Shown piece by piece: positions 1 through 64,000 of a stretch of 64,000 nt of DNA. This DNA is from Acidithrix ferrooxidans (GTDB taxonomy: Bacteria; Actinomycetota; Acidimicrobiia; Acidimicrobiales; Acidimicrobiaceae): contig NZ_JXYS01000004.1 in assembly GCF_000949295.1 (NCBI RefSeq), positions 1 through 64,000 of the forward strand, in the 5' to 3' direction. Under the pieces are notes generated by a model that was not told where the DNA came from, made no database searches, and saw only the letters and a program-made list of their open reading frames with translations. The translations under genes were made by a program, and so were the position numbers. Every line of letters begins with the position of its first letter. The stretch's first letter is position 1.

Positions 1-598
1 CCCCCCTGATGCTGCACTGGTACTATGTATTGACGAAAAGACACAGATCCAGGCGTTGGATAGAACCCAGCCACTGCTTCCCATGAGACCTTTTGTTCCA
101 GAGCGGCAAACACATGACTACAAACGCAACGGCACAACAAATCTCTTTGCAGCACTTGATGTTGCCTCTGGCAAGGTGATCACCAACACCACAAAGGCTC
201 ATCGGGCGATCGAGTTCATAGCCTTTTTGGATCAGGTGAAAAAAGAAGTTCCAAAAGAACTCGAAGTCCACGTCATCCTGGACAATTATGCAACGCATAA
301 AACCGATGCTGTACGGGCCTGGCTCATAAAAAACCCCAGATTCCACTTCCATTTTACACCCACCTACTCCTCGTGGATGAACCTGGTTGAGAGATGGTTC
401 TCGGAACTGACTACCAAAATGCTCCACACATCCACCCATAAGTCACAAAAGCAACTCGTTGCTTCGATCAACACCTGGGCAGAGCGCTGGAACCAAGACC
501 CAACACCATTTAGGTGGGTAAAGACAGCTGACGAGATATTCGCATCGATGGCAAAGTATCTGGGGAACTAGAACTCAGGGAACTTATGAGAGGGGATA
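1..598 (+). mobile_element. IS630-family element, left part outside window
   Basis: The right-hand part of an IS630-type insertion sequence. It carries the transposase gene and then about 25 bases up to a TA dinucleotide near 597-600, where sequence of the neighbouring IS1380-type element resumes; IS630 elements target TA. The left end and its terminal repeat lie before base 1, so the inverted repeats cannot be compared. The boundary is inferred from where the interrupted reading frame stops making sense. Confidence 0.7.
2..571 (+). CDS. IS630 family transposase, 5'-truncated by window edge
   Basis: The C-terminal catalytic half of a DDE transposase that cuts and rejoins DNA at the element ends. 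The frame is open from base 2, so the gene starts outside the window; the TTG at 56 is not the true start. All three acidic catalytic residues are visible in order: the Asp in 'VLCIDEK', the Asp in 'ILDNYATHK' and the Glu in 'LVERWFSEL', the spacing and context typical of IS630/Tc1-like enzymes. The C-terminal region 'STHKSQKQLVASINTW' is also family-typical. No stop or frameshift is seen in the visible part, so the enzyme may be functional. It abuts a decayed IS1380-type gene on the other strand. Confidence 0.85.
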   Translation, partial: PPDAALVLCIDEKTQIQALDRTQPLLPMRPFVPERQTHDYKRNGTTNLFAALDVASGKVITNTTKAHRAIEFIAFLDQVKKEVPKELEVHVILDNYATHKTDAVRAWLIKNPRFHFHFTPTYSSWMNLVERWFSELTTKMLHTSTHKSQKQLVASINTWAERWNQDPTPFRWVKTADEIFASMAKYLGN

Positions 599-599
599 C

Positions 600-1109
600 T
601 AGTGGGTGATACCCCCTTAGGTTGGTATAACCAAAGTAAGCTCCTTCTTTTTTGTTTCCATATACCTGACATACTGTGGAATCAACATCAATGGTAAGCG
701 GCTCATCACCTCGACCTGCTCCAGCGAGCCAGGCTCGTTTTAGCAACAAAGCTGCAACTCATTCAACATCTGCGATGTCACTGGTCTCAAAACTACGCAA
801 GAAGACACCAAACCTAGAAGGTGCTGGCATTATCTGACCAAGAATCACTTGTGCATTTGGGCTTTCAAGGATTGCAGTGTCATCAATGCAATCACCACCG
901 GCCAAGATAGATGCGACGATAGCCATAGCTTTTCTGCCAACATTTGCTCGTCCAGGACGATCCTCTAGGTCAATGTGTAAATCAAAGAGATCCCTAAGGC
1001 CAAGTCTCTCAGCAAGGGTGATAGGGAGTATTAATCCACTGTTGGAAACTGCGTTCGAATCGTCAAAGGTGACTATCAAACACTCTAAAGCACTAGCAGA
1101 TGCTCGCAT
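600..1109 (-). pseudogene. IS1380-type transposase remnant
   Basis: The N-terminal part of an IS1380-type DDE transposase. Recognisable stretches are 'GGDCIDDTAILES' followed by 'RFGVFLRSF', and then 'DEPLTIDVDSTVCQVYG' (containing the first catalytic Asp) and 'GYTNLRGYHPL'. The frame is broken by an in-frame TGA at 759-761 between 'SDIADVE' and 'VAALLLKRAW', with homology continuing in the same frame beyond it. Around 600 the protein stops where the IS630 element begins, so at least the C-terminal two thirds are missing. The start ATG is preceded by AAGGAG lying inside a hairpin arm. The gene cannot make a working transposase. Confidence 0.8.
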
Positions 1110-1111
1110 CT

Positions 1112-1182
1112 AAAAGGTGCTCCTTGAACTGGTTGTTTTTTGACTATTACAACCTAAAGTTTACCAGTTCAGAGCACCTTTT
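1112..1182 (-). promoter_or_regulatory. Hairpin over the IS1380 transposase RBS
   Basis: A long inverted repeat directly upstream of the IS1380-type start codon. The arm at 1163-1182 (ACCAGTTCAGAGCACCTTTT) is complementary to 1112-1133 apart from two extra bases. Read on the minus strand, the second arm contains the Shine-Dalgarno AAGGAG just before ATG 1109. Folding of a read-through transcript would hide the ribosome binding site, a control known from other insertion sequences. The element end is probably near 1200-1230 ('cggtggatccaggg'), but the opposite end is lost. Confidence 0.6.
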
Positions 1183-1230
1183 CTATGCCAAAATCAAAGT
1201 CGATCGGCTAAATTTTCGGTGGATCCAGGG

Positions 1231-1555
1231 TTAGGTTCATGGTGGGAGTCGCCAACTCTACGAGGAGTGCCAAGGGATGCAAAAGCTATATCCCGAGTCA
1301 GCTCGAAAGGTCAAAAAGAAAAAGGCAATCTTTGGATCGACCTCTTGGTGCTTATTAATTCGAAGAGAACGCCAGATAAACTCATGGCTCAGCTGACTTT
1401 TTAAAAATTGACGCTTGATTCACTGAAGTGAAATATATTATCTCTCCAGCAAGTATCAAAGATAAACCAACTAGTCGAACTCGATTAAAAAGCAGTTTAA
1501 CTGCTTCATTTCATTCAAGTCAGAGATATCGTCAACACCTCTTTTATGTAACCCT
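1231..1555. other. Intergenic, no gene seen
   Basis: About 325 bases between the IS1380 end and the AI-2E-type transporter gene. A 61-codon plus-strand ORF beginning at 1219 starts inside the IS end, has no ribosome binding site and no recognisable motif, so I do not call it. Confidence 0.5.
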
Positions 1556-2677
1556 TCAATCAACGAAATCAGCTCCAAGGTCAGTCTGACTCGTATCAGA
1601 TTGGCGAGCCTGGTACCTAGGCGCAATAATTTTCCAAACCTCAGCAGAAACGACTTGAATCATCGCAGCTACTGGAATTCCAATTAGAGCGCCAAGAAAT
1701 CCGGCAAGATCCGCGCCGACCAAGACCGAGATGAGAACCCAAAGTGGATTCAGCTTCACCGCCTTAGCCATAATTATCGGATTGAGAATATGATTTTCCA
1801 CCTGCTGATACGCGATAAAGACGACCAAGGATACTAAACCAGCTATCGGTGAATGCAAAAAGGCAATGGCTACTGTTGGCACGCCAGCAAGCAGCCCACC
1901 TACTAACGGTAGAAGATCCACGACTGCCACCCAAAGGGCTAAAAGCAAGACGAAAGGCACTCCGAGAAGCCACAGAGTAACTCCGACGATAATTCCTGCA
2001 ATTGTCGAAGTTGCAACATTTCCAAAGACATAACCGGCAACCGCACGCTCACTCGCCTCGATCGTTCGGATAACTGTAGTGGATGTATTTTTACTCAAGA
2101 GTCCAAGAACCCCACGAATTATCACGGGACCTTCGAGCATGATAAAGACCGCCAATAGCGCAATCGTAATAAAACCTGTTATTCCTGAAAGCACAGTTCG
2201 AGTTGCAGATATCACTGGTCCAGTGAAATTGGTCAGAGCAGATGTAATCCTAGATGTGTTTTGAGCCACCCAGGATTCAATATGCAGTTGCTTGATTAGC
2301 AAGCCAAATTGACCCTGACCATTTTGAGCTTGAGACACTAAGGTTGGCAGCTCGTGGACAAAGGTAACTCCCGCCTGATAGAGAGGCTTCGTAAAGATAT
2401 ATAGAAGCCCAGATATCGCGGTCAGGCCTATAAAGACTACAAAAACTACCGCGATCGAGCGGCGCATGCGCAACTTTGACAGTCCACGAACTATTGGCTC
2501 TAGGACAATCGCTAGGATGCCAGATATTAGAAAATCCAATAACAGTCCTCGCAGCACAATTGCTAGATAGATGCCTAGTCCGGTCAAAACAACGATCAGA
2601 TCAATCAATAGGATCCGCCGCATAAATTCAGCGCGAGAAGAACGTATCTCGAATTCCATGAAAACCTTAACCTTCAT
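1556..2677 (-). CDS. AI-2E / PerM family membrane transporter
   Basis: A 373-residue polytopic membrane protein of the AI-2E (UPF0118/PerM) transporter family. It starts with paired N-terminal hydrophobic segments (about residues 20-55 and 75-95), has a long amphipathic central region (110-170), and ends with several hydrophobic stretches. These include the family-typical 'LPLVGGLLAGVPTVAIAF' region and the 'ENHILNPIIMAKAVKLNPL' signature (around 290-310). Members are proposed to export autoinducer-2, auxin-like molecules or ions, so the substrate cannot be predicted. It is divergent from the flippase-like gene at 2841, with about 160 bases between them. Length and architecture are normal for the family. 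Confidence 0.85.
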   Translation of the reverse strand: MKVKVFMEFEIRSSRAEFMRRILLIDLIVVLTGLGIYLAIVLRGLLLDFLISGILAIVLEPIVRGLSKLRMRRSIAVVFVVFIGLTAISGLLYIFTKPLYQAGVTFVHELPTLVSQAQNGQGQFGLLIKQLHIESWVAQNTSRITSALTNFTGPVISATRTVLSGITGFITIALLAVFIMLEGPVIIRGVLGLLSKNTSTTVIRTIEASERAVAGYVFGNVATSTIAGIIVGVTLWLLGVPFVLLLALWVAVVDLLPLVGGLLAGVPTVAIAFLHSPIAGLVSLVVFIAYQQVENHILNPIIMAKAVKLNPLWVLISVLVGADLAGFLGALIGIPVAAMIQVVSAEVWKIIAPRYQARQSDTSQTDLGADFVD

Positions 2678-2840
2678 TTTGATAGATACTTATTAAGCTA
2701 AAAGCAACGCATTCGTTAAACTATGTCAACTTCTCTCCAATGAGAATCTAGCCATACGAATTCACGAGGGCGCCAAACTATAGCAAACGGAGCAGACAAT
2801 CGGCGATTTCAAAGACAATGATCCAATTGATCACTCCTCC

Positions 2841-4013
2841 ATGGCCAAAAAATGGAGGTCTCGTCTTCGCCTGCGTCGTTTTGCCATCAAGGGCATCAAA
2901 GGGGCGCTGCTACTGCTTGTTCTTGAATACCTCGTCCTACCCCAGCTAGCCGGGGCGAGAAAGTCTCTCAGCGTACTTGTTAACGTGAATGTAGCGTGGA
3001 TAGGAGCCGGTCTCGGTCTCGAAATCGCAGCGCTAATCGCATACGCGAAGCTGACACAATCGGTATTGCCCACCAAGGTGCTCTCCCTTGGCAAGATCTT
3101 TAGAATAGACCTGGCATCCTTGGCAGTTTCACACGTGATACCTGCGGGAACCGCTGGAGGCACCGGAGTATCCATGAAACTCTTTACTGGCGGTGGCATA
3201 CGAGCAACTGACGCCGGTTTCGCAATTGCAGTCCAAGGAATCGGTTCCGCGGTAGTTCTAAACCTAATCCTTTGGGTAGCTCTTATCATCTCAATTCCAA
3301 TGAGAGGGTTCGACGCAATCTACGGAATCGCCGCCGGAATCGGCGCCGTTGTCTTCACCGTATTTTTCCTACTCCTGATTTTATTTACTCGAGGAGAGAC
3401 AAAAGTTGAAAGATTGATCGATTGGGTTTCACGACGTATCTCATTCCTGTCCAAGGAAAAAGTAATGCCGATCCTACAGAGAATCGCCACTCGAATTCGC
3501 GATCTAGAATCCGATCCAGATCTCCTAAAGCGTGCAATAGTATTCGCGCTATTGAACTGGCTCCTAGACGCAGCATCGCTTTGGGTATTCATGGCTGCCT
3601 TTGGATATTACGTCAATCCAGACTCACTATTGGTCTCTTATGGATTAGCTAATGTTCTAGCAGCCATCCCAATTACCCCAGGAGGGTTGGGCGTTATTGA
3701 GGGTGTCCTCACCTCGACACTGGTGGGGTTTGGCTCGCCTCGCGCTATTGCAATCCTTGGGGTAATTGGATATCGATTAATCAACTTCTGGCTGCCGATT
3801 CCCGTTGGAGGCCTCCTCTATATCGGCGCAAATCGAAAGAACGGACCTACCACTGGAACATTACCAACGGTAATAAACAATGAACTACCCAGCGCAGAAT
3901 CCAATGATGAACTTGAGGCTCGTTCCACTTCGATAAGTTCAAAGAAATTCATCGAAGCAATCACCAGGTCACATCTATTCCGCTACCGCAAGATAACGAA
4001 AGCTACCGATTGA
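2841..4013 (+). CDS. Lysylphosphatidylglycerol synthase TM-domain protein (UPF0104)
   Basis: A 390-residue integral membrane protein of the UPF0104 / MprF-flippase-like family. Multiple hydrophobic segments run from about residue 20 to 330. The conserved stretch 'VIPAGTAGGTGVSMKLF' near residue 100 and 'AAIPITPGGLGVIEGVL' near 275 are hallmarks of the transmembrane part of lysylphosphatidylglycerol synthases. The cytosolic aminoacyl-transferase half of MprF is absent, so it more likely translocates or binds a lipid than lysinylates one. The C-terminal tail of about 60 residues is hydrophilic. The specific lipid substrate is unknown. It is transcribed alone, divergent from the AI-2E-type gene. 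Confidence 0.8.
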   Translation: MAKKWRSRLRLRRFAIKGIKGALLLLVLEYLVLPQLAGARKSLSVLVNVNVAWIGAGLGLEIAALIAYAKLTQSVLPTKVLSLGKIFRIDLASLAVSHVIPAGTAGGTGVSMKLFTGGGIRATDAGFAIAVQGIGSAVVLNLILWVALIISIPMRGFDAIYGIAAGIGAVVFTVFFLLLILFTRGETKVERLIDWVSRRISFLSKEKVMPILQRIATRIRDLESDPDLLKRAIVFALLNWLLDAASLWVFMAAFGYYVNPDSLLVSYGLANVLAAIPITPGGLGVIEGVLTSTLVGFGSPRAIAILGVIGYRLINFWLPIPVGGLLYIGANRKNGPTTGTLPTVINNELPSAESNDELEARSTSISSKKFIEAITRSHLFRYRKITKATD

Positions 4014-4411
4014 TCAACTTTTACACAAGGAAGCGGTTACAGGTTTAGAGAAATCGTCCATCTAAACACTACTATTTGGGTTTTGTTTTGGGCTAATCTC
4101 TTGGCCCAATCTCTAGAGCGCGAGCTAGAACTTTCACTAAAAAATTAAGCGGTTCGTAATCTTCCTTCGTCCGCTCGTAGCCGCTAACAAACTTTCCGAC
4201 ACATCTCTCCAGTCTCTGAACTGTACACCTCTGGACCATGCAGCTCTATAACGCTTTTCACCTGCTGGCGGGGTGTGTCTGAAAAACTCAATCGTTGAAA
4301 CAGACAATAGGGTACCAAATTTAAACACACGACCATCCAAAGTCAAGACTCACCATGACCAGGGAGTACATGAGTGTCCTTATTCACAATGTAGCCATGC
4401 TGGCCATCGAG
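4014..4411. other. Intergenic, no gene seen
   Basis: About 400 bases. A 69-codon minus-strand ORF (4137-4346) lies here but has no ribosome binding site or recognisable motif, and I do not call it. Confidence 0.5.
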
Positions 4412-4711
4412 TCAACTTTCGATCATCTCTTCATTGAAGATGTCAAGCAAAGCGCCGACCTCTTTCGTAGCTTCATTGGGGTGGCGAAAATGCATTGATG
4501 CATTAACTTTGTAGTAGTTACGTCTACCAACTCTTGTCACCTCGACATAGCCATCCTCTACCAGGTCTGCGAGAATCATCTGAGTCGCTCTTTCGGTAAT
4601 TCCAACCGCCTTCGCAATGTCTTTCATCAACGCATCCGAACGCGAATCAACTGCCAAAAAGACATGACCATGATTCGTCAGAAAGGTCCATTTTCGTCCA
4701 ACTTTGTCCAC
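4412..4711 (-). CDS. Small winged-helix transcriptional regulator
   Basis: A 99-residue protein that is essentially one winged helix-turn-helix domain. The helix-turn-helix spans about residues 28-50 ('DIAKAVGITERATQMILADL'), followed by a wing with 'DGYVEVTRVGRRNYYKVN'. This layout resembles MarR/ArsR-type DNA-binding proteins, but no metal-binding cysteines are visible, so the signal it responds to is unknown. The start is GTG 4711, supported by AAGGAG about 8 bases upstream. It stands alone with long gaps on both sides, so its target genes cannot be inferred from context. Confidence 0.75.
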   Translation of the reverse strand: MDKVGRKWTFLTNHGHVFLAVDSRSDALMKDIAKAVGITERATQMILADLVEDGYVEVTRVGRRNYYKVNASMHFRHPNEATKEVGALLDIFNEEMIES

Positions 4712-5652
4712 TTGCTCACTCCTTGATGGATGTCATAATGACCGACTCCGACTAAACATTATTCCGGAATCAAAAATATTCCAAAGCCTGATGGAGCCAA
4801 TTAATTTCCAAACGAAGTGGAGATTTTCCCAAAGGCGAAATCGGGTATAAAAAGTCATCGAAATAAACACTTCGCAAAGCAAACTTGTGATAAAGCTCAC
4901 CAGGGCATCGCCTAAAACTTCCAATCCATGGAGAGCAATCCGTCAAAATGGGACAATAATAATTGAGACTCATTCAAACCGACCAATTAGCCAAGCAGGA
5001 AAAAGAAGGTTACTAACAGCGCTAAGGGCATGTTCTTGATCGTTTCTCTGTTGCCACGATATTTTGCGGCCACCAACAAACCCGAGATTGAGCTACCACC
5101 ACAGCACCGAGTCTCAAAGAGATGACGCTTATCGTCGGCTATTCGCCACCTAGAGCGCAGGTGTAAAATGCATAGGTAGATGAGTGAGTGAGTGAATGAA
5201 TGAAACCGCCGAAAAGGCAATTCAACTGATGGCAGCGAAATTCACATCATGGCAACCAATGTTTCCACAAGCCCGTTGTATATCATTTGGTTTCTCGGGC
5301 CAGAGCACCCAAAGTGGCAAATCGCAAGAACCAAATTGAACGAACCTAGCCTAAAACTGCCTACCTCGATTAAAAATTGGAATTGGCATTACCAATGAGA
5401 TCCATAAAATCCCTTCTACCACCCGAATGAGGCGGCCATCACCATAAACACTCTAATAAAAGCAAGCAACACTAGTCGACCGAGTTGATAGATGGGAGTC
5501 GTTCTTGAATTAGTTAGCCATGATGGCCAAAAGGATCGGGGCACCCAAGGCAAACAAAATTCTCATCGATCTTGTCCACTCGGGAGAAGGTTCGCAACTA
5601 ATTTTGAAATAGAATAAACCTTTTAAAAAATATCGCCTAAGTTGTCTCAGTA
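4712..5652. other. Long intergenic region
   Basis: About 940 bases with short overlapping minus-strand ORFs (60-77 codons) that lack ribosome binding sites and motifs. A short low-complexity stretch of TGAGTGAG/TGAATGAATGAA occurs at 5179-5204. I see no RNA gene or clear promoter. Confidence 0.45.
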
Positions 5653-7248
5653 ATGAGCGAACCAAGTTTCCTAAAGATCAACCAAATAGCGCCCACAGAG
5701 AACACCGGTGTAATTGTTGCCGCCCTCGATATGGGGTCTAACTCATTTCACCTAGTTGTGGCACGAGGTCATGGTCACAATAACTTTGAAGTTCTACTCA
5801 AAGAAAAGGTCATGATGCGCCTCGGTGATGAAGTCGCGCAAAACAAAGTGATATCGAACGAATCGGCAAAGTTAATCAAAGAGACGGTTGCTACTATGGC
5901 AAGCCTCGCCAGCGGTGTAGGCGCGAGCGAGATGGTCGCTTTGGCTACCGCAGCATTCCGAGACGCTAGAAATGCGGGTATCATCGTTGACGACTTAGAG
6001 GAGACCCTTGGCATTAAAGTCTCGGTAATCTCTGGACAAAAAGAGGCGGAATTAATCTGGAATGCGCTCACTCATGGGGTTGACTTCAATGGCGAAATGG
6101 TCATCGGCGCCGATCTCGGAGGTGGGAGCATGGAAATCACTGCGGGAACTCAAGATGCACTCGCCTATGCCAAAAGTTTCGCGGTAGGTGTAGGTCGCTT
6201 GACCACCCAATTTTCTAGCTCCAAAGCACCATCTGGCATAGATTCAAAATCTCTTCGGAGCCATCTTGAGGCAACCCTAGCCAATGAGCTACTTACCGTA
6301 AAATCAGAAATCGTCCCAACGACTCTTATTCTTTCTTCTGGAAGCTTCCTCAATATTGCCCGAATGGCCCTCCTTCGTACATCTCGGGCACAGTGGGAAA
6401 ACACTTCAATAAATCAAGCCGAAATCGCTATATCACAGCTAAGATCGATCTGCTCGGACCTTACAAAGCTCGATCAAAAGTCTCGAAGCAAACTCTATGG
6501 CATCGACGAAAAGCGAATTGATCTACTTCCAGCCGGGGCAGAGGTCTTGGGACTCCTCTTAGACACACTGAAACCCGCTCGAGTTATCACATCTGAATGG
6601 GCACTTAGAGAAGGGATCATCCTACGAGAACTCTCTCAAAGAAGCGAAACAGAGTTCGAGGGATCACCTGAGTCGATCAAGCTTGCGTCGCTTACATCTG
6701 TGGCCGCCAGATATGGCTGGAACGAAGGCCATTCACGCCAAGTCGCAAACCTAGGTTTAGAGATCTTCGACCAGACTAAGGGCCTTCACAACCTCGGGGA
6801 TTCAGATAGAGAACTTCTCTACCTAGCAGCCCTGGTTCATGATATCGGAGAATACATCTCAGTCGAGGGCCATGATCGCCACGGTGCCTACCTGTTGGAA
6901 AACTCACGACTTCCAGGTTTCAACAAAGATGAGCGAAATGAATTGCTCTCAATAGTCAGGTACCACAGACGTGGAACTCCAAAATCTGATTACGGGCCCT
7001 TTGGCGAACTCACCAAAGCCCGAGCAATCGTAGTAACAAAACTAGCTGCCATCTTACGTCTTGGTGATGCACTCGATCGCTCACATAGCCGCATCGTTGA
7101 AAAGTGCCGAATCGTGACCAATTCGACACAAGTCCTTCTTTTCGTTACATCACCGACAAAGATAGAACTTGAAGAATACGGGCTCAGGCGCAAACGTCAA
7201 CTATTCGAAGACACATTTAATCGTGAAGTTCATCTAATTCAAGAGTAG
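5653..7248 (+). CDS. Ppx/GppA phosphatase with C-terminal HD domain
   Basis: A 531-residue exopolyphosphatase / guanosine pentaphosphatase family protein, expected to hydrolyse polyphosphate or pppGpp in the cytosol. The N-terminal ASKHA-fold shows the phosphate-1 motif 'ALDMGSNSFHLVV' (about residue 25) and the phosphate-2 motif 'GADLGGGSMEI' (about 155). The C-terminal third carries an HD-type domain with 'LAALVHDIGEYISVEGHDRHG' around residues 395-415, as in long Ppx/GppA proteins. Length fits the long form. The choice between Ppx and GppA cannot be made from sequence alone. The 3' end overlaps by about 32 bases the end of the convergent gene at 7217. Confidence 0.85.
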   Translation: MSEPSFLKINQIAPTENTGVIVAALDMGSNSFHLVVARGHGHNNFEVLLKEKVMMRLGDEVAQNKVISNESAKLIKETVATMASLASGVGASEMVALATAAFRDARNAGIIVDDLEETLGIKVSVISGQKEAELIWNALTHGVDFNGEMVIGADLGGGSMEITAGTQDALAYAKSFAVGVGRLTTQFSSSKAPSGIDSKSLRSHLEATLANELLTVKSEIVPTTLILSSGSFLNIARMALLRTSRAQWENTSINQAEIAISQLRSICSDLTKLDQKSRSKLYGIDEKRIDLLPAGAEVLGLLLDTLKPARVITSEWALREGIILRELSQRSETEFEGSPESIKLASLTSVAARYGWNEGHSRQVANLGLEIFDQTKGLHNLGDSDRELLYLAALVHDIGEYISVEGHDRHGAYLLENSRLPGFNKDERNELLSIVRYHRRGTPKSDYGPFGELTKARAIVVTKLAAILRLGDALDRSHSRIVEKCRIVTNSTQVLLFVTSPTKIELEEYGLRRKRQLFEDTFNREVHLIQE

Positions 7249-7872
7249 CCATCTCCAAAGACAAGCAATAATCACTTAGTCGATGATCACTTGGTAGATC
7301 CAAATAACAACCTGAGCCTCCAGAAGTCTGATATGTTCCCGGGGCTATATTGATTCCCACCGCCCAGTCCCCATCACCAAAAGTAGTCAAAGGGGCACCA
7401 GTAGCTGCCAATGGACTCCAAGTACCACATCCCTGGGTCTGAAAACCAACGTCAGAAGCCAAAATAGTAACCACGCCGTGACCCGGTGGCGTTCCGTTCG
7501 CCAAAACACTAGAGAGCGATCCGCTCAAATCACTCGACCGCTCCCAATAACAACCTGAGCCTCCATAAGTCTGATAGCTTTCCGGGGAAATCTGCTTGCC
7601 GACGACCCAGGTGCCATCCGAAAAATTCGATCCCAACGATGCAGCTGCTGTCGTTTGAGACTGCGTCGCCGAAGTTGAAGCACCCAATGTACTGGAAGTA
7701 GTAGAAACAGGCGAATTTCTAGAACCAGTAGTAGTTAGTGGCTTATTCTTAGAAGCACTCACCTTAGATGAAGGAGTTGGTTTATTCTGATTGGTTGCAA
7801 TAATGGCTAATTATGACCAACGCAGCGCCACCGATAGTCATCTTACGCTGGCGATTTTTTTAGGGCTGACAT
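7217..7872 (-). pseudogene. Exported repeat protein with disrupted N-terminus
   Basis: The longest intact frame (GTG 7762 to 7217, 181 codons) has a Ser/Thr-rich linker and then two repeats built around 'GDGTWVVGKQISPESYQT' and 'GDGDWAVGINIAPGTYQT', each followed by 'GGSGCY', a motif of secreted actinobacterial proteins of unknown role. This frame lacks any export signal. Just upstream, codons from ATG 7872 would encode a short basic stretch and a hydrophobic segment like 'MTIGGAALVI', but in another frame. Removing one A from the seven-base run at 7855-7861 and one at about 7810-7814 joins everything into one protein with an N-terminal membrane anchor. The second repeat also ends abruptly after 'GCY'. 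A decaying gene is the simplest reading; sequencing error is the alternative. Confidence 0.6.
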
Positions 7873-9106
7873 TAGAAATATCTAAATTCCAATCACTCGT
7901 AACCATGTATTAGAAAACCATTGTAACAAGTTGAATAGAGATATAAGCTCTTTTATAGATAGAGTTATCGATTCTTTTCTAAAAGTCTCAGTGCCATTAT
8001 GAAACTTACTATTGAGCAGCAACCAAAGATATGAGTCCTGGAGTAGAATCAGAAAGATTTTGACTCCGAGGAGATACTCTGAAAGATTTACGCATTTTTA
8101 TTCTTGCATTCCAAAATCAAGATATAAGCCCGCCTCGAACCCATTTAACTTCCAAGATGCCAAAACCAAAAGAATATCCCCGTTAAAAATGCTGTATGTC
8201 GTCTATTTCACAGGAGGATCAGCGTCAAACTTTGCCCCCTTGGAATCAGTCGGTTCTGAATTTTAAGGTACAAGCCACCCAGGCAATGACGACTAAATGT
8301 GCCTATTATGCGTCCCATAAAGTAGATTAACAAGATATTAAATCGTTAGGATATCATCGTAAGGTGATTGTTCAACACAAAGCTACCATTGCCATTGGTC
8401 CAGGGAATAGATCGAGCCAACTTTATTTTCACTTACACAATCGACACCAAGCAATCTAATCCGAATCAATAACGACCAGATAGATTCAAGACAAAATTAC
8501 CTACAATCAAGAACAATAACCTTTCGATTTCAAGGCGTAGCGATAAACTCGCGCCTCTGGCTATGAAAAAATAAATCACTCAAAATTCTCGATTGTCTGT
8601 AATCCATCAGCTTTGGCAAAGCACGAGAATTCGGCCAATTTAGCCGCCAGCCAATCACCTAAAGCATTAAGTCCCCATCGTTAAACAATTAATAATTAAG
8701 GTACATCCCTATGGCCCAAAGGTTCCAGCGGCGCTCGTCGAAGTGCGATTCAATAGCGACATCCACCGCGCGGAGTCTTCATGGGCAATTCAAAAAACAG
8801 ATCTAGAGTGCTTTAGTCTTGGCAGATCACCATTTTGTCGATAGAATCCCTTATGCCACAACGAAGCAAATCTCCAATTCTGATAGGCCTTATCATCCAG
8901 CGGTAAACCGGCTCTCCTGTCAATCATGAATCACATGGACATAACCTCTAGGCTGTGGAGAATTGACCCCAGCAACTTCAACCGATTCATCGAGAAGCTA
9001 ACCTGTCAAAAAGTTATCTTTTACCCAAAACACAGGCCATCGTCGATCGCTCTTGCGTATTTTCTAGAAACGAGACAATAAAATTTCCAATAATCCATCG
9101 ATCGAA
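7873..9106. other. 1.2-kb region without recognisable gene
   Basis: AT-rich sequence between the decaying repeat gene and the class V aminotransferase gene. One 84-codon plus-strand ORF (8012-8266) has no ribosome binding site and no domain-like pattern. No tRNA, rRNA or mobile-element end was recognised. It may be gene debris or regulatory sequence. Confidence 0.5.
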
Positions 9107-10150
9107 TTGGCTCAGAGCAACTTCCATCATTCCAATCACTACCTCGACACAGCAACTGTTGGATTGCCTCCGAGGACCACGACAAAAGCTATAGCCGAGA
9201 CCCTAAAACTATGGGAAGAGGGGAACTTAGACATCCTTGCCTTTGACCAAGCCATAGAAGCGGCTACGAGAGATTTCGCATCGCTAGTAAAAACGTCACA
9301 CAAAAACATTGGAATCATCTCTCAGGTGTCAACAGCAAGTGCACAAGTAGCGGCCTCGGTTAGCCCTGGTGGAACTGTTCTGCTCGCGATGGAAGACTTT
9401 ACCTCTGTCCTTTTCCCTTTTATGACACGGGCCTCAATGGGCCAAATAAACCTCAGGATTGTTCCGCTTGTAAAGTTCATTGACTCAATCGATGACTCCA
9501 TCGAACTCGCAGCCGTTAGCGCAGTTCAATCTAGCAGCGGTAAGGTAATAGACCTCACCGCACTCTCTGAGAGATGCAAGCTACATGGTGTGAGATCGTA
9601 TTTAGACGCTACTCAGGCGATCACTTGGCTAGACATCAACTCAGAGCTTTTCGATGTCATCGCTGTGGGGGCCTACAAATGGTTATGTTCTCCTCGTGGA
9701 ACAGGATTCATCTGCGTACAAGAAGAAGCCAGGAATTGGCTACAACCAATATTTTCAAATTGGTATGCGGGAGAAAATCCATGGACGTCCATCTACGGTC
9801 CACCACTTAGATTAGCTAGCGATACAAGACGCTATCAACTCTCGCCCGACTGGTTCGGTTGGGTCGGCGCGCAACATTCAATGGATTTAATCTCCAAGAT
9901 CGGCGTAGCTGCAATTAAAAATCACAATCTGGAGCTTTCAAATGCATTCACAAATGAGTACGGTCTTGGCCCGACAGACTCCGCGATCGTCTCGATACCA
10001 GTTGAGTTGCAGCCACAACTCCTACACGAACGTAACTTGCGGACCTCGTATCGAAACAATAACCTCCGCCTATCCTTCCACTTCTACAACAATCTGAACG
10101 ATGTTGAAGCAATGCTGCAACTACTTAGAGATTCAGCTAAATCACTCTAA
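9107..10150 (+). CDS. Class V aminotransferase-fold PLP enzyme
   Basis: A 347-residue pyridoxal-phosphate protein of the aminotransferase class V / cysteine desulfurase fold. It begins with the typical 'YLDTATVGLPP' entry, has the cofactor-binding Asp in 'RSYLDATQAI' (about residue 165) and the Schiff-base Lys in 'VIAVGAYKWLCSPRGTGF' (about 190). A short C-terminal domain ends in 'LRLSFHFYNNLNDVEAML', which is family-typical. No cysteine equivalent to the IscS/SufS loop Cys is evident, so a sulfurtransferase role is unlikely; substrate is undetermined (kynureninase-like or isopenicillin-N-epimerase-like members share this layout). The start is TTG 9107. It lies about 500 bases upstream of the hut operon and may be independent of it. 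Confidence 0.75.
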   Translation: MAQSNFHHSNHYLDTATVGLPPRTTTKAIAETLKLWEEGNLDILAFDQAIEAATRDFASLVKTSHKNIGIISQVSTASAQVAASVSPGGTVLLAMEDFTSVLFPFMTRASMGQINLRIVPLVKFIDSIDDSIELAAVSAVQSSSGKVIDLTALSERCKLHGVRSYLDATQAITWLDINSELFDVIAVGAYKWLCSPRGTGFICVQEEARNWLQPIFSNWYAGENPWTSIYGPPLRLASDTRRYQLSPDWFGWVGAQHSMDLISKIGVAAIKNHNLELSNAFTNEYGLGPTDSAIVSIPVELQPQLLHERNLRTSYRNNNLRLSFHFYNNLNDVEAMLQLLRDSAKSL

Positions 10151-10600
10151 CAAAAACACTTCTAACAAGATAGGAGTGCCTTGGCACTAGGGATAGAACA
10201 CAGATAGGAGTACCTGAACACAACAAAGACCCAGATCCGAACATAGCTCTTTGCTTGTCGCCGGATATGAATTACGCAATTGCACACTCCGAGGCATGTG
10301 GTTACCTTGCGATAGACCATATCCAATTAGAAAACTAGCCAGGCGTTTTCTCGCTCGACTTACAAAGATAAAAACAACGAGAATTCGCCCTCATGATAGA
10401 AGCCCAATCAAAAGCCACAGACTCTCGACCAACAGCGCTAAAGAGCTGGCACAAAAGCACCCAACTGCAACTTTATCAAGCCAAGGAGTGGGAACTTGAT
10501 AAAAATTATTATGAATACATCTACAGAATCGATCCCGCAAGGGCGCTTAGCTACACGGAGATCAGCGATCTCGACCGAGTGGTCGAAACGAAAAAATAAA
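10151..10600. other. Intergenic upstream of hut operon
   Basis: About 450 bases with two overlapping short ORFs (10251-10499 and 10393-10599) in different frames, neither with a ribosome binding site. No function can be supported. The last bases lead into the hut operators. Confidence 0.45.
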
Positions 10601-10662
10601 AAATCCTGTCTAGACAACTTTGAAAGTGATACACTAAATTAAAGTTGTCTAGACAGGATTTT
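10601..10662 (+). promoter_or_regulatory. Twin palindromic operators and promoter of hut operon
   Basis: Two copies of the perfect palindrome TGTCTAGACA lie at 10607-10616 and 10646-10655, 39 bases apart. Their flanks are arranged so that the whole region is a near-perfect inverted repeat (10601-10621 against 10641-10662). A possible -10 element, TACACT at 10630-10635, sits between them. The hutH ATG follows at 10668. The palindrome resembles GntR/HutC-family operators, and the operon itself encodes such a regulator, so repression by HutC relieved by urocanate is the likely control (inference). Confidence 0.8.
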
Positions 10663-10667
10663 CAAAT

Positions 10668-12203
10668 ATGATCGAAATTCACCCAGGGAATCTATCGCTC
10701 GCCCAATTGCGGAGGATAAACCTCTCACATGAAGAGATATCTCTCGATACAAGTGCACTACCAAAAATTGCTAAAGCCGCAGATGCAATAGGTACCATTG
10801 CTGCCAAAGGCGAGCCAGCATACGGAGTCAATACCGGCTTTGGACGATTAGCCACGACGCACATCGACTACGACCGTCTCGAACTTCTTCAAGAAAATTT
10901 AGTTCTCTCCCACGCAGTTGGAGTCGGATTGCCAATGGAAGATCCCGTAGTGCGACTTGTAATGGTCCTAAAGATTGCAAGTTTAGCTCGAGGCCATAGT
11001 GGAATTCGGTTCGAGGTGATCGACGCCCTGATCAAACTCTATAACGCCGGGGTAATGCCTATAATTCCATCTAAAGGTTCCGTAGGCGCCTCAGGAGATC
11101 TTGCCCCCCTCGCCCACATGGCGACGATCTTAATCGGCGTAGGCGAAGTGCGAATTGACGGAGTGCGCACTAGTGCCTTGGTGGGTCTTAATCGCGCAGG
11201 TCTAAAGCCACTAAAACTCGCTCCCAAAGAGGGACTAGCGCTCTTGAATGGCACGCAGGCATCCACCGCATTTGCTCTTCATGGTCTATTTTCCATCGAG
11301 ACATTATTTGCAACCGCCACGGTCGCCGGTTCCTTAGCGGTCGACGCAGCCGCCGGATCGACAGTTCCATTTGATGATCGAATTCATCAGCTACGGGGCC
11401 ACATCGGACAGATTGAAGTTGCTAAAAAATACCGCGAGCTTCTAAGCGGATCAGAGATCAACTTCTCCCACCAAGACTGCGCCAAAGTACAAGATCCATA
11501 TAGCCTCCGCTGTCAGCCCCAAGTAATGGGAGCAATATTTGATCAAATTATCCATGCCTCCAAAATCATTGAAATTGAGGCAAACTCGGTTTCTGACAAT
11601 CCACTCGTCTTTCCTGACACTCTGGAAGTCCTCTCTGGTGGAAACTTTCACGCCGAACCCATCGCCTTTGCTGCAGACAACTTGGCAATCGCCGCCTCGG
11701 AGATCGGCGCTCTCGCGGAACGGAGGATTGCACTTCTAATTGACTCATCTCTCTCAGGGCTGCCACCCTTTTTGGTACGCGAAGGTGGCGTTAACTCTGG
11801 ATTCATGATTGCCCATGTAACCGCAGCCTCCCTAGCGTCAGAGAACAAGTCACTAGCCCATCCAGCATCTGTCGATTCCCTTCCCACCTCAGCAAATCAG
11901 GAAGACCACGTCTCGATGGCAACCTTTGCCGCTCGGCGCTTGAGTGAGATAGCAAACAATGTGGCTGTTATCCTTGGAATTGAGATCTTGGTTGCAACCC
12001 AGGGGATCGACCTGCGGGCTCCACATAAGACCAGTAACGCTCTGGCCAAAGTGACTGAAATAGTTCGGCGAAAAGTGGCACATTACGAAATTGACCACTA
12101 TTTAGCACCCGATATTGATGTAGCCAGACAGATGGTTGAAGAGGGTGTCATAGCAAACAGCTATCCCGGATGGACCACTACTTCCGGGCTGGATCTGCCT
12201 TGA
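10668..12203 (+). CDS. hutH: Histidine ammonia-lyase
   Basis: Removes ammonia from L-histidine to give urocanate, the first step of histidine breakdown, in the cytosol. The 511-residue length is normal. The Ala-Ser-Gly triad that cyclises into the MIO electrophile is present in '[16 protein letters not shown]' around residue 143. Other family landmarks are '[11 protein letters not shown]' near residue 53 and '[14 protein letters not shown]' near 275. It is the first gene of hutH-hutC-hutU-hutI-hutG. Its 3' end overlaps the start of hutC (by 34 bases, or by 3 if hutC uses the later TTG). Expression is probably controlled from the twin operators just upstream. Confidence 0.95.
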
Positions 12204-12904
12204 TCAACGAAGCGGGATATAGCTACGAAAAGATCAAAGCTTATCTCTTGAGCGAGATCGAAGGTGGTCGACTCGTCACTGGAAGCAAGATACCTTCAGA
12301 AAATGAACTAGCAAGGCAGTTCGGGGTAGTTCGAATGACGGTAAATCGTGCAATTACAGAACTGGTCGGAGAGGGGATAATCTATCGAATCAAAGGCTCT
12401 GGGACATATGTCAGCGATGGCAGATTCGACACGACTCTAATCGAGATCGCGCCGATCTCAGAGACCGTATCTAAACGAGGGGCTAGCCATAGCGCCAAAG
12501 TTCAAACGGTGCGGCCCTTCCCTGCCTCGAAAGTTCTGGCTCGTGACTTCAACTTGGAGGAGGGAGCTCCTTTGTTTACCTCTGAAATCCTCCACTTTAG
12601 CGATTCCCGCCCAATTCAATATGAAGTGCGATATGTCAACCCTCAGGTTGCGCCTGATTATCTACTCCAAGACTTCGAAAGGATCACACCTACTGAATAT
12701 CTAATAGCCGTCGCGCCTATCCAGCGAGTCGAATATGTAATAACAGCAATAGTGCCAACTCTCCACATAGCTAACGTTCTCGAGCTGGTGCCACATGAAC
12801 CAGTCCTAATGCTTCGAAGAAGAACGTTCGCCTTTGGCAAAGTTGCATCACTGGCCGAATTACACCACCCAAGCAGCCGCTTTGAATTCAGCGGCGTTAT
12901 TTGA
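12170..12904 (+). CDS. hutC: HutC, GntR-family repressor of histidine utilisation
   Basis: A 244-residue GntR-family regulator of the HutC subfamily. The N-terminal winged helix (about residues 17-80) shows '[20 protein letters not shown]' and 'GSGTYVSDG'. The rest is a UTRA-type effector-binding domain with '[20 protein letters not shown]', 'APDYLLQDF' and a C-terminal '[13 protein letters not shown]'. In characterised systems HutC binds urocanate and releases its operator. Two starts are possible: ATG 12170, or TTG 12200 overlapping the hutH stop as TTGA; neither has a strong ribosome binding site. Its position inside the operon implies autoregulation through the 10601-10662 operators. Confidence 0.88.
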
Positions 12905-12969
12905 TCGACAAAAAGACAATAACACAGCTAATTTAAATCAAACAGCGTCAACCAATAGGAGGACCAGCC

Positions 12970-14688
12970 ATGTCAAACAACAATCCACTTCATCCAACAA
13001 CCGACCGCTTTGACCCAAATCGACGAATCAAGGCACCCACCGGCAACAAGTTGACCTGTAAAAACTGGTTAAGTGAGGCCGCCTACCGAATGATTCAAAA
13101 CAACCTAGATGACCAAGTGGCTGAACATCCCCAAGAGCTGATCGTCTATGGAGGGATCGGTCGAGCAGCTAGGAACTGGCAATGTTACGATGAAATACTC
13201 GAACGACTAGTGGATCTAGAAGAAGATGAAACCCTGCTCGTACAGAGTGGAAAACCTGTAGCTGTCTTCAAAACACATGCCGACTCCCCGCGAGTTTTGA
13301 TTGCCAACTCAAATCTTGTCGGCCATTGGGCAACTTGGGAGCACTTTTCAGAACTCGACAAGCGCGGATTGATGATGTATGGGCAGATGACGGCTGGAAG
13401 CTGGATCTACATAGGCAGCCAAGGAATTGTTCAAGGAACTTACGAGACCTTCTTTGCCATTGCAAATCAACACTTCTTGGGAGACGCCTCCGGTCGCTGG
13501 GTCCTTACCGCTGGTTTAGGCGGGATGGGCGGCGCACAGCCATTGGCGGCGACGATGGCTGGCTTCTGCATGATTGCTGTTGAATGCGATGAATCACGCA
13601 TAGATATGAGAATTGCAAGTAGATACCTCGATAAAAAAGCGATGGGGATCGACGAAGCAATTGAGATGCTAAATAGCGCGATAGCAGCTAAAGAGGTGAT
13701 CTCCATTGGCCTAGTAGGAAACGCAGCCTCGATCTATAACGAACTTTACGATAGAGGTATCCTGCCTGATGTGGTAACCGACCAGACCAGCGCCCATGAC
13801 CCAGTAAATGGCTATCTGCCAATGGGATGGACCCTTTCGCAGTGGCGTGAGGGCGCAAAGCAGGAGCCCGAGCGAGTCAGAGATGCAGCTGTAGCCTCTA
13901 TGGCTCATCAGGTCTCGGCAATGCTAAAGTTCATGGATGCCGGGGTAGCAGCGGTGGATTATGGAAATAACATAAGACAGATGGCTCTAGAATATGGAGT
14001 AAAGCGAGCCTTTGACTTTCCTGGTTTTGTCCCAGCGTATATACGGCCCCTCTTTTGCGAAGGTTACGGTCCTTTCCGCTGGGTAGCGCTCTCGGGCGAT
14101 CCCAATGACATCTATAAGACAGACCAAAAGGTAAAGGAGCTCATTCCAAACGATCGCCACCTCCACCACTGGCTCGATATGGCTCGTGAAAAGATCGCCT
14201 TCCAAGGGCTACCGGCAAGAATCTGCTGGGTCGGGGTCGAAGATCGATACCGTCTTGGCATGGCCTTCAACGAAATGGTCACATCAGGCGAGCTTTCTGC
14301 GCCAATTGTAATTGGCAGGGACCACCTAGATACAGGTTCTGTTGCTAGCCCAAACCGCGAAACCGAGGCGATGGCTGATGGAAGTGATGCGGTTGCAGAC
14401 TGGCCACTTCTCAATGCGATGTCCGCCGTCGCTGGGGGCGCCACTTGGGTCTCAATGCATCACGGAGGAGGCGTGGGAATAGGTTTCTCTCAACATTCCG
14501 GCGTCGTGATTGTAGCAGACGGAACAGATGCTGCAAAGAGACGAATCGAAAGAGTTCTCTTCAACGACCCCGCAATCGGAGTCGTCCGCCATGCAGATGC
14601 AGGATACGAATCTGCAATTCAAAGCGCAAAGAAAAACAATATTCGACTGCCAATGATCGATCGTGCCTCCAAAAGCGGTTCAAGGTGA
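12970..14688 (+). CDS. hutU: Urocanate hydratase
   Basis: Converts urocanate to 4-imidazolone-5-propionate using tightly bound NAD+ as electrophile. The 572-residue protein has the expected length. Conserved stretches include '[20 protein letters not shown]' (about residue 140), the nucleotide-binding glycine-rich '[18 protein letters not shown]' (about 180), '[16 protein letters not shown]' (about 275) and '[17 protein letters not shown]' (about 495). The ATG is preceded by a good AGGAGG at 12957-12962. Its stop shares a base with the hutI start (TGATG), so the two are translationally coupled. Confidence 0.96.
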
Positions 14689-15908
14689 TGACTCCAGCCA
14701 AAGTTCTAAGGAATGCCACCGTCGTGAACACCTCGGTAGAGGGTGGCTATGACTTTGAGAGAAATGTCACCCTGATCCTAAAAGATGGAGAAATCAAGGC
14801 GATCGTTGACGATCAAGGCCTCATCGAAGCACTCTCAGACTCTCCAATTGAGGCTGAGATTGATTGCCAAGGTCGCATCGTAACACCGGGATTGATCGAC
14901 TGCCATAGCCATCTAATCTATGGCGGTAATCGAATTGACGAATTTAATGCCCGCATGGCTGGAGCCACCTACGCCGAGATCGCACTCGGCGGTGGTGGAA
15001 TCAAACAAACAGTAGAGATGACCCGGTCAGCCTCTTTTGACGACCTTTACGAAGGTGCCAAGGCTCGGATGAAGACAATGGCCTCCTATGGCCTTACAAC
15101 GCTAGAGATAAAATCGGGCTATGGCCTTGAATTTGAAACCGAGAAAAAGATGCTATCTGTCGCAAGAAAATTAGATGGATATCTTGGAATTACGATAACC
15201 TCGACATACCTTGGCGCCCACAGCATTCCAAAGGAGTTCGAAGGAGATGCTGGCGGATACTTAGACCAGATCCTAAACCACGATCTACCGGAGATGATAG
15301 CCCTTGGTCTCTGTGACGCTGTTGATATCTTTTGCGAATCAATTGCATTCGACACCCTGGCGACAAAGCAACTTCTAGGTGCTGCAAAGTCGCTAGGTGT
15401 TGGAGTGAAAGCCCACGTGGAACAACTCACATCGACAGATGGCACAGCCGTCGTCGTCGACTTGGGGGGATTAAGCGTCGATCACTTGGAGTATATCTCG
15501 GATGAATCAATTGCGAAACTCGCTAACTCAAAGACCGTAGCAGTGGTTCTTCCAGGCGCCTACTACTTTCTGAGAGAAAAAAAGGCCCCTCCTGTTGACA
15601 AATTGATCAAAAACAAGATTCCAATTGCCATAGCAACCGATCATAACCCCGGAACATCCCCACTCTACTCACTTTTATTGGCCATGAATATGAGTGCTGT
15701 CCTTTTTGGACTCACCCCCTCATATGCATTGCGATCTACGACCAAAAATGCAGCAATGGCCTTGGGCTTTAGGGACCGAGGTGAGATCGCTCCAGGTTTG
15801 CGAGGAGACCTAGCCATATGGGATCTCGAAGATCCAAACGAACTCACTTACCAAATCGGCGGCTCACCTTTATGGGGAAGAGTTGCCAACGGAGAGATCT
15901 ATGTTTAG
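14688..15908 (+). CDS. hutI: Imidazolonepropionase
   Basis: Hydrolyses imidazolone-5-propionate to N-formimidoyl-L-glutamate. The start is ATG 14688, which overlaps the hutU stop in TGATG, giving 406 residues; a longer frame open from 14445 runs inside hutU and is not real. Amidohydrolase-fold metal ligands are seen in 'TPGLIDCHSHLIYGG' (about residue 65). Further landmarks are 'EIKSGYGLEFETEKKML' and the late Asp in 'AIATDHNPGTSP'. It overlaps hutG by 8 bases. The family usually has an H-T-H motif; here it is H-S-H, keeping both His ligands. Confidence 0.94.
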   Translation: MTPAKVLRNATVVNTSVEGGYDFERNVTLILKDGEIKAIVDDQGLIEALSDSPIEAEIDCQGRIVTPGLIDCHSHLIYGGNRIDEFNARMAGATYAEIALGGGGIKQTVEMTRSASFDDLYEGAKARMKTMASYGLTTLEIKSGYGLEFETEKKMLSVARKLDGYLGITITSTYLGAHSIPKEFEGDAGGYLDQILNHDLPEMIALGLCDAVDIFCESIAFDTLATKQLLGAAKSLGVGVKAHVEQLTSTDGTAVVVDLGGLSVDHLEYISDESIAKLANSKTVAVVLPGAYYFLREKKAPPVDKLIKNKIPIAIATDHNPGTSPLYSLLLAMNMSAVLFGLTPSYALRSTTKNAAMALGFRDRGEIAPGLRGDLAIWDLEDPNELTYQIGGSPLWGRVANGEIYV

Positions 15909-16845
15909 CATCGCTTCTAACCCTCCCCTTTCAGGCCGAGATGACCTCATCGAATCACCGATCGCTCTGCGTGCCCACCAAGTGATAACCGCTTGTTCAA
16001 TCAAGGAGATGAAACCATCTTCAGTGGCACTAGTCGGCTTCGCATGCGACAAAGGGGTAGAGGCCAACCATGGACGAATAGGTGCAAGAAACGGACCATT
16101 TGCCATTCGCGAACAGCTTGGCAACTTAGCCTGGCATAGCAACCGGTCTTGTTACTACCTAGGTGACGTTATCACCAAGGACGAATCCCTCGAAGAGCTT
16201 CAGATCCAACTAGCCGACAAGGTATGCGAACTACTGGGCCACGATATTATCCCTATCGTTCTAGGTGGTGGTCATGAGGTCGCTCGTGGATCACATCTCG
16301 GCGTCATAAAAGCAAATCAATCAGACACCACTTTGACCAACTTAGCAATTGTGAACTTCGATGCCCATTTCGACCTTCGAAAGTCCAAGGTGGCCTCATC
16401 CGGTACGCCATTTTCTCAGATAGAACAAGATCGAAGGGGTCAAAACCTCGACTTTAGCTACTTTGTCCTCGGAGTCTCAGAACCTTCAAATACCCAAGCC
16501 CTCTTTGAGAGAGCTGCCGAACTAAACTGCTCGTACATTTTAGATTTCGACTTCGATTCAATAACCAACCACCAATTCATAGAGATGGTCGAGCCTTTCG
16601 ACGCAATTCATCTATCTATTGATTTAGACGTCCTACAAGCATCAGTAATGCCCGCAGTCTCAGCCCCAGCAAGCTACGGTGTAACTCTTTTTAGTTTAGA
16701 ACGACTTATCCGAGCCTTACTTGCCACCAAAAAAGTACGTCTCGTAGAATTGGCAGAGCTAAACCCTACGTATGATATCGACAATCACGGAGCCAAAATA
16801 GCATCGCGGTTAATTCATACGATAGTGCATAACCTACCGAATTGA
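15901..16845 (+). CDS. hutG: Formimidoylglutamase (arginase family)
   Basis: An arginase/agmatinase-fold hydrolase of 314 residues. In this operon it most likely splits N-formimidoyl-glutamate to glutamate and formamide in one step. Manganese-binding motifs of the family are present: 'IVLGGGHEVARG' (about residue 120), 'VNFDAHFDLR' (about 150) and 'LSIDLDVLQASVMPAVSAP' (about 240). The ATG at 15901 is preferred over an upstream TTG at 15883 because GGAGAG precedes it. It is the last gene of the operon and converges on glnD. A separate formiminotransferase or deiminase gene is not seen nearby, consistent with the one-step route. Confidence 0.9.
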   Translation: MFSIASNPPLSGRDDLIESPIALRAHQVITACSIKEMKPSSVALVGFACDKGVEANHGRIGARNGPFAIREQLGNLAWHSNRSCYYLGDVITKDESLEELQIQLADKVCELLGHDIIPIVLGGGHEVARGSHLGVIKANQSDTTLTNLAIVNFDAHFDLRKSKVASSGTPFSQIEQDRRGQNLDFSYFVLGVSEPSNTQALFERAAELNCSYILDFDFDSITNHQFIEMVEPFDAIHLSIDLDVLQASVMPAVSAPASYGVTLFSLERLIRALLATKKVRLVELAELNPTYDIDNHGAKIASRLIHTIVHNLPN

Positions 16846-16891
16846 CGGTGGAGCCCGTTATCGCAAGGATCCTAGACGATACCGAAATCTG

Positions 16892-16919
16892 ATCCCCGAG
16901 GGCTAGGAAGCTCCCTCGG
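16892..16919. terminator. Possible convergent terminator hutG/glnD
   Basis: A hairpin-forming sequence CCGAGGG...CCCTCGG overlaps the last codons of glnD and lies about 50 bases beyond the hutG stop. There is no clear U-run on either strand, so the terminator call is weak. Confidence 0.35.
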
Positions 16920-19236
16920 CAACCACCACGTCAAATAGAGACTTTGTGATCTCACCAACAAGGCGAGCATCGTCAATTGGTCTTCCCAATGAATCCACTA
17001 CATAAAAGGTGTCGACTACGTCATCACCGATGGTGATGACTTTCGCATGCAGGATATCTAACCCTTTTGATGCTATCTCAAAGGTCAAACGGTGAAGAGT
17101 TCCAAGGCCATCGGGACCACAAACCTCTATAACTGTGGCCCGATCAGAAAAGTCGTCGTGGACAGTAACCCTTGGCGGTATCTTAGCACTCTCGGCCACC
17201 TTGCGCTTTTTGGCAGCGCTCTTAGACTTCTCATTCAAACGCCCCTCAAGGTAAGTGGGATCGACCAGACATTTTCTAAGCTCGTTCTCAAACTTATTCC
17301 AATTGGGTTCACGCCCATAAGGGCTAATCACCCTAAGTCGCTCTAATGCAATCACACCCTCGGAAAATACATCTGCCGACAGAATGCTGAGGTTCAATAG
17401 CGCCATCGTACCAGTCACCTTTGCAAAGAGGCCGACTTCGTCTGAGGCTGCTATCCAGATCTGGTTTCCTTGACTATGGATCAAAAGATCGCCATCAAAT
17501 TTGGCTATCAAATCCAGTTCCAGCTCACCTAACTGATTTGAATCGACCTTGATCGAACCGCCATCTAAATAGGCTCGAGTGGCCTCAGTCAGCTTATTGA
17601 TCAACTCCTCCTTCCACAAAGACCACGCGACAGGTCCTGTAGCCTTTGAGTCGGCCTCTGTCAAGACTCTAAGTAGCTCTAACGTTGTAATATCGACCAC
17701 CTTTTCTGCAACGTCTAGAATCGTCTTTGGATCGCCAATATCACGTCTAGTAGCAACATCTGCTAACAAAAGATGGTGCTCCACAAGGCGAACCACGATC
17801 TCACAGTCTTTCTTCGAAAGACCCATCCGAATCGCAATTTCTGCTGCGAGTGAGGCACCCTGTGATGAGTGATCCCCATCGAGTCCTTTGCCTATATCGT
17901 GCAACAGTGCTGCGACTATCAATAGGTCTGGACGCTTGACATTACGACGAAGTCGACCAGCGCCAACTCCCGCCTCGATGAGGTGGCGATCAACGGTATA
18001 GGTGTGGTAGGCGTTCCTCTGTGGAAGATAGCGAACCCTCTTCCACTCCGGTATCACCTTATCTAAAAGTCCGTAATGGTCGAGGCGTTCCATAACCGCT
18101 ATCGAAGCTTCGCCATAGGAGAGCAACGTGGTCAACGCCGTCAATGTAGCTGGCTCCCAAGGCTTATCGATAGTCCCAAGGCGTTCAGAACAAATCTCGA
18201 GGGCATCCACGCAAATGCCAAGACCCAAGGAAACCGATGCTGCCCCAATTCGAATAATCACCTGAGCATCAAAATCCGAAAGCGAAGCTGGGTCTATACA
18301 AATCTCACCGCCATGGGAAAAGACGCCTTTAGGTATCAACCCCCACGCGTCCCCAAGGTTCTTATAATTTACGCGTTTGGCATCTATGACCCTATAGGAC
18401 TCCTCTAGTGCACGCGAGACAAAACGCCCTGCCTCTGAAATACGCCACATCAGTTCATCAGCGTCCCTAAAACCAAGTTGGGCACTTACGCTATCTTGAT
18501 CCTGCAAAAAGAGTCGATTTTGCCCTCGGTCAGATCGCGCCTGAAGTACGTTTCGCACACGTAAAAGCAAGGTTGCGATCTCATCGACACGCCCTACAAA
18601 GACCTTGCGATCGGGGTCGGCTGCGACAAAATGGCGCAAAATAACGAGGTCTCGTAGCCCTCCATGTGCCTCTTTGATATCTGGCTCAAGCAAAAAGGCC
18701 AATTCACCCGACTCTACCCGTCGGGCTTCACCCTGTTGATGCATTATCACGCGATAGCGATCTAACCGAGAGGTAAATCGCTCCCAGATCTTTCGCTGTA
18801 GAGTCCTAAAGAGAACTTCGTCGCCATAGATCAATCGAGCATCCAGCATCCCCAAAAGAGCACGAGGATCGGACTCTGCGACTCGAAGTGCCTGAGCTAC
18901 AGTTCGAACTGAATAGTCAAGGCCGACCCTTGAGTCCCAAATCGTATACCAAAGGGCTTCCGTCATGGCATCAACCGAGAGACGAGGCTTATGCAAAAGC
19001 AATATGTCAAGGTCAGAATTGATTGCAAGTTCACTTCGTCCATAGCCACCTATTGCAATGATCGCAACGCCCTGAAATCCCTCAGCCAGCCCAGCTACAA
19101 AGTGATCGGAGATGCCAGTCAGTTGGGCCATTGCCGTTGGATTTGACCAATCAGCTTGGCGCATCTTCGCACGTTCCGAGAGAAAGTTCTCTAAAAGAAT
19201 TGACCGTGCCTCTGGGGTTCTCACTTTGGGCTCCAA
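16903..19236 (-). CDS. glnD: [Protein-PII] uridylyltransferase / UMP-removing enzyme
   Basis: A bifunctional sensor that, in characterised systems, modifies PII at low glutamine and demodifies it at high glutamine; actinobacterial members often adenylylate instead. The 777-residue protein has an N-terminal nucleotidyltransferase domain with 'IGGYGRSELAINSDLDILLL' (about residue 80), a GlnD-type linker, an HD domain with 'VAALLHDIGKGLDGDHSSQG' (about 440), and two C-terminal ACT domains (the last about 700-775, 'VCGPDGLGTLHRLTFEIASK'). It is somewhat shorter than enterobacterial GlnD. It lies downstream of amt-glnB on the same strand, separated by about 245 bases including a hairpin at 19386-19423. 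Confidence 0.93.
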   Translation of the reverse strand: MEPKVRTPEARSILLENFLSERAKMRQADWSNPTAMAQLTGISDHFVAGLAEGFQGVAIIAIGGYGRSELAINSDLDILLLHKPRLSVDAMTEALWYTIWDSRVGLDYSVRTVAQALRVAESDPRALLGMLDARLIYGDEVLFRTLQRKIWERFTSRLDRYRVIMHQQGEARRVESGELAFLLEPDIKEAHGGLRDLVILRHFVAADPDRKVFVGRVDEIATLLLRVRNVLQARSDRGQNRLFLQDQDSVSAQLGFRDADELMWRISEAGRFVSRALEESYRVIDAKRVNYKNLGDAWGLIPKGVFSHGGEICIDPASLSDFDAQVIIRIGAASVSLGLGICVDALEICSERLGTIDKPWEPATLTALTTLLSYGEASIAVMERLDHYGLLDKVIPEWKRVRYLPQRNAYHTYTVDRHLIEAGVGAGRLRRNVKRPDLLIVAALLHDIGKGLDGDHSSQGASLAAEIAIRMGLSKKDCEIVVRLVEHHLLLADVATRRDIGDPKTILDVAEKVVDITTLELLRVLTEADSKATGPVAWSLWKEELINKLTEATRAYLDGGSIKVDSNQLGELELDLIAKFDGDLLIHSQGNQIWIAASDEVGLFAKVTGTMALLNLSILSADVFSEGVIALERLRVISPYGREPNWNKFENELRKCLVDPTYLEGRLNEKSKSAAKKRKVAESAKIPPRVTVHDDFSDRATVIEVCGPDGLGTLHRLTFEIASKGLDILHAKVITIGDDVVDTFYVVDSLGRPIDDARLVGEITKSLFDVVVAEGAS

Positions 19237-19385
19237 AACATATTAAAAATGGGACGAATAAGCTTGAAAATCAATTGATCCCCTGAACTATTTGGCTAAA
19301 TCTTACGACTCAGATTGAACCTAATCTACAAAGCGAGCCCAATCCATGCAAAGCATTTCAAAAGACCGCTCATGAACACCAAGAT

Positions 19386-19428
19386 AAAAGGTGGAACGCT
19401 CAATACAGAGCGATCCACCTTTTATTCA
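19386..19428. terminator. Bidirectional terminator-like hairpin between glnB and glnD
   Basis: An inverted repeat with arms AAAAGGTGGAaCGCTC and GAGCGaTCCACCTTTT around a short loop. The stem ends in A/T runs on both sides, so it would act as an intrinsic terminator in either direction. It would limit read-through from amt-glnB into glnD. Confidence 0.7.
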
Positions 19429-19480
19429 AATACCCTGTATTACATACCTACTAAAACGTCTTCGAACTATCAAATCAGCT

Positions 19481-21165
<1,685 letters not shown>

Positions 21166-21253
21166 TTTCCTCCTTATTATCCACAATCCCGCTTGGTTAG
21201 CTCAACGACCCTGTCGAACCAAAAAAGCGATTGGTGCCAACTTATGAGCATGA

Positions 21254-21292
21254 TGTTTCGGGATCAATTCGACATTGTTACTTCTCTGTTAC
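21254..21292 (-). promoter_or_regulatory. GlnR-like half-sites upstream of amt
   Basis: On the minus strand GTAAC-n6-GTAAC lies at 21292-21277, matching the spacing of the actinobacterial GlnR consensus (GTnAC-n6-GAAAC). A further GAAAC occurs at 21258-21254, about two helical turns away. It lies between amt and the divergent small gene at 21401. Nitrogen-responsive control by a GlnR-type activator is an inference; no GlnR gene is in this window. Confidence 0.5.
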
Positions 21293-21400
21293 GGCGTTGC
21301 ACAATAGTTGGTGATTAAAACCCCTTCTCGCACTTTGGCCAACAATGCCTCAAGTTAATAGGTTTGCACACCGAAGTGTAGATAAAGCGAGGAGGTGAGT

Positions 21401-21607
21401 ATGACATCACTTGAACTTGAATCAAAGATCTTCAGAATGGGCTCAGCGCTTGGCTGTGTTACCCTGGAAGGAGGCGAAACTCTTGCACCCTGCGAGCTAG
21501 TTTCTGTAAGTGCTGGAAAGCATGGAACACTTTGGGTATCCAATCTGGGCGAAGACATCTTCGTCGAAGTTGCCAAGGTAAGATCCATATCGCCAATTGC
21601 GATATAA
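21401..21607 (+). CDS. Small conserved-looking protein of unknown function
   Basis: A 68-residue protein with no recognised domain. The start ATG 21401 has a strong ribosome binding site (GGAGG at 21391-21395), which is the main reason to believe it. The composition is normal for a soluble protein, with alternating short hydrophobic stretches ('GCVTLEGGETLAPCELVSVS', 'GTLWVSNLGEDIFVEVAKV') suggesting a small beta-rich fold. It is divergent from amt and shares its upstream region. An IS1595-type end starts 10 bases after the stop, so the original downstream context has been lost. Confidence 0.55.
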   Translation: MTSLELESKIFRMGSALGCVTLEGGETLAPCELVSVSAGKHGTLWVSNLGEDIFVEVAKVRSISPIAI

Positions 21608-21617
21608 CAAAAGGCTT

Positions 21618-22229
21618 CATACTTATCAAGTTTCGTAAGCAAGAGCCATTTTGGAGTCAGATTCGCGAAGTAGCGGATGGGGAGACGCAAACACACATGT
21701 ATTGAGAAGTCGCTCTACCAAGGACATTTCAAAGCATACTTATCAAGTTTCGTAAGCAAGAGCCATTTTGGAATCAGATTCGCGGAGTAGCGGATGTGGA
21801 GACGCAAACACACATGTATTGAGAAGTCGCTCTACCAAGGACATTTCAAAGTGCCTTCGGTTGAATCGGTATGCGAATTCCTCGAGGTAAAGTTGCTTAT
21901 GTTCCTCACGTCCGTGGTATGTTCCGTCGATAAATTTCTTGGAGTTTTCAATTTAGGATCTTGAGCCATTTGAATGTTACATGTGCTTGTTCGTCTTTGG
22001 ATAGAGTGAACCCGTGCGCTAGTCCAAGGTCTTTCAGCACATACCCCGTAACTTGGGTTACCATCACTTATCAGCTTGGTGTCGGAATCTAAACGTCTCA
22101 CAAAAACATCTTTGGGTGATTTAGCAGTGGTATCTTTGATTACTTCCATGAAGCAATGAGTAGGAGCACTATTGCTAATCGATACTCCAATTAGGACATT
22201 GGTTTGTTTTGTTCCCTTTCCTCTTTAGC
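21618..22229. mobile_element. Truncated IS1595-type element with nested second left end
   Basis: Two left ends of the same element follow each other: one from 21618 and another from 21735, both starting CATACTTATCAAGTTTCG. The first runs only about 117 bases; the second continues to about 22229, where similarity to the full-length copies at 58585 and 62554 stops. The second end begins exactly after 'ggacatttcaaag', so either one copy inserted into another or the end was duplicated. The right end is missing. The minus-strand coding potential is the C-terminal part of the broken transposase described for the full copies. Confidence 0.85.
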
Positions 22230-22295
22230 CCTAGCCCTCAGAGTCCTTGCCGGAAAATCTACTACAGTCATATATAGGGCGAGGATAGAGGAGTC

Positions 22296-22733
22296 ATGAA
22301 AAAGGTATACCCAAGAGAACAAAAGGAACGAGTGCTGAGGAAGCTCTTAGAGCTAGGCGATGGTGGAAATGCTCCAGAGGGTGCTATTACCGAGCTTTCT
22401 AATGCTGAAGGAATTCCACTCAATACGCTCTACACCTGGAACGCGTCACTGAAACGAACTGGTGCCGTTGGCAAGTTCTCAGTATCTGGGAATCCGTCGC
22501 TTACGCTCTCGTCGAAAGCAAAGTACGAGATTGTTTTTAGAACTGAATCCATGACCGAACTCGAACTCGGTACCTACCTGCGAGAACTTGGGATTCTATT
22601 CGAGGATCTCGATAGCTGGAAGGTGGCCGATCAAGAAGCCAATGACCGCTCTAGTATCGCCGCAATGCATAATCAATCAGGCAAAATGAGACACGATGTC
22701 GATTCAGACAAGATATCCAAAGTCACTATTTAG
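22296..22733 (+). pseudogene. IS3-type transposase OrfA remnant
   Basis: A 145-codon frame whose N-terminus 'REQKERVLRKLLELGDGGN' and 'GIPLNTLYTWNASLKRTGAV' form a helix-turn-helix of transposase OrfA type. A second segment, 'LSSKAKYEIVFRTESMTELE' followed by 'YLRELGILFEDLDSWK', matches the second motif of the same transposase subgroup. It ends shortly after, and no OrfB (catalytic DDE) follows, so it is an isolated remnant. The ATG is preceded by GAGGAG. It begins just after the truncated IS1595-type element. Confidence 0.55.
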
Positions 22734-22840
22734 CAAATTCTCAATACTTTCACATCTTCAAGATAAAAGATGAAAGAGTTAGAAGTTAGCTGCCCGTCAA
22801 AGTTAAGACGTTAGGACGGTCTAAGCGAAAAGAGGAATAA

Positions 22841-23146
22841 ATGCCTTGGGATAATGGTATGTACGGAGGCGGACCGAACATTGCTGGTGTATTCGGGGTC
22901 TTTGTAGTTTTATTTGCGCTGCTTGGCTGCGCGGCTTATCTCCTTTTGCGCAACTTCTCTTTAAGCTATCAATCGCAGGTTAACACAAGCCCCCCATTCG
23001 ACCCAGAAGACCCCAAGGTTATCCTCGATAAACGATTTGCAAGTGGAGCAATGACCGAGGAGGAGTACCGACGAGCCGCAGAAGTTTTAGGCTATCAAAT
23101 TCCGCGCCGATACAATTCACAAGGCACCATCGACACAGCTAGCTGA
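22841..23146 (+). CDS. Small membrane protein with SHOCT domain
   Basis: A 101-residue protein with one transmembrane helix (about residues 15-38, 'GVFGVFVVLFALLGCAAYLL') and a C-terminal SHOCT motif (about 60-83, 'ILDKRFASGAMTEEEYRRAA'). SHOCT motifs are short oligomerisation segments at the ends of many bacterial membrane proteins; the role of this protein is unknown. The ATG has GAGGA a few bases upstream. A strong intrinsic terminator follows at 23208-23249, so it is a single-gene unit. Confidence 0.75.
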   Translation: MPWDNGMYGGGPNIAGVFGVFVVLFALLGCAAYLLLRNFSLSYQSQVNTSPPFDPEDPKVILDKRFASGAMTEEEYRRAAEVLGYQIPRRYNSQGTIDTAS

Positions 23147-23207
23147 AGTCGGTCCACCTCTAAAATCTCCCCAAAAAAGTCCCCAACCCCAGAAAACACC
23201 CCAAAAA

Positions 23208-23249
23208 AACAAGCCGATCGCTTTACCCCTGTGATCGGCTTGTTTTTTT
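23208..23249 (+). terminator. Intrinsic terminator after the SHOCT gene
   Basis: Perfect 12-base arms AACAAGCCGATC and GATCGGCTTGTT followed by a T-run. The A-run on the other side means it could also stop transcription of the convergent FAH-family gene. Confidence 0.9.
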
Positions 23250-23283
23250 AATTGTTCCATGAAATGGCGAAAACCAGTGGTGG

Positions 23284-24123
23284 CTATTGAACTATCGTGT
23301 TGGAGAGGCGGCCCAAACCTTCAATTTCAACGCTGACCACGTCCCCGTCTGATAGGAATGCCGGAGGATTTTTACCGGCCCCAACGCCATCGGGTGTGCC
23401 AGTAAAAATTAGATCACCAGGTCTTAGTGTTACAAATCGTGATATGTAACTGACGATCTCCTCCACGCCAAAGATCAAATTCGAAGTTCTAGAGTCTTGA
23501 GCCACCTCACCGTTAATAAAACTCCTAATCGAAAGGTCCTTACCAAAATCAACGTCCTTAGCAGGCGTTAGATAGGGTCCCACTGGCGTCGCGCTCTCAA
23601 AGATTTTGCCCTGGAGAAACTGTGAAGATCGCCTTTGAAAGTCCCTTATAGAGGTATCGTTTCCAACACAAAAGCCAGCGACATATTCAAAGGAGCGAGA
23701 TGGGTCTATGTCCTTGGCACTTTTCCCAATTACAATTACCATCTCAGCTTCGTAATCGATCGATGTCGTAATCGCAGGAATAGCGATATCCGAATAAGCT
23801 CCAGTCAAAGAGTCGGAGTATTTCGCAAAGAGGGTTGGATACTTAGGAAGCTCATGGCCCATCTCTTGAACGTGCGCAGAGTAGTTGAGGCCAAGGCAGA
23901 TGACCTTTGTCGGATCCAAGACCAATGGAGCCAAAGCAGACGGGTCAAGTCCCTCGTTAAGTTGGCCCTGACGGGCTCTTGAAATCACCTCATCGATCTC
24001 AACTTCTGACCTTAGGATTGCACCTACATCGTCAAAATCGCAAAAATAAAATGAATCATCCTCACGAACGGCGATGGCTCGCGTTCCGTCTTGCACCCAT
24101 ATGGTCGCTAATCTTTCCATCAT
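23284..24123 (-). CDS. Fumarylacetoacetate hydrolase family protein
   Basis: A 279-residue member of the FAH superfamily, which includes fumarylpyruvate and acylpyruvate hydrolases, 2-hydroxyhepta-2,4-diene-1,7-dioate isomerase and related enzymes of aromatic or keto-acid breakdown. The core is recognised by 'KVICLGLNYSAHVQEMG' (about residue 70), the metal-binding acidic stretch 'DYEAEMVIVIGKSAKDID' (about 125) and the C-terminal 'PGDLIFTGTPDGVGAGKNPP'. The substrate cannot be assigned. The start is placed at ATG 24123, preceded by AGGA; a frame extends to 24189 but without a ribosome binding site. Convergent with the SHOCT gene. Confidence 0.82.
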   Translation of the reverse strand: MMERLATIWVQDGTRAIAVREDDSFYFCDFDDVGAILRSEVEIDEVISRARQGQLNEGLDPSALAPLVLDPTKVICLGLNYSAHVQEMGHELPKYPTLFAKYSDSLTGAYSDIAIPAITTSIDYEAEMVIVIGKSAKDIDPSRSFEYVAGFCVGNDTSIRDFQRRSSQFLQGKIFESATPVGPYLTPAKDVDFGKDLSIRSFINGEVAQDSRTSNLIFGVEEIVSYISRFVTLRPGDLIFTGTPDGVGAGKNPPAFLSDGDVVSVEIEGLGRLSNTIVQ

Positions 24124-24791
24124 TATCATCCTAAATAAGTTAATTGCCAACCTCGATGAATGAAAATCTAGTAGAAAACGACCACCCAAATGCTCGAAAT
24201 GGCCAATTGAAGATCCAGGGCGCAGATGTCATCGAAAATGAGCGACATTATCCTTGACAACACCTTTGAGCCTCTGACTAGATCGACAGCTATAATCGAT
24301 CCCTATCGTCGATACTCGATCACCAAATATCAATCTATAGCCACACGCCTAAAACCCTCGCAACTCAGATGGGCCTCACAAATAACTGAGGCTTTGGATC
24401 GGTCACCCCATCTAATCCAGGTAACAAAGCAGCCTTAGAAAGAATATAAAGAGCCGGTCTTGTGCAAAGGAGATCGCCAAGGATAAAAAGACCGACGGAG
24501 AGATATCTCAGATGCAGCCTCTAGTGGTCATTGGTCTCCGAATTTACAGTGAACACAGGGCCTCAGATATTCCTCATCCATACCAGCGGAAAAGGCCGAT
24601 TCGAAAGCCATAGCCATCAATCGGTGAAAAGGCTAAGCCCTAAAAAGTTCACCTACACTCATCAAAGAGCCCCAAAAAAAATCTCGGCAAACTTGAATAG
24701 ATAATCAAATCACAAAAACGTTTACAAATCACACTCAATTACAAAACAATTTAATAATAACTACATTGCATCATGGACTAATAAAGCCTCA
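24124..24791. other. Intergenic, no supported gene
   Basis: About 670 bases. A 70-codon plus-strand ORF (24226-24438) has no ribosome binding site or recognisable motif. The last 100 bases before 24792 are strongly AT-rich and probably hold the promoter of the DUF1800 gene. Confidence 0.45.
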
Positions 24792-26090
24792 TTGAGTCAA
24801 GGATTGCAAAAATTGACAGCGACGCAAAGCTCTTACGAACAACTCTTTAGAAGGCTCGGCTTCGGTGCCAGTCAATCCGAGATCTCATCGGCGATGTCAA
24901 TTGGCTACCAAGCAACTGTAAATAAAACTGTACAAACAGCACTGAACTCACCCTCAAACTTTTTTGCGCCACAGCCAGGACCGCTGACTTCATTCGAAGA
25001 ACTCCACGCCACGCTGCGTTCCCGCAATTTCACGAACATCAAAGCGCTCACGAAAAAGATTCACGGCGAGGAGTTGCCTGCCGCAATAAGCTGGTGGTTG
25101 AATCAGATGGCCAAATCTCAAACTCCATTGGTCGAAAAGATGACACTGATATGGCACGGCCACTTTGCGACCGCAATCAATAAAGTCGGCTTGACATCTT
25201 TGATGCTCAACCAGAACAACACCCTTAGGCAAAATGGGCTCGGTTCAATGGAAAAACTAGCCACCAGCGTCGCGCAAGTCCCGGCAATGATGATTTGGCT
25301 CGACACCTATCTCAGCAAAGCAACTCATCCAAATGAAAACTTTGGGCGCGAGCTAATGGAGAGATTTCTAATAGGAGTTGGAAACTACTCACAGAACGAC
25401 GTAGTCGCCGCCTCTCGTGCATTTACCGGATGGGGCTTCAACCCAACCACATTGGCATTCGTTTTGAATAACAAACAACACGACAACGGCAGCAAGACCT
25501 TCCTTGGGAACACCGGAAACCTCAACGGAACGGACATAATCTCGATCATTCTGTCAAAACCTCAGGCTGCCCAATTCCTAGCCTCGCGCCTCTTTAGCTT
25601 TCTGGCATATCCAATCAAACCACGTGACCCAATAGCAATAAGGTTGGCTTCGACTTTCAATCCCTCAACTGGATCAATTGCACCTCTGGTGGCTTCGATC
25701 GCTACGTCCCCCGAATTCATAAGCCCCCAAGCTGCAAGTGGACTTGCAAAGCAACCGTCGGAATACCTAGGCGGAATTATGAGGGCGCTAAAAGTCAACA
25801 TCTCAACTGCGCACTCCAACATTTTAATGGAGATTCTAAACCTTTTGGGTCAAGTACCATTTAATCCTCCAAACGTTGGGGGGTGGCCCCAAAACGCCTA
25901 TTGGCTCTCAACCGTTACCGCCTCCACGCGAGCCAAGGTAGCAAATATGATGGTCACTGCCGGCGACATCTCCCCCGTCTCTGACCTAAAACCCTCAGAG
26001 AGGGTAGATGGTACCTGTTCATTTCTTGGGATCTCAGATGCCTCACAATCTACAAAACAAGCCCTTGCGGCCTTAGTAAAAAAACCATAA
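24792..26090 (+). CDS. DUF1800 domain protein
   Basis: A 432-residue protein of the DUF1800 family, recognisable from 'FRRLGFGASQSEI' at the N-terminus, 'WWLNQMAKSQTPLVEKMTLI' with 'WHGHFATA' (about residues 98-125), 'ENFGRELMERFLIGVGNYSQ' (about 180) and 'VASRAFTGW'-type sequence. The family has no firmly established biochemical activity and is nearly always encoded next to a DUF1501 protein, as here. The start is TTG 24792; no clear signal peptide is visible, so export may depend on its partner or on an unrecognised start. It is separated from the DUF1501 gene by 80 bases and is probably cotranscribed. Confidence 0.8.
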   Translation: MSQGLQKLTATQSSYEQLFRRLGFGASQSEISSAMSIGYQATVNKTVQTALNSPSNFFAPQPGPLTSFEELHATLRSRNFTNIKALTKKIHGEELPAAISWWLNQMAKSQTPLVEKMTLIWHGHFATAINKVGLTSLMLNQNNTLRQNGLGSMEKLATSVAQVPAMMIWLDTYLSKATHPNENFGRELMERFLIGVGNYSQNDVVAASRAFTGWGFNPTTLAFVLNNKQHDNGSKTFLGNTGNLNGTDIISIILSKPQAAQFLASRLFSFLAYPIKPRDPIAIRLASTFNPSTGSIAPLVASIATSPEFISPQAASGLAKQPSEYLGGIMRALKVNISTAHSNILMEILNLLGQVPFNPPNVGGWPQNAYWLSTVTASTRAKVANMMVTAGDISPVSDLKPSERVDGTCSFLGISDASQSTKQALAALVKKP

Positions 26091-26170
26091 GCTCTGGTGG
26101 CAATGGCACTTTGCTCCCCAGAATACACATCCAGCTGAACCGCTTGCAATACCGAGCAAAAGGAAGCAAA

Positions 26171-27406
26171 ATGTCAACTTCAGGAGAACAGATCCACCTC
26201 TCTAGGCGAAAACTCATAGCTATCACCGGAACTGTTGGCGCTGGAGCTATCGTAGCGGGTGGCATTTACAGCCAGAATCAGCCTCACCCATTAAATGTTG
26301 TCATCAAGAGCCCAGCAAGCTCCGACAGAGTTCTTGTCATTGCAACACTGTATGGTGGAAATGATGCAATAAACACAGTAATTCCTTTTGAAGACCCAAC
26401 CTATCAAAGCTCCCGAGGACCTCTAGCTCTCACAACCAGCGAAGTTAGTCCACTTGGCGCACAGGGCCTTTACCTCAACGGTGCGATGGTCAACACCCTT
26501 TCATTATGGAAAGAAAAAAAGGTGGCCATTATCCCAGGGGTTGGATACCCAAATCCAAATCTTTCACACTTTGTCTCAATGGATATTTGGCAATCTGGCT
26601 CCACCGACAACAATACATCAACGGGCTGGATTGGACGATATCTCGATGAGATCACAAACACTGACCCAATGACGGCCCTCTCAGTCGGATCATCGGTACC
26701 CCCACTTTGTGTGGGCGCCACGACACAAGCTAGCGCTGTAGCCTCACCCCTTGCGAGCCCAGATCCATTTGCCAGCTACGGTTCGGCCTATCTGGATATG
26801 GTAACGTCCAAGGAGCTCAACGGTGTGGGTCAATTGAGCGCTCAGGCTTCAAGCACTCTATTGAAATTGAACAGGGACATCTTGGCCCTAGGGGAAATCT
26901 CACAGAACCCAGGAACTAAAGTAAGCCCTACAACGATATCCGGTCAACTTGCAACAGTTGCTGACCTTTTAAATTCAGGTACTCCGACCAAGATCTTCAC
27001 CGTTTCACAATCCGGGTTCGACACTCATGCCAATGAAAAAGGCACTCAATTTGAAGATTTGAAGATTTTTGATAGCGCGATCTCTGGCTTTCTCTCGACC
27101 CTTCACCCCAAAATCGCAGACAACGTCGTGGTGGTCGCTTACTCGGAATTCGGAAGACGAGTTCAGGTCAATGCGAGCGGTGGCACCGACCATGGTACCG
27201 CCGGAGTCGTCTTTGTCTACGGGAATAGCGTCAAGGGCGGGCTGGCCGGAGAATACCCATCTCTTACCAATCTATCGGACGGAAATCTAAAGATTACAGT
27301 AGATTACCGTTCAATTTACGCGACCTTACTCGAAAACGTCCTTTCGCACGACTCAAAGACGATTCTAAATGGCAACTACCCAAAACTAAATATAATCAAA
27401 ACCTAG
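26171..27406 (+). CDS. DUF1501 protein with Tat-type signal
   Basis: A 411-residue DUF1501-family protein (related to the sulfatase/alkaline phosphatase fold). ATG 26171 is chosen over 26111 because AGGA lies just upstream and because it places a twin-arginine signal near the start: 'LSRRKLIAITGTVGAGAIV'. Further family marks are 'VLVIATLYGGNDAINTVIP' (about residue 55) and 'VVVVAYSEFGRRVQVN' followed by 'DHGTAGVVFVYG' near the C-terminus. It forms a pair with the DUF1800 gene just upstream. The pair is probably exported folded; its substrate is unknown. Confidence 0.82.
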   Translation: MSTSGEQIHLSRRKLIAITGTVGAGAIVAGGIYSQNQPHPLNVVIKSPASSDRVLVIATLYGGNDAINTVIPFEDPTYQSSRGPLALTTSEVSPLGAQGLYLNGAMVNTLSLWKEKKVAIIPGVGYPNPNLSHFVSMDIWQSGSTDNNTSTGWIGRYLDEITNTDPMTALSVGSSVPPLCVGATTQASAVASPLASPDPFASYGSAYLDMVTSKELNGVGQLSAQASSTLLKLNRDILALGEISQNPGTKVSPTTISGQLATVADLLNSGTPTKIFTVSQSGFDTHANEKGTQFEDLKIFDSAISGFLSTLHPKIADNVVVVAYSEFGRRVQVNASGGTDHGTAGVVFVYGNSVKGGLAGEYPSLTNLSDGNLKITVDYRSIYATLLENVLSHDSKTILNGNYPKLNIIKT

Positions 27407-27590
27407 AACTTCATCGAAGGCGCACACGGATCGAAACGTGCAACCTAACGGTGGTCCAAGAACTCAGTATCACTACGCCGAAGTATTGCTTTCCGTCTCC
27501 AGACAAACAGATGGTATTAGGAGCAATTTTGCCCTATTCTTGGGGAAGAGATGCTAGAACCAATTAAAAAATAGCCACGAGGAGCTCACA

Positions 27591-28217
27591 TTGTCACAGC
27601 CTAAAATCAACCAGATCAATTTCTTCTTTGATCCAATATGTCCTTGGACCTTTGTTGCTTCCCAATGGATTCGCAATGTCGCCAACACGAAAGGAATACC
27701 GTTAGTCTTTAGACCCTTTTCGCTGCAAATAAAAAACAGCGACAAGACTCCAACGGAGCCATTTATCTCATACTTTAGGGCATCTCAGCCAACCCTAAGA
27801 ATGGCAGCAAATCTTAGAAAGACAGATCCCGAGCATAACTTGCCCATCTCAGAACTCTATTGGGAATTTGCAAAAGAATTTCACTTGAACAATAATAAAT
27901 TCGAGATCAACCCAGTTGAAATTGCCCTTAAAATCGGCCTCGATGAAGCAACCATTAAAGCTAAGGACGATGAAAGCCTCGATAGCTTTCTAAAGAAGGA
28001 GATGGACTATGCACTCAGCTTCACTGGTAACGATGTTGGCGTTCCGATAATTGTACTCGAAAACGAAACCTCTCAACGTGGATTCTTCGGGCCAATTCTT
28101 GGCCGAGTGCCAAATGAACAAGAGGGTATTGACCTATGGAATAGCTTAATCCACGTAGCGGAAATGGACTTCTTCTACGAAGCTAAACGAATTCGAGGCT
28201 CCGTAGTTGTTTCATGA
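27591..28217 (+). CDS. DsbA-family thioredoxin-fold oxidoreductase
   Basis: A 208-residue DsbA/FrnE-type protein with the motif 'FFFDPICPWTFVASQWI' near the N-terminus. It has a single active-site cysteine (CPWT) rather than CxxC. This resembles the mycothiol-dependent nitroreductase group of actinobacteria and glutathione-S-transferase kappa-like enzymes. The downstream 'GVPIIVLENE' is the cis-Pro element of the thioredoxin fold. The start is TTG 27591 with GAGGAG about 6 bases upstream. There is no signal peptide, so it is probably cytosolic. Transcription likely ends at the hairpins at 28255-28346. Confidence 0.75.
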   Translation: MSQPKINQINFFFDPICPWTFVASQWIRNVANTKGIPLVFRPFSLQIKNSDKTPTEPFISYFRASQPTLRMAANLRKTDPEHNLPISELYWEFAKEFHLNNNKFEINPVEIALKIGLDEATIKAKDDESLDSFLKKEMDYALSFTGNDVGVPIIVLENETSQRGFFGPILGRVPNEQEGIDLWNSLIHVAEMDFFYEAKRIRGSVVVS

Positions 28218-28254
28218 AAGCATTTCAACCGTGACTGAAACTTTTTATTCGTAT

Positions 28255-28279
28255 GAAAATAGCTTACACAGCTATTTTC
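28255..28279 (+). terminator. Hairpin after the DsbA-family gene
   Basis: Perfect 10-base arms GAAAATAGCT and AGCTATTTTC with a 5-base loop, about 40 bases after the stop codon. No T-run follows directly, so it may be an RNA-stabilising hairpin rather than a terminator. Confidence 0.5.
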
Positions 28280-28305
28280 AGTAGATCGACAAAAACAGAT
28301 CGATG

Positions 28306-28346
28306 GCGCAAATTGCTTGTAAACTTGCAAGTAATTTGCGCTTTTT
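28306..28346 (+). terminator. Intrinsic terminator
   Basis: Arms GCGCAAATTgCTTG and CAAGtAATTTGCGC followed by TTTTT, a typical rho-independent terminator ending the DsbA-family transcript. Confidence 0.85.
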
Positions 28347-28661
28347 CTAATTCAATTCTTAAAAGCCCATCCTAATAAATAAATCACTGACAGCCGTAAA
28401 TAATTTAAAAATTGCCCTCAAGTATCCTGGAAAATAACCCAATTAAAGAATCAAGACGCAATCAATAGATATTCGACTAAAAAAGATCGATAAAAAGTCA
28501 ATCACTGACAAGCAGGCTTTCACAAAGCCAAACTTGTCAATTAGGGCCTTCGGGTACTTTGAAATATCTGATCCGTGGCTACATTTATAGATTGTGTCGA
28601 GATAGATCCCAGAAATAAACCTTTAGGGAGTCTATAGCCAGAAACCTTTGACTGAATGATT
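28347..28661. other. Intergenic with terminator-like hairpin downstream of rsfS
   Basis: AT-rich. On the minus strand an imperfect long hairpin (28506-28539; TGACAAG/CTTGTCA with inner GGCTTT/AAAGCC) lies about 120 bases past the rsfS stop, with a T-run about 10 bases further, so it may terminate the rsfS-nadD transcript. Confidence 0.5.
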
Positions 28662-29036
28662 TTAGGAGACGACTTGAATCCTCTTAGCATCCATCCACAG
28701 TCGCTCGAGTGAATAAAAGTCTCTTGTCTCGGGCATGAATATATGTACAACAAAATCACTGTAATCCATCAAGACCCAAGAAGTATCGTTAAGTCCCTCA
28801 ATGGATCGAGGAGCTATGCCAAATTCAACCTTGATCTTGGCCTCGACTTCTTCTGCTAGAGACCGAACCTGACGCGAATTGTTACCAGAGGCGATTACGA
28901 AGTAGTCACAAACCGTACTAAGCTCAGATATATCTAATATCGTGAGCTCCTCACCTTTTTTGTCAGACAGTGCTTCGCCTGCCACTAAGGCGGCTCTTAG
29001 TCCGTCAAAGTCCAATTTTTTCTGATCTTCCAGCAA
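28662..29036 (-). CDS. rsfS: Ribosome silencing factor RsfS
   Basis: A 124-residue RsfS/YbeB/Iojap protein, which binds ribosomal protein L14 and blocks subunit joining when nutrients are scarce. The core 'LTILDISELSTVCDYFVIAS' plus 'GLNDTSWVLMDYSDFVVHIF' is intact. The start is TTG 29036 with GGAGG about 4 bases upstream. It lies about 80 bases downstream of nadD, the usual neighbour, and probably belongs to the same transcript as nadD and the LLM oxidoreductase gene. Confidence 0.92.
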   Translation of the reverse strand: MLEDQKKLDFDGLRAALVAGEALSDKKGEELTILDISELSTVCDYFVIASGNNSRQVRSLAEEVEAKIKVEFGIAPRSIEGLNDTSWVLMDYSDFVVHIFMPETRDFYSLERLWMDAKRIQVVS

Positions 29037-29114
29037 GAATCCTCCGAAGTATACCTAATAATCTATTCTAGCATCACCCATGCAAACCGATTCAAGATAC
29101 TGCGCGACAATATC

Positions 29115-29732
29115 TCAGCTATTTCGATAGATCCCTGACCGAGCTATGTAATCTATGGTCTCCCTAGACAAAAGAAAATCTAGCGGACGCCCATCTCTAA
29201 CTCGAGCCCTGATGTCGGTCGAAGAGACGTCAAGTGCTGGAATTTCCACAAAGTCAGTACGCCAATAACGTTTAATAGAAGCGTCGATCCGAGTTCCCGG
29301 TCTATTCACAATTATCAATGAGACCATCTCCGATAGCGTCTCAGATCGTTCCCATGTATCCAAACCTCCAGCGGCATCGGCTCCTACCACCAAAAAAAGT
29401 TCAGAATTTGGATATTGTCGAGCGACCTCACGCACCGTGTCGATGGTATAGGACTGCCCGCCACGTCTTATCTCCATGTCGCTTGCTTCAAGGCCCTCGA
29501 CCCCTGCAATAGCAGCCTTGACTATCTCGTATCTAGTCGTAGCTTCAGTGAGCGCTCGGGTTCCTTCTTTCTGCCACGGAACATTTGCCACCACCATGAG
29601 AACTTTATCCAATCGAGCCTGCGCTTTGGCATTCACCGCAGCGACAAGATGTCCAACATGGATTGGATCAAAGGTCCCACCAAAAATTCCTATTCGGGTG
29701 AGATTTTTATCTATGTGCAAATCTCTATTCAC
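29115..29732 (-). CDS. nadD: Nicotinate-nucleotide adenylyltransferase
   Basis: Joins nicotinate mononucleotide with ATP to give deamido-NAD in NAD synthesis. The nucleotidyltransferase signature 'GIFGGTFDPIHVGHLVAA' with the HxGH motif is near the N-terminus, and 'VEIPALDVSSTDIRARVRDG' near the C-terminus holds the ISSTxIR-type motif. The start is uncertain: GTG 29732 overlaps the upstream stop and gives 205 residues; a TTG at 29759 would add nine residues with no family support. It is coupled to the LLM oxidoreductase gene by overlap and followed by rsfS. Confidence 0.92.
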   Translation of the reverse strand: MNRDLHIDKNLTRIGIFGGTFDPIHVGHLVAAVNAKAQARLDKVLMVVANVPWQKEGTRALTEATTRYEIVKAAIAGVEGLEASDMEIRRGGQSYTIDTVREVARQYPNSELFLVVGADAAGGLDTWERSETLSEMVSLIIVNRPGTRIDASIKRYWRTDFVEIPALDVSSTDIRARVRDGRPLDFLLSRETIDYIARSGIYRNS

Positions 29733-30657
29733 CTTGTAACGCTGCCACCACTGGCGCAAACTCCTCTAATTCATTTTGATGAATTACCCAATAGTTGAAA
29801 CCATATTCGCGACGCCTTGCCAAAATAGTCTCGGCAACCTGATCAACGGTCCCGCTCAAGACGATTGGAATCTCTCGCGCCTCTTTCCCTGATATGCCAA
29901 ATGCCGGGGCCATAGAGTCAATCCAGTCATTTGCATCCGGACCCACCTTAGCTATGAAGGAGAGGCACTGTAGGTCAACTTCACCTATGCGATCGCCCAT
30001 ATAGGAGTTGACCCATTTAAGTTTCTCATCAAAAGCATTCGGTCCAACCTCAGCAACCAAGCTAGGCCCCACAGCTCCAGATGCCAAGTTTACGTTGACT
30101 CCAACCACATCACCATGGCGAGAAGCGACCTCTAGCATCTTCTTGCCGCCTCCGCCCACTATCAGCTTTGGAGCCATTCCTTCTGGGATTGTAATAGTGC
30201 TAGCATTCTCCAACTGGTAGTACTCTCCAAAATAGCTAAAGGCAGAGCCCAAAAAGAGCCCCTTCATCACTATCAAAGCCTCTTCAAGGCGTGCGATTCT
30301 CTTGCTCGGTGAATCCATTGCAATGCCAGCTCTCTCGTAATCAGCCTTCATCCACCCGGCCCCTAAGCCAAACTCCAGTCGACCGCTGCTAATCACTGAA
30401 AGACAAGCGAGTTCCTGAGCCAAAACGACCGGGTGGCGATAGTCATTGCAAAAGACAAGTGCTCCCAAGGAGATCTCTTTGGTTCCAAGCGCAATGGCAG
30501 TTAGAGCAGATATCGGTGACCACTGATCGCCCCCGAGATGGTCAGGTAAAAAGATCGACGAAAAACCAAGGGCTTCAGCTCTTTGAGCAAGCTTCACCAA
30601 AGATTCAATATCGGTCGTCAATTCCGAAACTTGAACGCCAAACCTTAAATGCCGCAC
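29725..30657 (-). CDS. LLM-class (probably F420-dependent) oxidoreductase
   Basis: A 310-residue bacterial luciferase-like TIM-barrel protein. Recognisable features are the N-terminal 'RFGVQVSELTTDIESLVKLA', 'GFSSIFLPDHLGGDQWSPIS' (about residue 35), 'SSGRLEFGLGAGWMKADYER' (about 90) and 'APKLIVGGGGKKMLEVASRH' (about 160). This is the pattern of the F420-type LLM subfamily found in actinobacteria; cofactor and substrate are inferred from family only. It overlaps nadD by 8 bases, an arrangement that suggests cotranscription rather than functional linkage. Confidence 0.82.
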   Translation of the reverse strand: MRHLRFGVQVSELTTDIESLVKLAQRAEALGFSSIFLPDHLGGDQWSPISALTAIALGTKEISLGALVFCNDYRHPVVLAQELACLSVISSGRLEFGLGAGWMKADYERAGIAMDSPSKRIARLEEALIVMKGLFLGSAFSYFGEYYQLENASTITIPEGMAPKLIVGGGGKKMLEVASRHGDVVGVNVNLASGAVGPSLVAEVGPNAFDEKLKWVNSYMGDRIGEVDLQCLSFIAKVGPDANDWIDSMAPAFGISGKEAREIPIVLSGTVDQVAETILARRREYGFNYWVIHQNELEEFAPVVAALQGE

Positions 30658-30739
30658 GAGGTTACCCTTCAGTCGCTTTTGGCCATATCCTATAAGTAGA
30701 AAATATCCAAAGCTTTATTATTTCACAATTGGAATCAAC

Positions 30740-30877
30740 ATGATGAATCCTAATTCCATGTCGAGGAAAGTTCGGAATATCTTATTAGAGGGTCAATTGC
30801 AAACGCCTGAAAATGCCGGAGGGCTTACTCAAAGAGCGGTTGACAAAAATATGGAACTTGGGTTAGAGGTAAATTAA
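30740..30877 (+). CDS. 45-residue ORF coupled to DAHP synthase gene
   Basis: A short frame from ATG 30740 (or ATG 30743) ending TAA one base before the DAHP synthase ATG at 30879. A weak ribosome binding site GGAA lies upstream. The peptide is charged, with 'MSRKVRNILLEGQLQTPENA' in its first half and 'LTQRAVDKNMELGLEV' in its second; no tryptophan, tyrosine or phenylalanine occurs. That argues against a classical aromatic-amino-acid attenuation peptide. The end of this ORF contains the ribosome binding site (GAGGT) of the next gene, so translation of the two is probably coupled. I do not recognise the family. Confidence 0.5.
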   Translation: MMNPNSMSRKVRNILLEGQLQTPENAGGLTQRAVDKNMELGLEVN

Positions 30878-30878
30878 T

Positions 30879-32228
30879 ATGGAGACATCGGTGTGGACGC
30901 CTGACTCGTGGAGGAGACTCCCGATCGCCCAACAACCCGATTGGGACGACCCGAGCGAATTAGACGCGGTAGAAAAAGAACTGGGCAGCTACGCGCCTTT
31001 AGTTTATCCTTCTGAGATTCGAGAGCTCCAAAGCCAGCTCGCTAAAGCGGCTAAGGGTCAAGCCTTCGTGCTCCAAGCTGGAGACTGCGCGGAGTCATTC
31101 AACGACTTTTCAGCCGACGTAGTAAGAAACAAGTTGCGAGTCATCTTGCAAATGGCAGTAGTTCTAACTTATTCATCAGGGGTTCCAGTAATCAAAGTTG
31201 GCCGGATAGCGGGCCAATTCGCAAAACCAAGATCCTCTCCGATGGAAAAAATCAACGGCCAACTGCTTCCGGTATTTCGAGGGCATATAGTAAACGACGA
31301 TGAAGCCTCGATCGACGCAAGAAGACCCGACCCCAAAAGACTCCTCAGGGCCTACCATCAGTCGAGTGCCACCTTGAACCTACTGAGATCGTTGACACGC
31401 GGCGGCTTCTCAGACCTCTCCAGGGTGCACACCTGGAATCAAGAGTTCGTCGCATCATCAGCCGAAGGCCAAGCCTATGACGCGGTGGCCACTGAAATTG
31501 AGCGGGCTCTAAAGTTCATGGCCGCCTGTGGTATCGACCTTGAACGGGAAGAAACCCTTAGAAAAGTCGACTTTTGGACGTCACACGAGGCTCTTCTGCT
31601 TGGGTACGAATCGGCTATGACCAGATATGACCGGACCTCTAAAACCTATCTGGATCTTTCGTCGCATACAATTTGGATCGGCGAACGTACTCGCGAGCTC
31701 AATCATGCGCACATGGAATTCTTTAGCGGTATCTCTAATCCGATCGGTTGCAAGATAGGTCCAAGTGCAACACCAAAAGAAGTCATTGAAATCTGTGAAA
31801 AACTAAATCCCATGAGGATACCTGGCAGACTTAGCCTCGTCTCTCGAATGGGCTCAGAAAAGGTCCAATCAGTACTTCCCAAGCTGATAAGCGCGGTTCA
31901 ACAAGCAAACCATCCCGTCATTTGGTCCTGTGATCCGATGCACGGAAACACATTTGTCTCAGAAAATGGCTTTAAAACTCGAAACCTAGAGCAAGTAATT
32001 GACGAGGTTAGGGGATTCTTTCTAGTGCATCGCTCCCTTGGCACATGGCCCGGAGGACTCCACGTGGAGCTCACCGGCGAAGACGTGACAGAATGTCTCG
32101 GTGGTTCAGCCACGGTAAACGAAGAGGACCTAGATACCGCCTACAACACTATCTGTGATCCAAGATTGAATGCTAGGCAGAGTTTAGATCTCGCCTACCG
32201 GGTTGCGGAGATGTTAATAGGTGACTGA
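30879..32228 (+). CDS. aroG: Class II 3-deoxy-7-phosphoheptulonate (DAHP) synthase
   Basis: Condenses phosphoenolpyruvate with erythrose 4-phosphate, the first step of the shikimate pathway. The 449-residue protein is of the plant-like class II type found in actinobacteria. Marks are the opening 'WTPDSWRRLPIAQQPDW', 'AFVLQAGDCAESF' with the metal-ligand Cys (about residue 70), 'KVGRIAGQFAKPRSSP' (about 110), 'FWTSHEALLLGYE' (about 230), 'SNPIGCKIGPSATP' and 'HPVIWSCDPMHGNTF' (about 345). All are intact. It directly follows a 45-codon ORF. The gene symbol for this class varies between genomes (aroF/aroG/aroH). Confidence 0.93.
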   Translation: METSVWTPDSWRRLPIAQQPDWDDPSELDAVEKELGSYAPLVYPSEIRELQSQLAKAAKGQAFVLQAGDCAESFNDFSADVVRNKLRVILQMAVVLTYSSGVPVIKVGRIAGQFAKPRSSPMEKINGQLLPVFRGHIVNDDEASIDARRPDPKRLLRAYHQSSATLNLLRSLTRGGFSDLSRVHTWNQEFVASSAEGQAYDAVATEIERALKFMAACGIDLEREETLRKVDFWTSHEALLLGYESAMTRYDRTSKTYLDLSSHTIWIGERTRELNHAHMEFFSGISNPIGCKIGPSATPKEVIEICEKLNPMRIPGRLSLVSRMGSEKVQSVLPKLISAVQQANHPVIWSCDPMHGNTFVSENGFKTRNLEQVIDEVRGFFLVHRSLGTWPGGLHVELTGEDVTECLGGSATVNEEDLDTAYNTICDPRLNARQSLDLAYRVAEMLIGD

Positions 32229-32541
32229 CACAGCCGACATGTTGTCACCATGAACACTTGGATGGTCATTTAATACTGCCACTCCGGGTGCTATTTCAGA
32301 CCACTGCGCAACGACAAGCTATACACGTGATGGCACAGCCTGCCCAAAAATCACGAATTATTCCAGCTCAAATGGATTAATCATCGATTTAAACCGCTAA
32401 TAGGTTCAGTAATGTGCGCTTTGGTCGATACAAGCAACATAATAAAAACATCTCTGGGTGAGGTTTAAAGCGCTCGACTTCCTTCCTCAACCATGACAAA
32501 AACAAATATCAACTTAGAAAATTGGATGCGGAGTTTCCACT
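32229..32541. other. Intergenic before secreted repeat protein
   Basis: About 310 bases; no gene recognised. It presumably contains the promoter for the exported protein that follows. Confidence 0.45.
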
Positions 32542-34176
32542 ATGACAAAGCTAAAGTACGCAAAAGCAATTATCGGCTCGTGCGCGCTGGTGGCAGGCGC
32601 TGGTCTAGCACAGGCATCCCCACACCACGTCCTTGGCCGGCTAGCAAGCCCACAAAAGCTGTTTCACACAGCAAAGCTCACGGCAGCAACAACGATATCC
32701 GGATACCGCCTAATCAGCGCAAACGGAACCGTCTATACACACGGTGGGGATCGATTTTTTGGGGATGCCCATACCCTTTCGCTTGCTAAACCAATTGTTG
32801 GTTCAGCGCCCACTCCAGATGGCCTTGGCTATTGGCTAGTTGCTTCTGACGGTGGGATATTTTCCTACGGGGATGCAGCCTTCTATGGCTCAACCGGTGC
32901 AATGAGACTCAATAAGCCAATAGTGGGGATGGCCTCGACACCAGATGGCAAGGGATATTGGTTGGTCGCCTCTGACGGTGGGATATTTTCCTTTGGGGAT
33001 GCGGCCTTCTATGGCTCAACCGGTGCAATGACCCTAAATAAGCCAATAGTGGGGATGGCCTCGACACCAGATGGCAAGGGATATTGGTTGGTCGCCTCTG
33101 ACGGTGGGATATTTTCCTTTGGGGATGCAGCCTTCTATGGCTCAACCGGTGCAATGACCCTAAATAAGCCAATAGTGGGGATGGCCTCGACACCAGATGG
33201 CAAGGGATATTGGTTGGTCGCCTCTGACGGTGGGATATTTTCCTTTGGGGATGCAGCCTTCCATGGCTCAACCGGTGCAATCAAACTCAATAAGCCAATA
33301 GTGGGCATGCAGGCAACGCCAACTGGAGCAGGATATTGGTTGGTCGCCTCTGACGGTGGGATATTTTCCTTTGGGGATGCCAGCTATTACGGATCCCAAG
33401 GCGGTTCACAACTAACTTCTCCAATCATTGGAATCAACACCTCGAACCAAACTGTGGCGACAGCCTCTGGGGCTACTGGCTTTGACGTTAGCAACTTCCA
33501 ATGCGCCAGCACGGCATCTCCAGCCACTGGCACGTTCGCAATCATAGAAGTAAATGGCTGGCCTTTTTCCGCCACCAATCCTTGTATTACCAAAGAAGCC
33601 TCCTGGGCGGGAAACAACTATCAGCTCTACACATTCTTAGCACTTCCGATTTCAGGAAACACGTCGAATCCCACCTGGAACCCATCCACCCCAACTACCG
33701 ATTATTCTGTCGGGCCAAAGAGCACTACTGATATTGCATCTCAGGCTTACAACTATGGATACAACGCCGCAAAATATTCCTATGCGGCTGCCTCGAGCCA
33801 AGGAGCAACTTCCAACATATGGTGGATCGACGTTGAGGGTGCCACGAACTATTGGAGCCAGATTCCGTCCCTAAACGTAGCCGCTATACAAGGTGCCGCT
33901 GACTACCTAAGTTCGACCGGCGTTGTGGTCGGCCTTTACTCAGGGAATGCAGGGATGTACGCACAGATCACGACTGGCACAACCAGCGGAGCCGGGGCGA
34001 TAATAGCGGGGGCAAAAGGTGGTCCAATACCCCTATGGTTCTACTCTGCAAGCGGAAGCGCCGCGTGTACAGCCACCACGAATCCATCGGGAAACCTAAA
34101 TCCATTCGCCGGAGGTATCCCTTGGTACATTCAAAGTCAGCTTCCAAACGGTATGGACGTAGACTACTCGTGCTAG
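32542..34176 (+). CDS. Secreted repeat protein with C-terminal DUF1906/GH25-like domain
   Basis: A 544-residue exported protein. A signal peptide is visible ('KYAKAIIGSCALVAGAGLAQ' followed by ASP). Residues about 50-300 consist of a half unit and five 42-residue repeats, each containing 'GYWLVASDGGIFSFGDA' and 'FYGSTGAM', with a beta-propeller-like pattern. From about residue 312 a different domain begins, 'GFDVSNFQCAS', with 'FAIIEVNGWPF', 'WWIDVEGATNYW' and 'GVVVGLYSGNAGMY'. This resembles the TIM-barrel DUF1906 / glycoside hydrolase 25-like domain of cell-wall-acting proteins, with acidic residues in the expected D-x-S and D-x-E contexts. A role at the cell wall or surface is likely; the ligand is unknown. 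Confidence 0.75.
   Translation: MTKLKYAKAIIGSCALVAGAGLAQASPHHVLGRLASPQKLFHTAKLTAATTISGYRLISANGTVYTHGGDRFFGDAHTLSLAKPIVGSAPTPDGLGYWLVASDGGIFSYGDAAFYGSTGAMRLNKPIVGMASTPDGKGYWLVASDGGIFSFGDAAFYGSTGAMTLNKPIVGMASTPDGKGYWLVASDGGIFSFGDAAFYGSTGAMTLNKPIVGMASTPDGKGYWLVASDGGIFSFGDAAFHGSTGAIKLNKPIVGMQATPTGAGYWLVASDGGIFSFGDASYYGSQGGSQLTSPIIGINTSNQTVATASGATGFDVSNFQCASTASPATGTFAIIEVNGWPFSATNPCITKEASWAGNNYQLYTFLALPISGNTSNPTWNPSTPTTDYSVGPKSTTDIASQAYNYGYNAAKYSYAAASSQGATSNIWWIDVEGATNYWSQIPSLNVAAIQGAADYLSSTGVVVGLYSGNAGMYAQITTGTTSGAGAIIAGAKGGPIPLWFYSASGSAACTATTNPSGNLNPFAGGIPWYIQSQLPNGMDVDYSC
32788..33417 (+). repeat. Five tandem 126-bp coding repeats
   Basis: Units begin at about 32788, 32914, 33040, 33166 and 33292. 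Units two to four are nearly identical at the DNA level; the first and last are more diverged. The high identity inside indicates recent duplication or gene conversion, and the copy number could change by recombination without shifting the frame, because 126 is divisible by three. Confidence 0.92.
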
Positions 34177-34580
34177 GTTCCACACAGAGGGCGATCTAAG
34201 GCTACCCATAAATTTAGGCGCAAAGCAACGGTCTAGATTGCATTGATAATTCGTGCCATTAGTTACATCTTGGAAAAGATACTTCAGTGGAAAAACTTGC
34301 AAAATAAGAGATTCCAAAGGTCCAAGCTAGGTCGTTAGCGCCAAGTGAATTTCAACAGTGGACTATTGCTGGCACCACTAAAGACTCTAAGGCAAGAAAT
34401 TAGCGTACCTATCATTGAGATGGACAAACTACCACAGCTATCGATTAAGGCAAACATTGCAGTTCAATCTTATGTCGCAAAGCAAAAGCAAGTGAGCCAC
34501 CACCGCACTCTTTAATATAAAGTGCCAATAAGTCAATAGATCCCTCATTATCCTCCTAAGATCGCAGTCGGAGGAGTTAG
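34177..34580. other. Intergenic, no gene seen
   Basis: About 400 bases. Short minus-strand ORFs here have no ribosome binding site or recognisable motif. A GGAGGAG just before 34581 belongs to the next gene. Confidence 0.45.
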
Positions 34581-35012
34581 ATGAAAAATAGAGTTATATC
34601 AGAGTCCATAGAAGTTAACACAAGCGCGTCAAACGTCTTTGATCTACTGGCCCAACCCAAAAAGCATTCAAGCTTCGACGGCTCGAATTCGGTGAAAGGT
34701 AACATCTCTGGACCAGACCGTCTCTACCTAGGAGCCAAATTCTCAATGTCAATGAAACTTGGAATTCCTTACCGTATTACAAATGAGGTCGTTGAATTCG
34801 AAGAGGGGCGCATCATCGCTTGGCGCCATTGGGGCCATCACATTTGGCGCTATGAACTTTTAGAGCTAGATGCCTCCAGATGCAGGGTCACCGAAACGTT
34901 CGACTATCGCAACGCTAGGAGCCCAAAGATGCTCGAACTAACTAAAGCTCCAAAAACGAATCAAAGATCGATAATTGCCACCTTGAATCGTATAGCAAAA
35001 CTTTACTCTTGA
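34581..35012 (+). CDS. SRPBCC-family protein
   Basis: A 143-residue START-like/SRPBCC-fold protein (polyketide cyclase/dehydrase-like). The pattern is typical: 'ISESIEVNTSASNVFDLLAQ' at the N-terminus, a central 'GRIIAWRHWGHHIWRYELLE' and 'SRCRVTETFDYRNA' near residue 110. Members bind hydrophobic ligands in a deep cavity; the ligand here is unknown. The start has a very strong ribosome binding site (GGAGGAG). It is a single gene with long gaps on both sides. Confidence 0.8.
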   Translation: MKNRVISESIEVNTSASNVFDLLAQPKKHSSFDGSNSVKGNISGPDRLYLGAKFSMSMKLGIPYRITNEVVEFEEGRIIAWRHWGHHIWRYELLELDASRCRVTETFDYRNARSPKMLELTKAPKTNQRSIIATLNRIAKLYS

Positions 35013-35471
35013 GGACTCCACTGTTTGAGGCCGGACAATAAGCCCTCTGTGCGAGCGATTGGTTGGGTGGTTGATAGATGGATAGATTGATTGCGTTTAT
35101 CCAGCAATTTTATGGATATTCATGGATTCTAAGACATTACAACTAATAACAAATAATAGGCGATAAGACTGGCATCTTTCGCAATTGATAGTCATTGGGC
35201 GCATTTAAAGATTCAATAGATGGATTTGCCTCATCCCGATCTTTGAAATGTGTCATTACCTAGGAATATCGGTACTCAAAATGATTGATTATGACTAGCG
35301 CCATTGCAATTGATAGTAGACACCAAATCCTCAACCAAATTTCGCCCAGTCTATTATAATAATGGCAAGTCGACACTTCACAAAGACTCTTACAATCTCC
35401 GTGTCTATCAAGCGCTGCGGATCACATGGATCTCTTCGCATCTCAATTAATCCTGTTGATCGCCACAAAAC
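35013..35471. other. Intergenic, no gene seen
   Basis: About 460 bases between convergent genes. A short GATAGATGGATAGATTGATT-like low-complexity tract lies near 35074-35093. No terminator with a clear U-run was found. Confidence 0.45.
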
Positions 35472-36158
35472 CTATCTGGCGTGAACTGGATATATCTCTT
35501 GGATACTTGCACCTAAAAAGCTCGAAAGACGAGGGGTTCTAGCCCCCTCAATTGAGTCACGACAGACCAAAAGCGAATGAACGCTTGCGATCTCAATGAC
35601 GTATTGTTTGAGAGAGGTAACTCCGGTTCCCTTGCATATTGCATAAGCACTAGATATTGGACCTCGGTGCGTAAATACAAAGGTCGGACCTTCGCGTGCG
35701 TCCTGTCCCGCCGCCAAAAGTGCGTTACTAGCCTCCGCCAAAAGTTCTCCCAAGCAGAGGTCTACCCTGTCGTACATTTGCACGATTGACTCGCCACCCG
35801 GGCCAATCGCAGAGTCAATTTTGACCTCCACCAAGCTCAGGTTCGCCCATGCCTTACCATCGTCTTCTCCTGGATCTATCTCACAAAGGCCACAGAGGCG
35901 TTCTATGACACTTGGATCGATCCCAATCGCTAACTGAGCAGTCTGAGTTGTTCGCAAAATCGACGAGGCCACCACCCTTGAAGAAGAGATTGTAGAGAAT
36001 TTCGAAGACAAAAATTCCCCTAGCTCAAGCGATTGAGCCATCCCAAATGAACTCAAGCCTCTACAGCCAAGATGTCCCCCAACAACCATATCCAAGGTGG
36101 ATTGCGACTCCCCGTGACGAATCAAGATAAGCTCGATGAACCCTTTAGCCTTTTCCAT
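35472..36158 (-). CDS. Histidine phosphatase family protein
   Basis: A 228-residue phosphoglycerate-mutase-like phosphatase. The catalytic phospho-His is in 'LILIRHGESQ' near the N-terminus. The second conserved Arg lies in 'VASSILRTTQTAQL' (about residue 67), a Glu in 'LCEIDPGEDDG', and the late His in 'TFVFTHRGPISS' (about 165). It is therefore likely an active broad-specificity phosphatase; the substrate is unknown. ATG 36158 is preferred to the upstream TTG 36167. It is the last gene of a minus-strand run that starts with the MoxR and VWA genes, about 60 bases after the VWA stop. Confidence 0.82.
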   Translation of the reverse strand: MEKAKGFIELILIRHGESQSTLDMVVGGHLGCRGLSSFGMAQSLELGEFLSSKFSTISSSRVVASSILRTTQTAQLAIGIDPSVIERLCGLCEIDPGEDDGKAWANLSLVEVKIDSAIGPGGESIVQMYDRVDLCLGELLAEASNALLAAGQDAREGPTFVFTHRGPISSAYAICKGTGVTSLKQYVIEIASVHSLLVCRDSIEGARTPRLSSFLGASIQEIYPVHAR

Positions 36159-36217
36159 CGCCCTCAAATACTCCCGGTCAAAGATTTCTAGGTTAGGTTC
36201 ATAATCTTCAAGAAAAC

Positions 36218-37639
36218 CTAACCTAGACGATCCACGAACTCTTCAAGCTGACGCAAATTCCGACATTCAACTACGCTGTCACAATATTTAGCGTACTCAG
36301 AGATGATCGAATCTCCAGAATTCCAATAGTTAGAGGGCTCTGGATTCAGCCAAAAAAGAGCTCTTGCATTTCTCCTAAGCTTGGCCAACAATTCCGCACG
36401 CGAGGAATGGTAATTGTTTCTGGCATCTCCCAAGATGATTATGGTCGACTTTTTATTAATCGATCTACCATATCGCTCTTCAAATTGCGACAGCGCATTT
36501 CCGTAGTCGGTATGGCCATCGATGTGAACAACATTGGCCTTGGTGTTTATATCTCGCAAAGCATCTTCGATGGAGGAGGCAGCATCGAAGTAGGCCGTAA
36601 CCTCGTCACAAGCGTCGATGAAGACAAAACTCCTCACCTTCGAAAATTGCTCAGAGAGGGCGTAGACGAGTTGCAGCGCAAAACGAGCAAAGGACGAGAC
36701 GGAGCCCGAAATGTCAGCAACGATAAATATCTCTGGCTTAGAGGGCCGTGGTGAACGAAACTTCAACGCCATAGGTACGCCACCATAACCCAATGATTCG
36801 CGAAAGGTCTTGCGAAAATCTAAGCCGCCCTTATGGCCAAGGCGTCGTCGCCGAGCCAAACGTGCGGCAAGCTTGTTCGCGAGAGGATTTATCGCGTGGC
36901 GAATTTTAGCTATCTCATCACGGGATGCCTGCATGAATTCGATATCTTCTGGAAGCGTAGGTCGCATAGTCTTAGCAACCGCTCTGGCACCACGATCCTC
37001 AACTAATAGCTGGCGCACCTCGTCAGCGACTGCAGAGCGAAGATTGGATAATAGTTCTTGTAGATCGTTTTCAACGACTGCGTCTGACATCTTGCCACCA
37101 TCTAAGTCGCCAGATCGCGCCTCTCGTAACGCATCGTAGATCATCTCGATATTTAGTTGCTTTAGGGTCCTGTAGGTATAGTAGACACCACTTACTGCGC
37201 GTCCTGGCTCCATACCTGCATATCTAGCTACCGCTCCGCGTGCCAAACGCGACAGCCGAGCACGATCATTCTCCAAAAGCGCCTTTATGATCCAACTGCG
37301 CAGTTCACCTCCGGAGTCCCCTTGGTCGCGCGCCCCTTGAATCTCCGATCCCTTGGAGTCGTCACCCTCGCCCTCATGGTCTGGGGCCAGACCATGAGGG
37401 TCTTCAATCTCCAAAGAAGACCTTGATCTCTTTGAAAAAAAGACATCAAAGATAAGGTCGAAGACTTCACTATGGGACTCATCCTTTACCAAGGTGGCAT
37501 AAAGGGCAACCCGAAAGGAGCTTCTGTCGACTTCACCTATTGCCGATATTGCCCTACCTGCATCAACCACCTCAGTCATTGAAACGGGAACACCAGCAAG
37601 GCGCAAGGTCTCTGCAAAGTCTACGATCTGATCAAACAT
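36218..37639 (-). CDS. VWA domain protein, CoxE-like
   Basis: A 473-residue protein with a C-terminal von Willebrand factor A domain (about 310-470). The MIDAS metal-binding motif is intact in 'IFIVADISGSVSSFARFALQ' (D-x-S-x-S), followed by 'VRSFVFIDACDEVTAYF' and 'TIIILGDARNNYHSSRAELL'. The N-terminal part is helical and resembles CoxE-like proteins, which work with MoxR-type AAA ATPases in metal-cofactor insertion or complex remodelling. The MoxR ATPase gene ends 9 bases upstream, so the two form a chaperone pair. No carbon-monoxide dehydrogenase genes are in the window, so the client is unknown. Confidence 0.85.
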   Translation of the reverse strand: MFDQIVDFAETLRLAGVPVSMTEVVDAGRAISAIGEVDRSSFRVALYATLVKDESHSEVFDLIFDVFFSKRSRSSLEIEDPHGLAPDHEGEGDDSKGSEIQGARDQGDSGGELRSWIIKALLENDRARLSRLARGAVARYAGMEPGRAVSGVYYTYRTLKQLNIEMIYDALREARSGDLDGGKMSDAVVENDLQELLSNLRSAVADEVRQLLVEDRGARAVAKTMRPTLPEDIEFMQASRDEIAKIRHAINPLANKLAARLARRRRLGHKGGLDFRKTFRESLGYGGVPMALKFRSPRPSKPEIFIVADISGSVSSFARFALQLVYALSEQFSKVRSFVFIDACDEVTAYFDAASSIEDALRDINTKANVVHIDGHTDYGNALSQFEERYGRSINKKSTIIILGDARNNYHSSRAELLAKLRRNARALFWLNPEPSNYWNSGDSIISEYAKYCDSVVECRNLRQLEEFVDRLG

Positions 37640-37648
37640 AGCGCTAAC

Positions 37649-38542
37649 CTAGGAGACCTTAGACAATACTTTTTCAATGTCAGCCTGATATTTCAATAAG
37701 ACATTGAGAGTTGAGATCACCATTGGCTGTTCAAGTTCAGTCGCCCCTAGTGTCATCAAAGTGATAGCCCAATCTAGCGACTCAGAGATAGATGGATGTT
37801 TCTTCAAATCCAATGTTCGAAGCATCGCCAAGAAATCAGCTATCGAATTAGCCAACGCACTTGAAAGCCCAGGAACGCGCATAGTCAAAATAGCCTTTTC
37901 GCGATCACGGTCAGGATAGCCGATGTGCAAAAACAGACATCGTCTCTTTAGGGCTTCAGAGAGTTCGCGAGTATTATTCGACGTCAGAATTACAAGCGGA
38001 TGACGAGTGGCGCTAATCGTACCATATTCAGGTATGGTGACCTGAAAATCTGAAAGTAATTCCAAGAATAGGGCTTCGGTCTCAACCTCGACCCGATCGA
38101 TCTCGTCGATCAGCAAGACGGCGGGGGCCGATGTAACTATTGCCTTCAGCAATGGGCGATAGAGCAGGAACTCACTTGAAAAGATGTCGGACTTTACTTC
38201 ATCCCACTCCGCCGAAGCACCCGAGGCTTGTGCTGACTGAATCCTAAGCAACTGCTTTGAATAATTCCACTCGTAGATGGCTTTAGCATCGTCCAAACCT
38301 TCATAACATTGGAGGCGAATCAGTTCGGCACCCAACGAGCTCGAGAGAGCTTTTGCCAACTCGGTTTTACCGGTTCCCGCTGGTCCTTCAACTAATATTG
38401 GCTTGCGAAGAACTATTGATAGAAATACAGTAGTTGAAATCGTCTTGTTGGAGAGGTACTTAGCCCCCAATAGGGCCTCATCTACCATTTCGATAGTCTT
38501 AAATTCCTGTCCGGTTGATATATAATCCTGATTCAATTGCAT
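37649..38542 (-). CDS. MoxR-family AAA ATPase
   Basis: A 297-residue AAA+ ATPase of the MoxR group. Walker A is 'LVEGPAGTGKTELAKALSSS' (about residue 48), Walker B is 'PAVLLIDEIDRVEVETEALF' (about 140), and sensor-type 'HPLVILTSNNTRELSEALKR' with an arginine finger follows (about 190). ATG 38542 is chosen because the longer frame (38581) would overlap proA. It pairs with the VWA protein gene 9 bases downstream and starts 19 bases after the proA stop, so it may be read together with proBA. It probably assembles or activates an unknown complex. Confidence 0.88.
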   Translation of the reverse strand: MQLNQDYISTGQEFKTIEMVDEALLGAKYLSNKTISTTVFLSIVLRKPILVEGPAGTGKTELAKALSSSLGAELIRLQCYEGLDDAKAIYEWNYSKQLLRIQSAQASGASAEWDEVKSDIFSSEFLLYRPLLKAIVTSAPAVLLIDEIDRVEVETEALFLELLSDFQVTIPEYGTISATRHPLVILTSNNTRELSEALKRRCLFLHIGYPDRDREKAILTMRVPGLSSALANSIADFLAMLRTLDLKKHPSISESLDWAITLMTLGATELEQPMVISTLNVLLKYQADIEKVLSKVS

Positions 38543-38561
38543 CTTTCTAAATATTATGTAA

Positions 38562-39824
38562 TCAGGATCTAACCTGACCACTGCCTTCTATCACATACTT
38601 CTCAGTTGTGAGTTCAACTAAGCCCATTGGCCCTCTAGCATGAAGCTTTTGAGTACTAATTCCGATCTCAGCACCTAGTCCCAACTGATTACCGTCTACG
38701 AATCGTGTCGATGCATTTACCAAAACTGCAGCAGCGTCAACTCTTTCGCAAAAATAATTTGCATTGGCGTAACTCTCAGTGATAATCGCTTCTGAGTGAC
38801 CGGTTCCAAAGCGCCTGATATGGTCGATCGCATCGGGCATATCATCAACTATCTTCACCGCTAGGACCAAATCCAGAAACTCAGTCGCATAATCGTCATC
38901 CGTCGCCAAAAGTGCCCGCGGAACGATAGCCGTCGTATTGAGATCGCCTCGCAATTGAACCGATGAGAGCCTCTCATCCAATGCGCTTAGAAGTTGGCGA
39001 GCAATCTTTGTATGTATCAAAACAGTCTCTACCGCATTGCATACACCGGGCCTTTGTACCTTGGAGTTCTCGATGATCTCGATCGCCATCTCAATGTTCG
39101 CGCTCTCATCGACATAGATGTGACAGTTTCCATCGCCATCAATTACATATGGCACTGTGGCATTTTCTTTTATAGCCTCGACCAAAGATCTACCACCTCG
39201 CGGGATCAAAAGATCAATCTTGCCATTCAACCTCATGAACTCACCAGCTGAGGCACGATCGGTGAAAGGAATCAAAGTTATAACATCTGGGCTCAATCCA
39301 ACTTCACCAATTGCACCCCGCAACAGTGTTGCTATCACCCGATTGGAATTTATTGCAGCAGACGATCCTCGCAAAAGAGCGACATTCCCGGACTTAAGAC
39401 AAAGTGCGCCCGCATCGGAAGTAACGTTGGGTCGGTTTTCGTATATAATCCCGACAACCCCCAATGGCACACGAACCTTTCGAACATTAAGTCCATTAGC
39501 CAATCGATAGCCGCTCGTTACTTGCCCTATTGGATCTGGCAATTTAATGATCTCTTTTATCTGTTGGGCCATTGCCAATACTCGATTGTGATCCAGCCTC
39601 AATCTATCGATAGCAGTCGAGGCGAGACCGAGCTCACTAGCCATTTTGAGATCGATCTCATTAGCAGCCAATATCTCATCACTATGGGCCAAAATTTCTT
39701 GTGCCATCATGGCTAGAGCAGCATTCTTGGTGCTTGTGGAAGCCGTAGCGACTACCTGGGTTGCACTCTTTGCGCCTTGGGCGAGCTCCTCTAAGGATAG
39801 ATCTCTTTCTTCACTTGGTTCCAT
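38562..39824 (-). CDS. proA: Glutamate-5-semialdehyde dehydrogenase (gamma-glutamyl phosphate reductase)
   Basis: Reduces gamma-glutamyl phosphate with NADPH to glutamate-5-semialdehyde, the second step of proline synthesis. The 420-residue length is normal. Recognisable are 'GVVGIIYENRPNVTSDAGAL' (about residue 122), 'DLLIPRGGRSLVEAIKENAT' and the catalytic Cys in 'KVQRPGVCNAVETVLIH' (about 260). The C-terminal 'HARGPMGLVELTTEKYVIEG' is typical. It lies 163 bases downstream of proB on the same strand. Confidence 0.95.
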   Translation of the reverse strand: MEPSEERDLSLEELAQGAKSATQVVATASTSTKNAALAMMAQEILAHSDEILAANEIDLKMASELGLASTAIDRLRLDHNRVLAMAQQIKEIIKLPDPIGQVTSGYRLANGLNVRKVRVPLGVVGIIYENRPNVTSDAGALCLKSGNVALLRGSSAAINSNRVIATLLRGAIGEVGLSPDVITLIPFTDRASAGEFMRLNGKIDLLIPRGGRSLVEAIKENATVPYVIDGDGNCHIYVDESANIEMAIEIIENSKVQRPGVCNAVETVLIHTKIARQLLSALDERLSSVQLRGDLNTTAIVPRALLATDDDYATEFLDLVLAVKIVDDMPDAIDHIRRFGTGHSEAIITESYANANYFCERVDAAAVLVNASTRFVDGNQLGLGAEIGISTQKLHARGPMGLVELTTEKYVIEGSGQVRS

Positions 39825-39987
39825 ACCATTAAAGACTAACCTAAGCGGCCCGGTTCAAGTGGTCCAAATTAATATGGGCGAACTTAGGAAATCTCCAACA
39901 TAGAGATCCAATTTCCAGCCACGTACTGCTCAAAAACAATTTAAACCAAAAATGAGCCATGGAACGGCGACAACATGGGAACTTAGG

Positions 39988-41079
39988 TCACTCAAGAACG
40001 ATAAGGTCGTCCCTATGGATCAAGACCGATGAGAACTCAGAGCCGAGTTGACTCTTATCAGCATCCATAAGCCTCAAGAGATCGACGCCAGAGATCCGGG
40101 CCAGGCCCTTAGCGACCACCTCTCCAGAGAGTGCTCGCACCTCTATTGCTGATCCTACTTCAAAAGAATCGCCGACGTTTCTGACTCCCACATACAAGAG
40201 AGAAGAGCCACCTTGAGTAATCGCTCTACGTGCACCTTCATCTATCGTTACAAAACCATCAATTGGAAGCGCAAAAGCAATCCATAATTTACGAGCCGCC
40301 AATCGGCGCCTGCTCTTGGCCACCCAAGTACCTATTCCAGCAACTCGTTCAATAGCGTCATCTAGTGAGCTTGCATTTGAAGCCGAGGTGATCAAAGTCT
40401 CAACTCCCGACCAGGCCGCAATTCTAGCAGCCATCACTTTGGTCATCATGCCACCACTGCCGCGAGTCGTCCCTCTACCACCAGCCATGGCAGCCAACTC
40501 TCTTGAGACCTCTTCAACCTGTTCAATCAAGGTGGCGTCTTCAAAAATCCGTGGATCGCCAGAAAACAGACCATCTTGGTCGGTCAAAAGAACTAAAGTG
40601 TCGGCACCAACCAAACCTGCAACTAATGCCGCAATTCGATCGTTGTCCCCCAAGCGAATTTCGTCATCGGCGATCGCATCATTCTCATTTACAATCGGGA
40701 TAACTCCCATCTCAAGCATTCTCGAAAGAGTAGCTTTAGCCGATAGGTATTGTCGCCGTTCCATAAAGTCTGAACCAGAGAGCAAGATCTGCCCCGCAAG
40801 CAAGCCCTCGAGGCTAAAGCGCTTGGCGTAATAGTCAAAAAGACGCCCTTGACCTACGCCAGATGCCACTTGGAGGAGATCCATCTCCGTCGGCCTATCG
40901 CCAGTCAAGCCAAGCATCCCTAAGCCAATAGCGATAGCCCCTGAAGTAACCACGACTACCTTGTGGCCCGACTTGGAAACCTTGACTATTTGCGAGCAGA
41001 GCGAATTCAATGTCGCTTCATTTATCTCAAATTCGTCCGTCGTAACAGATGACGAGCCAATCTTGACAACCAAATTCAC
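39988..41079 (-). CDS. proB: Glutamate 5-kinase
   Basis: Phosphorylates glutamate in the first step of proline synthesis. The 363-residue protein has an N-terminal amino-acid kinase domain ('VVKIGSSSVTTDEFEINEAT', then 'VVVVTSGAIAIGLGMLG' and 'IPIVNENDAIADDEIRLGDN') and a C-terminal PUA domain (about residues 275-360). The start is GTG 41079. It follows obgE after about 160 bases in the common actinobacterial order obg-proB-proA. Feedback inhibition by proline is expected from the family. Confidence 0.95.
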   Translation of the reverse strand: MNLVVKIGSSSVTTDEFEINEATLNSLCSQIVKVSKSGHKVVVVTSGAIAIGLGMLGLTGDRPTEMDLLQVASGVGQGRLFDYYAKRFSLEGLLAGQILLSGSDFMERRQYLSAKATLSRMLEMGVIPIVNENDAIADDEIRLGDNDRIAALVAGLVGADTLVLLTDQDGLFSGDPRIFEDATLIEQVEEVSRELAAMAGGRGTTRGSGGMMTKVMAARIAAWSGVETLITSASNASSLDDAIERVAGIGTWVAKSRRRLAARKLWIAFALPIDGFVTIDEGARRAITQGGSSLLYVGVRNVGDSFEVGSAIEVRALSGEVVAKGLARISGVDLLRLMDADKSQLGSEFSSVLIHRDDLIVLE

Positions 41080-41239
41080 CTTGGATCAAACCTCTACACT
41101 TTTACCAATCAAGTACCAATCAAGTAAGTCATAAATAGTGCGATCGGATTTCAAAAGCAGATCTAAAATCTTTCGCGATCGCATTTTGCAAAGTAGCAAT
41201 AGTTACTCATAGCCATATTGGCGAAGGTTCTCGAGCCAT

Positions 41240-42520
41240 TTAGTCGCGATAATATATAAATTCAAACTCCCCGATAGCCACTTCATCGCCATCGGTAGCT
41301 CCAGCTCGCACCAAAGATCGATATACCCCGAGATGATATAGTCGCGTATGGATATATTCTCTAGCATCAGGCGTAGTCACATCAGATAGAGCTACCGCTC
41401 GCTCTGCTGCACGCCCTGACACTCTGAATCGATTGGGCGCCTCACGATCGACACTATAGCCTTCGGTTGAGAGATTTATAACAATTTCATCGCTTGTAGC
41501 ATCCATTGGCGTGACCTCTTTGGCGTTGGACACCTTCTCGGCTAAGACCTTTGTTAGCTCTGAAATCCCCATCCTTGTGACCGCGGAGATAACGAAATCC
41601 GCATCTACGCCGAAATAGTCACCTGGGTTCGCAATTATCTCTGGATCAAGGGTATCTGCCTTAGAGATGACTACTTCACAGGGTCGCTCTAAGAGATCTG
41701 GCATATATGCGCCAAGCTCTTGTTGGAGGATCTCGTATTGATCCAACACAGCCTTACCTTGGGATTCAAGACCATCTAACAAATAAACAAGAACGCGGGC
41801 CCGTTCGATATGTCGGAGAAATTCATGGCCAAGTCCACGCCCTTCTGAGGCACCTTCGATTAAACCTGGAATATCAGCGACAACATATTCAGAAAAATTA
41901 GAGCTGTCGCCCAAACGCACGACGCCCAAATTGGGCTTTAAAGTAGTGAATGGATAGTCAGCTATCTTTGGTTGGGCGCGACTCATAACCGAGATCAAAG
42001 TTGACTTACCCGCATTCGGAAAACCAACCAGCGCGACATCGGCACGAAGCTTCAATTCGAGGTTGAACCAAAACTCCTCGCCCTTCTCGCCTTGTTCTGC
42101 GAAGGTAGGAGCACGACGCTTATTGGCTAGAAATCGTGCATTTCCTCGCCCGCCTTGACCCCCCTTTGCTGCCACATAACGCATCCCGGGAAGAGAGAGA
42201 TCACAAAGAGCTAAGCCTTCGAGGTCATGAACTACCGTACCGGTAGGAACCCGAACAACCAGCTCCTTGCCACGATGGCCATGGCGAGCTTTGCCCATTC
42301 CGTGAACGCCGCTCTCAGCCTTTCGAAAGGGTTGGTCGACGAACGTCAAGAGCGACACCATGTCGTCAGTGGCAAGCAAAACAACATTTCCTCCGTCACC
42401 ACCGTCGCCTCCATCAGGGCCGCCCTTATCGACGTGAGCTTCACGGCGGAAAGATATTGATCCCGCACCACCGTCACCAGCCTTGACGTGCAGCTGGGCC
42501 TTGTCGACGAAACCTGACAT
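41240..42520 (-). CDS. obgE: GTPase ObgE/CgtA
   Basis: Ribosome-assembly and stress-linked GTPase. ATG 42520 is supported by AAAGGA about 5 bases upstream and by the family start 'MSGFVDKAQLHVKAGDGGAG'; a frame to 42574 is only an extension. The 426-residue protein has the glycine-rich Obg fold (1-158), the G domain with G1 'GFPNAGKSTLI' (about 166) and G3 'DIPGLIEGAS' (about 213), and a C-terminal OCT domain (about 340-425) typical of actinobacterial proteins. A strong hairpin separates it from rpmA upstream, so its expression may be reduced relative to the ribosomal genes. Confidence 0.95.
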   Translation of the reverse strand: MSGFVDKAQLHVKAGDGGAGSISFRREAHVDKGGPDGGDGGDGGNVVLLATDDMVSLLTFVDQPFRKAESGVHGMGKARHGHRGKELVVRVPTGTVVHDLEGLALCDLSLPGMRYVAAKGGQGGRGNARFLANKRRAPTFAEQGEKGEEFWFNLELKLRADVALVGFPNAGKSTLISVMSRAQPKIADYPFTTLKPNLGVVRLGDSSNFSEYVVADIPGLIEGASEGRGLGHEFLRHIERARVLVYLLDGLESQGKAVLDQYEILQQELGAYMPDLLERPCEVVISKADTLDPEIIANPGDYFGVDADFVISAVTRMGISELTKVLAEKVSNAKEVTPMDATSDEIVINLSTEGYSVDREAPNRFRVSGRAAERAVALSDVTTPDAREYIHTRLYHLGVYRSLVRAGATDGDEVAIGEFEFIYYRD

Positions 42521-42535
42521 ACTATTCCTTTCAAA

Positions 42536-42571
42536 ATGAATGAACCTCGGGTCTAACCGAGGTTCATTCAT
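42536..42571 (-). terminator. Intercistronic hairpin between rpmA and obgE
   Basis: Perfect 15-base arms, ATGAATGAACCTCGG and its complement, around a 6-base loop. On the transcribed (minus) strand the stem is followed by TTTT and then the obgE ribosome binding site. It looks like a partial terminator or processing site that lets only part of the transcription pass into obgE. Confidence 0.75.
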
Positions 42572-42614
42572 CAATTAGCGTCGGTCGCCATGGACCAAAA
42601 TACCTCTAGTGGGT

Positions 42615-42860
42615 TTAGACGATGTCTACTAGACGTCGTCCCTTACGCTCGCCAAATTTGACTACGCCGTTAGCCATAGCAAATAGAGTGTCGTCCTTAC
42701 CAAGGCCAACATTGATTCCAGGATGGAACCGAGTACCCCGTTGTCGAACCAAAATCGACCCTGCAGTGACGGTCATACCATCGAATACCTTCGCACCAAG
42801 GCGCTGGGCGTTAGAGTCTCTACCGTTTCTAGTAGATCCACCACCTTTAGTCTTTGACAT
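42615..42860 (-). CDS. rpmA: 50S ribosomal protein L27
   Basis: An 81-residue L27 that contacts the peptidyl-transferase centre. '[20 protein letters not shown]' followed by '[20 protein letters not shown]' and '[20 protein letters not shown]' matches the family exactly. The N-terminus has no cleavable extension of the Firmicutes type. It sits between rplU and obgE in the standard order. Confidence 0.97.
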
Positions 42861-42937
42861 TTCAACTCCTATCTATTATTAAGGTCAAAAAACGACCTAA
42901 AACCTTTCATTTGAGACCTTTTGGCCCAAAGAAATAG

Positions 42938-43243
42938 TTACTTTGCGATCTCGAGAACTTTGACCATTACATACTTTTGACGATGACCAAAGCGCCTGCG
43001 GTTGTTGGACTTATTCTTATATTTAAAGCCAACCACCTTGGGTCCTTTAGCGAAGCCTACAATTTCACCCCGTACCACAGAGTTAGCTGCGGCGGCACCG
43101 CTTACAACATTTTCTTCATCAACGACAAGGATTGGATTGAACTCAACGGAGTCTCCAATAAGACCATCTAGTAGCTCAAGTCGCACGGACTCGCCTACCG
43201 AAACTTTTTCCTGCTTGCCACCGGACTTAATAACTGCATACAT
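42938..43243 (-). CDS. rplU: 50S ribosomal protein L21
   Basis: A 101-residue L21 of normal length; 'MYAVIKSGGKQEKVSVGESV' and the C-terminal 'KYKNKSNNRRRFGHRQKY' are diagnostic. It begins only 23 bases after rne, leaving no room for an independent L21 leader RNA, so it is probably transcribed from the rne promoter or one within rne. Confidence 0.97.
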   Translation of the reverse strand: MYAVIKSGGKQEKVSVGESVRLELLDGLIGDSVEFNPILVVDEENVVSGAAAANSVVRGEIVGFAKGPKVVGFKYKNKSNNRRRFGHRQKYVMVKVLEIAK

Positions 43244-43266
43244 AGGTTGAACAGTCTAGTGACTAT

Positions 43267-45162
43267 CTAGAGAACTTCGACATCTAGAAATACCATCCCA
43301 CGCCCCTTGCACGTAGGGCAGGCGTCTGAGAGCGCTTCGACTAATCCTTCAGAGACTCTCTGGCGAGTCATCTCTACTAAACCAAGCGAGGAGATGTCAT
43401 ATACTTGAGTCTTCGTCTTATCGCGCGAAAGCGAACCTTTGAGAGCTCTAAGAACGTCCTCTTTGTTGACCTCAACAGTCATGTCGATGAAATCAATAAT
43501 TATGATTCCGCCAATATCGCGCAGTCGCAATTGTCGGGCTATCTCATCTGCAGCTTCAACATTCGTTTGGTGTATTGTCTCCTCCAGAGAGACCGTTCCT
43601 ACGTGCTTACCTGTATTGACATCAACCACAGTCAAGGCTTCTGCGCGATCGATTATAAGATAACCACCTGACGGCAACCAAACCTTCCTGTCCATCGCCT
43701 TATGGAGTTGTTCGTGAACATGATGGACTTCAAAGAGCGGAAGTCCTGCTTCGGCTGGATCATAATACTCTACGCGATCAGCTAACTCAGGTGAGATGCT
43801 CCCCACATAGGAGTGAACCTCGTCATAGATATCTGCATCATCTATGATCACGCCTCTATAGTTTCTATTGAACTCCTCGCGAATTACTCGAACCGCAACG
43901 TTCGGCTCTGAATATAAAAGAGTTGGTGCATGTGCGACTTTAGCCTTGGCTTCAATAGCCTTCCACATCTCAACAAGTTGAGAGATGTCACGCCCAAGCT
44001 CATCAGCACTAGCGCCTTCTGCTGCAGTACGGACAATTACTCCAAAACCTTCCGGTTTCAGTTCGCCCAAAATACGCCGAAGTCGACGACGCTCGTCGTC
44101 AGGTAATCGCTTTGAGATACCGTAACTCTCCGAGTTTGGCACAAGAACGACAAATCGCCCAGGAAGCGACACCTCCTGGGTAAGACGAGCTCCTTTGGTC
44201 CCAATAGGGTTCTTGGTGACTTGGCAAAGAACTACTTGTCGCGGACGTAGAAGATGCTCAATTCTTACCTCGCGGGACGGAGCCTCAACTAAATCGTCAC
44301 GGTCATAACGAACATCGCCCCGATATAGCACCGCATTTTTGGTTGTACCGATGTCAACAAATGCAGCCTCCATGCCCGCTAAGACATTTGTGACACGGCC
44401 CAGATAGATATTTCCATCTATCGCATTGGGATCCTGACCAACCTTAGAGACATAGTGTTCAATTAAGGTTCGTCCCTCGAGTACTGCGATCTGGACAAAA
44501 TCATCGGCCTTGTGAACGCACATTAGGTACCGCCCTAGCGGCCGTCCATTTCTCGAGCGACCAATTCGTTGGTTGGCCCGGCGACTTCCACGAGTATCGG
44601 TCTTTGTCTCATTTGCCAGCTGAGAATCAACGCTATATCGCACTGGTTCATCTACGACGCCATATTGCCTTGACTTGGGGCCGCGCTTTCTACGCACAGG
44701 GTTTTGTGGCGCAGACGGCGATAGCTCCGTGCTTTCAGGGGTGGCTCTTGCGAAACGAGGAAGATGGGTTCGATGCTCTCGATCCTGATTTGGAAGATTC
44801 GAAGAGGGAGGAGCCTCATTTGATGCCTTTGGCGGAAGGACGCGCTTTGGTCGCCTGTCATTTGGCCTTTCGGTCTTAGGACTTACATTGCCTGGAACCT
44901 CGAGCGAGTCGCTCTGTGGCGGCTGGCCAGTCTGCCCTGTCGCATTCCTAGGACCCTGTGGACGTCGATTTCGGCTTCGCCTTGGTTGTGGGTTGGACGC
45001 CGAAGTCGCCTGCCCTTCTAATCTTGGCCTTTGACCATTCGAATTATTTGAACGAGATGGAGCGTTAGTAGCATCTTGGCTCGTTCGCTGATGCTCAACC
45101 GTTATCGGCGGTGGGATCAGCGGAGATTTTGAACTCTCCTCTGGATTATTACCTGTTGACAT
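43267..45162 (-). CDS. rne: Ribonuclease E/G
   Basis: Endoribonuclease that starts mRNA decay and helps process rRNA and tRNA. The 631-residue protein has an N-terminal extension of about 210 residues, rich in Pro, Arg, Ser and Asn and predicted disordered, a form seen in actinobacterial enzymes. The S1 domain follows ('GNIYLGRVTNVLAGMEAAFV' with 'DIGTTKNAVLY'). The catalytic DNase-I-like region contains 'LTVVDVNTGKHVG' and 'GGIIIIDFIDMTVEVNKEDV' with both metal-binding aspartates. The zinc-link Cys pair is 'ACPTCKGRG' near the C-terminus. It lacks a long C-terminal scaffold. Confidence 0.93.
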   Translation of the reverse strand: MSTGNNPEESSKSPLIPPPITVEHQRTSQDATNAPSRSNNSNGQRPRLEGQATSASNPQPRRSRNRRPQGPRNATGQTGQPPQSDSLEVPGNVSPKTERPNDRRPKRVLPPKASNEAPPSSNLPNQDREHRTHLPRFARATPESTELSPSAPQNPVRRKRGPKSRQYGVVDEPVRYSVDSQLANETKTDTRGSRRANQRIGRSRNGRPLGRYLMCVHKADDFVQIAVLEGRTLIEHYVSKVGQDPNAIDGNIYLGRVTNVLAGMEAAFVDIGTTKNAVLYRGDVRYDRDDLVEAPSREVRIEHLLRPRQVVLCQVTKNPIGTKGARLTQEVSLPGRFVVLVPNSESYGISKRLPDDERRRLRRILGELKPEGFGVIVRTAAEGASADELGRDISQLVEMWKAIEAKAKVAHAPTLLYSEPNVAVRVIREEFNRNYRGVIIDDADIYDEVHSYVGSISPELADRVEYYDPAEAGLPLFEVHHVHEQLHKAMDRKVWLPSGGYLIIDRAEALTVVDVNTGKHVGTVSLEETIHQTNVEAADEIARQLRLRDIGGIIIIDFIDMTVEVNKEDVLRALKGSLSRDKTKTQVYDISSLGLVEMTRQRVSEGLVEALSDACPTCKGRGMVFLDVEVL

Positions 45163-45594
45163 CTAAAACCTGCACTTCCTAAGTGTGATCTAGCGCCAAG
45201 GAACGGAAATCGAGTTAAACCTAATGTCGAAAATTCAGTGCTCGAAGGCCTCACGGTCCTCGATCGGTCAAACCTTTTACCTCCGTCGCAAAGACGCTCG
45301 GAAAAATTCAGGGTTCTCCCACGGGAATCAGATACTGACATTGTGCCGATAGAATACGAGAGCCTTATAGCTATTAATGCCATAGGAATATGCCGCACAC
45401 CAATCAATTTCCAAAATTCGGGAAAATCCATTACATACAGTCTAGCCCACTCTTGAGTATCCCATTGAATGCGTAGTCGGTTACTTGATGCAACAAAGAA
45501 TAAGTAAGCCTCAATCGAGCCGCCCAAAGTTCATTTGAAAGCTCCAGACTCTAGAAGATCTACAGATTGGAAGATCTCAAAAAACAAAAACGAA
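45163..45594 (-). pseudogene. Possible decayed gene between mrdA and rne
   Basis: This 430-base gap has a minus-strand frame from 45527 that reads 'NRLRIQWDTQEWARLYVMDF' and 'PEFWKLIGVRHIPMALIAIR', then loses coherence and runs into rne. In many actinobacteria a radical-SAM-associated DUF2344 gene lies just upstream of rne and begins with a similar R-L-R-I...-F pattern. The resemblance is weak, and a plain leader region for rne is the alternative. Confidence 0.25.
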
Positions 45595-47688
45595 CTAGCC
45601 CTTTTTCGTTGTGGTGGTTGTAGCTGGGGCAGTAGCAGAGCCACCAGTTTTTGACGCTCCACCCACGCCAGTAGTCGATGTTGTAGCTGTTGGGGTTGTC
45701 TTGATGCCATATCTAGCGTAGGTAGTAGCGCCGGCTGGAATATGAGGCTGGCCAAATGTGACGGGGGGAATGGTGTGAGTTCGAAGATAGTTAAAGATCG
45801 TACGAACAACAGGTGCCGCTCCACTTGTACCAAAACCACCGTGATCAACCACTACTGTAACAACATACTGTGGTTTGGGAAGTGGTCCGTAGGCCACGAA
45901 CCACGCATTTGGCTCCAATCCTGTAACAGAAGCCGTTCCAGTCTTACCTGCCAATGGATAACTAGAAAGTGGAAAGCCAGAAAAGGTGCCATAAGCTGTT
46001 CCAAGGGGGTTCGAAATAACTCCAGCAAAGCCGGCTGACATCGCAGCTCTGTCCACAGCCGATAGGGGTACCTTGGCGGCAACCTTCGGAGCGAAGGTCT
46101 TGACCACCTTCCCATTCTGATTTACGATTCCGGCTACCATCTGTGGAACATACCTAGTACCGCCATTGGCAAAGGTTGCATAAGCATTCGCCATTTGAAT
46201 TGGCGTAATCACGGTCTCACCCTGACCAAAGGCCATTTCCAATTGATCTGCTGTATACCAGGAGCTATAGGGATAAGCCTTCGGATACTTTTTATGCAAT
46301 AGAGCCCTAAGAGCGGGTGAATCCACGAGGCCTCTTGCCTCTCCTGGAAGATCAACCCCAGTTGGCGAGCCCCACCCATACTTAGCGGCCATATTCTGAA
46401 TTGGAGAGGTGCCGTAAGTCTGCGTATTTGCATAAAACATGTAGCCAAGATTGTAAAAAAAGATATCGTCAGAGGCGGTGAGAGCTGTTGTTACATTGAT
46501 CGATCCAAGGTGTTCAAAGCCAGAGTTGTGAAAGCTACACAGGCCGCTTCCAACTTTACAATTGGGGATATTGAAGATTCCCGTATCGTTATAGTAATAA
46601 TATGGAGAGATCAAGCCAGAAGAGAGCGCCGCAGAGGCGGTAGCTAACTTAAAGGTCGACCCTGGCGTATATTCACCAGCAATAGCCCTATTGAAAGTCG
46701 GATCACCGTATTGGGGTAAGGTAATTTTGTTGTACGCCGCCTGAGATATGTTACCGACCCACACTGAAGGATTATAGGTCGGATACGATGCCATAGCAAC
46801 GATAGCCCCAGTATTGACATTTTCAACGACAGCAGCACCGGAAAGATTCGTGAAGTATTGATGACGATATGGATCGTAGGTATGGCTCAACTTGGCAATC
46901 TGGCTTGAGAGCGCACTCTCTACTGCTTTTTGAAGGTTCAAGTCCATATTCAAAACCACGTTGTCACCCGGCTTTGGTGGAGTATTGGCAAGAGTTCCAA
47001 CCACTTTGCCAGCAAAATTAACTTGCAAAGTCTTCTTGCCGGGAACTCCTCGAAGGTACTTCTCATAGCTTGCTTCAATTCCGGCCTGGCCAATCTGATC
47101 CCCGGCCTGATATCCGGCAGCCGCATATTGTGCCAATTGGCTGGCGGAGATCTGTCGCACATACCCCAAAACCTGAGATGCAGTGGTTCCCTCTGGATAG
47201 ACCCGCTGTGTGCCAAGTGAGCTTGAAACCCCTGGAAATAGAGAAGGATGCTCCTTGATATAAATTATCTGTGCCTTCGTAACGTTATAAGCAACCGAAA
47301 CCGGAGCATAAGGACTCTGTTGGGGACTGTTGTAAGCTGCTTGAATATTTGCCAAGGGAACACCTAGCTCAGTAGCTATATTCTTTAGAACCCATGGGGA
47401 CTTGGTAACTATCGTTTGATCCACCGTCAAGGACTCGACGACCTGATTCCCAACGAGTAAATTCTGATTTCTATCCACGATTAGGCCACGAGGCGGCGAT
47501 GTCACCACAGACCTAACCTGATTTTGAGTGGCAAGCGACCTATACGTCGACACTTGCAAAACTTGCAAGGTGTACAAACGAGCGATTAAAGCAACAAACA
47601 GAGCAAATACGGCGAAACCAACTGCTCGTATTCGCCTACGATCTGAGAGTGACCCCCGACCTGGCTCCTCTGAATCAAAAAAACTCAT
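45595..47688 (-). CDS. mrdA: Penicillin-binding protein 2 (elongation transpeptidase)
   Basis: Cross-links peptidoglycan in the lateral-wall elongation complex. The 697-residue protein has a short cytosolic tail, one membrane anchor (about residues 22-45), a dimerisation domain with 'PRGLIVDRNQNLLVGNQVVE', and a transpeptidase domain. Its catalytic motifs are S-x-x-K in 'GEYTPGSTFKLATASAAL' (about 345), S-x-D in 'ASDDIFFYNLGYMFY' (about 407) and K-T-G in 'LAGKTGTASVTG' (about 595). The C-terminal 50 residues are Thr-rich and low-complexity. It follows mreBCD; the usual rodA partner is not found downstream. Confidence 0.93.
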   Translation of the reverse strand: MSFFDSEEPGRGSLSDRRRIRAVGFAVFALFVALIARLYTLQVLQVSTYRSLATQNQVRSVVTSPPRGLIVDRNQNLLVGNQVVESLTVDQTIVTKSPWVLKNIATELGVPLANIQAAYNSPQQSPYAPVSVAYNVTKAQIIYIKEHPSLFPGVSSSLGTQRVYPEGTTASQVLGYVRQISASQLAQYAAAGYQAGDQIGQAGIEASYEKYLRGVPGKKTLQVNFAGKVVGTLANTPPKPGDNVVLNMDLNLQKAVESALSSQIAKLSHTYDPYRHQYFTNLSGAAVVENVNTGAIVAMASYPTYNPSVWVGNISQAAYNKITLPQYGDPTFNRAIAGEYTPGSTFKLATASAALSSGLISPYYYYNDTGIFNIPNCKVGSGLCSFHNSGFEHLGSINVTTALTASDDIFFYNLGYMFYANTQTYGTSPIQNMAAKYGWGSPTGVDLPGEARGLVDSPALRALLHKKYPKAYPYSSWYTADQLEMAFGQGETVITPIQMANAYATFANGGTRYVPQMVAGIVNQNGKVVKTFAPKVAAKVPLSAVDRAAMSAGFAGVISNPLGTAYGTFSGFPLSSYPLAGKTGTASVTGLEPNAWFVAYGPLPKPQYVVTVVVDHGGFGTSGAAPVVRTIFNYLRTHTIPPVTFGQPHIPAGATTYARYGIKTTPTATTSTTGVGGASKTGGSATAPATTTTTKKG

Positions 47689-47707
47689 TCGACCCTTTTC
47701 TCAAAAG

Positions 47708-48241
47708 TCATAAACTTCGCGAACTACGTCGACTCGGTGGTCGATCTCCTGATCCCAAATTAATCAACCAGCGAAATAGCGGAACCCCTATCAAAGAGAA
47801 GATTCCACAGACCGCTGCAACAACAATCAGCGCCACCGAAAACTTAGCACTGAGCGTAGTTTTTAAACCTAAAATTCGGACTACAACCTCCAAGAAGGCC
47901 ACTCCAACTGCCCCACCAACCAAAGAGATAAGAACCTCAGCTATGAGCGAATCCGGCATTGAAGTAACTTCTACGAGGCCTACACAGTATCCGATGGTCG
48001 CATATACCAGACTAGATACACCAAAGGGAATTGACGCAAACGAGTCCGCTATCAGGCCAAACACAAAGCCAGCAATAGCACCAGCCTCGCGGCCCTCGAT
48101 CAATCCAATGACTATCGCGCCAGCCAATAAAAGATCCGGGTGAACCCCCTGAATCGTCAAAGTACCCAACTGGGAACGTTGAAGCCCTGCAATCAACAGA
48201 ATTATAAATGGCAGCTTGAAATAATAAGAGCTACGGTTCAT
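47708..48241 (-). CDS. mreD: Rod-shape protein MreD
   Basis: A 177-residue membrane protein with about five hydrophobic segments and the MreD-type stretch 'GVHPDLLLAGAIVIGLIEGR' (about residue 35) followed by 'GFVFGLIADSFASIPFGVSS'. It is part of the elongation machinery with MreC and PBP2. It overlaps mreC by 4 bases and precedes mrdA by 19 bases, so all are coordinately translated. The C-terminal 15 residues are basic and cytosolic. Confidence 0.9.
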   Translation of the reverse strand: MNRSSYYFKLPFIILLIAGLQRSQLGTLTIQGVHPDLLLAGAIVIGLIEGREAGAIAGFVFGLIADSFASIPFGVSSLVYATIGYCVGLVEVTSMPDSLIAEVLISLVGGAVGVAFLEVVVRILGLKTTLSAKFSVALIVVAAVCGIFSLIGVPLFRWLINLGSGDRPPSRRSSRSL

Positions 48242-49077
48242 GGCAGCTTTACACCTGGCAGCCAGTGAAGCACTGAAACGTAATTCAAATTAGAAAGCGA
48301 TGCTAAAGGTGTCAGCTCCACGTGCTCTTGCAGTCCGCCCGGAGGAGTAAAAGCCTTGTAGACCGACCCAACCGGAATTCCTGCCGGGAAGATCTCGCCG
48401 GACAATCCGCTGGTATACATAAATGTTCCGACAGGCAGGACTGTACCTGGATCCACAAGTTGAACGCTCAACTTCTGACCGCCCCCCTGCCCTACTACAA
48501 GTCCCAATTGAGAAGCGCTGCCAAAACGCACTCCAACGGAGAAGTTTGGATCGTTTAGCAAAAGTACAGTAGAAGAACTAGGAGACACTTGAATAATTCG
48601 CCCAACCAAACCCAGATTCGAGACAACTGGATTGCCAATGGCAACTCCATCAGAGGTTCCCTTATCGATCTCAACGCTCATCTGAAGATTCGTAGGAGTT
48701 ACCGAGATAACCTGAGCCGGAGTACTAGGTATATTGCCAACATATGGTATCTTCAACTGCTTGGAGAGCTGAGCAAGAGACCTAGCCGCTCCAGCATCTA
48801 CAACTCTTTGATTGCGAATCACCGCTATCTCATTTACCAACTTCTGATTGGTAGCCTTGAGAGACGAGTAGTCAAAAGCACCAATTATCGTATTGTAGAT
48901 AGGTGTCACTAATGCAGTGGCACCTTGTCTTATCGGCGTAACTATGTCGCGAACGTATCCTCTCGCTCCAGTTATAAATGGCGGTGTCTTCTTATAGCTC
49001 ACTGATATCAGTGAAATCGAAACCAAAATTAATATAACGAGAGTGATACGAGGGCGTCTAAATATTTGAGTAGCCAC
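48238..49077 (-). CDS. mreC: Rod-shape protein MreC
   Basis: A 279-residue bitopic protein: short basic cytosolic tail, one membrane helix (about residues 9-25), a coiled-coil stretch (about 70-100) and a beta-rich extracytosolic domain containing 'LQMSVEIDKGTSDGVAIGNP' followed by 'VVSNLGLVGRIIQVS'. It bridges MreB inside to PBP2 outside. The start is GTG 49077, 17 bases after the mreB stop. Confidence 0.93.
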   Translation of the reverse strand: MATQIFRRPRITLVILILVSISLISVSYKKTPPFITGARGYVRDIVTPIRQGATALVTPIYNTIIGAFDYSSLKATNQKLVNEIAVIRNQRVVDAGAARSLAQLSKQLKIPYVGNIPSTPAQVISVTPTNLQMSVEIDKGTSDGVAIGNPVVSNLGLVGRIIQVSPSSSTVLLLNDPNFSVGVRFGSASQLGLVVGQGGGQKLSVQLVDPGTVLPVGTFMYTSGLSGEIFPAGIPVGSVYKAFTPPGGLQEHVELTPLASLSNLNYVSVLHWLPGVKLP

Positions 49078-49094
49078 CTTGGCTTGCTGGCTCC

Positions 49095-50123
49095 CTATCG
49101 ACTACTAGCTGAAATCAGCACTTGCTTGAGTGCCTCAAACTCCTCTAGACACTGACCAGATCCCAAAGCTACACATTGCAGCGGATTATTTGCCACAACG
49201 ATAGGCATACCCGTCTCGGCGTGGATCCTCTTATCAAGACCTGTAAGCAGTGCGCCGCCGCCAGTTAGAACAATTCCTTGCTCCATAATATCTGCGGCAA
49301 GTTCTGGTGGCGTGTTATCAAGGGTGAACTTTACTGCATCAACAATCGCAGCTATAGGCTCTTCTATCGCCTTACGTATCTCCTGCGTGGAGACCAATAT
49401 CGTCTTTGGAAGGCCCGTTACGAGATCGCGGCCCCTAATCTCTGCTTGAAACTCTTCTTCTAGAACAGTCGCCGATCCAAGGGCCATCTTCATCTCTTCA
49501 GCGGTCCGCTCACCAAGAGCTAAGCTATGCTCCTTCTTGATATAGGCAATTATTGCCTCATCTAGTTCGTCGCCGCCTATTCGAATCGACTTTGAGGTAA
49601 CGATACCGCCAAGGGAGATTACTGCGACCTCGGTTGTACCACCACCAATATCGACCACCATATTGCCAGTCGGCTCATGGATTGGCAAGCCGGCACCGAT
49701 AGCTGCCGCCATTGGTTCTTCGATGATATATGCGGGTTTACGAGCGCCTGCATATTCGGCAGCTTCTTGAACTGCCCGTTGTTCCACCCCTGTAATACCT
49801 GACGGAACACAAATGACCATACGAGGCTTACCAAAGCGCTTTGATTGAACCTTGTGAATAAAGTACCGAAGCATCTTCTCACAGATCTCAAAGTCAGCGA
49901 TAACGCCGTCTTTTAGAGGGCGAATCGCTTGGATATTACTTGGGGTACGCCCAATCATCCTCTTAGCTTCGACGCCGACCGCTAGCGGCCGACCATCTTT
50001 GGTGTTAATTGCAACGACTGAGGGTTCGTTCAGAACGATCCCCTTACCACGAACGTAAACGAGCGTGTTAGCGGTACCTAGGTCAACCGCCATGTCCCTG
50101 CCAAATGAAATTCCGAATGCCAT
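49095..50123 (-). CDS. mreB: Rod-shape actin homologue MreB
   Basis: A 342-residue bacterial actin that forms membrane-associated filaments guiding wall synthesis. Phosphate-1 '[20 protein letters not shown]', phosphate-2 '[20 protein letters not shown]' (about residue 157) and the adenosine motif '[15 protein letters not shown]' (about 285) are intact. The ATG has GGAGG upstream. It heads the mreB-mreC-mreD-mrdA set and implies a rod-shaped cell growing along its side wall, unlike polar-growing mycolata. Confidence 0.97.
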
Positions 50124-50271
50124 GGAATCCTCCGTGGTGCTATGTAAATAAAAAGAGAGGGTCTATCCGACTAGGGCCTCAAATGCCCTAAATGGTGTTC
50201 GCTGATAATATATGCGATATAACAAACAGTCTAATGAGCATTTGCACAAATCAAAACATCAACTACTGGTC

Positions 50272-50679
50272 CTAGCGAACTGGGAAGAAATTAGCCAGCT
50301 CACGGCGGGCTGAATCTGCCGAATCGGAGCCGTGCACGAGATTAGCTGAGATCGAAGTCGCCAAATCCCCCCGGATAGTGCCAGGTGCAGCTTCGGCCGG
50401 ATTGGTCTTTCCCATCAACTTACGAACGATCTCCCAAGTCCCATCAGGTCCAGAAATCTCGGTTACAAAGACTGGCGACGAGGTTATAAATGAGATCAGC
50501 TCTCCGAAGAATGGCTTGCCTTCATGTTCCGCGTAATGTGCCTTTGCGGTAGCTTCATCTACCACACGCAATTCCGCTCGTACAATCTTCAATCCTGTAG
50601 CTTCGATACGGCGAATGATCTCACCAATTAGCCCTCGTTCCACTGCATCTGGCTTACACATAAAAAAGGTTGAATTCAT
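50272..50679 (-). CDS. ndk: Nucleoside diphosphate kinase
   Basis: Transfers phosphate from ATP to other nucleoside diphosphates. ATG 50679 gives 135 residues, normal for the family; the frame is open much further upstream but without family similarity. Motifs are '[20 protein letters not shown]' at the start and the catalytic His in '[20 protein letters not shown]'. Residues of the nucleotide pocket (Lys in 'CKPDAV', Arg in 'PGTIRGDLA') are present. It lies 67 bases after folC. Confidence 0.95.
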
Positions 50680-50746
50680 AGCCCACAAGTTTACAAGTCC
50701 GAAGCCCATAACTACCTGAATCACAAAGATGCAATTCCTTGGAGCA

Positions 50747-52033
50747 TCAAGATATAAGAAATTCTCGCGCACTAGCCGCGGTTCTAAAGGATCCACATAC
50801 GACCACGGCACCAACGTCCCCGACTAAATTCATAGCAATCGATACGGCGCTCGGTACATTCTCCGATAGAACCACCTCTAATCCGACCTTAGTAGCAATC
50901 TCAGAAAGGTCCTGGATAGAAACCGAGCGCACATCAAAAGTACTACTCACCACTACCGTGCCGCAGAAACGCCTTATCTCGCGTAGATAACCCTCGGTAT
51001 CTTTACCCTCCAACATGGCCACAACCGCCACAATCGGCTCCACACCCTCAAATTCGATGCAGATAGAGTCGCCGAGAGCCCTGGCCGCCTCCAGATTATG
51101 CGAGCCATCCACTATCACAAGAGGAGATCGGTATACAACCTCAATCCGCGCGGCCATCACCACCGACTCCAGAACCATACGCACAAGATCTTGCGAGATA
51201 GATCTGGCCTCTAACTCTTCCACCGCACTAATTGCCAAGGCTGCATTGAAGATTTGATGGCGTCCATGAAGAGATAGAAAAAGATCGTCCAAGAGCGAAC
51301 GTCGCGTGACCAGATCGAACTGCCAACCTCCCAGGGCCGGTCGGAGATTTGAAACCAGAATATCCCGACCAACTATAGCCAATCCGGCATTCTGAGTCTC
51401 GAAGACAATCTCCATCAAGTCGGCATCCAAACTCGCGACCACACCAACTGAGCCTGCTTTGATAATGCCAACTTTATTACGGGTCACATCGGCCAGAGTT
51501 GGCCCAAGAAGCTCCAAATGGTCGTGACCAACAGACGTTATAACAGAAACGTCGCCATCGATAACATTGGTGGAATCCCAAGTGCCACCAATGCCCACCT
51601 CAACCACTGCCACCTCTACACCTTCAGCGTAAAAAGTTGACAGTCCAAGAGCTGTCACTATCTCAAACCATGAAAGCTCAAGGCCAAGTTGCTCAATTAC
51701 GGCCTTGACTACCAACAATTCAGAGATCAAAAGGTTGTCATCGATAGCGATATTATCGATTCGAATTCTTTCATTCAAGATGTGAACATGGGGAGAGGTA
51801 AAGAGACCAACACGCCGACCCATAGCGCAAAGAAGTTCGGAAGCAATATGAGAAACGGTACCCTTACCATTTGTTCCTGTTACATGGATGATCTCAAAAC
51901 TATCCTTGTTAACCCCAAGTGCTTGAAGAACCGCTCGAACGCCTTCCAGCGAAGGTGGGCGTTCAAATTGCCGCGACCTCTCGAAATTTGCATGCGAATC
52001 AAGCCACGCCAAGGCATCGTGCTTAGACCACAA
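50747..52033 (-). CDS. folC: Folylpolyglutamate synthase / dihydrofolate synthase
   Basis: Adds glutamate to folates and, in many bacteria, also makes dihydrofolate from dihydropteroate. The 428-residue Mur-ligase-type protein has the ATP loop '[20 protein letters not shown]' (about residue 50), '[18 protein letters not shown]', '[20 protein letters not shown]' and the late '[18 protein letters not shown]' (about 305). The start appears to be TTG 52033. It is about 35 bases downstream of clpX; in many actinobacteria valS lies between them and is absent here. Confidence 0.92.
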
Positions 52034-52068
52034 GTGCGCACCGCCTTTGAAAGAAATTAACCAATTCG

Positions 52069-53340
52069 CTAAGAGGCTCGCCTAGAACGCGGAGGCCTCT
52101 CGGTCGATTTCTCCTTTGGAATAAGAGTTGGAGCCGCCTTTGAAGAGACCACCTTTGCGTCAATTACACAACGTTGAATGTCATTCCTCGATGGCAATTC
52201 ATACATTACATCCAGAAGTACTTCCTCCAAGATCGCTCGCAATCCGCGAGCTCCTGTCCCTCTCAGAAGGGCTAGGTCCGCAATCGCCTCAAGACCATCA
52301 GTTGTCACCTCGAGTTCCACACCGTCCATCTCAAAGGTGCGACGGTACTGCTTGACTAACGCATTACGAGGTTCAACAAGAATCTCAACTAGCGAATCAC
52401 GCTTCAGATTCGAAACTGCCCCAACTACTGGCAGCCGTCCAACGAACTCTGGAATAAGACCGTACTTCAAAAGATCTTCTGGTAGTGCGGAATGAAAAAG
52501 CTCGGTAGCTTCAAATCGATCGTTAGAAAGATCAGCGCGAAAACCTATGGTCTTTTTACCAATTCGCGACTCAATAATCCGTTCCAATCCAGAAAAAGCA
52601 CCTCCACAAATAAAAAGAATATTTGTGGTGTCAATCTGTATAAATTCCTGATGAGGATGCTTTCGACCACCTTGTGGCGGAACCGAGGCGACGGTACCCT
52701 CTAAAATCTTTAGCAGCGCTTGTTGGACGCCCTCACCAGAGACGTCTCGGGTTATTGAAGGATTCTCAGCTTTTCTAGCGACCTTGTCGATCTCATCTAT
52801 ATAAATAATGCCGGTCTGCGCTCGCTTTACGTCGTAGTCAGCAGCTTGGATCAATTTCAAAAGGATGTTCTCAACATCCTCTCCAACGTAACCTGCTTCT
52901 GTTAGAGCTGTCGCGTCAGCGATGGCAAAAGGCACATTCAACATGCGAGCCAAAGTCTGCGCAAGTAGCGTCTTGCCACAACCGGTTGGACCTAACAGCA
53001 AGATGTTCGACTTTGAAAGCTCGACCTCTTTATCGAGGGTTGAACTCTGCTGAACTCTCTTGTAATGGTTATAAACCGCAACAGAGAGGATCTTCTTGGC
53101 GCGTTCCTGACCAACGACGAACTGATCAAGAAAAGATGAAATCTCTTGGGGCGTAGGCAACTTATCGACTTGAAGATCGGTCTTTACACCCTCATCTTCC
53201 GAGATAATATCAACGCAAAGCCGAATACACTCATCACAAATGTAAACACTCGGGCCAGCAATCAGCTTGCGTACCTGCTTCTGAGACATTCCGCAAAAGC
53301 TGCACTTTACGACCTCTTGGCCGTCACTGTACTTGACCAC
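52069..53340 (-). CDS. clpX: ClpX, ATPase subunit of ClpXP protease
   Basis: Unfolds tagged proteins and threads them into ClpP. I place the start at GTG 53340 rather than TTG 53355: GGAGG then lies 8 bases upstream and the protein begins '[17 protein letters not shown]', matching the usual ClpX start. The N-terminal C4 zinc finger (CSFC...CDEC) is complete. Walker A is '[20 protein letters not shown]' (about residue 120), '[14 protein letters not shown]' is the ClpX pore/Walker B region, and '[20 protein letters not shown]' follows. At 423 residues the length is normal. It is preceded by clpP and tig in the common order tig-clpP-clpX. Confidence 0.96.
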
Positions 53341-53430
53341 TCCCACTTCCTCCAACCTAGGGAATCTATCCTAGCCCCAACTGGCCACCGTGGCTAACCA
53401 AGGGAGATCCAAGGATAGCCACATCCATAA

Positions 53431-54054
53431 TTAGTTGACGATGGACCTTGTCTCAATAGCGAGCCTCGAAGCCAAGACCTCGTCAATAATTCCGTATTCC
53501 AGGGCCCCAGGTCCATCCAAGATGAAATCTCGATCGGTATCATGCGAAATCCGCTCAACATCTTGTCCTGTATCCGAAGCCAACATCTCGTTGAGAATAT
53601 CTCGCATACGCAATATCTCTTTGGCCTGAAGCTCAATATCAGTTGCCTGTCCACCAACGCCTCCGTAAGGCTGATGAAGCAGAACCCTAGCATGGGGAAG
53701 AGCGTAACGCTTGCCTTTCGCTCCGGCAGCTAATAAAACAGCCGCGGCAGAAGCAGCCTGTCCAAAACAAAAAGTTGATACATCCGGCCTGATAAATCTG
53801 ATCGTATCATAGATGGCGAAGAGACCAGTGATGTCGCCACCTGGAGAGTTGATATATAGATTTATATCTCTCTCTTGATCCTCATACTCAAGGAAGAGCA
53901 ACTGTGCACAGATTAAATTTGCAACTGCGTCGTCAATTGGGGTACCTAAGATAATGATTCGCTCACGCAAGAGCCGAGAATAAAGGTCGTAGGACCTCTC
54001 GCCGCGACTGGACGACTCAACTACGGTCGGTACCAAATAGTTATATGCTTTCAC
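53431..54054 (-). CDS. clpP: ClpP protease subunit (ClpP2-type)
   Basis: The serine-protease barrel subunit of ClpXP. The nucleophilic Ser lies in '[15 protein letters not shown]' (about residue 95), the His in '[15 protein letters not shown]' (about 120) and the Asp region in '[20 protein letters not shown]' (about 170). The Ala-rich residues after Ser match mycobacterial ClpP2 rather than ClpP1 (which has M-G-E there). Actinobacteria usually carry clpP1-clpP2 side by side; only one is here. The start is GTG 54054. Confidence 0.93.
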
Positions 54055-54111
54055 TTAGCCTCCTACAACTTGGCGATTCGTCTACAGCATCTAACGCTCA
54101 AAGCGCTCGAT

Positions 54112-55650
54112 CTATTCGCTATCTTCCGTTACTAACTCTAAATCAACCGATTCTTCTACCTCGACATCTGCCGTCTCGGATCCTTCCAAAGCCTCGGCCT
54201 CCTTTGTGGAGACCTCTATCGAAGATGGAGCAACTTCACCAGTTACGTCCCATCGGCTCAACTCGTTTCCATTCGCGTCCACAAACTTCGAATTTTCAAA
54301 CAACCAGTCGAGGGCCTTTCGCTTTGCAATTTCCACTCTCAAACCAACCAATTGACCGGCCTCACTCAAACGAACACGAACATCCTCAATGTCCACGCCA
54401 TTCGACAGAGCAATCTTGCCCAGCTCTAGATCGATCTCCTCAGGCGTTGCGTTCAAGCCCTCAGCCTTCGCCAGAGCCCTAAACACCAAGTCAAATCGAC
54501 TTTCTACAATAGCTTCAGCTGCGATTTGAGTAGATAATTCATCGGCAGTTAAGTTTGCAAGCTCAAGATATTTGGCCAAAGATAGACCACTATTTTCAAT
54601 CCGGTGTCCGAAGTTATGAGACATATTCTCAAACTCCATCCTTACCAAAGAGGAAGGAAGTTGCGCCAATCCAGCGATCTCAGCCAGTTTGTTCGTTACG
54701 ACATGACGCCAAGTATTTCTAAGCATCGACTTGTGATAGTTATCGAGATTCCTCTTGATATCCTCTTGTAGCTCCAAAAGTGTCTCAAATTCAGAGGCTT
54801 CAGAGGCAAACGCATCGTCTAACTCGGGCTTTACTAGAGCCTGATGCTCCTTGATGACACCCTTGACGATTGTCGATGCTTTCTCGGAATCGTTCTCTAC
54901 TGGCTCCAATTCGGGCTCTTGAGCAACGGACTCCTCCGAAATATCTTCTGCTTCTAGATCGTCGAAGTCTAGATCGTCTAGTTGATCCTCGTCAGTTACA
55001 TCCGTCAATACAAATTCGAAACTTTCGCCAACGGCCTTACCTAGAAGGGCATCAGACAAGCCTTCAAAAGGCTCTGGCGCGCCAATCCTATAGACATAGT
55101 CACTGATATCCGTCGGTGCTTCGCTATCATCAGAGGTGACGCTTAGATCTACGGTAACAACTGATCCCTGGGATATTGCACCGTCTGAATCCTCTAATGA
55201 TCCCAGTGCCTCCCGAAGTCGATCTATCTGTTCGTTGACTTCATCCTCTGAGGCCTCGCCTGCTGGCACCTCGAAAGTTAGATCTCCATAACCTTCGAGA
55301 TCTAGAGTTGGGCGAACCTCTACGATAACATCGAGCTTCAGAGGACCAGCCTCTTCGCCTTCTAGAACGGTTACCGCTGGCGCCGATATCGGCTCAACCT
55401 CGTTCTCAATTATCGCTTGTTCGGCCCAACGATTGCTATTCTCATTGATCGCTTCCATACGAGCAAAACCAGCACCAAGCCTAGACTCAAGGACCTTTCT
55501 TGGGGCTTTACCAGGGCGAAATCCTGGCATACGAATTTGGGACGAGACCTTACGAAAGGCCACTTCTACCGCTGGGAGCAACTCCTCTTCGGAGATCTCA
55601 ACGAGAAGCTTAATTTGATTATTTTCGAGTAGCTCGCTTGAAGAATGCAT
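54112..55650 (-). CDS. tig: Trigger factor
   Basis: Ribosome-bound chaperone with peptidyl-prolyl isomerase activity. The 512-residue protein has the ribosome-docking signature 'MPGFRPGKAPRKVLESRLGA' (about residue 45), an FKBP-type domain (about 150-240) and the C-terminal chaperone domain. Two unusual features are an acidic insertion (about residues 220-255, with 'DQLDDLDFDDLEAEDISEES') after the FKBP domain and an acidic C-terminal tail of about 45 residues. This makes it longer than the usual 430-470 residues. It precedes clpP and clpX on the same strand. Confidence 0.92.
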   Translation of the reverse strand: MHSSSELLENNQIKLLVEISEEELLPAVEVAFRKVSSQIRMPGFRPGKAPRKVLESRLGAGFARMEAINENSNRWAEQAIIENEVEPISAPAVTVLEGEEAGPLKLDVIVEVRPTLDLEGYGDLTFEVPAGEASEDEVNEQIDRLREALGSLEDSDGAISQGSVVTVDLSVTSDDSEAPTDISDYVYRIGAPEPFEGLSDALLGKAVGESFEFVLTDVTDEDQLDDLDFDDLEAEDISEESVAQEPELEPVENDSEKASTIVKGVIKEHQALVKPELDDAFASEASEFETLLELQEDIKRNLDNYHKSMLRNTWRHVVTNKLAEIAGLAQLPSSLVRMEFENMSHNFGHRIENSGLSLAKYLELANLTADELSTQIAAEAIVESRFDLVFRALAKAEGLNATPEEIDLELGKIALSNGVDIEDVRVRLSEAGQLVGLRVEIAKRKALDWLFENSKFVDANGNELSRWDVTGEVAPSSIEVSTKEAEALEGSETADVEVEESVDLELVTEDSE

Positions 55651-56547
55651 ATGATATCCAAACTAGCGCGAATATAGCAATCTAAGGACATTTATAGGCA
55701 AGGCGTTTATAGGTTATGGAAATGAGAGCCCTAAAAACCTACTTTTGTAACGAATCTTGATCAAAAAATAACAAAGCTAACGAGAAATCCCTCAAAGTAA
55801 TAAGTGAACCTGTTCACCAATGGTCAAAACATCTGCTCCAAACTGGTCTTATCTTTGATCCCAATTAGATTTTCAACCCAAATTGAAGATGCGCATCACA
55901 TTCTCTAACTAGAAATTCCAGGATCTGCCAACCATGATGACTTCGACCAAAAGCTATTGGATAGCCCTTTCGATCACCATTTAATCGAACTCAAGTTCTG
56001 CCGCTCAAATTATCATTTAGGCGGAATAAAAATCGCTCATATACAAGAAATGTTGAGATAGGAGCCAAGACGCTCAGAGCACTGAAGAGCCAAGCGGCCG
56101 TTCACCCTTCGAAAAGTTTCGCACCGCCAAGGTCCATAAACGTCCGTTTTGTGAGCCACTCCAGCACAACCCTAAAACAGCTTCATTAGCTGTTCAGTTG
56201 AATACGGCAGAACTCACTATCCTAGGAGGCCATCGCGCAATTCATAAATCGACTCTTTCAGGTGGTATTTTTTTGACTCCGAATGCAGTTACTATGCCTG
56301 ATTCGGCATTAAGTGCGGAGCTTAAAATCCAAAACGGGTAAAAATCAACTTATGCAATTGTCTCCGTGCCGACAAACAACGCCCTCGACAACAAGCAGAT
56401 ACCCATCCACCAGGCCTTAGAGAATCTATCTGACTATCCGAAAAACAATTTGGGCTCTGATCCCACCAATTATTCACGTACGCTTCGAATGGCTGCACCT
56501 CAAAAGTTCTCACGGTTAGAGATCCAGGACAACCCTTCGCCACGGAT
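55651..56547. other. Long intergenic region before tig
   Basis: About 900 bases between the tig start and the ychF stop. Short ORFs of 61-73 codons near 56322-56551 overlap on both strands without ribosome binding sites. I see no RNA gene or mobile-element end. The tig promoter should lie near its lower-coordinate end. Confidence 0.45.
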
Positions 56548-57633
56548 CTAAACGTTAAATCGAAACTCGACTACGTCTCCATCACGCATAATATATTCTT
56601 TACCTTCTATCCGAGCCTTCCCTAAGGATCGAACAGCCGCGATAGACCCAGCCTCCATCAAATCTTCAAAGCTGACTACTTCTGCCTTAATAAAGCCGCG
56701 TTCAAAGTCAGTATGAATGGTACCTGCGGCTTGGGGGGCAGTGTCGCCAATATGAATCGTCCACGCCCTAGACTCCTTTGGGCCAGCAGTTAGGAACGTT
56801 TGGAGCCCTAAAGTTCTAAAGCCAACATGAACCAGTTGAACCAATCCTGACTCAACCTGACCAAAGCTAGCTAGGAGTTCCGCAGCGTCGTCTTTATCCA
56901 AGAGCGAAAGTTCCGCCTCTATCTTGGCACATAGCACAACAATTTCAGCAGGCGCAACCATAGCCGCCAAGCGAGCACGTAATTCTAAATCGGAGAGTGC
57001 ATCTTCATCTACATTAAAAACATAGATAAAGGGCTTGGCGCTCAAAAGATGGAGATCATTCAGGAATGTCGCGTCTAGTTTGCCAGAGCCAACTGCCCCA
57101 GCAATTGTATTACCGGAGTTTAATATCTCATGCGCCTTTTCCAAGGCCGAAAGAGCTTGAGCGAGTTCTGGCCTTTTCCTGGCCTCTTTGGCCAATTTGA
57201 CTAGCCTATTCTCGACTGTTTGTAGATCCGCAAGAATAAGCTCGGTATTGATTGTTTCAATATCTGAACTCGGAGATATCTCGCCATTTACGTGGATTAC
57301 GTCAGGATCGGAAAAGACCCGTACTACTTGGCAGATTGCATCGCTCTCCCTAATAGAGGCAAGAAATTTGTTACCGAGCCCTTCGCCAACCGACGCACCT
57401 TTGACGATTCCAGCTATGTCGACAAAGGTAACCATCGCCGAAACAATCTCTTTGCTTGAATAAAGCGACGCTAAGGAGTCAAGTCTCGGGTCAGGCACAG
57501 CGACGACCCCTACATTTGGTTCAATTGTCGCGAACGGATAGTTAGCCGCCAAGACCTCATTTTGGGTCAACGCATTGAACAACGTTGACTTTCCAACGTT
57601 TGGTAGCCCAACGATTCCAATTGACAAACCCAC
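56548..57633 (-). CDS. ychF: Obg-like ATPase YchF
   Basis: A 361-residue P-loop protein of the YchF/OLA1 group, which prefers ATP and is linked to ribosome function and oxidative stress. G1 is '[20 protein letters not shown]', G3 '[19 protein letters not shown]', and the altered G4 that favours ATP is the '[13 protein letters not shown]' stretch (N-V-D-E). The C-terminal TGS domain contains '[20 protein letters not shown]' and ends '[17 protein letters not shown]'. The start is GTG 57633 with GGAGG upstream. Confidence 0.95.
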
Positions 57634-57971
57634 GAATCAATCCTCCGCTATCACAGTCGACCCTCTTACCTAAAGGTCCACCGCAAAGTTTAGGACTTCC
57701 ACCATGAAAACAATTCAACTCCAAAAGTCAATCTCTTGGACTCAGAGGCGTTAGAGGAGAAAATATAAGTGTGACGACATCTAACCACCCAGGGGGAACT
57801 ACCGATACGTATCGGATAAACAAAATCACCTAGGGCTAGATAAAGAGTCTTACCGCGTATGAAATCGAGTACTCCACCCCGGTAGAAACAGAAGAGCCAA
57901 CAAAACGGCCAGGGGTCAATGGGAAAACGAATTGTGGAGCCAACAGTAAACAAAGTCGAGCTCCATTTTGG
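57634..57971. other. Intergenic between ychF and tRNA-Gly
   Basis: About 340 bases. A 112-codon minus-strand ORF (57690-58028) runs across the tRNA gene and is not real. Nothing else was recognised. Confidence 0.5.
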
Positions 57972-58042
<71 letters not shown>

Positions 58043-58116
58043 AATGCGAAACACCATCTTAGCCGAACTATCCCATAGCCCCGACACATCATCGTCTATA
58101 ATTCTTCGATTCAAAA

Positions 58117-58410
58117 GTGTGACATCCTCCCCGTCCTTATGGACGGGGCTTCCTAAGCTGCTTAGGCAACTTTAGGCGTGGTGGTGCACTTAACTGGGTC
58201 GCTGTGGCTGTGTCTTGGTAGACGTGGCATGCGATGTCCCTTTGTGCTCTGTGACACCAAGCCCTGCGGCAGTTAATTTTGGCCGCATTCACATCTGCGT
58301 TGTTCTAGAACTAGGTTCCATACATAGCGAGCATCGAAGGAGTGACGAACAAGAACGGGCAGTTCCTGTTCTTGCGAGTACAAGGCCTCACGAATACTGA
58401 TACCTGTATT
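58117..58410 (-). pseudogene. Collapsed TnpB gene with terminal hairpin (IS200/IS605-type)
   Basis: On the minus strand the segment about 58405-58290 encodes a TnpB-like N-terminus: 'EALYSQEQELPVLVRHSFDA' followed by 'RYVWNLVLEQR'. Directly after it, in another frame, lies a TnpB C-terminal tail 'NADVNAAKIN' (about 58290-58260). The middle of the gene, including the RuvC catalytic core, is gone. At 58129-58148 a perfect hairpin CCCCGTCC-TTAT-GGACGGGG with GGATGTCAC beyond it matches the right-end structure seen at many TnpB elements, the region that forms the 3' end of the guide (omega) RNA. No intact tnpB or tnpA is nearby. Confidence 0.6.
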
Positions 58411-58584
58411 ATGTATTATGCGCCGAGGGTGTGGCGGTCTTATTTTGGGAGCGCAATTAATGGTCGCTCGAGGCTGTCCTTAAAGGCGGGATTTGCGCTC
58501 TTATTCGATCAAAATTGTCATTTGAAGACATTAATCTAACACATCCGCCAGCAACCAAACAATTAAGTCTTGCACAAAAGTAAA

Positions 58585-59670
58585 CATACTTATCAAGTTT
58601 CGTAAGCAAGAGCCATTTTGGAGTCAGATTCGCGGAGTAGCGGATGTGGAGACGCAAACACACATGTATTGAGAAGTCGCTCTACCAAGGACATTTCAAA
58701 GTGCCTTGCGTTGAATCGGTATGCGAATTCCTCGAGGTAAAGTTGCTTATGTTCCTCATCTCCGTGGTATGTTCCGTCGATAAATTTCTTGCAGTTTCCA
58801 ATTTAGGATCTTGAGCCATTTGAATGTTACATGTGCTTGTTCGTCTTTGGATAGAGTGAACCAGTGCGCTAGTCCAAGGTCTTTCAGCACATACCCCGTA
58901 ACTTGGGTTACCATCACTTATCAGCTTGGTATTAGAATCTCAACGTCTCACAAAAACATCTTTGGGTGATTTAGCAGTGGTATCTTTGATTACTTCCATG
59001 AAGCAATGAGTAGGAGCACCATTGCTAATCGATATTCAAATTAGGAGATTGGTTTGGGTCGTTGCTTTTCCTCTTTAGTCTTCACCATGGCTCTCACCAC
59101 CTAAAAAGAACTCATCTACTCAGGCGTTTTCTCCAAGTTCGTATAAACCATTTCGGTCAGCCATTGCGCTCAGCCATTACGCTCAGCCGTTGCTTCCCAT
59201 AGCTTATTTAGCATCAACCAGCCAGTCGAATAAGAAACTTGAACGAATTTAGCAAGGGCTCTAATGGCTAGGGGGTAGTAGCTGAAAGACCACGCCTGTC
59301 GTTGGACAATAGATAGATAGCGGAGAACCACTTGGATAAAGAGATATGACTTCGATGAAAGATAGTTCCGGAGGTAACGCTTGTTTGGCGGTGACAAGAT
59401 TTACATTGAAAAAGTGGAGCTCAAGATGCTGCATTTCTTGAAATGATTTGGCCTTACTAAAGTAAATTGATCGAAGTTACACTTTGGGCATCTAAATCCC
59501 TCATAGCATAAGCAATTTGATCAAATGATCTTCACATGCTTCCTCTGAAGCGAAGCGTACCATAAAGCCTGAGATATCTGCCAAGAAGCTTTATCGAACA
59601 TCTGTTCTACTAAAGATTAGCTCCAATCTGGTCTCGGTGGAGGCGAAACTTACGAAAGTTGATAAGTATG
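58585..59670. mobile_element. IS1595-type element, full length, copy 1
   Basis: A 1086-bp element bounded by inverted repeats starting CATACTTATCAAG at the left and ending CTTGATAAGTATG-like at the right (one mismatch, AAAGTTG, in the right repeat). It is flanked on both sides by AAAGTAAA, a perfect 8-bp target duplication (58577-58584 and 59671-59678). It is nearly identical to the copy at 62554-63641. Confidence 0.92.
58593..59563 (-). pseudogene. Broken IS1595-type transposase, copy 1
   Basis: The expected transposase runs from about ATG 59563. Pieces are readable in different frames: 'MVRFASEEACEDHL', the zinc-ribbon 'CYEGFRCPKCNFDQFTL', 'RQTSVTSGTIFHRSHISLSK' with 'WFSAIYLLSNDRRG', then 'YPLAIRALAKFVQVSYSTGW' with 'LMLNKL', and finally the ISXO2-like catalytic part with 'LISDGNPSYGV'. 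Frameshifts separate these parts, including one after 'RRGLSA' that is shared with the other full copy. The enzyme cannot be made as one chain without recoding. Confidence 0.8.
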
Positions 59671-60436
59671 AAAGTAAAAGTCGGGATCTGCTGGTATTGG
59701 CAATAAGGCGACACCTAGGCCCTAAAGATAGAGGATCAGCCAATGCTCAAGGGCTCAAGGGCTCAAGGGCTCAAATCAACGAGCTATGAACAGGTCAGCG
59801 ATATTTCTACATTTTGGGTGAACTCTCACAAACTATCATTTACTTGAAAATGAACGCAATACGAGTGAGATCGTTGGCTCCATAGCAAGGGCTGGCAAAT
59901 CAACGCAATAGCCCCATAAATAACAATAGATATCCTATTCATGGGGCTATTGATACTTTGAAGCTCAAAAAATAAGCGACAATTTGCCTATTTAACGATC
60001 TCCAGAAACAAGAGAATTAGCCGACCATCTATAAAAAAAAAGGGGGGGGACTAGACGGAAACTTTTATCCACCTAACGGGCGGGAAATCAGACCTTGGCC
60101 AGACAACTCGAAGAGCAATCGTTTAATCTCGACTCCGAGAGGTATTTGAATTTTTCTGCAGCGTCGCAAATCCAATAGAGTCACAAGTCGATTCTCTATC
60201 AACATCGACCAACTACACGGATAAGACCCCGCGTAACAGCCGATGATAAATCTTCTATCGAAAAGATTACCCGAGTCCGAACAAATAAATTCGCTAACCA
60301 TAAATCTAGATAAGATTGCGAAGCGATAGTAAAAGGAAATAGCAGCAAGGATATCAACTTAGATTAAAAATGCGAGGCCCGTACTGATGGGCTCGAACAA
60401 TAACCTCTATCAAAACTCAGCATTCAAGTCAAATGG
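59671..60436. other. Intergenic with simple repeats and a long hairpin
   Basis: About 765 bases. It holds four near-perfect tandem copies of GCTCAAGG (59745-59776), a perfect 12-base inverted repeat CAATAGCCCCAT / ATGGGGCTATTG (59906-59952) with a smaller hairpin nested in its loop, and an A9G8 tract (60033-60049). No gene is supported; a 78-codon minus ORF (60065-60301) has no recognisable motif. Confidence 0.6.
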
Positions 60437-60508
60437 TCGGGGAGGGGGGATTTGAACCCCCGACCCCCTGGTCCCAAACCAGGTGCGCTGCCGCTGCGCC
60501 ACTCCCCG
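60437..60508 (-). tRNA. tRNA-Pro (UGG)
   Basis: A minus-strand cloverleaf with acceptor CGGGGAG/CTCCCCG, D arm GCGC-AGCGGCA-GCGC, anticodon arm CCTGG-TTTGGGA-CCAGG with anticodon TGG, and T arm GGGGG-TTCAAAT-CCCCC. The C1 start and A73 discriminator are typical of bacterial tRNA-Pro. CCA is not encoded. Confidence 0.95.
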
Positions 60509-60529
60509 AGGAAACTACATCATAATAGG

Positions 60530-61123
60530 CTATTTGGCTATTTGATTCCCCGAAGAGCGAAATCGTGCAATGAAAAATCTTGCGATGATCACAACAAGGA
60601 TCACAGCAATCAAATATCCGGCATATTTAACGTATGAAGAAAACTGAGTCCAATTAGATCCCACTCCATAGCCCAATCCAGCCAAGGCAGCACACCAAGG
60701 CAGTGCGCCAATGAAGGTGAATAAACCAAACCGCACCGGGGGCATCTCTGCTGCACCTGCCGGGAGAGAGATAAAGGTTCGAACAACGGGGAGGATTCGC
60801 CCTATTAAAACTGCAGAATCACCCCGTCTGGCAAACCAACGTTCGGCTTTGTGAAGATCTTCCTCTTTGATCCTCACGTAGCGACCGGCTCGAAGCACCA
60901 ACGCCCTTCCGCCAGTTCGACCGATAATCCATGCAATGTAACTACCGATCAGGTTGCCAAAAGTACCCGCCAAAATAACCATCACGATATTCAACTTGCC
61001 TAACCCAGCAAGAGCGCCCGCAAAAGGCATTATAACCTCAGAGGGTATCGGTATCAAAGCCGATTCCGCGGTCATGAGCAAAAATATAGCGAGAATTCCC
61101 GAACTTGAGATGAAATTTTCCAC
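60530..61123 (-). CDS. DedA-family membrane protein
   Basis: A 197-residue membrane protein of the DedA/SNARE-associated family, proposed to move lipid carriers such as undecaprenyl phosphate or phospholipids across the membrane. Landmarks are 'ESALIPIPSEVIMPFAGALA' (about residues 20-40), 'GNLIGSYIAWIIGRTGGRAL' (about 55) and the Arg-containing 'GDSAVLIGRILPVVRTFISL' with 'PAGAAEMPPVRFG' (about 100-130). The conserved E, G-R-P/L-V-R-x-F and P-A-G motifs are present. It lies close to tRNA-Pro and is divergent from the alpha/beta hydrolase gene. Confidence 0.88.
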   Translation of the reverse strand: MENFISSSGILAIFLLMTAESALIPIPSEVIMPFAGALAGLGKLNIVMVILAGTFGNLIGSYIAWIIGRTGGRALVLRAGRYVRIKEEDLHKAERWFARRGDSAVLIGRILPVVRTFISLPAGAAEMPPVRFGLFTFIGALPWCAALAGLGYGVGSNWTQFSSYVKYAGYLIAVILVVIIARFFIARFRSSGNQIAK

Positions 61124-61280
61124 GACGTTACACTAGTGGCCATTGACGATCTGTCGCACAATACGCATTTGAAATGCGAATTTTCAAAGATTGAGAACCC
61201 TTTTAACCTTGAGAGTTCCGGCTTACCTTGCCTAGAATGAAACGGAAGTTCCAACAACTAAGTAGATTTCTTTAAGCATA

Positions 61281-62150
61281 ATGTCAAGATATGATGAAAT
61301 TAAAATAACAAAAGTAGCCGGAAGCGACAACGCATCCATATTGGTGGAAGATTTCGGAGGAGAAGGTCACAACCTTCTAATTGCCCACGCTACAGGATTC
61401 AATGCTCGAATGTATCTTCCTCTGGCCATTGCTCTTAGGTCAAAATTCCACTGTTTTGGTATCAACGCACGTTATCATGGCGGCTCAAGCGGTGGCGATT
61501 CTCTGAACGTTGACTGGGGAACTTTTGCAAACGATATCGAAAGAACGATCGAGGTTTTAGGTGGAGATTCGTGGGCGGGATTTGGTCATTCCTACGGAGG
61601 TGCTGCTCTGATTCTAGCGGAGGCAAACTCGCCCGGTCTCTTCAAAAGGCTAGCCCTATTCGAGCCGGTAGTACCGATTGAAGGTAATTCCTCAAAGCCA
61701 GATTATTCAAACCACCTATCGGTTCTAACCAAACGACGCCGACGACACTTTGGGACGAGGAGGGAAGCGCATTCAAATTTTGAATCAAAGTTCCCGATGT
61801 CTAGCTTCGATCAAACCTGCATCGATTTATACCTGGAAACGGGTCTCAAACGAACATTGGATGCCCAATTGGAGCTAACCTGCCCAAGGGAGATAGAGTC
61901 CGAAATCTACGCTTGGGCGTCATGCAATCAAGCGTATTCCAATTTACCAAAGATTGAAATACCAATGCTGTTTATTTCAGGTGAGACTACGGACGCCTTT
62001 GATCTCAACTACATGGAGCGCCTACGAGAAAAAGCCAAAAGATCCGAGGTCGAAATGGCATTGGCAATGAGTCACTTTGGGCCATTCGAAAAGCCTGAAG
62101 TGGTCGCAAAGATGATCACAAATTGGTTCGATTTACAAGAAACTAATTAG
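61281..62150 (+). CDS. Alpha/beta hydrolase
   Basis: A 289-residue alpha/beta-fold hydrolase. The oxyanion-type 'LLIAHATGFNARMYLPLA' (about residue 33) is followed by the nucleophile elbow 'WAGFGHSYGGAALILAEA' (G-H-S-Y-G, Ser about 108). A late acid lies in 'MLFISGETTDAFDLNYMERL' and the catalytic His in 'ALAMSHFGPFEKPEVVAKMI'. It is close in layout to epoxide-hydrolase/haloperoxidase-like members; substrate unknown. No signal peptide is visible. A hairpin follows at 62230-62261. Confidence 0.82.
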   Translation: MSRYDEIKITKVAGSDNASILVEDFGGEGHNLLIAHATGFNARMYLPLAIALRSKFHCFGINARYHGGSSGGDSLNVDWGTFANDIERTIEVLGGDSWAGFGHSYGGAALILAEANSPGLFKRLALFEPVVPIEGNSSKPDYSNHLSVLTKRRRRHFGTRREAHSNFESKFPMSSFDQTCIDLYLETGLKRTLDAQLELTCPREIESEIYAWASCNQAYSNLPKIEIPMLFISGETTDAFDLNYMERLREKAKRSEVEMALAMSHFGPFEKPEVVAKMITNWFDLQETN

Positions 62151-62553
62151 ACACAGCCTTGCAGTTCGCCAAAATGCTCAAAATCTGAAGACTCCTACGT
62201 CAAAGAAATCCTCAACCATTAACACCTGCCCCCCTTTTTTTGAGTGAATATTAAAAGGGGGAGAACCAAAGCCGATCTTCGATGAATCAATTCCGATGAG
62301 TCGCACAATGCGGGACACTCCCTTATGAGGGTTTATCTCCTACGGCTGCTTAAAATCAAGTTGGTCCAGTACCAATCGCAGCCGTCCCAAACAGATGAGC
62401 AAATTTCCCCGGAGTGGTTGACTCACTTCCGTATCACACGAAAAACTACCGGATTCGCCAATGGACATCCGCGATAATGCCATCTTCACAAAAGCCTCTG
62501 CCTTGACTACAAGGGGTATCAACTTTCGTCTCTAGCAGGTACATATTTAATAA
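62151..62553. other. Intergenic with hairpin
   Basis: About 400 bases. A hairpin CCCCCTTTT / AAAAGGGGG (62230-62261) lies about 80 bases after the hydrolase stop but has no U-run on the plus strand. A 60-codon minus ORF (62340-62522) has no recognisable motif. The last eight bases form the left copy of the IS target duplication. Confidence 0.5.
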
Positions 62554-63641
62554 CATACTTATCAAGTTTCGTAAGCAAGAGCCATTTTGGAATCAGATTC
62601 GCGGAGTAGCGGATGGGGAGACGCAAACACACATGTATTGAGAAGTCGCTCGACCAATGACATTTCAAAGTGCCTTGCGTTGAATCGGTATGCGAATTCC
62701 TCGAGGCATAAGTTGCTTATGTTCCTCACGTCCGTGGTATGTTCCGTCGATAAATTTCTTGCAGTTCCCAATTTAGGATCTTGAGCCATTTGAATGTTAC
62801 ATGTGCTTGTTCGTCTTTGGATAGAGTGAACCCGTGCGCTAGTCCAAGGTCTTTCAGCACATACCCCGTAACTTGGGTTACCATCACTTATCAGCTTGGT
62901 GTCGGAATCTAAACGTCTCACAAAAACATCTTTGGGTGATTTAGCAGTGGTATCTTTGATTACTTCCATGAAGCAATGAGTAGGAGCACTATTGCTAATC
63001 GACACTCCAATTAGAACATTGGTTTGTTTTGTTCCCTTTCCTCTTTAGCCTTCGCCATGGCTCTCACCACCTAAAAAGAACTCATCTACTCAGGCGTTTC
63101 CTCCAAGTTTATATAAACCATCTCGGTCAGCCATTACGCTCAGCCATTACGCTCAGCCATTGCCTTAGGTAGCTTATTTAGCATCAACCAGCCAGTTGGA
63201 TAAGATACTTGAACGAATTTAGCAAGGGCTCTGATGGCTAGGGGGTAGTAGCTGAAAGACCACGCTTGTCGTTGGACAATAGATAGATAGCAGAAAACCA
63301 CTTGGATAAAGAGATATGGCTTCGATGGAAGATAGTCCCGGAGGTAACGCTAGTTTGACGTCGAAAAGATTTACATTGAAAAAGTGGAGCTCGAGATGCT
63401 GCATTTCTTGAAATGATTTGCCCTTACTAAAGTAAATTGATCGAAGTTACACTTTGAGCATCTTAATCCCTCATAGCAATAGCAATTTGATCAAATGATC
63501 TTCACATGCTTCCTCTGAAGCGAAGCGTACCATAAAGCCTGAGAGATCCACCATGCCACCTTAGTAGAACATCTGTTCTACTAAGGATTAGCTCCAATCT
63601 GGTCTCGGTGAAGGCGAAACTTACGAAACTTGATAAGTATG
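62554..63641. mobile_element. IS1595-type element, full length, copy 2
   Basis: A 1088-bp element with perfect 22-bp terminal inverted repeats (62554-62575 and 63620-63641, beginning CATACTTATCAAGTTTCG). It is flanked by the perfect 8-bp target duplication TTTAATAA (62546-62553 and 63642-63649). Intact repeats and duplication show it moved as a complete unit. Confidence 0.95.
62562..63533 (-). pseudogene. Broken IS1595-type transposase, copy 2
   Basis: Same layout as copy 1: start about ATG 63533 ('MVRFASEEACEDHL'), zinc-ribbon 'RCSKCNFDQFTL', 'RRQTSVTSGTIFHRSHIS' with 'LSKWFSAIYLLSNDKRG', then a frame change, 'LAIRALAKFVQVSYPTGW', another break near a duplicated 'AATGGCTGAGCGT' motif, and a 147-codon C-terminal frame (62562-63005) with 'KLISDGNPSYGV' and 'EFAYRFNARHFE', the end of ISXO2-type domains. 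At least three breaks exist. Confidence 0.82.
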
Positions 63642-63649
63642 TTTAATAA

Positions 63650-64000
63650 TGCATCATTCTGATAAAACATCTGTTCTAGAGACGTGTCGAGACAGAATAC
63701 CTTCGCATTGCAACCAGCATATGCAAGTTGATTCGATCGCATTAAGACAAAGCAAGCACGTTTTATGTTCCTTAAAATATGGCTTTTATCAGTTCGATAC
63801 TTTAAACCAGATCGCTACAAGAATGCGCCATCCAAAGATGCGCTTTATTAGCTTTAGGTCCTCAATGCAAAAATAAGGATGCAATACAAAAACCTGAATT
63901 CCTATCCGCACTCACTCAAACTTGTACTAAAACTGGCCTGAAGTCAAAGCAAGGCACCCCATCTTAACTCCAAAAGCTTGTCTGGCGTTTAGTGTGCCTC
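63650..64000. other. Window end, no gene seen
   Basis: About 350 bases after the IS copy. One 75-codon plus-strand ORF (63649-63876) begins within the IS target duplication, has no ribosome binding site and no recognisable motif. Confidence 0.45.

Follow-up and report, generated by a model that had tools for sequence, protein, structure and literature searches.

Here, we identify the minus strand of positions 58512–58119 in the window, i.e., the first 64,000 nt of contig NZ_JXYS01000004.1 of Acidithrix ferrooxidans, as a core-deleted TnpB-only (IS605/IS1341-type) element in which a left end (LE), the tnpB N-terminus, a join, the tnpB C-terminus, and a right end (RE) follow one another (Table 1). 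This element is very probably inert debris resembling palindrome-associated transposable elements (PATEs), IS605-type relics reduced to their termini that are known from Haloquadratum walsbyi (PMC3119063): its core was lost recently, the protein is gone, and its reRNA-like fold is inherited. We suggest that an element of this type first inserted between genes for tRNA-Pro and tRNA-Gly, directly 3' of TTGAT, that two AACAACGCA repeats within it then recombined or slipped so that about 1 kb of its core was lost and the N-terminal part of tnpB was joined to the C-terminus in a different frame, and that the remainder has drifted neutrally as a terminal-only, PATE-like relic. An earlier note had recognized a collapsed element at this place; the collapse stands while the proposed limits do not, since TTGAT and a decayed left hairpin have to be added and the right boundary lies at 58119.

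Table 1. Features of the core-deleted element (window coordinates)
Feature	Position	Strand	Basis
TTGAT target/TAM pentamer, directly 5' of the element	58508–58512	−	Comparison with relatives; ISDra2 target/TAM
Left-end subterminal hairpin, decayed, 4/8 pairs left	58472–58491	−	Aligned to CCCCGTCCGTAAGGGCGGGG of relatives; pairs counted
tnpB N-terminus remnant, 35 codons, start ATC	58297–58401	−	Profile match; alignment with 13 relatives
Deletion junction AACAACGCA, about 1 kb of core gone	58296–58304	−	Repeat present at both breakpoints in L087
Frameshifted coding remnant of the tnpB C-terminus (NADVNAAK region)	58257–58295	−	Alignments
Complete right end/reRNA-scaffold-like region	58119–58256	−	Covariance model R1; MFE fold
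Second right-end hairpin, sequence variable among relatives	58152–58176	−	MFE fold; equivalents in L003, L051, and L087
Terminal hairpin CCCCGTCC-ATAA-GGACGGGG, 8/8 pairs	58129–58148	−	Sequence; family covariation
16-nt flank, putative guide were RNA made	58103–58118	−	Position by ISDra2 analogy

Several lines of evidence support this identification. TnpB homology, subterminal hairpins (the left one decayed), and a short target, TTGAT, 3' of which the element lies, together mark the element, as read from its sequence, as IS200/IS605-type (TnpB-only, IS1341-like). TTGAT is also the target/TAM of ISDra2 (PMC8612924), and the left-end flank TTGATC is common to the relatives L054, L045, L051/L088, L087, and L090, with TTGAGC or TTGACC in other relatives. 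The peptides, the out-of-frame fusion, and the CCCCGTCC/GGACGGGG hairpin described in the earlier note were all found in the sequence, and its assignment of the N-terminus to TnpB is borne out by a profile of intact relatives, which matches 58294–58401 with 35.4 bits (E 1.5e-8, whole genome). Intact relatives match PF07282 and PF01385 above cut-off. Pfam itself was discarded as an identifier of the two short window peptides because its matches are too weak (E 0.079 for HTH_OrfB_IS605 alone on the short N-terminal peptide). The N-terminus starts with ATC where the relatives have ATG or GTG, the C-terminal NADVNAAK segment follows it in a different reading frame, and a second frameshift follows in the C-terminal piece ~25 nt past the junction. 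With start codon and frame lost, the window copy is predicted to make no TnpB.

Intact relatives carry one hairpin repeated at both element ends. In the window, the right end carries GGATGTCAC as well as the CCCCGTCC-ATAA-GGACGGGG hairpin, and this terminal hairpin covaries across the family. A covariance model of the family (R1), built from 14 non-collapsed copies, of which some are cut by contig ends and two (L003 and L045) have disrupted frames, matches the right end with 103.4 bits (E 5.8e-21 in the 4.02-Mb genome). The structural reading of the earlier note, a collapsed TnpB that has kept both ends and whose right-end hairpin is equivalent to that of an omega RNA or reRNA, is therefore correct, and neither of the two outcomes that the note had named as refuting it was observed. 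The 138-nt right-end scaffold is complete, and the region is long enough to accommodate a whole ISDra2-like reRNA of about 150 nt; as in OMEGA (TnpB-omegaRNA) systems, a structured RNA scaffold ends at the right end. Its minimum free energy (MFE) is −44.5 kcal/mol (z −3.16), and the architecture of a long interrupted stem, a middle hairpin, and a terminal hairpin is common to the window, L003, and L051. The other two collapsed copies in the genome lack the family fold (z about −1). Because the non-collapsed L045 also reaches a z of about −1 only, dead and working copies cannot be told apart by z alone. An Rfam search at the gathering threshold gave no match at the element.

The loss of the core left a signature at the junction. 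AACAACGCA is present exactly twice in the full-length relative L087, 986 bp apart and at both window breakpoints, and in a single copy at the window junction; random breakpoints would share at least 9 nt with a probability of about 0.0004. This nine-base evidence comes from L087 plus the identical C-side sequence in L046, with L087 standing in for the direct parent, and the more distant L003 shares only the shorter AACGC at the breakpoint. We infer that the window element collapsed by repeat-mediated core deletion, a route by which some Haloquadratum PATEs have been proposed to arise from IS605-type transposons (PMC3119063). The closest copy to the window, the sister copy C86 (83–87% identical), keeps N-terminal sequence that is absent from the window and lacks C-terminal sequence that is present there; the two deletions differ and, therefore, the collapses are independent. 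The window collapse is recent, because the differences in the N-terminus still favor third codon positions (6, 6, and 19 versus L045, much like 4, 5, and 13 in intact pairs), so that most of the divergence predates it.

Selection has not visibly kept the right end, judging from these comparisons. L003 and L045 resemble the outgroups L047, L048, and L051 more closely than the window does, and the shortfall of the window is roughly equal in the N-terminus and the right end. As the dead N-terminus and the right end drift similarly and the collapse is recent, selection at the RNA level is not needed, and the right end would still fold like an reRNA because so little time has passed since the collapse. 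Selection on RNA structure was considered and rejected: against a matched null that puts as many random substitutions into paired columns as were seen, pair retention was not above chance (P 0.11–0.32, i.e., 11–32% of trials), and it was mildly high for some proxy ancestors when substitutions were spread over all positions (P 0.002–0.08 depending on the proxy), a contrast that takes in the period when the element was still active. Because its proxy ancestors are crude, the simulation is a weak test both for and against selection. A compensatory change from G-C to A-U is seen in one helix pair. Over 20 nt, the left-end hairpin has 8 changes versus 2 in the right-end hairpin (Fisher P 0.065), the latter being perfect and the former half lost; this asymmetry was dismissed as a sign of RNA selection, as it is reversed in C86, in which the left-end hairpin is intact and the right-end hairpin broken.

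The genome, a 183-contig draft that is about 98% complete, has about 31 matches to the TnpB C-terminal domain from several subfamilies. Only four loci were assigned to the subfamily of the window, i.e., C37, the window itself (C4), C136, and C86, the last by DNA similarity with only 34 bits in the RNA model; matches of ≤31 bits to this model at other loci probably represent other TnpB subfamilies or chance. The window, C136, and C86 are core-deleted, each with a different internal structure and hence by independent collapses, whereas C37 has kept its full length but is interrupted by a single in-frame TAA. Thus, with the window frame broken and C37 interrupted, the intact TnpB nuclease of an OMEGA system was not found, and a profile search of the assembled genome (about 98% complete) detected no intact TnpB of the same subfamily. 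A partner might be encoded in the 2% of the genome that the assembly lacks, or a TnpB of another subfamily might recognize the RNA; the next closest TnpB, C49, is about 36% identical over the middle part. Full-length relatives with open frames are present in other genomes (L047/L083, L048/L085, and L051/L088), and the closest named full-length relatives belong to MAGs of Actinomycetes, Acidimicrobiales, or Acidimicrobiaceae. Separately, an in-frame, open, internally deleted TnpB lies at L195 467–972 (the place of L064; contig end in G024), in which the first 71 residues run directly into the zinc-finger/C-terminal part and most of RuvC is gone.

Judging from the flanking tRNA genes, the insertion is not conserved among the sampled members of the genus. 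In the window, the element sits between tRNA-Pro and tRNA-Gly (57969–60508), which are 2391 nt apart. In eight congener loci, the two genes are 29–59 nt apart without an insert, and three other congener loci have no tRNA-Pro within the 170 nt inspected. The congener spacers, although free of the insert, are too divergent for the exact joint to be read, and an IS1595 element shares the window spacer.

The earlier note had left two readings side by side, inert debris and an RNA-only locus still producing a guide. The debris reading is supported by drift that resembles that of the dead N-terminus, by the lack of a found partner, and by the absence of the insert in congeners. In the RNA-only reading, the relic would still be transcribed and processed to an reRNA, and this would guide a protein from another locus, either a TnpB or a nuclease-dead TnpB-like one. 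We regard this as very unlikely, although the complete scaffold with the family fold speaks in its favor. Counting against debris are the lack of this fold in the other two collapsed copies, the compensatory pair, the perfect right-end hairpin next to a half-lost left one, and the mildly high unmatched pair retention. A frameshifted tldR locus in Oscillibacter has likewise been suggested as a source of gRNA in trans (PMC13418256). The ISDra2 guide corresponds to about 16 nt of flank (PMC8612924), and the TTGAT TAM plus 11 nt of the window flank, TTGATACTTTTGAATC, recur at C88 (L199 about 2671–2687; G000:C88:23170–23186) as the sole 16-nt exact TAM-adjacent match in the genome. Such a match is expected about 0.009 times under an order-5 Markov model, a figure for that 16-mer alone although several registers were tried. 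However, identity ends after 11 of the about 16 nt, and the closest start of a substantial gene is about 0.5 kb away; the match is probably due to chance and is a lead only. Against an RNA-only locus also stand the search for an intact TnpB of the same subfamily, which returned none, the sole full-length subfamily member found being interrupted by its TAA; a simple scan for sigma-70-type sites, which detected no promoter-like site for the element; the lack of any sign of constraint specific to the right end, which drifts like the N-terminus and retains pairs as the matched null does; and the insert-free spacer in the eight congener loci. Altae-Tran reportedly described standalone trans-acting omegaRNAs in 2021. 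It is highly improbable that the relic has been domesticated as a guide-RNA gene lacking a protein, with the C88 match as a real target of a TnpB-family protein acting in trans.

An active PATE or MITE, i.e., a non-autonomous element mobilized by a Y1 transposase acting in trans, is also very unlikely. In its favor, the element has both ends and TTGAT, at least two Y1 TnpA frames in the genome are full length and free of stops (C49 and C37), and homogeneous PATEs do multiply in Haloquadratum (PMC3119063). By contrast, the left hairpin is half lost, the three collapsed copies differ internally, and no second genome copy has the window junction; the latter is why we class the element as a PATE-type relic rather than an active PATE. 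An assembly artefact joining two TnpB fragments might be suspected in a draft of 183 contigs with many TnpB copies, yet the locus is internal to a 68.7-kb contig, the join falls within a repeat found at both places in L087, and the relic has private changes (start codon and frameshift); we consider such an artefact highly improbable.

An inert, core-deleted relic is an ordinary decay product of an already described kind. Like PATEs (PMC3119063), the window element has fused termini with subterminal palindromes, is too short for a transposase, encodes neither transposase nor TnpB, and has the mark of repeat-mediated core loss seen as the origin of some of them. Unlike PATEs, it retains the tnpB 5' end over about 105 nt, is a single copy with no spread seen, and derives from an actinobacterial TnpB subfamily. 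A PATE-like sequence in Halanaerobium hydrogeniformans (PMC7290912) similarly combines an LE hairpin with the final nucleotides of tnpB and an entire RE. With ISDra2 TnpB/reRNA (PMC8612924), the window shares the TTGAT left flank and an RNA-like region overlapping the tnpB 3' end and RE; however, a functional tnpB is absent, and the reRNA is putative. In the frameshifted Oscillibacter tldR locus (PMC13418256), too, the protein gene is broken and the RNA scaffold retained, but Oscillibacter has further tldR loci, whereas no intact cognate protein was found in the window genome. Core deletion in this actinobacterial subfamily can repeatedly yield protein-less elements, here with a full reRNA scaffold, and, therefore, orphan reRNA-like loci can come from ordinary decay. 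The relic provides a null model for scans for RNA-only guide loci, in which a retained fold is not by itself evidence of function.

Some further observations concern the surroundings. The genome is larger than those of the listed congeners (4.0 versus 1.9–2.8 Mb), and relics of TnpB and of Y1 transposases abound in it. The window tRNA spacer, which contains an element of the IS1595 family (from about 58582) in addition to the relic, is at least partly mobile-element debris. Window positions 58582–59670, 62552–63645, and 21607–22228 are copies of one IS1595/ISXO2-like element that are 93–96% identical and have a 26-bp terminal inverted match; the frame at 62562–63005 matches DDE_Tnp_IS1595 just below cut-off. 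Finally, window positions 1110–1228 match the Rfam sRNA Ms_IGR-7 with 45.6 bits against a gathering score of 45 bits.
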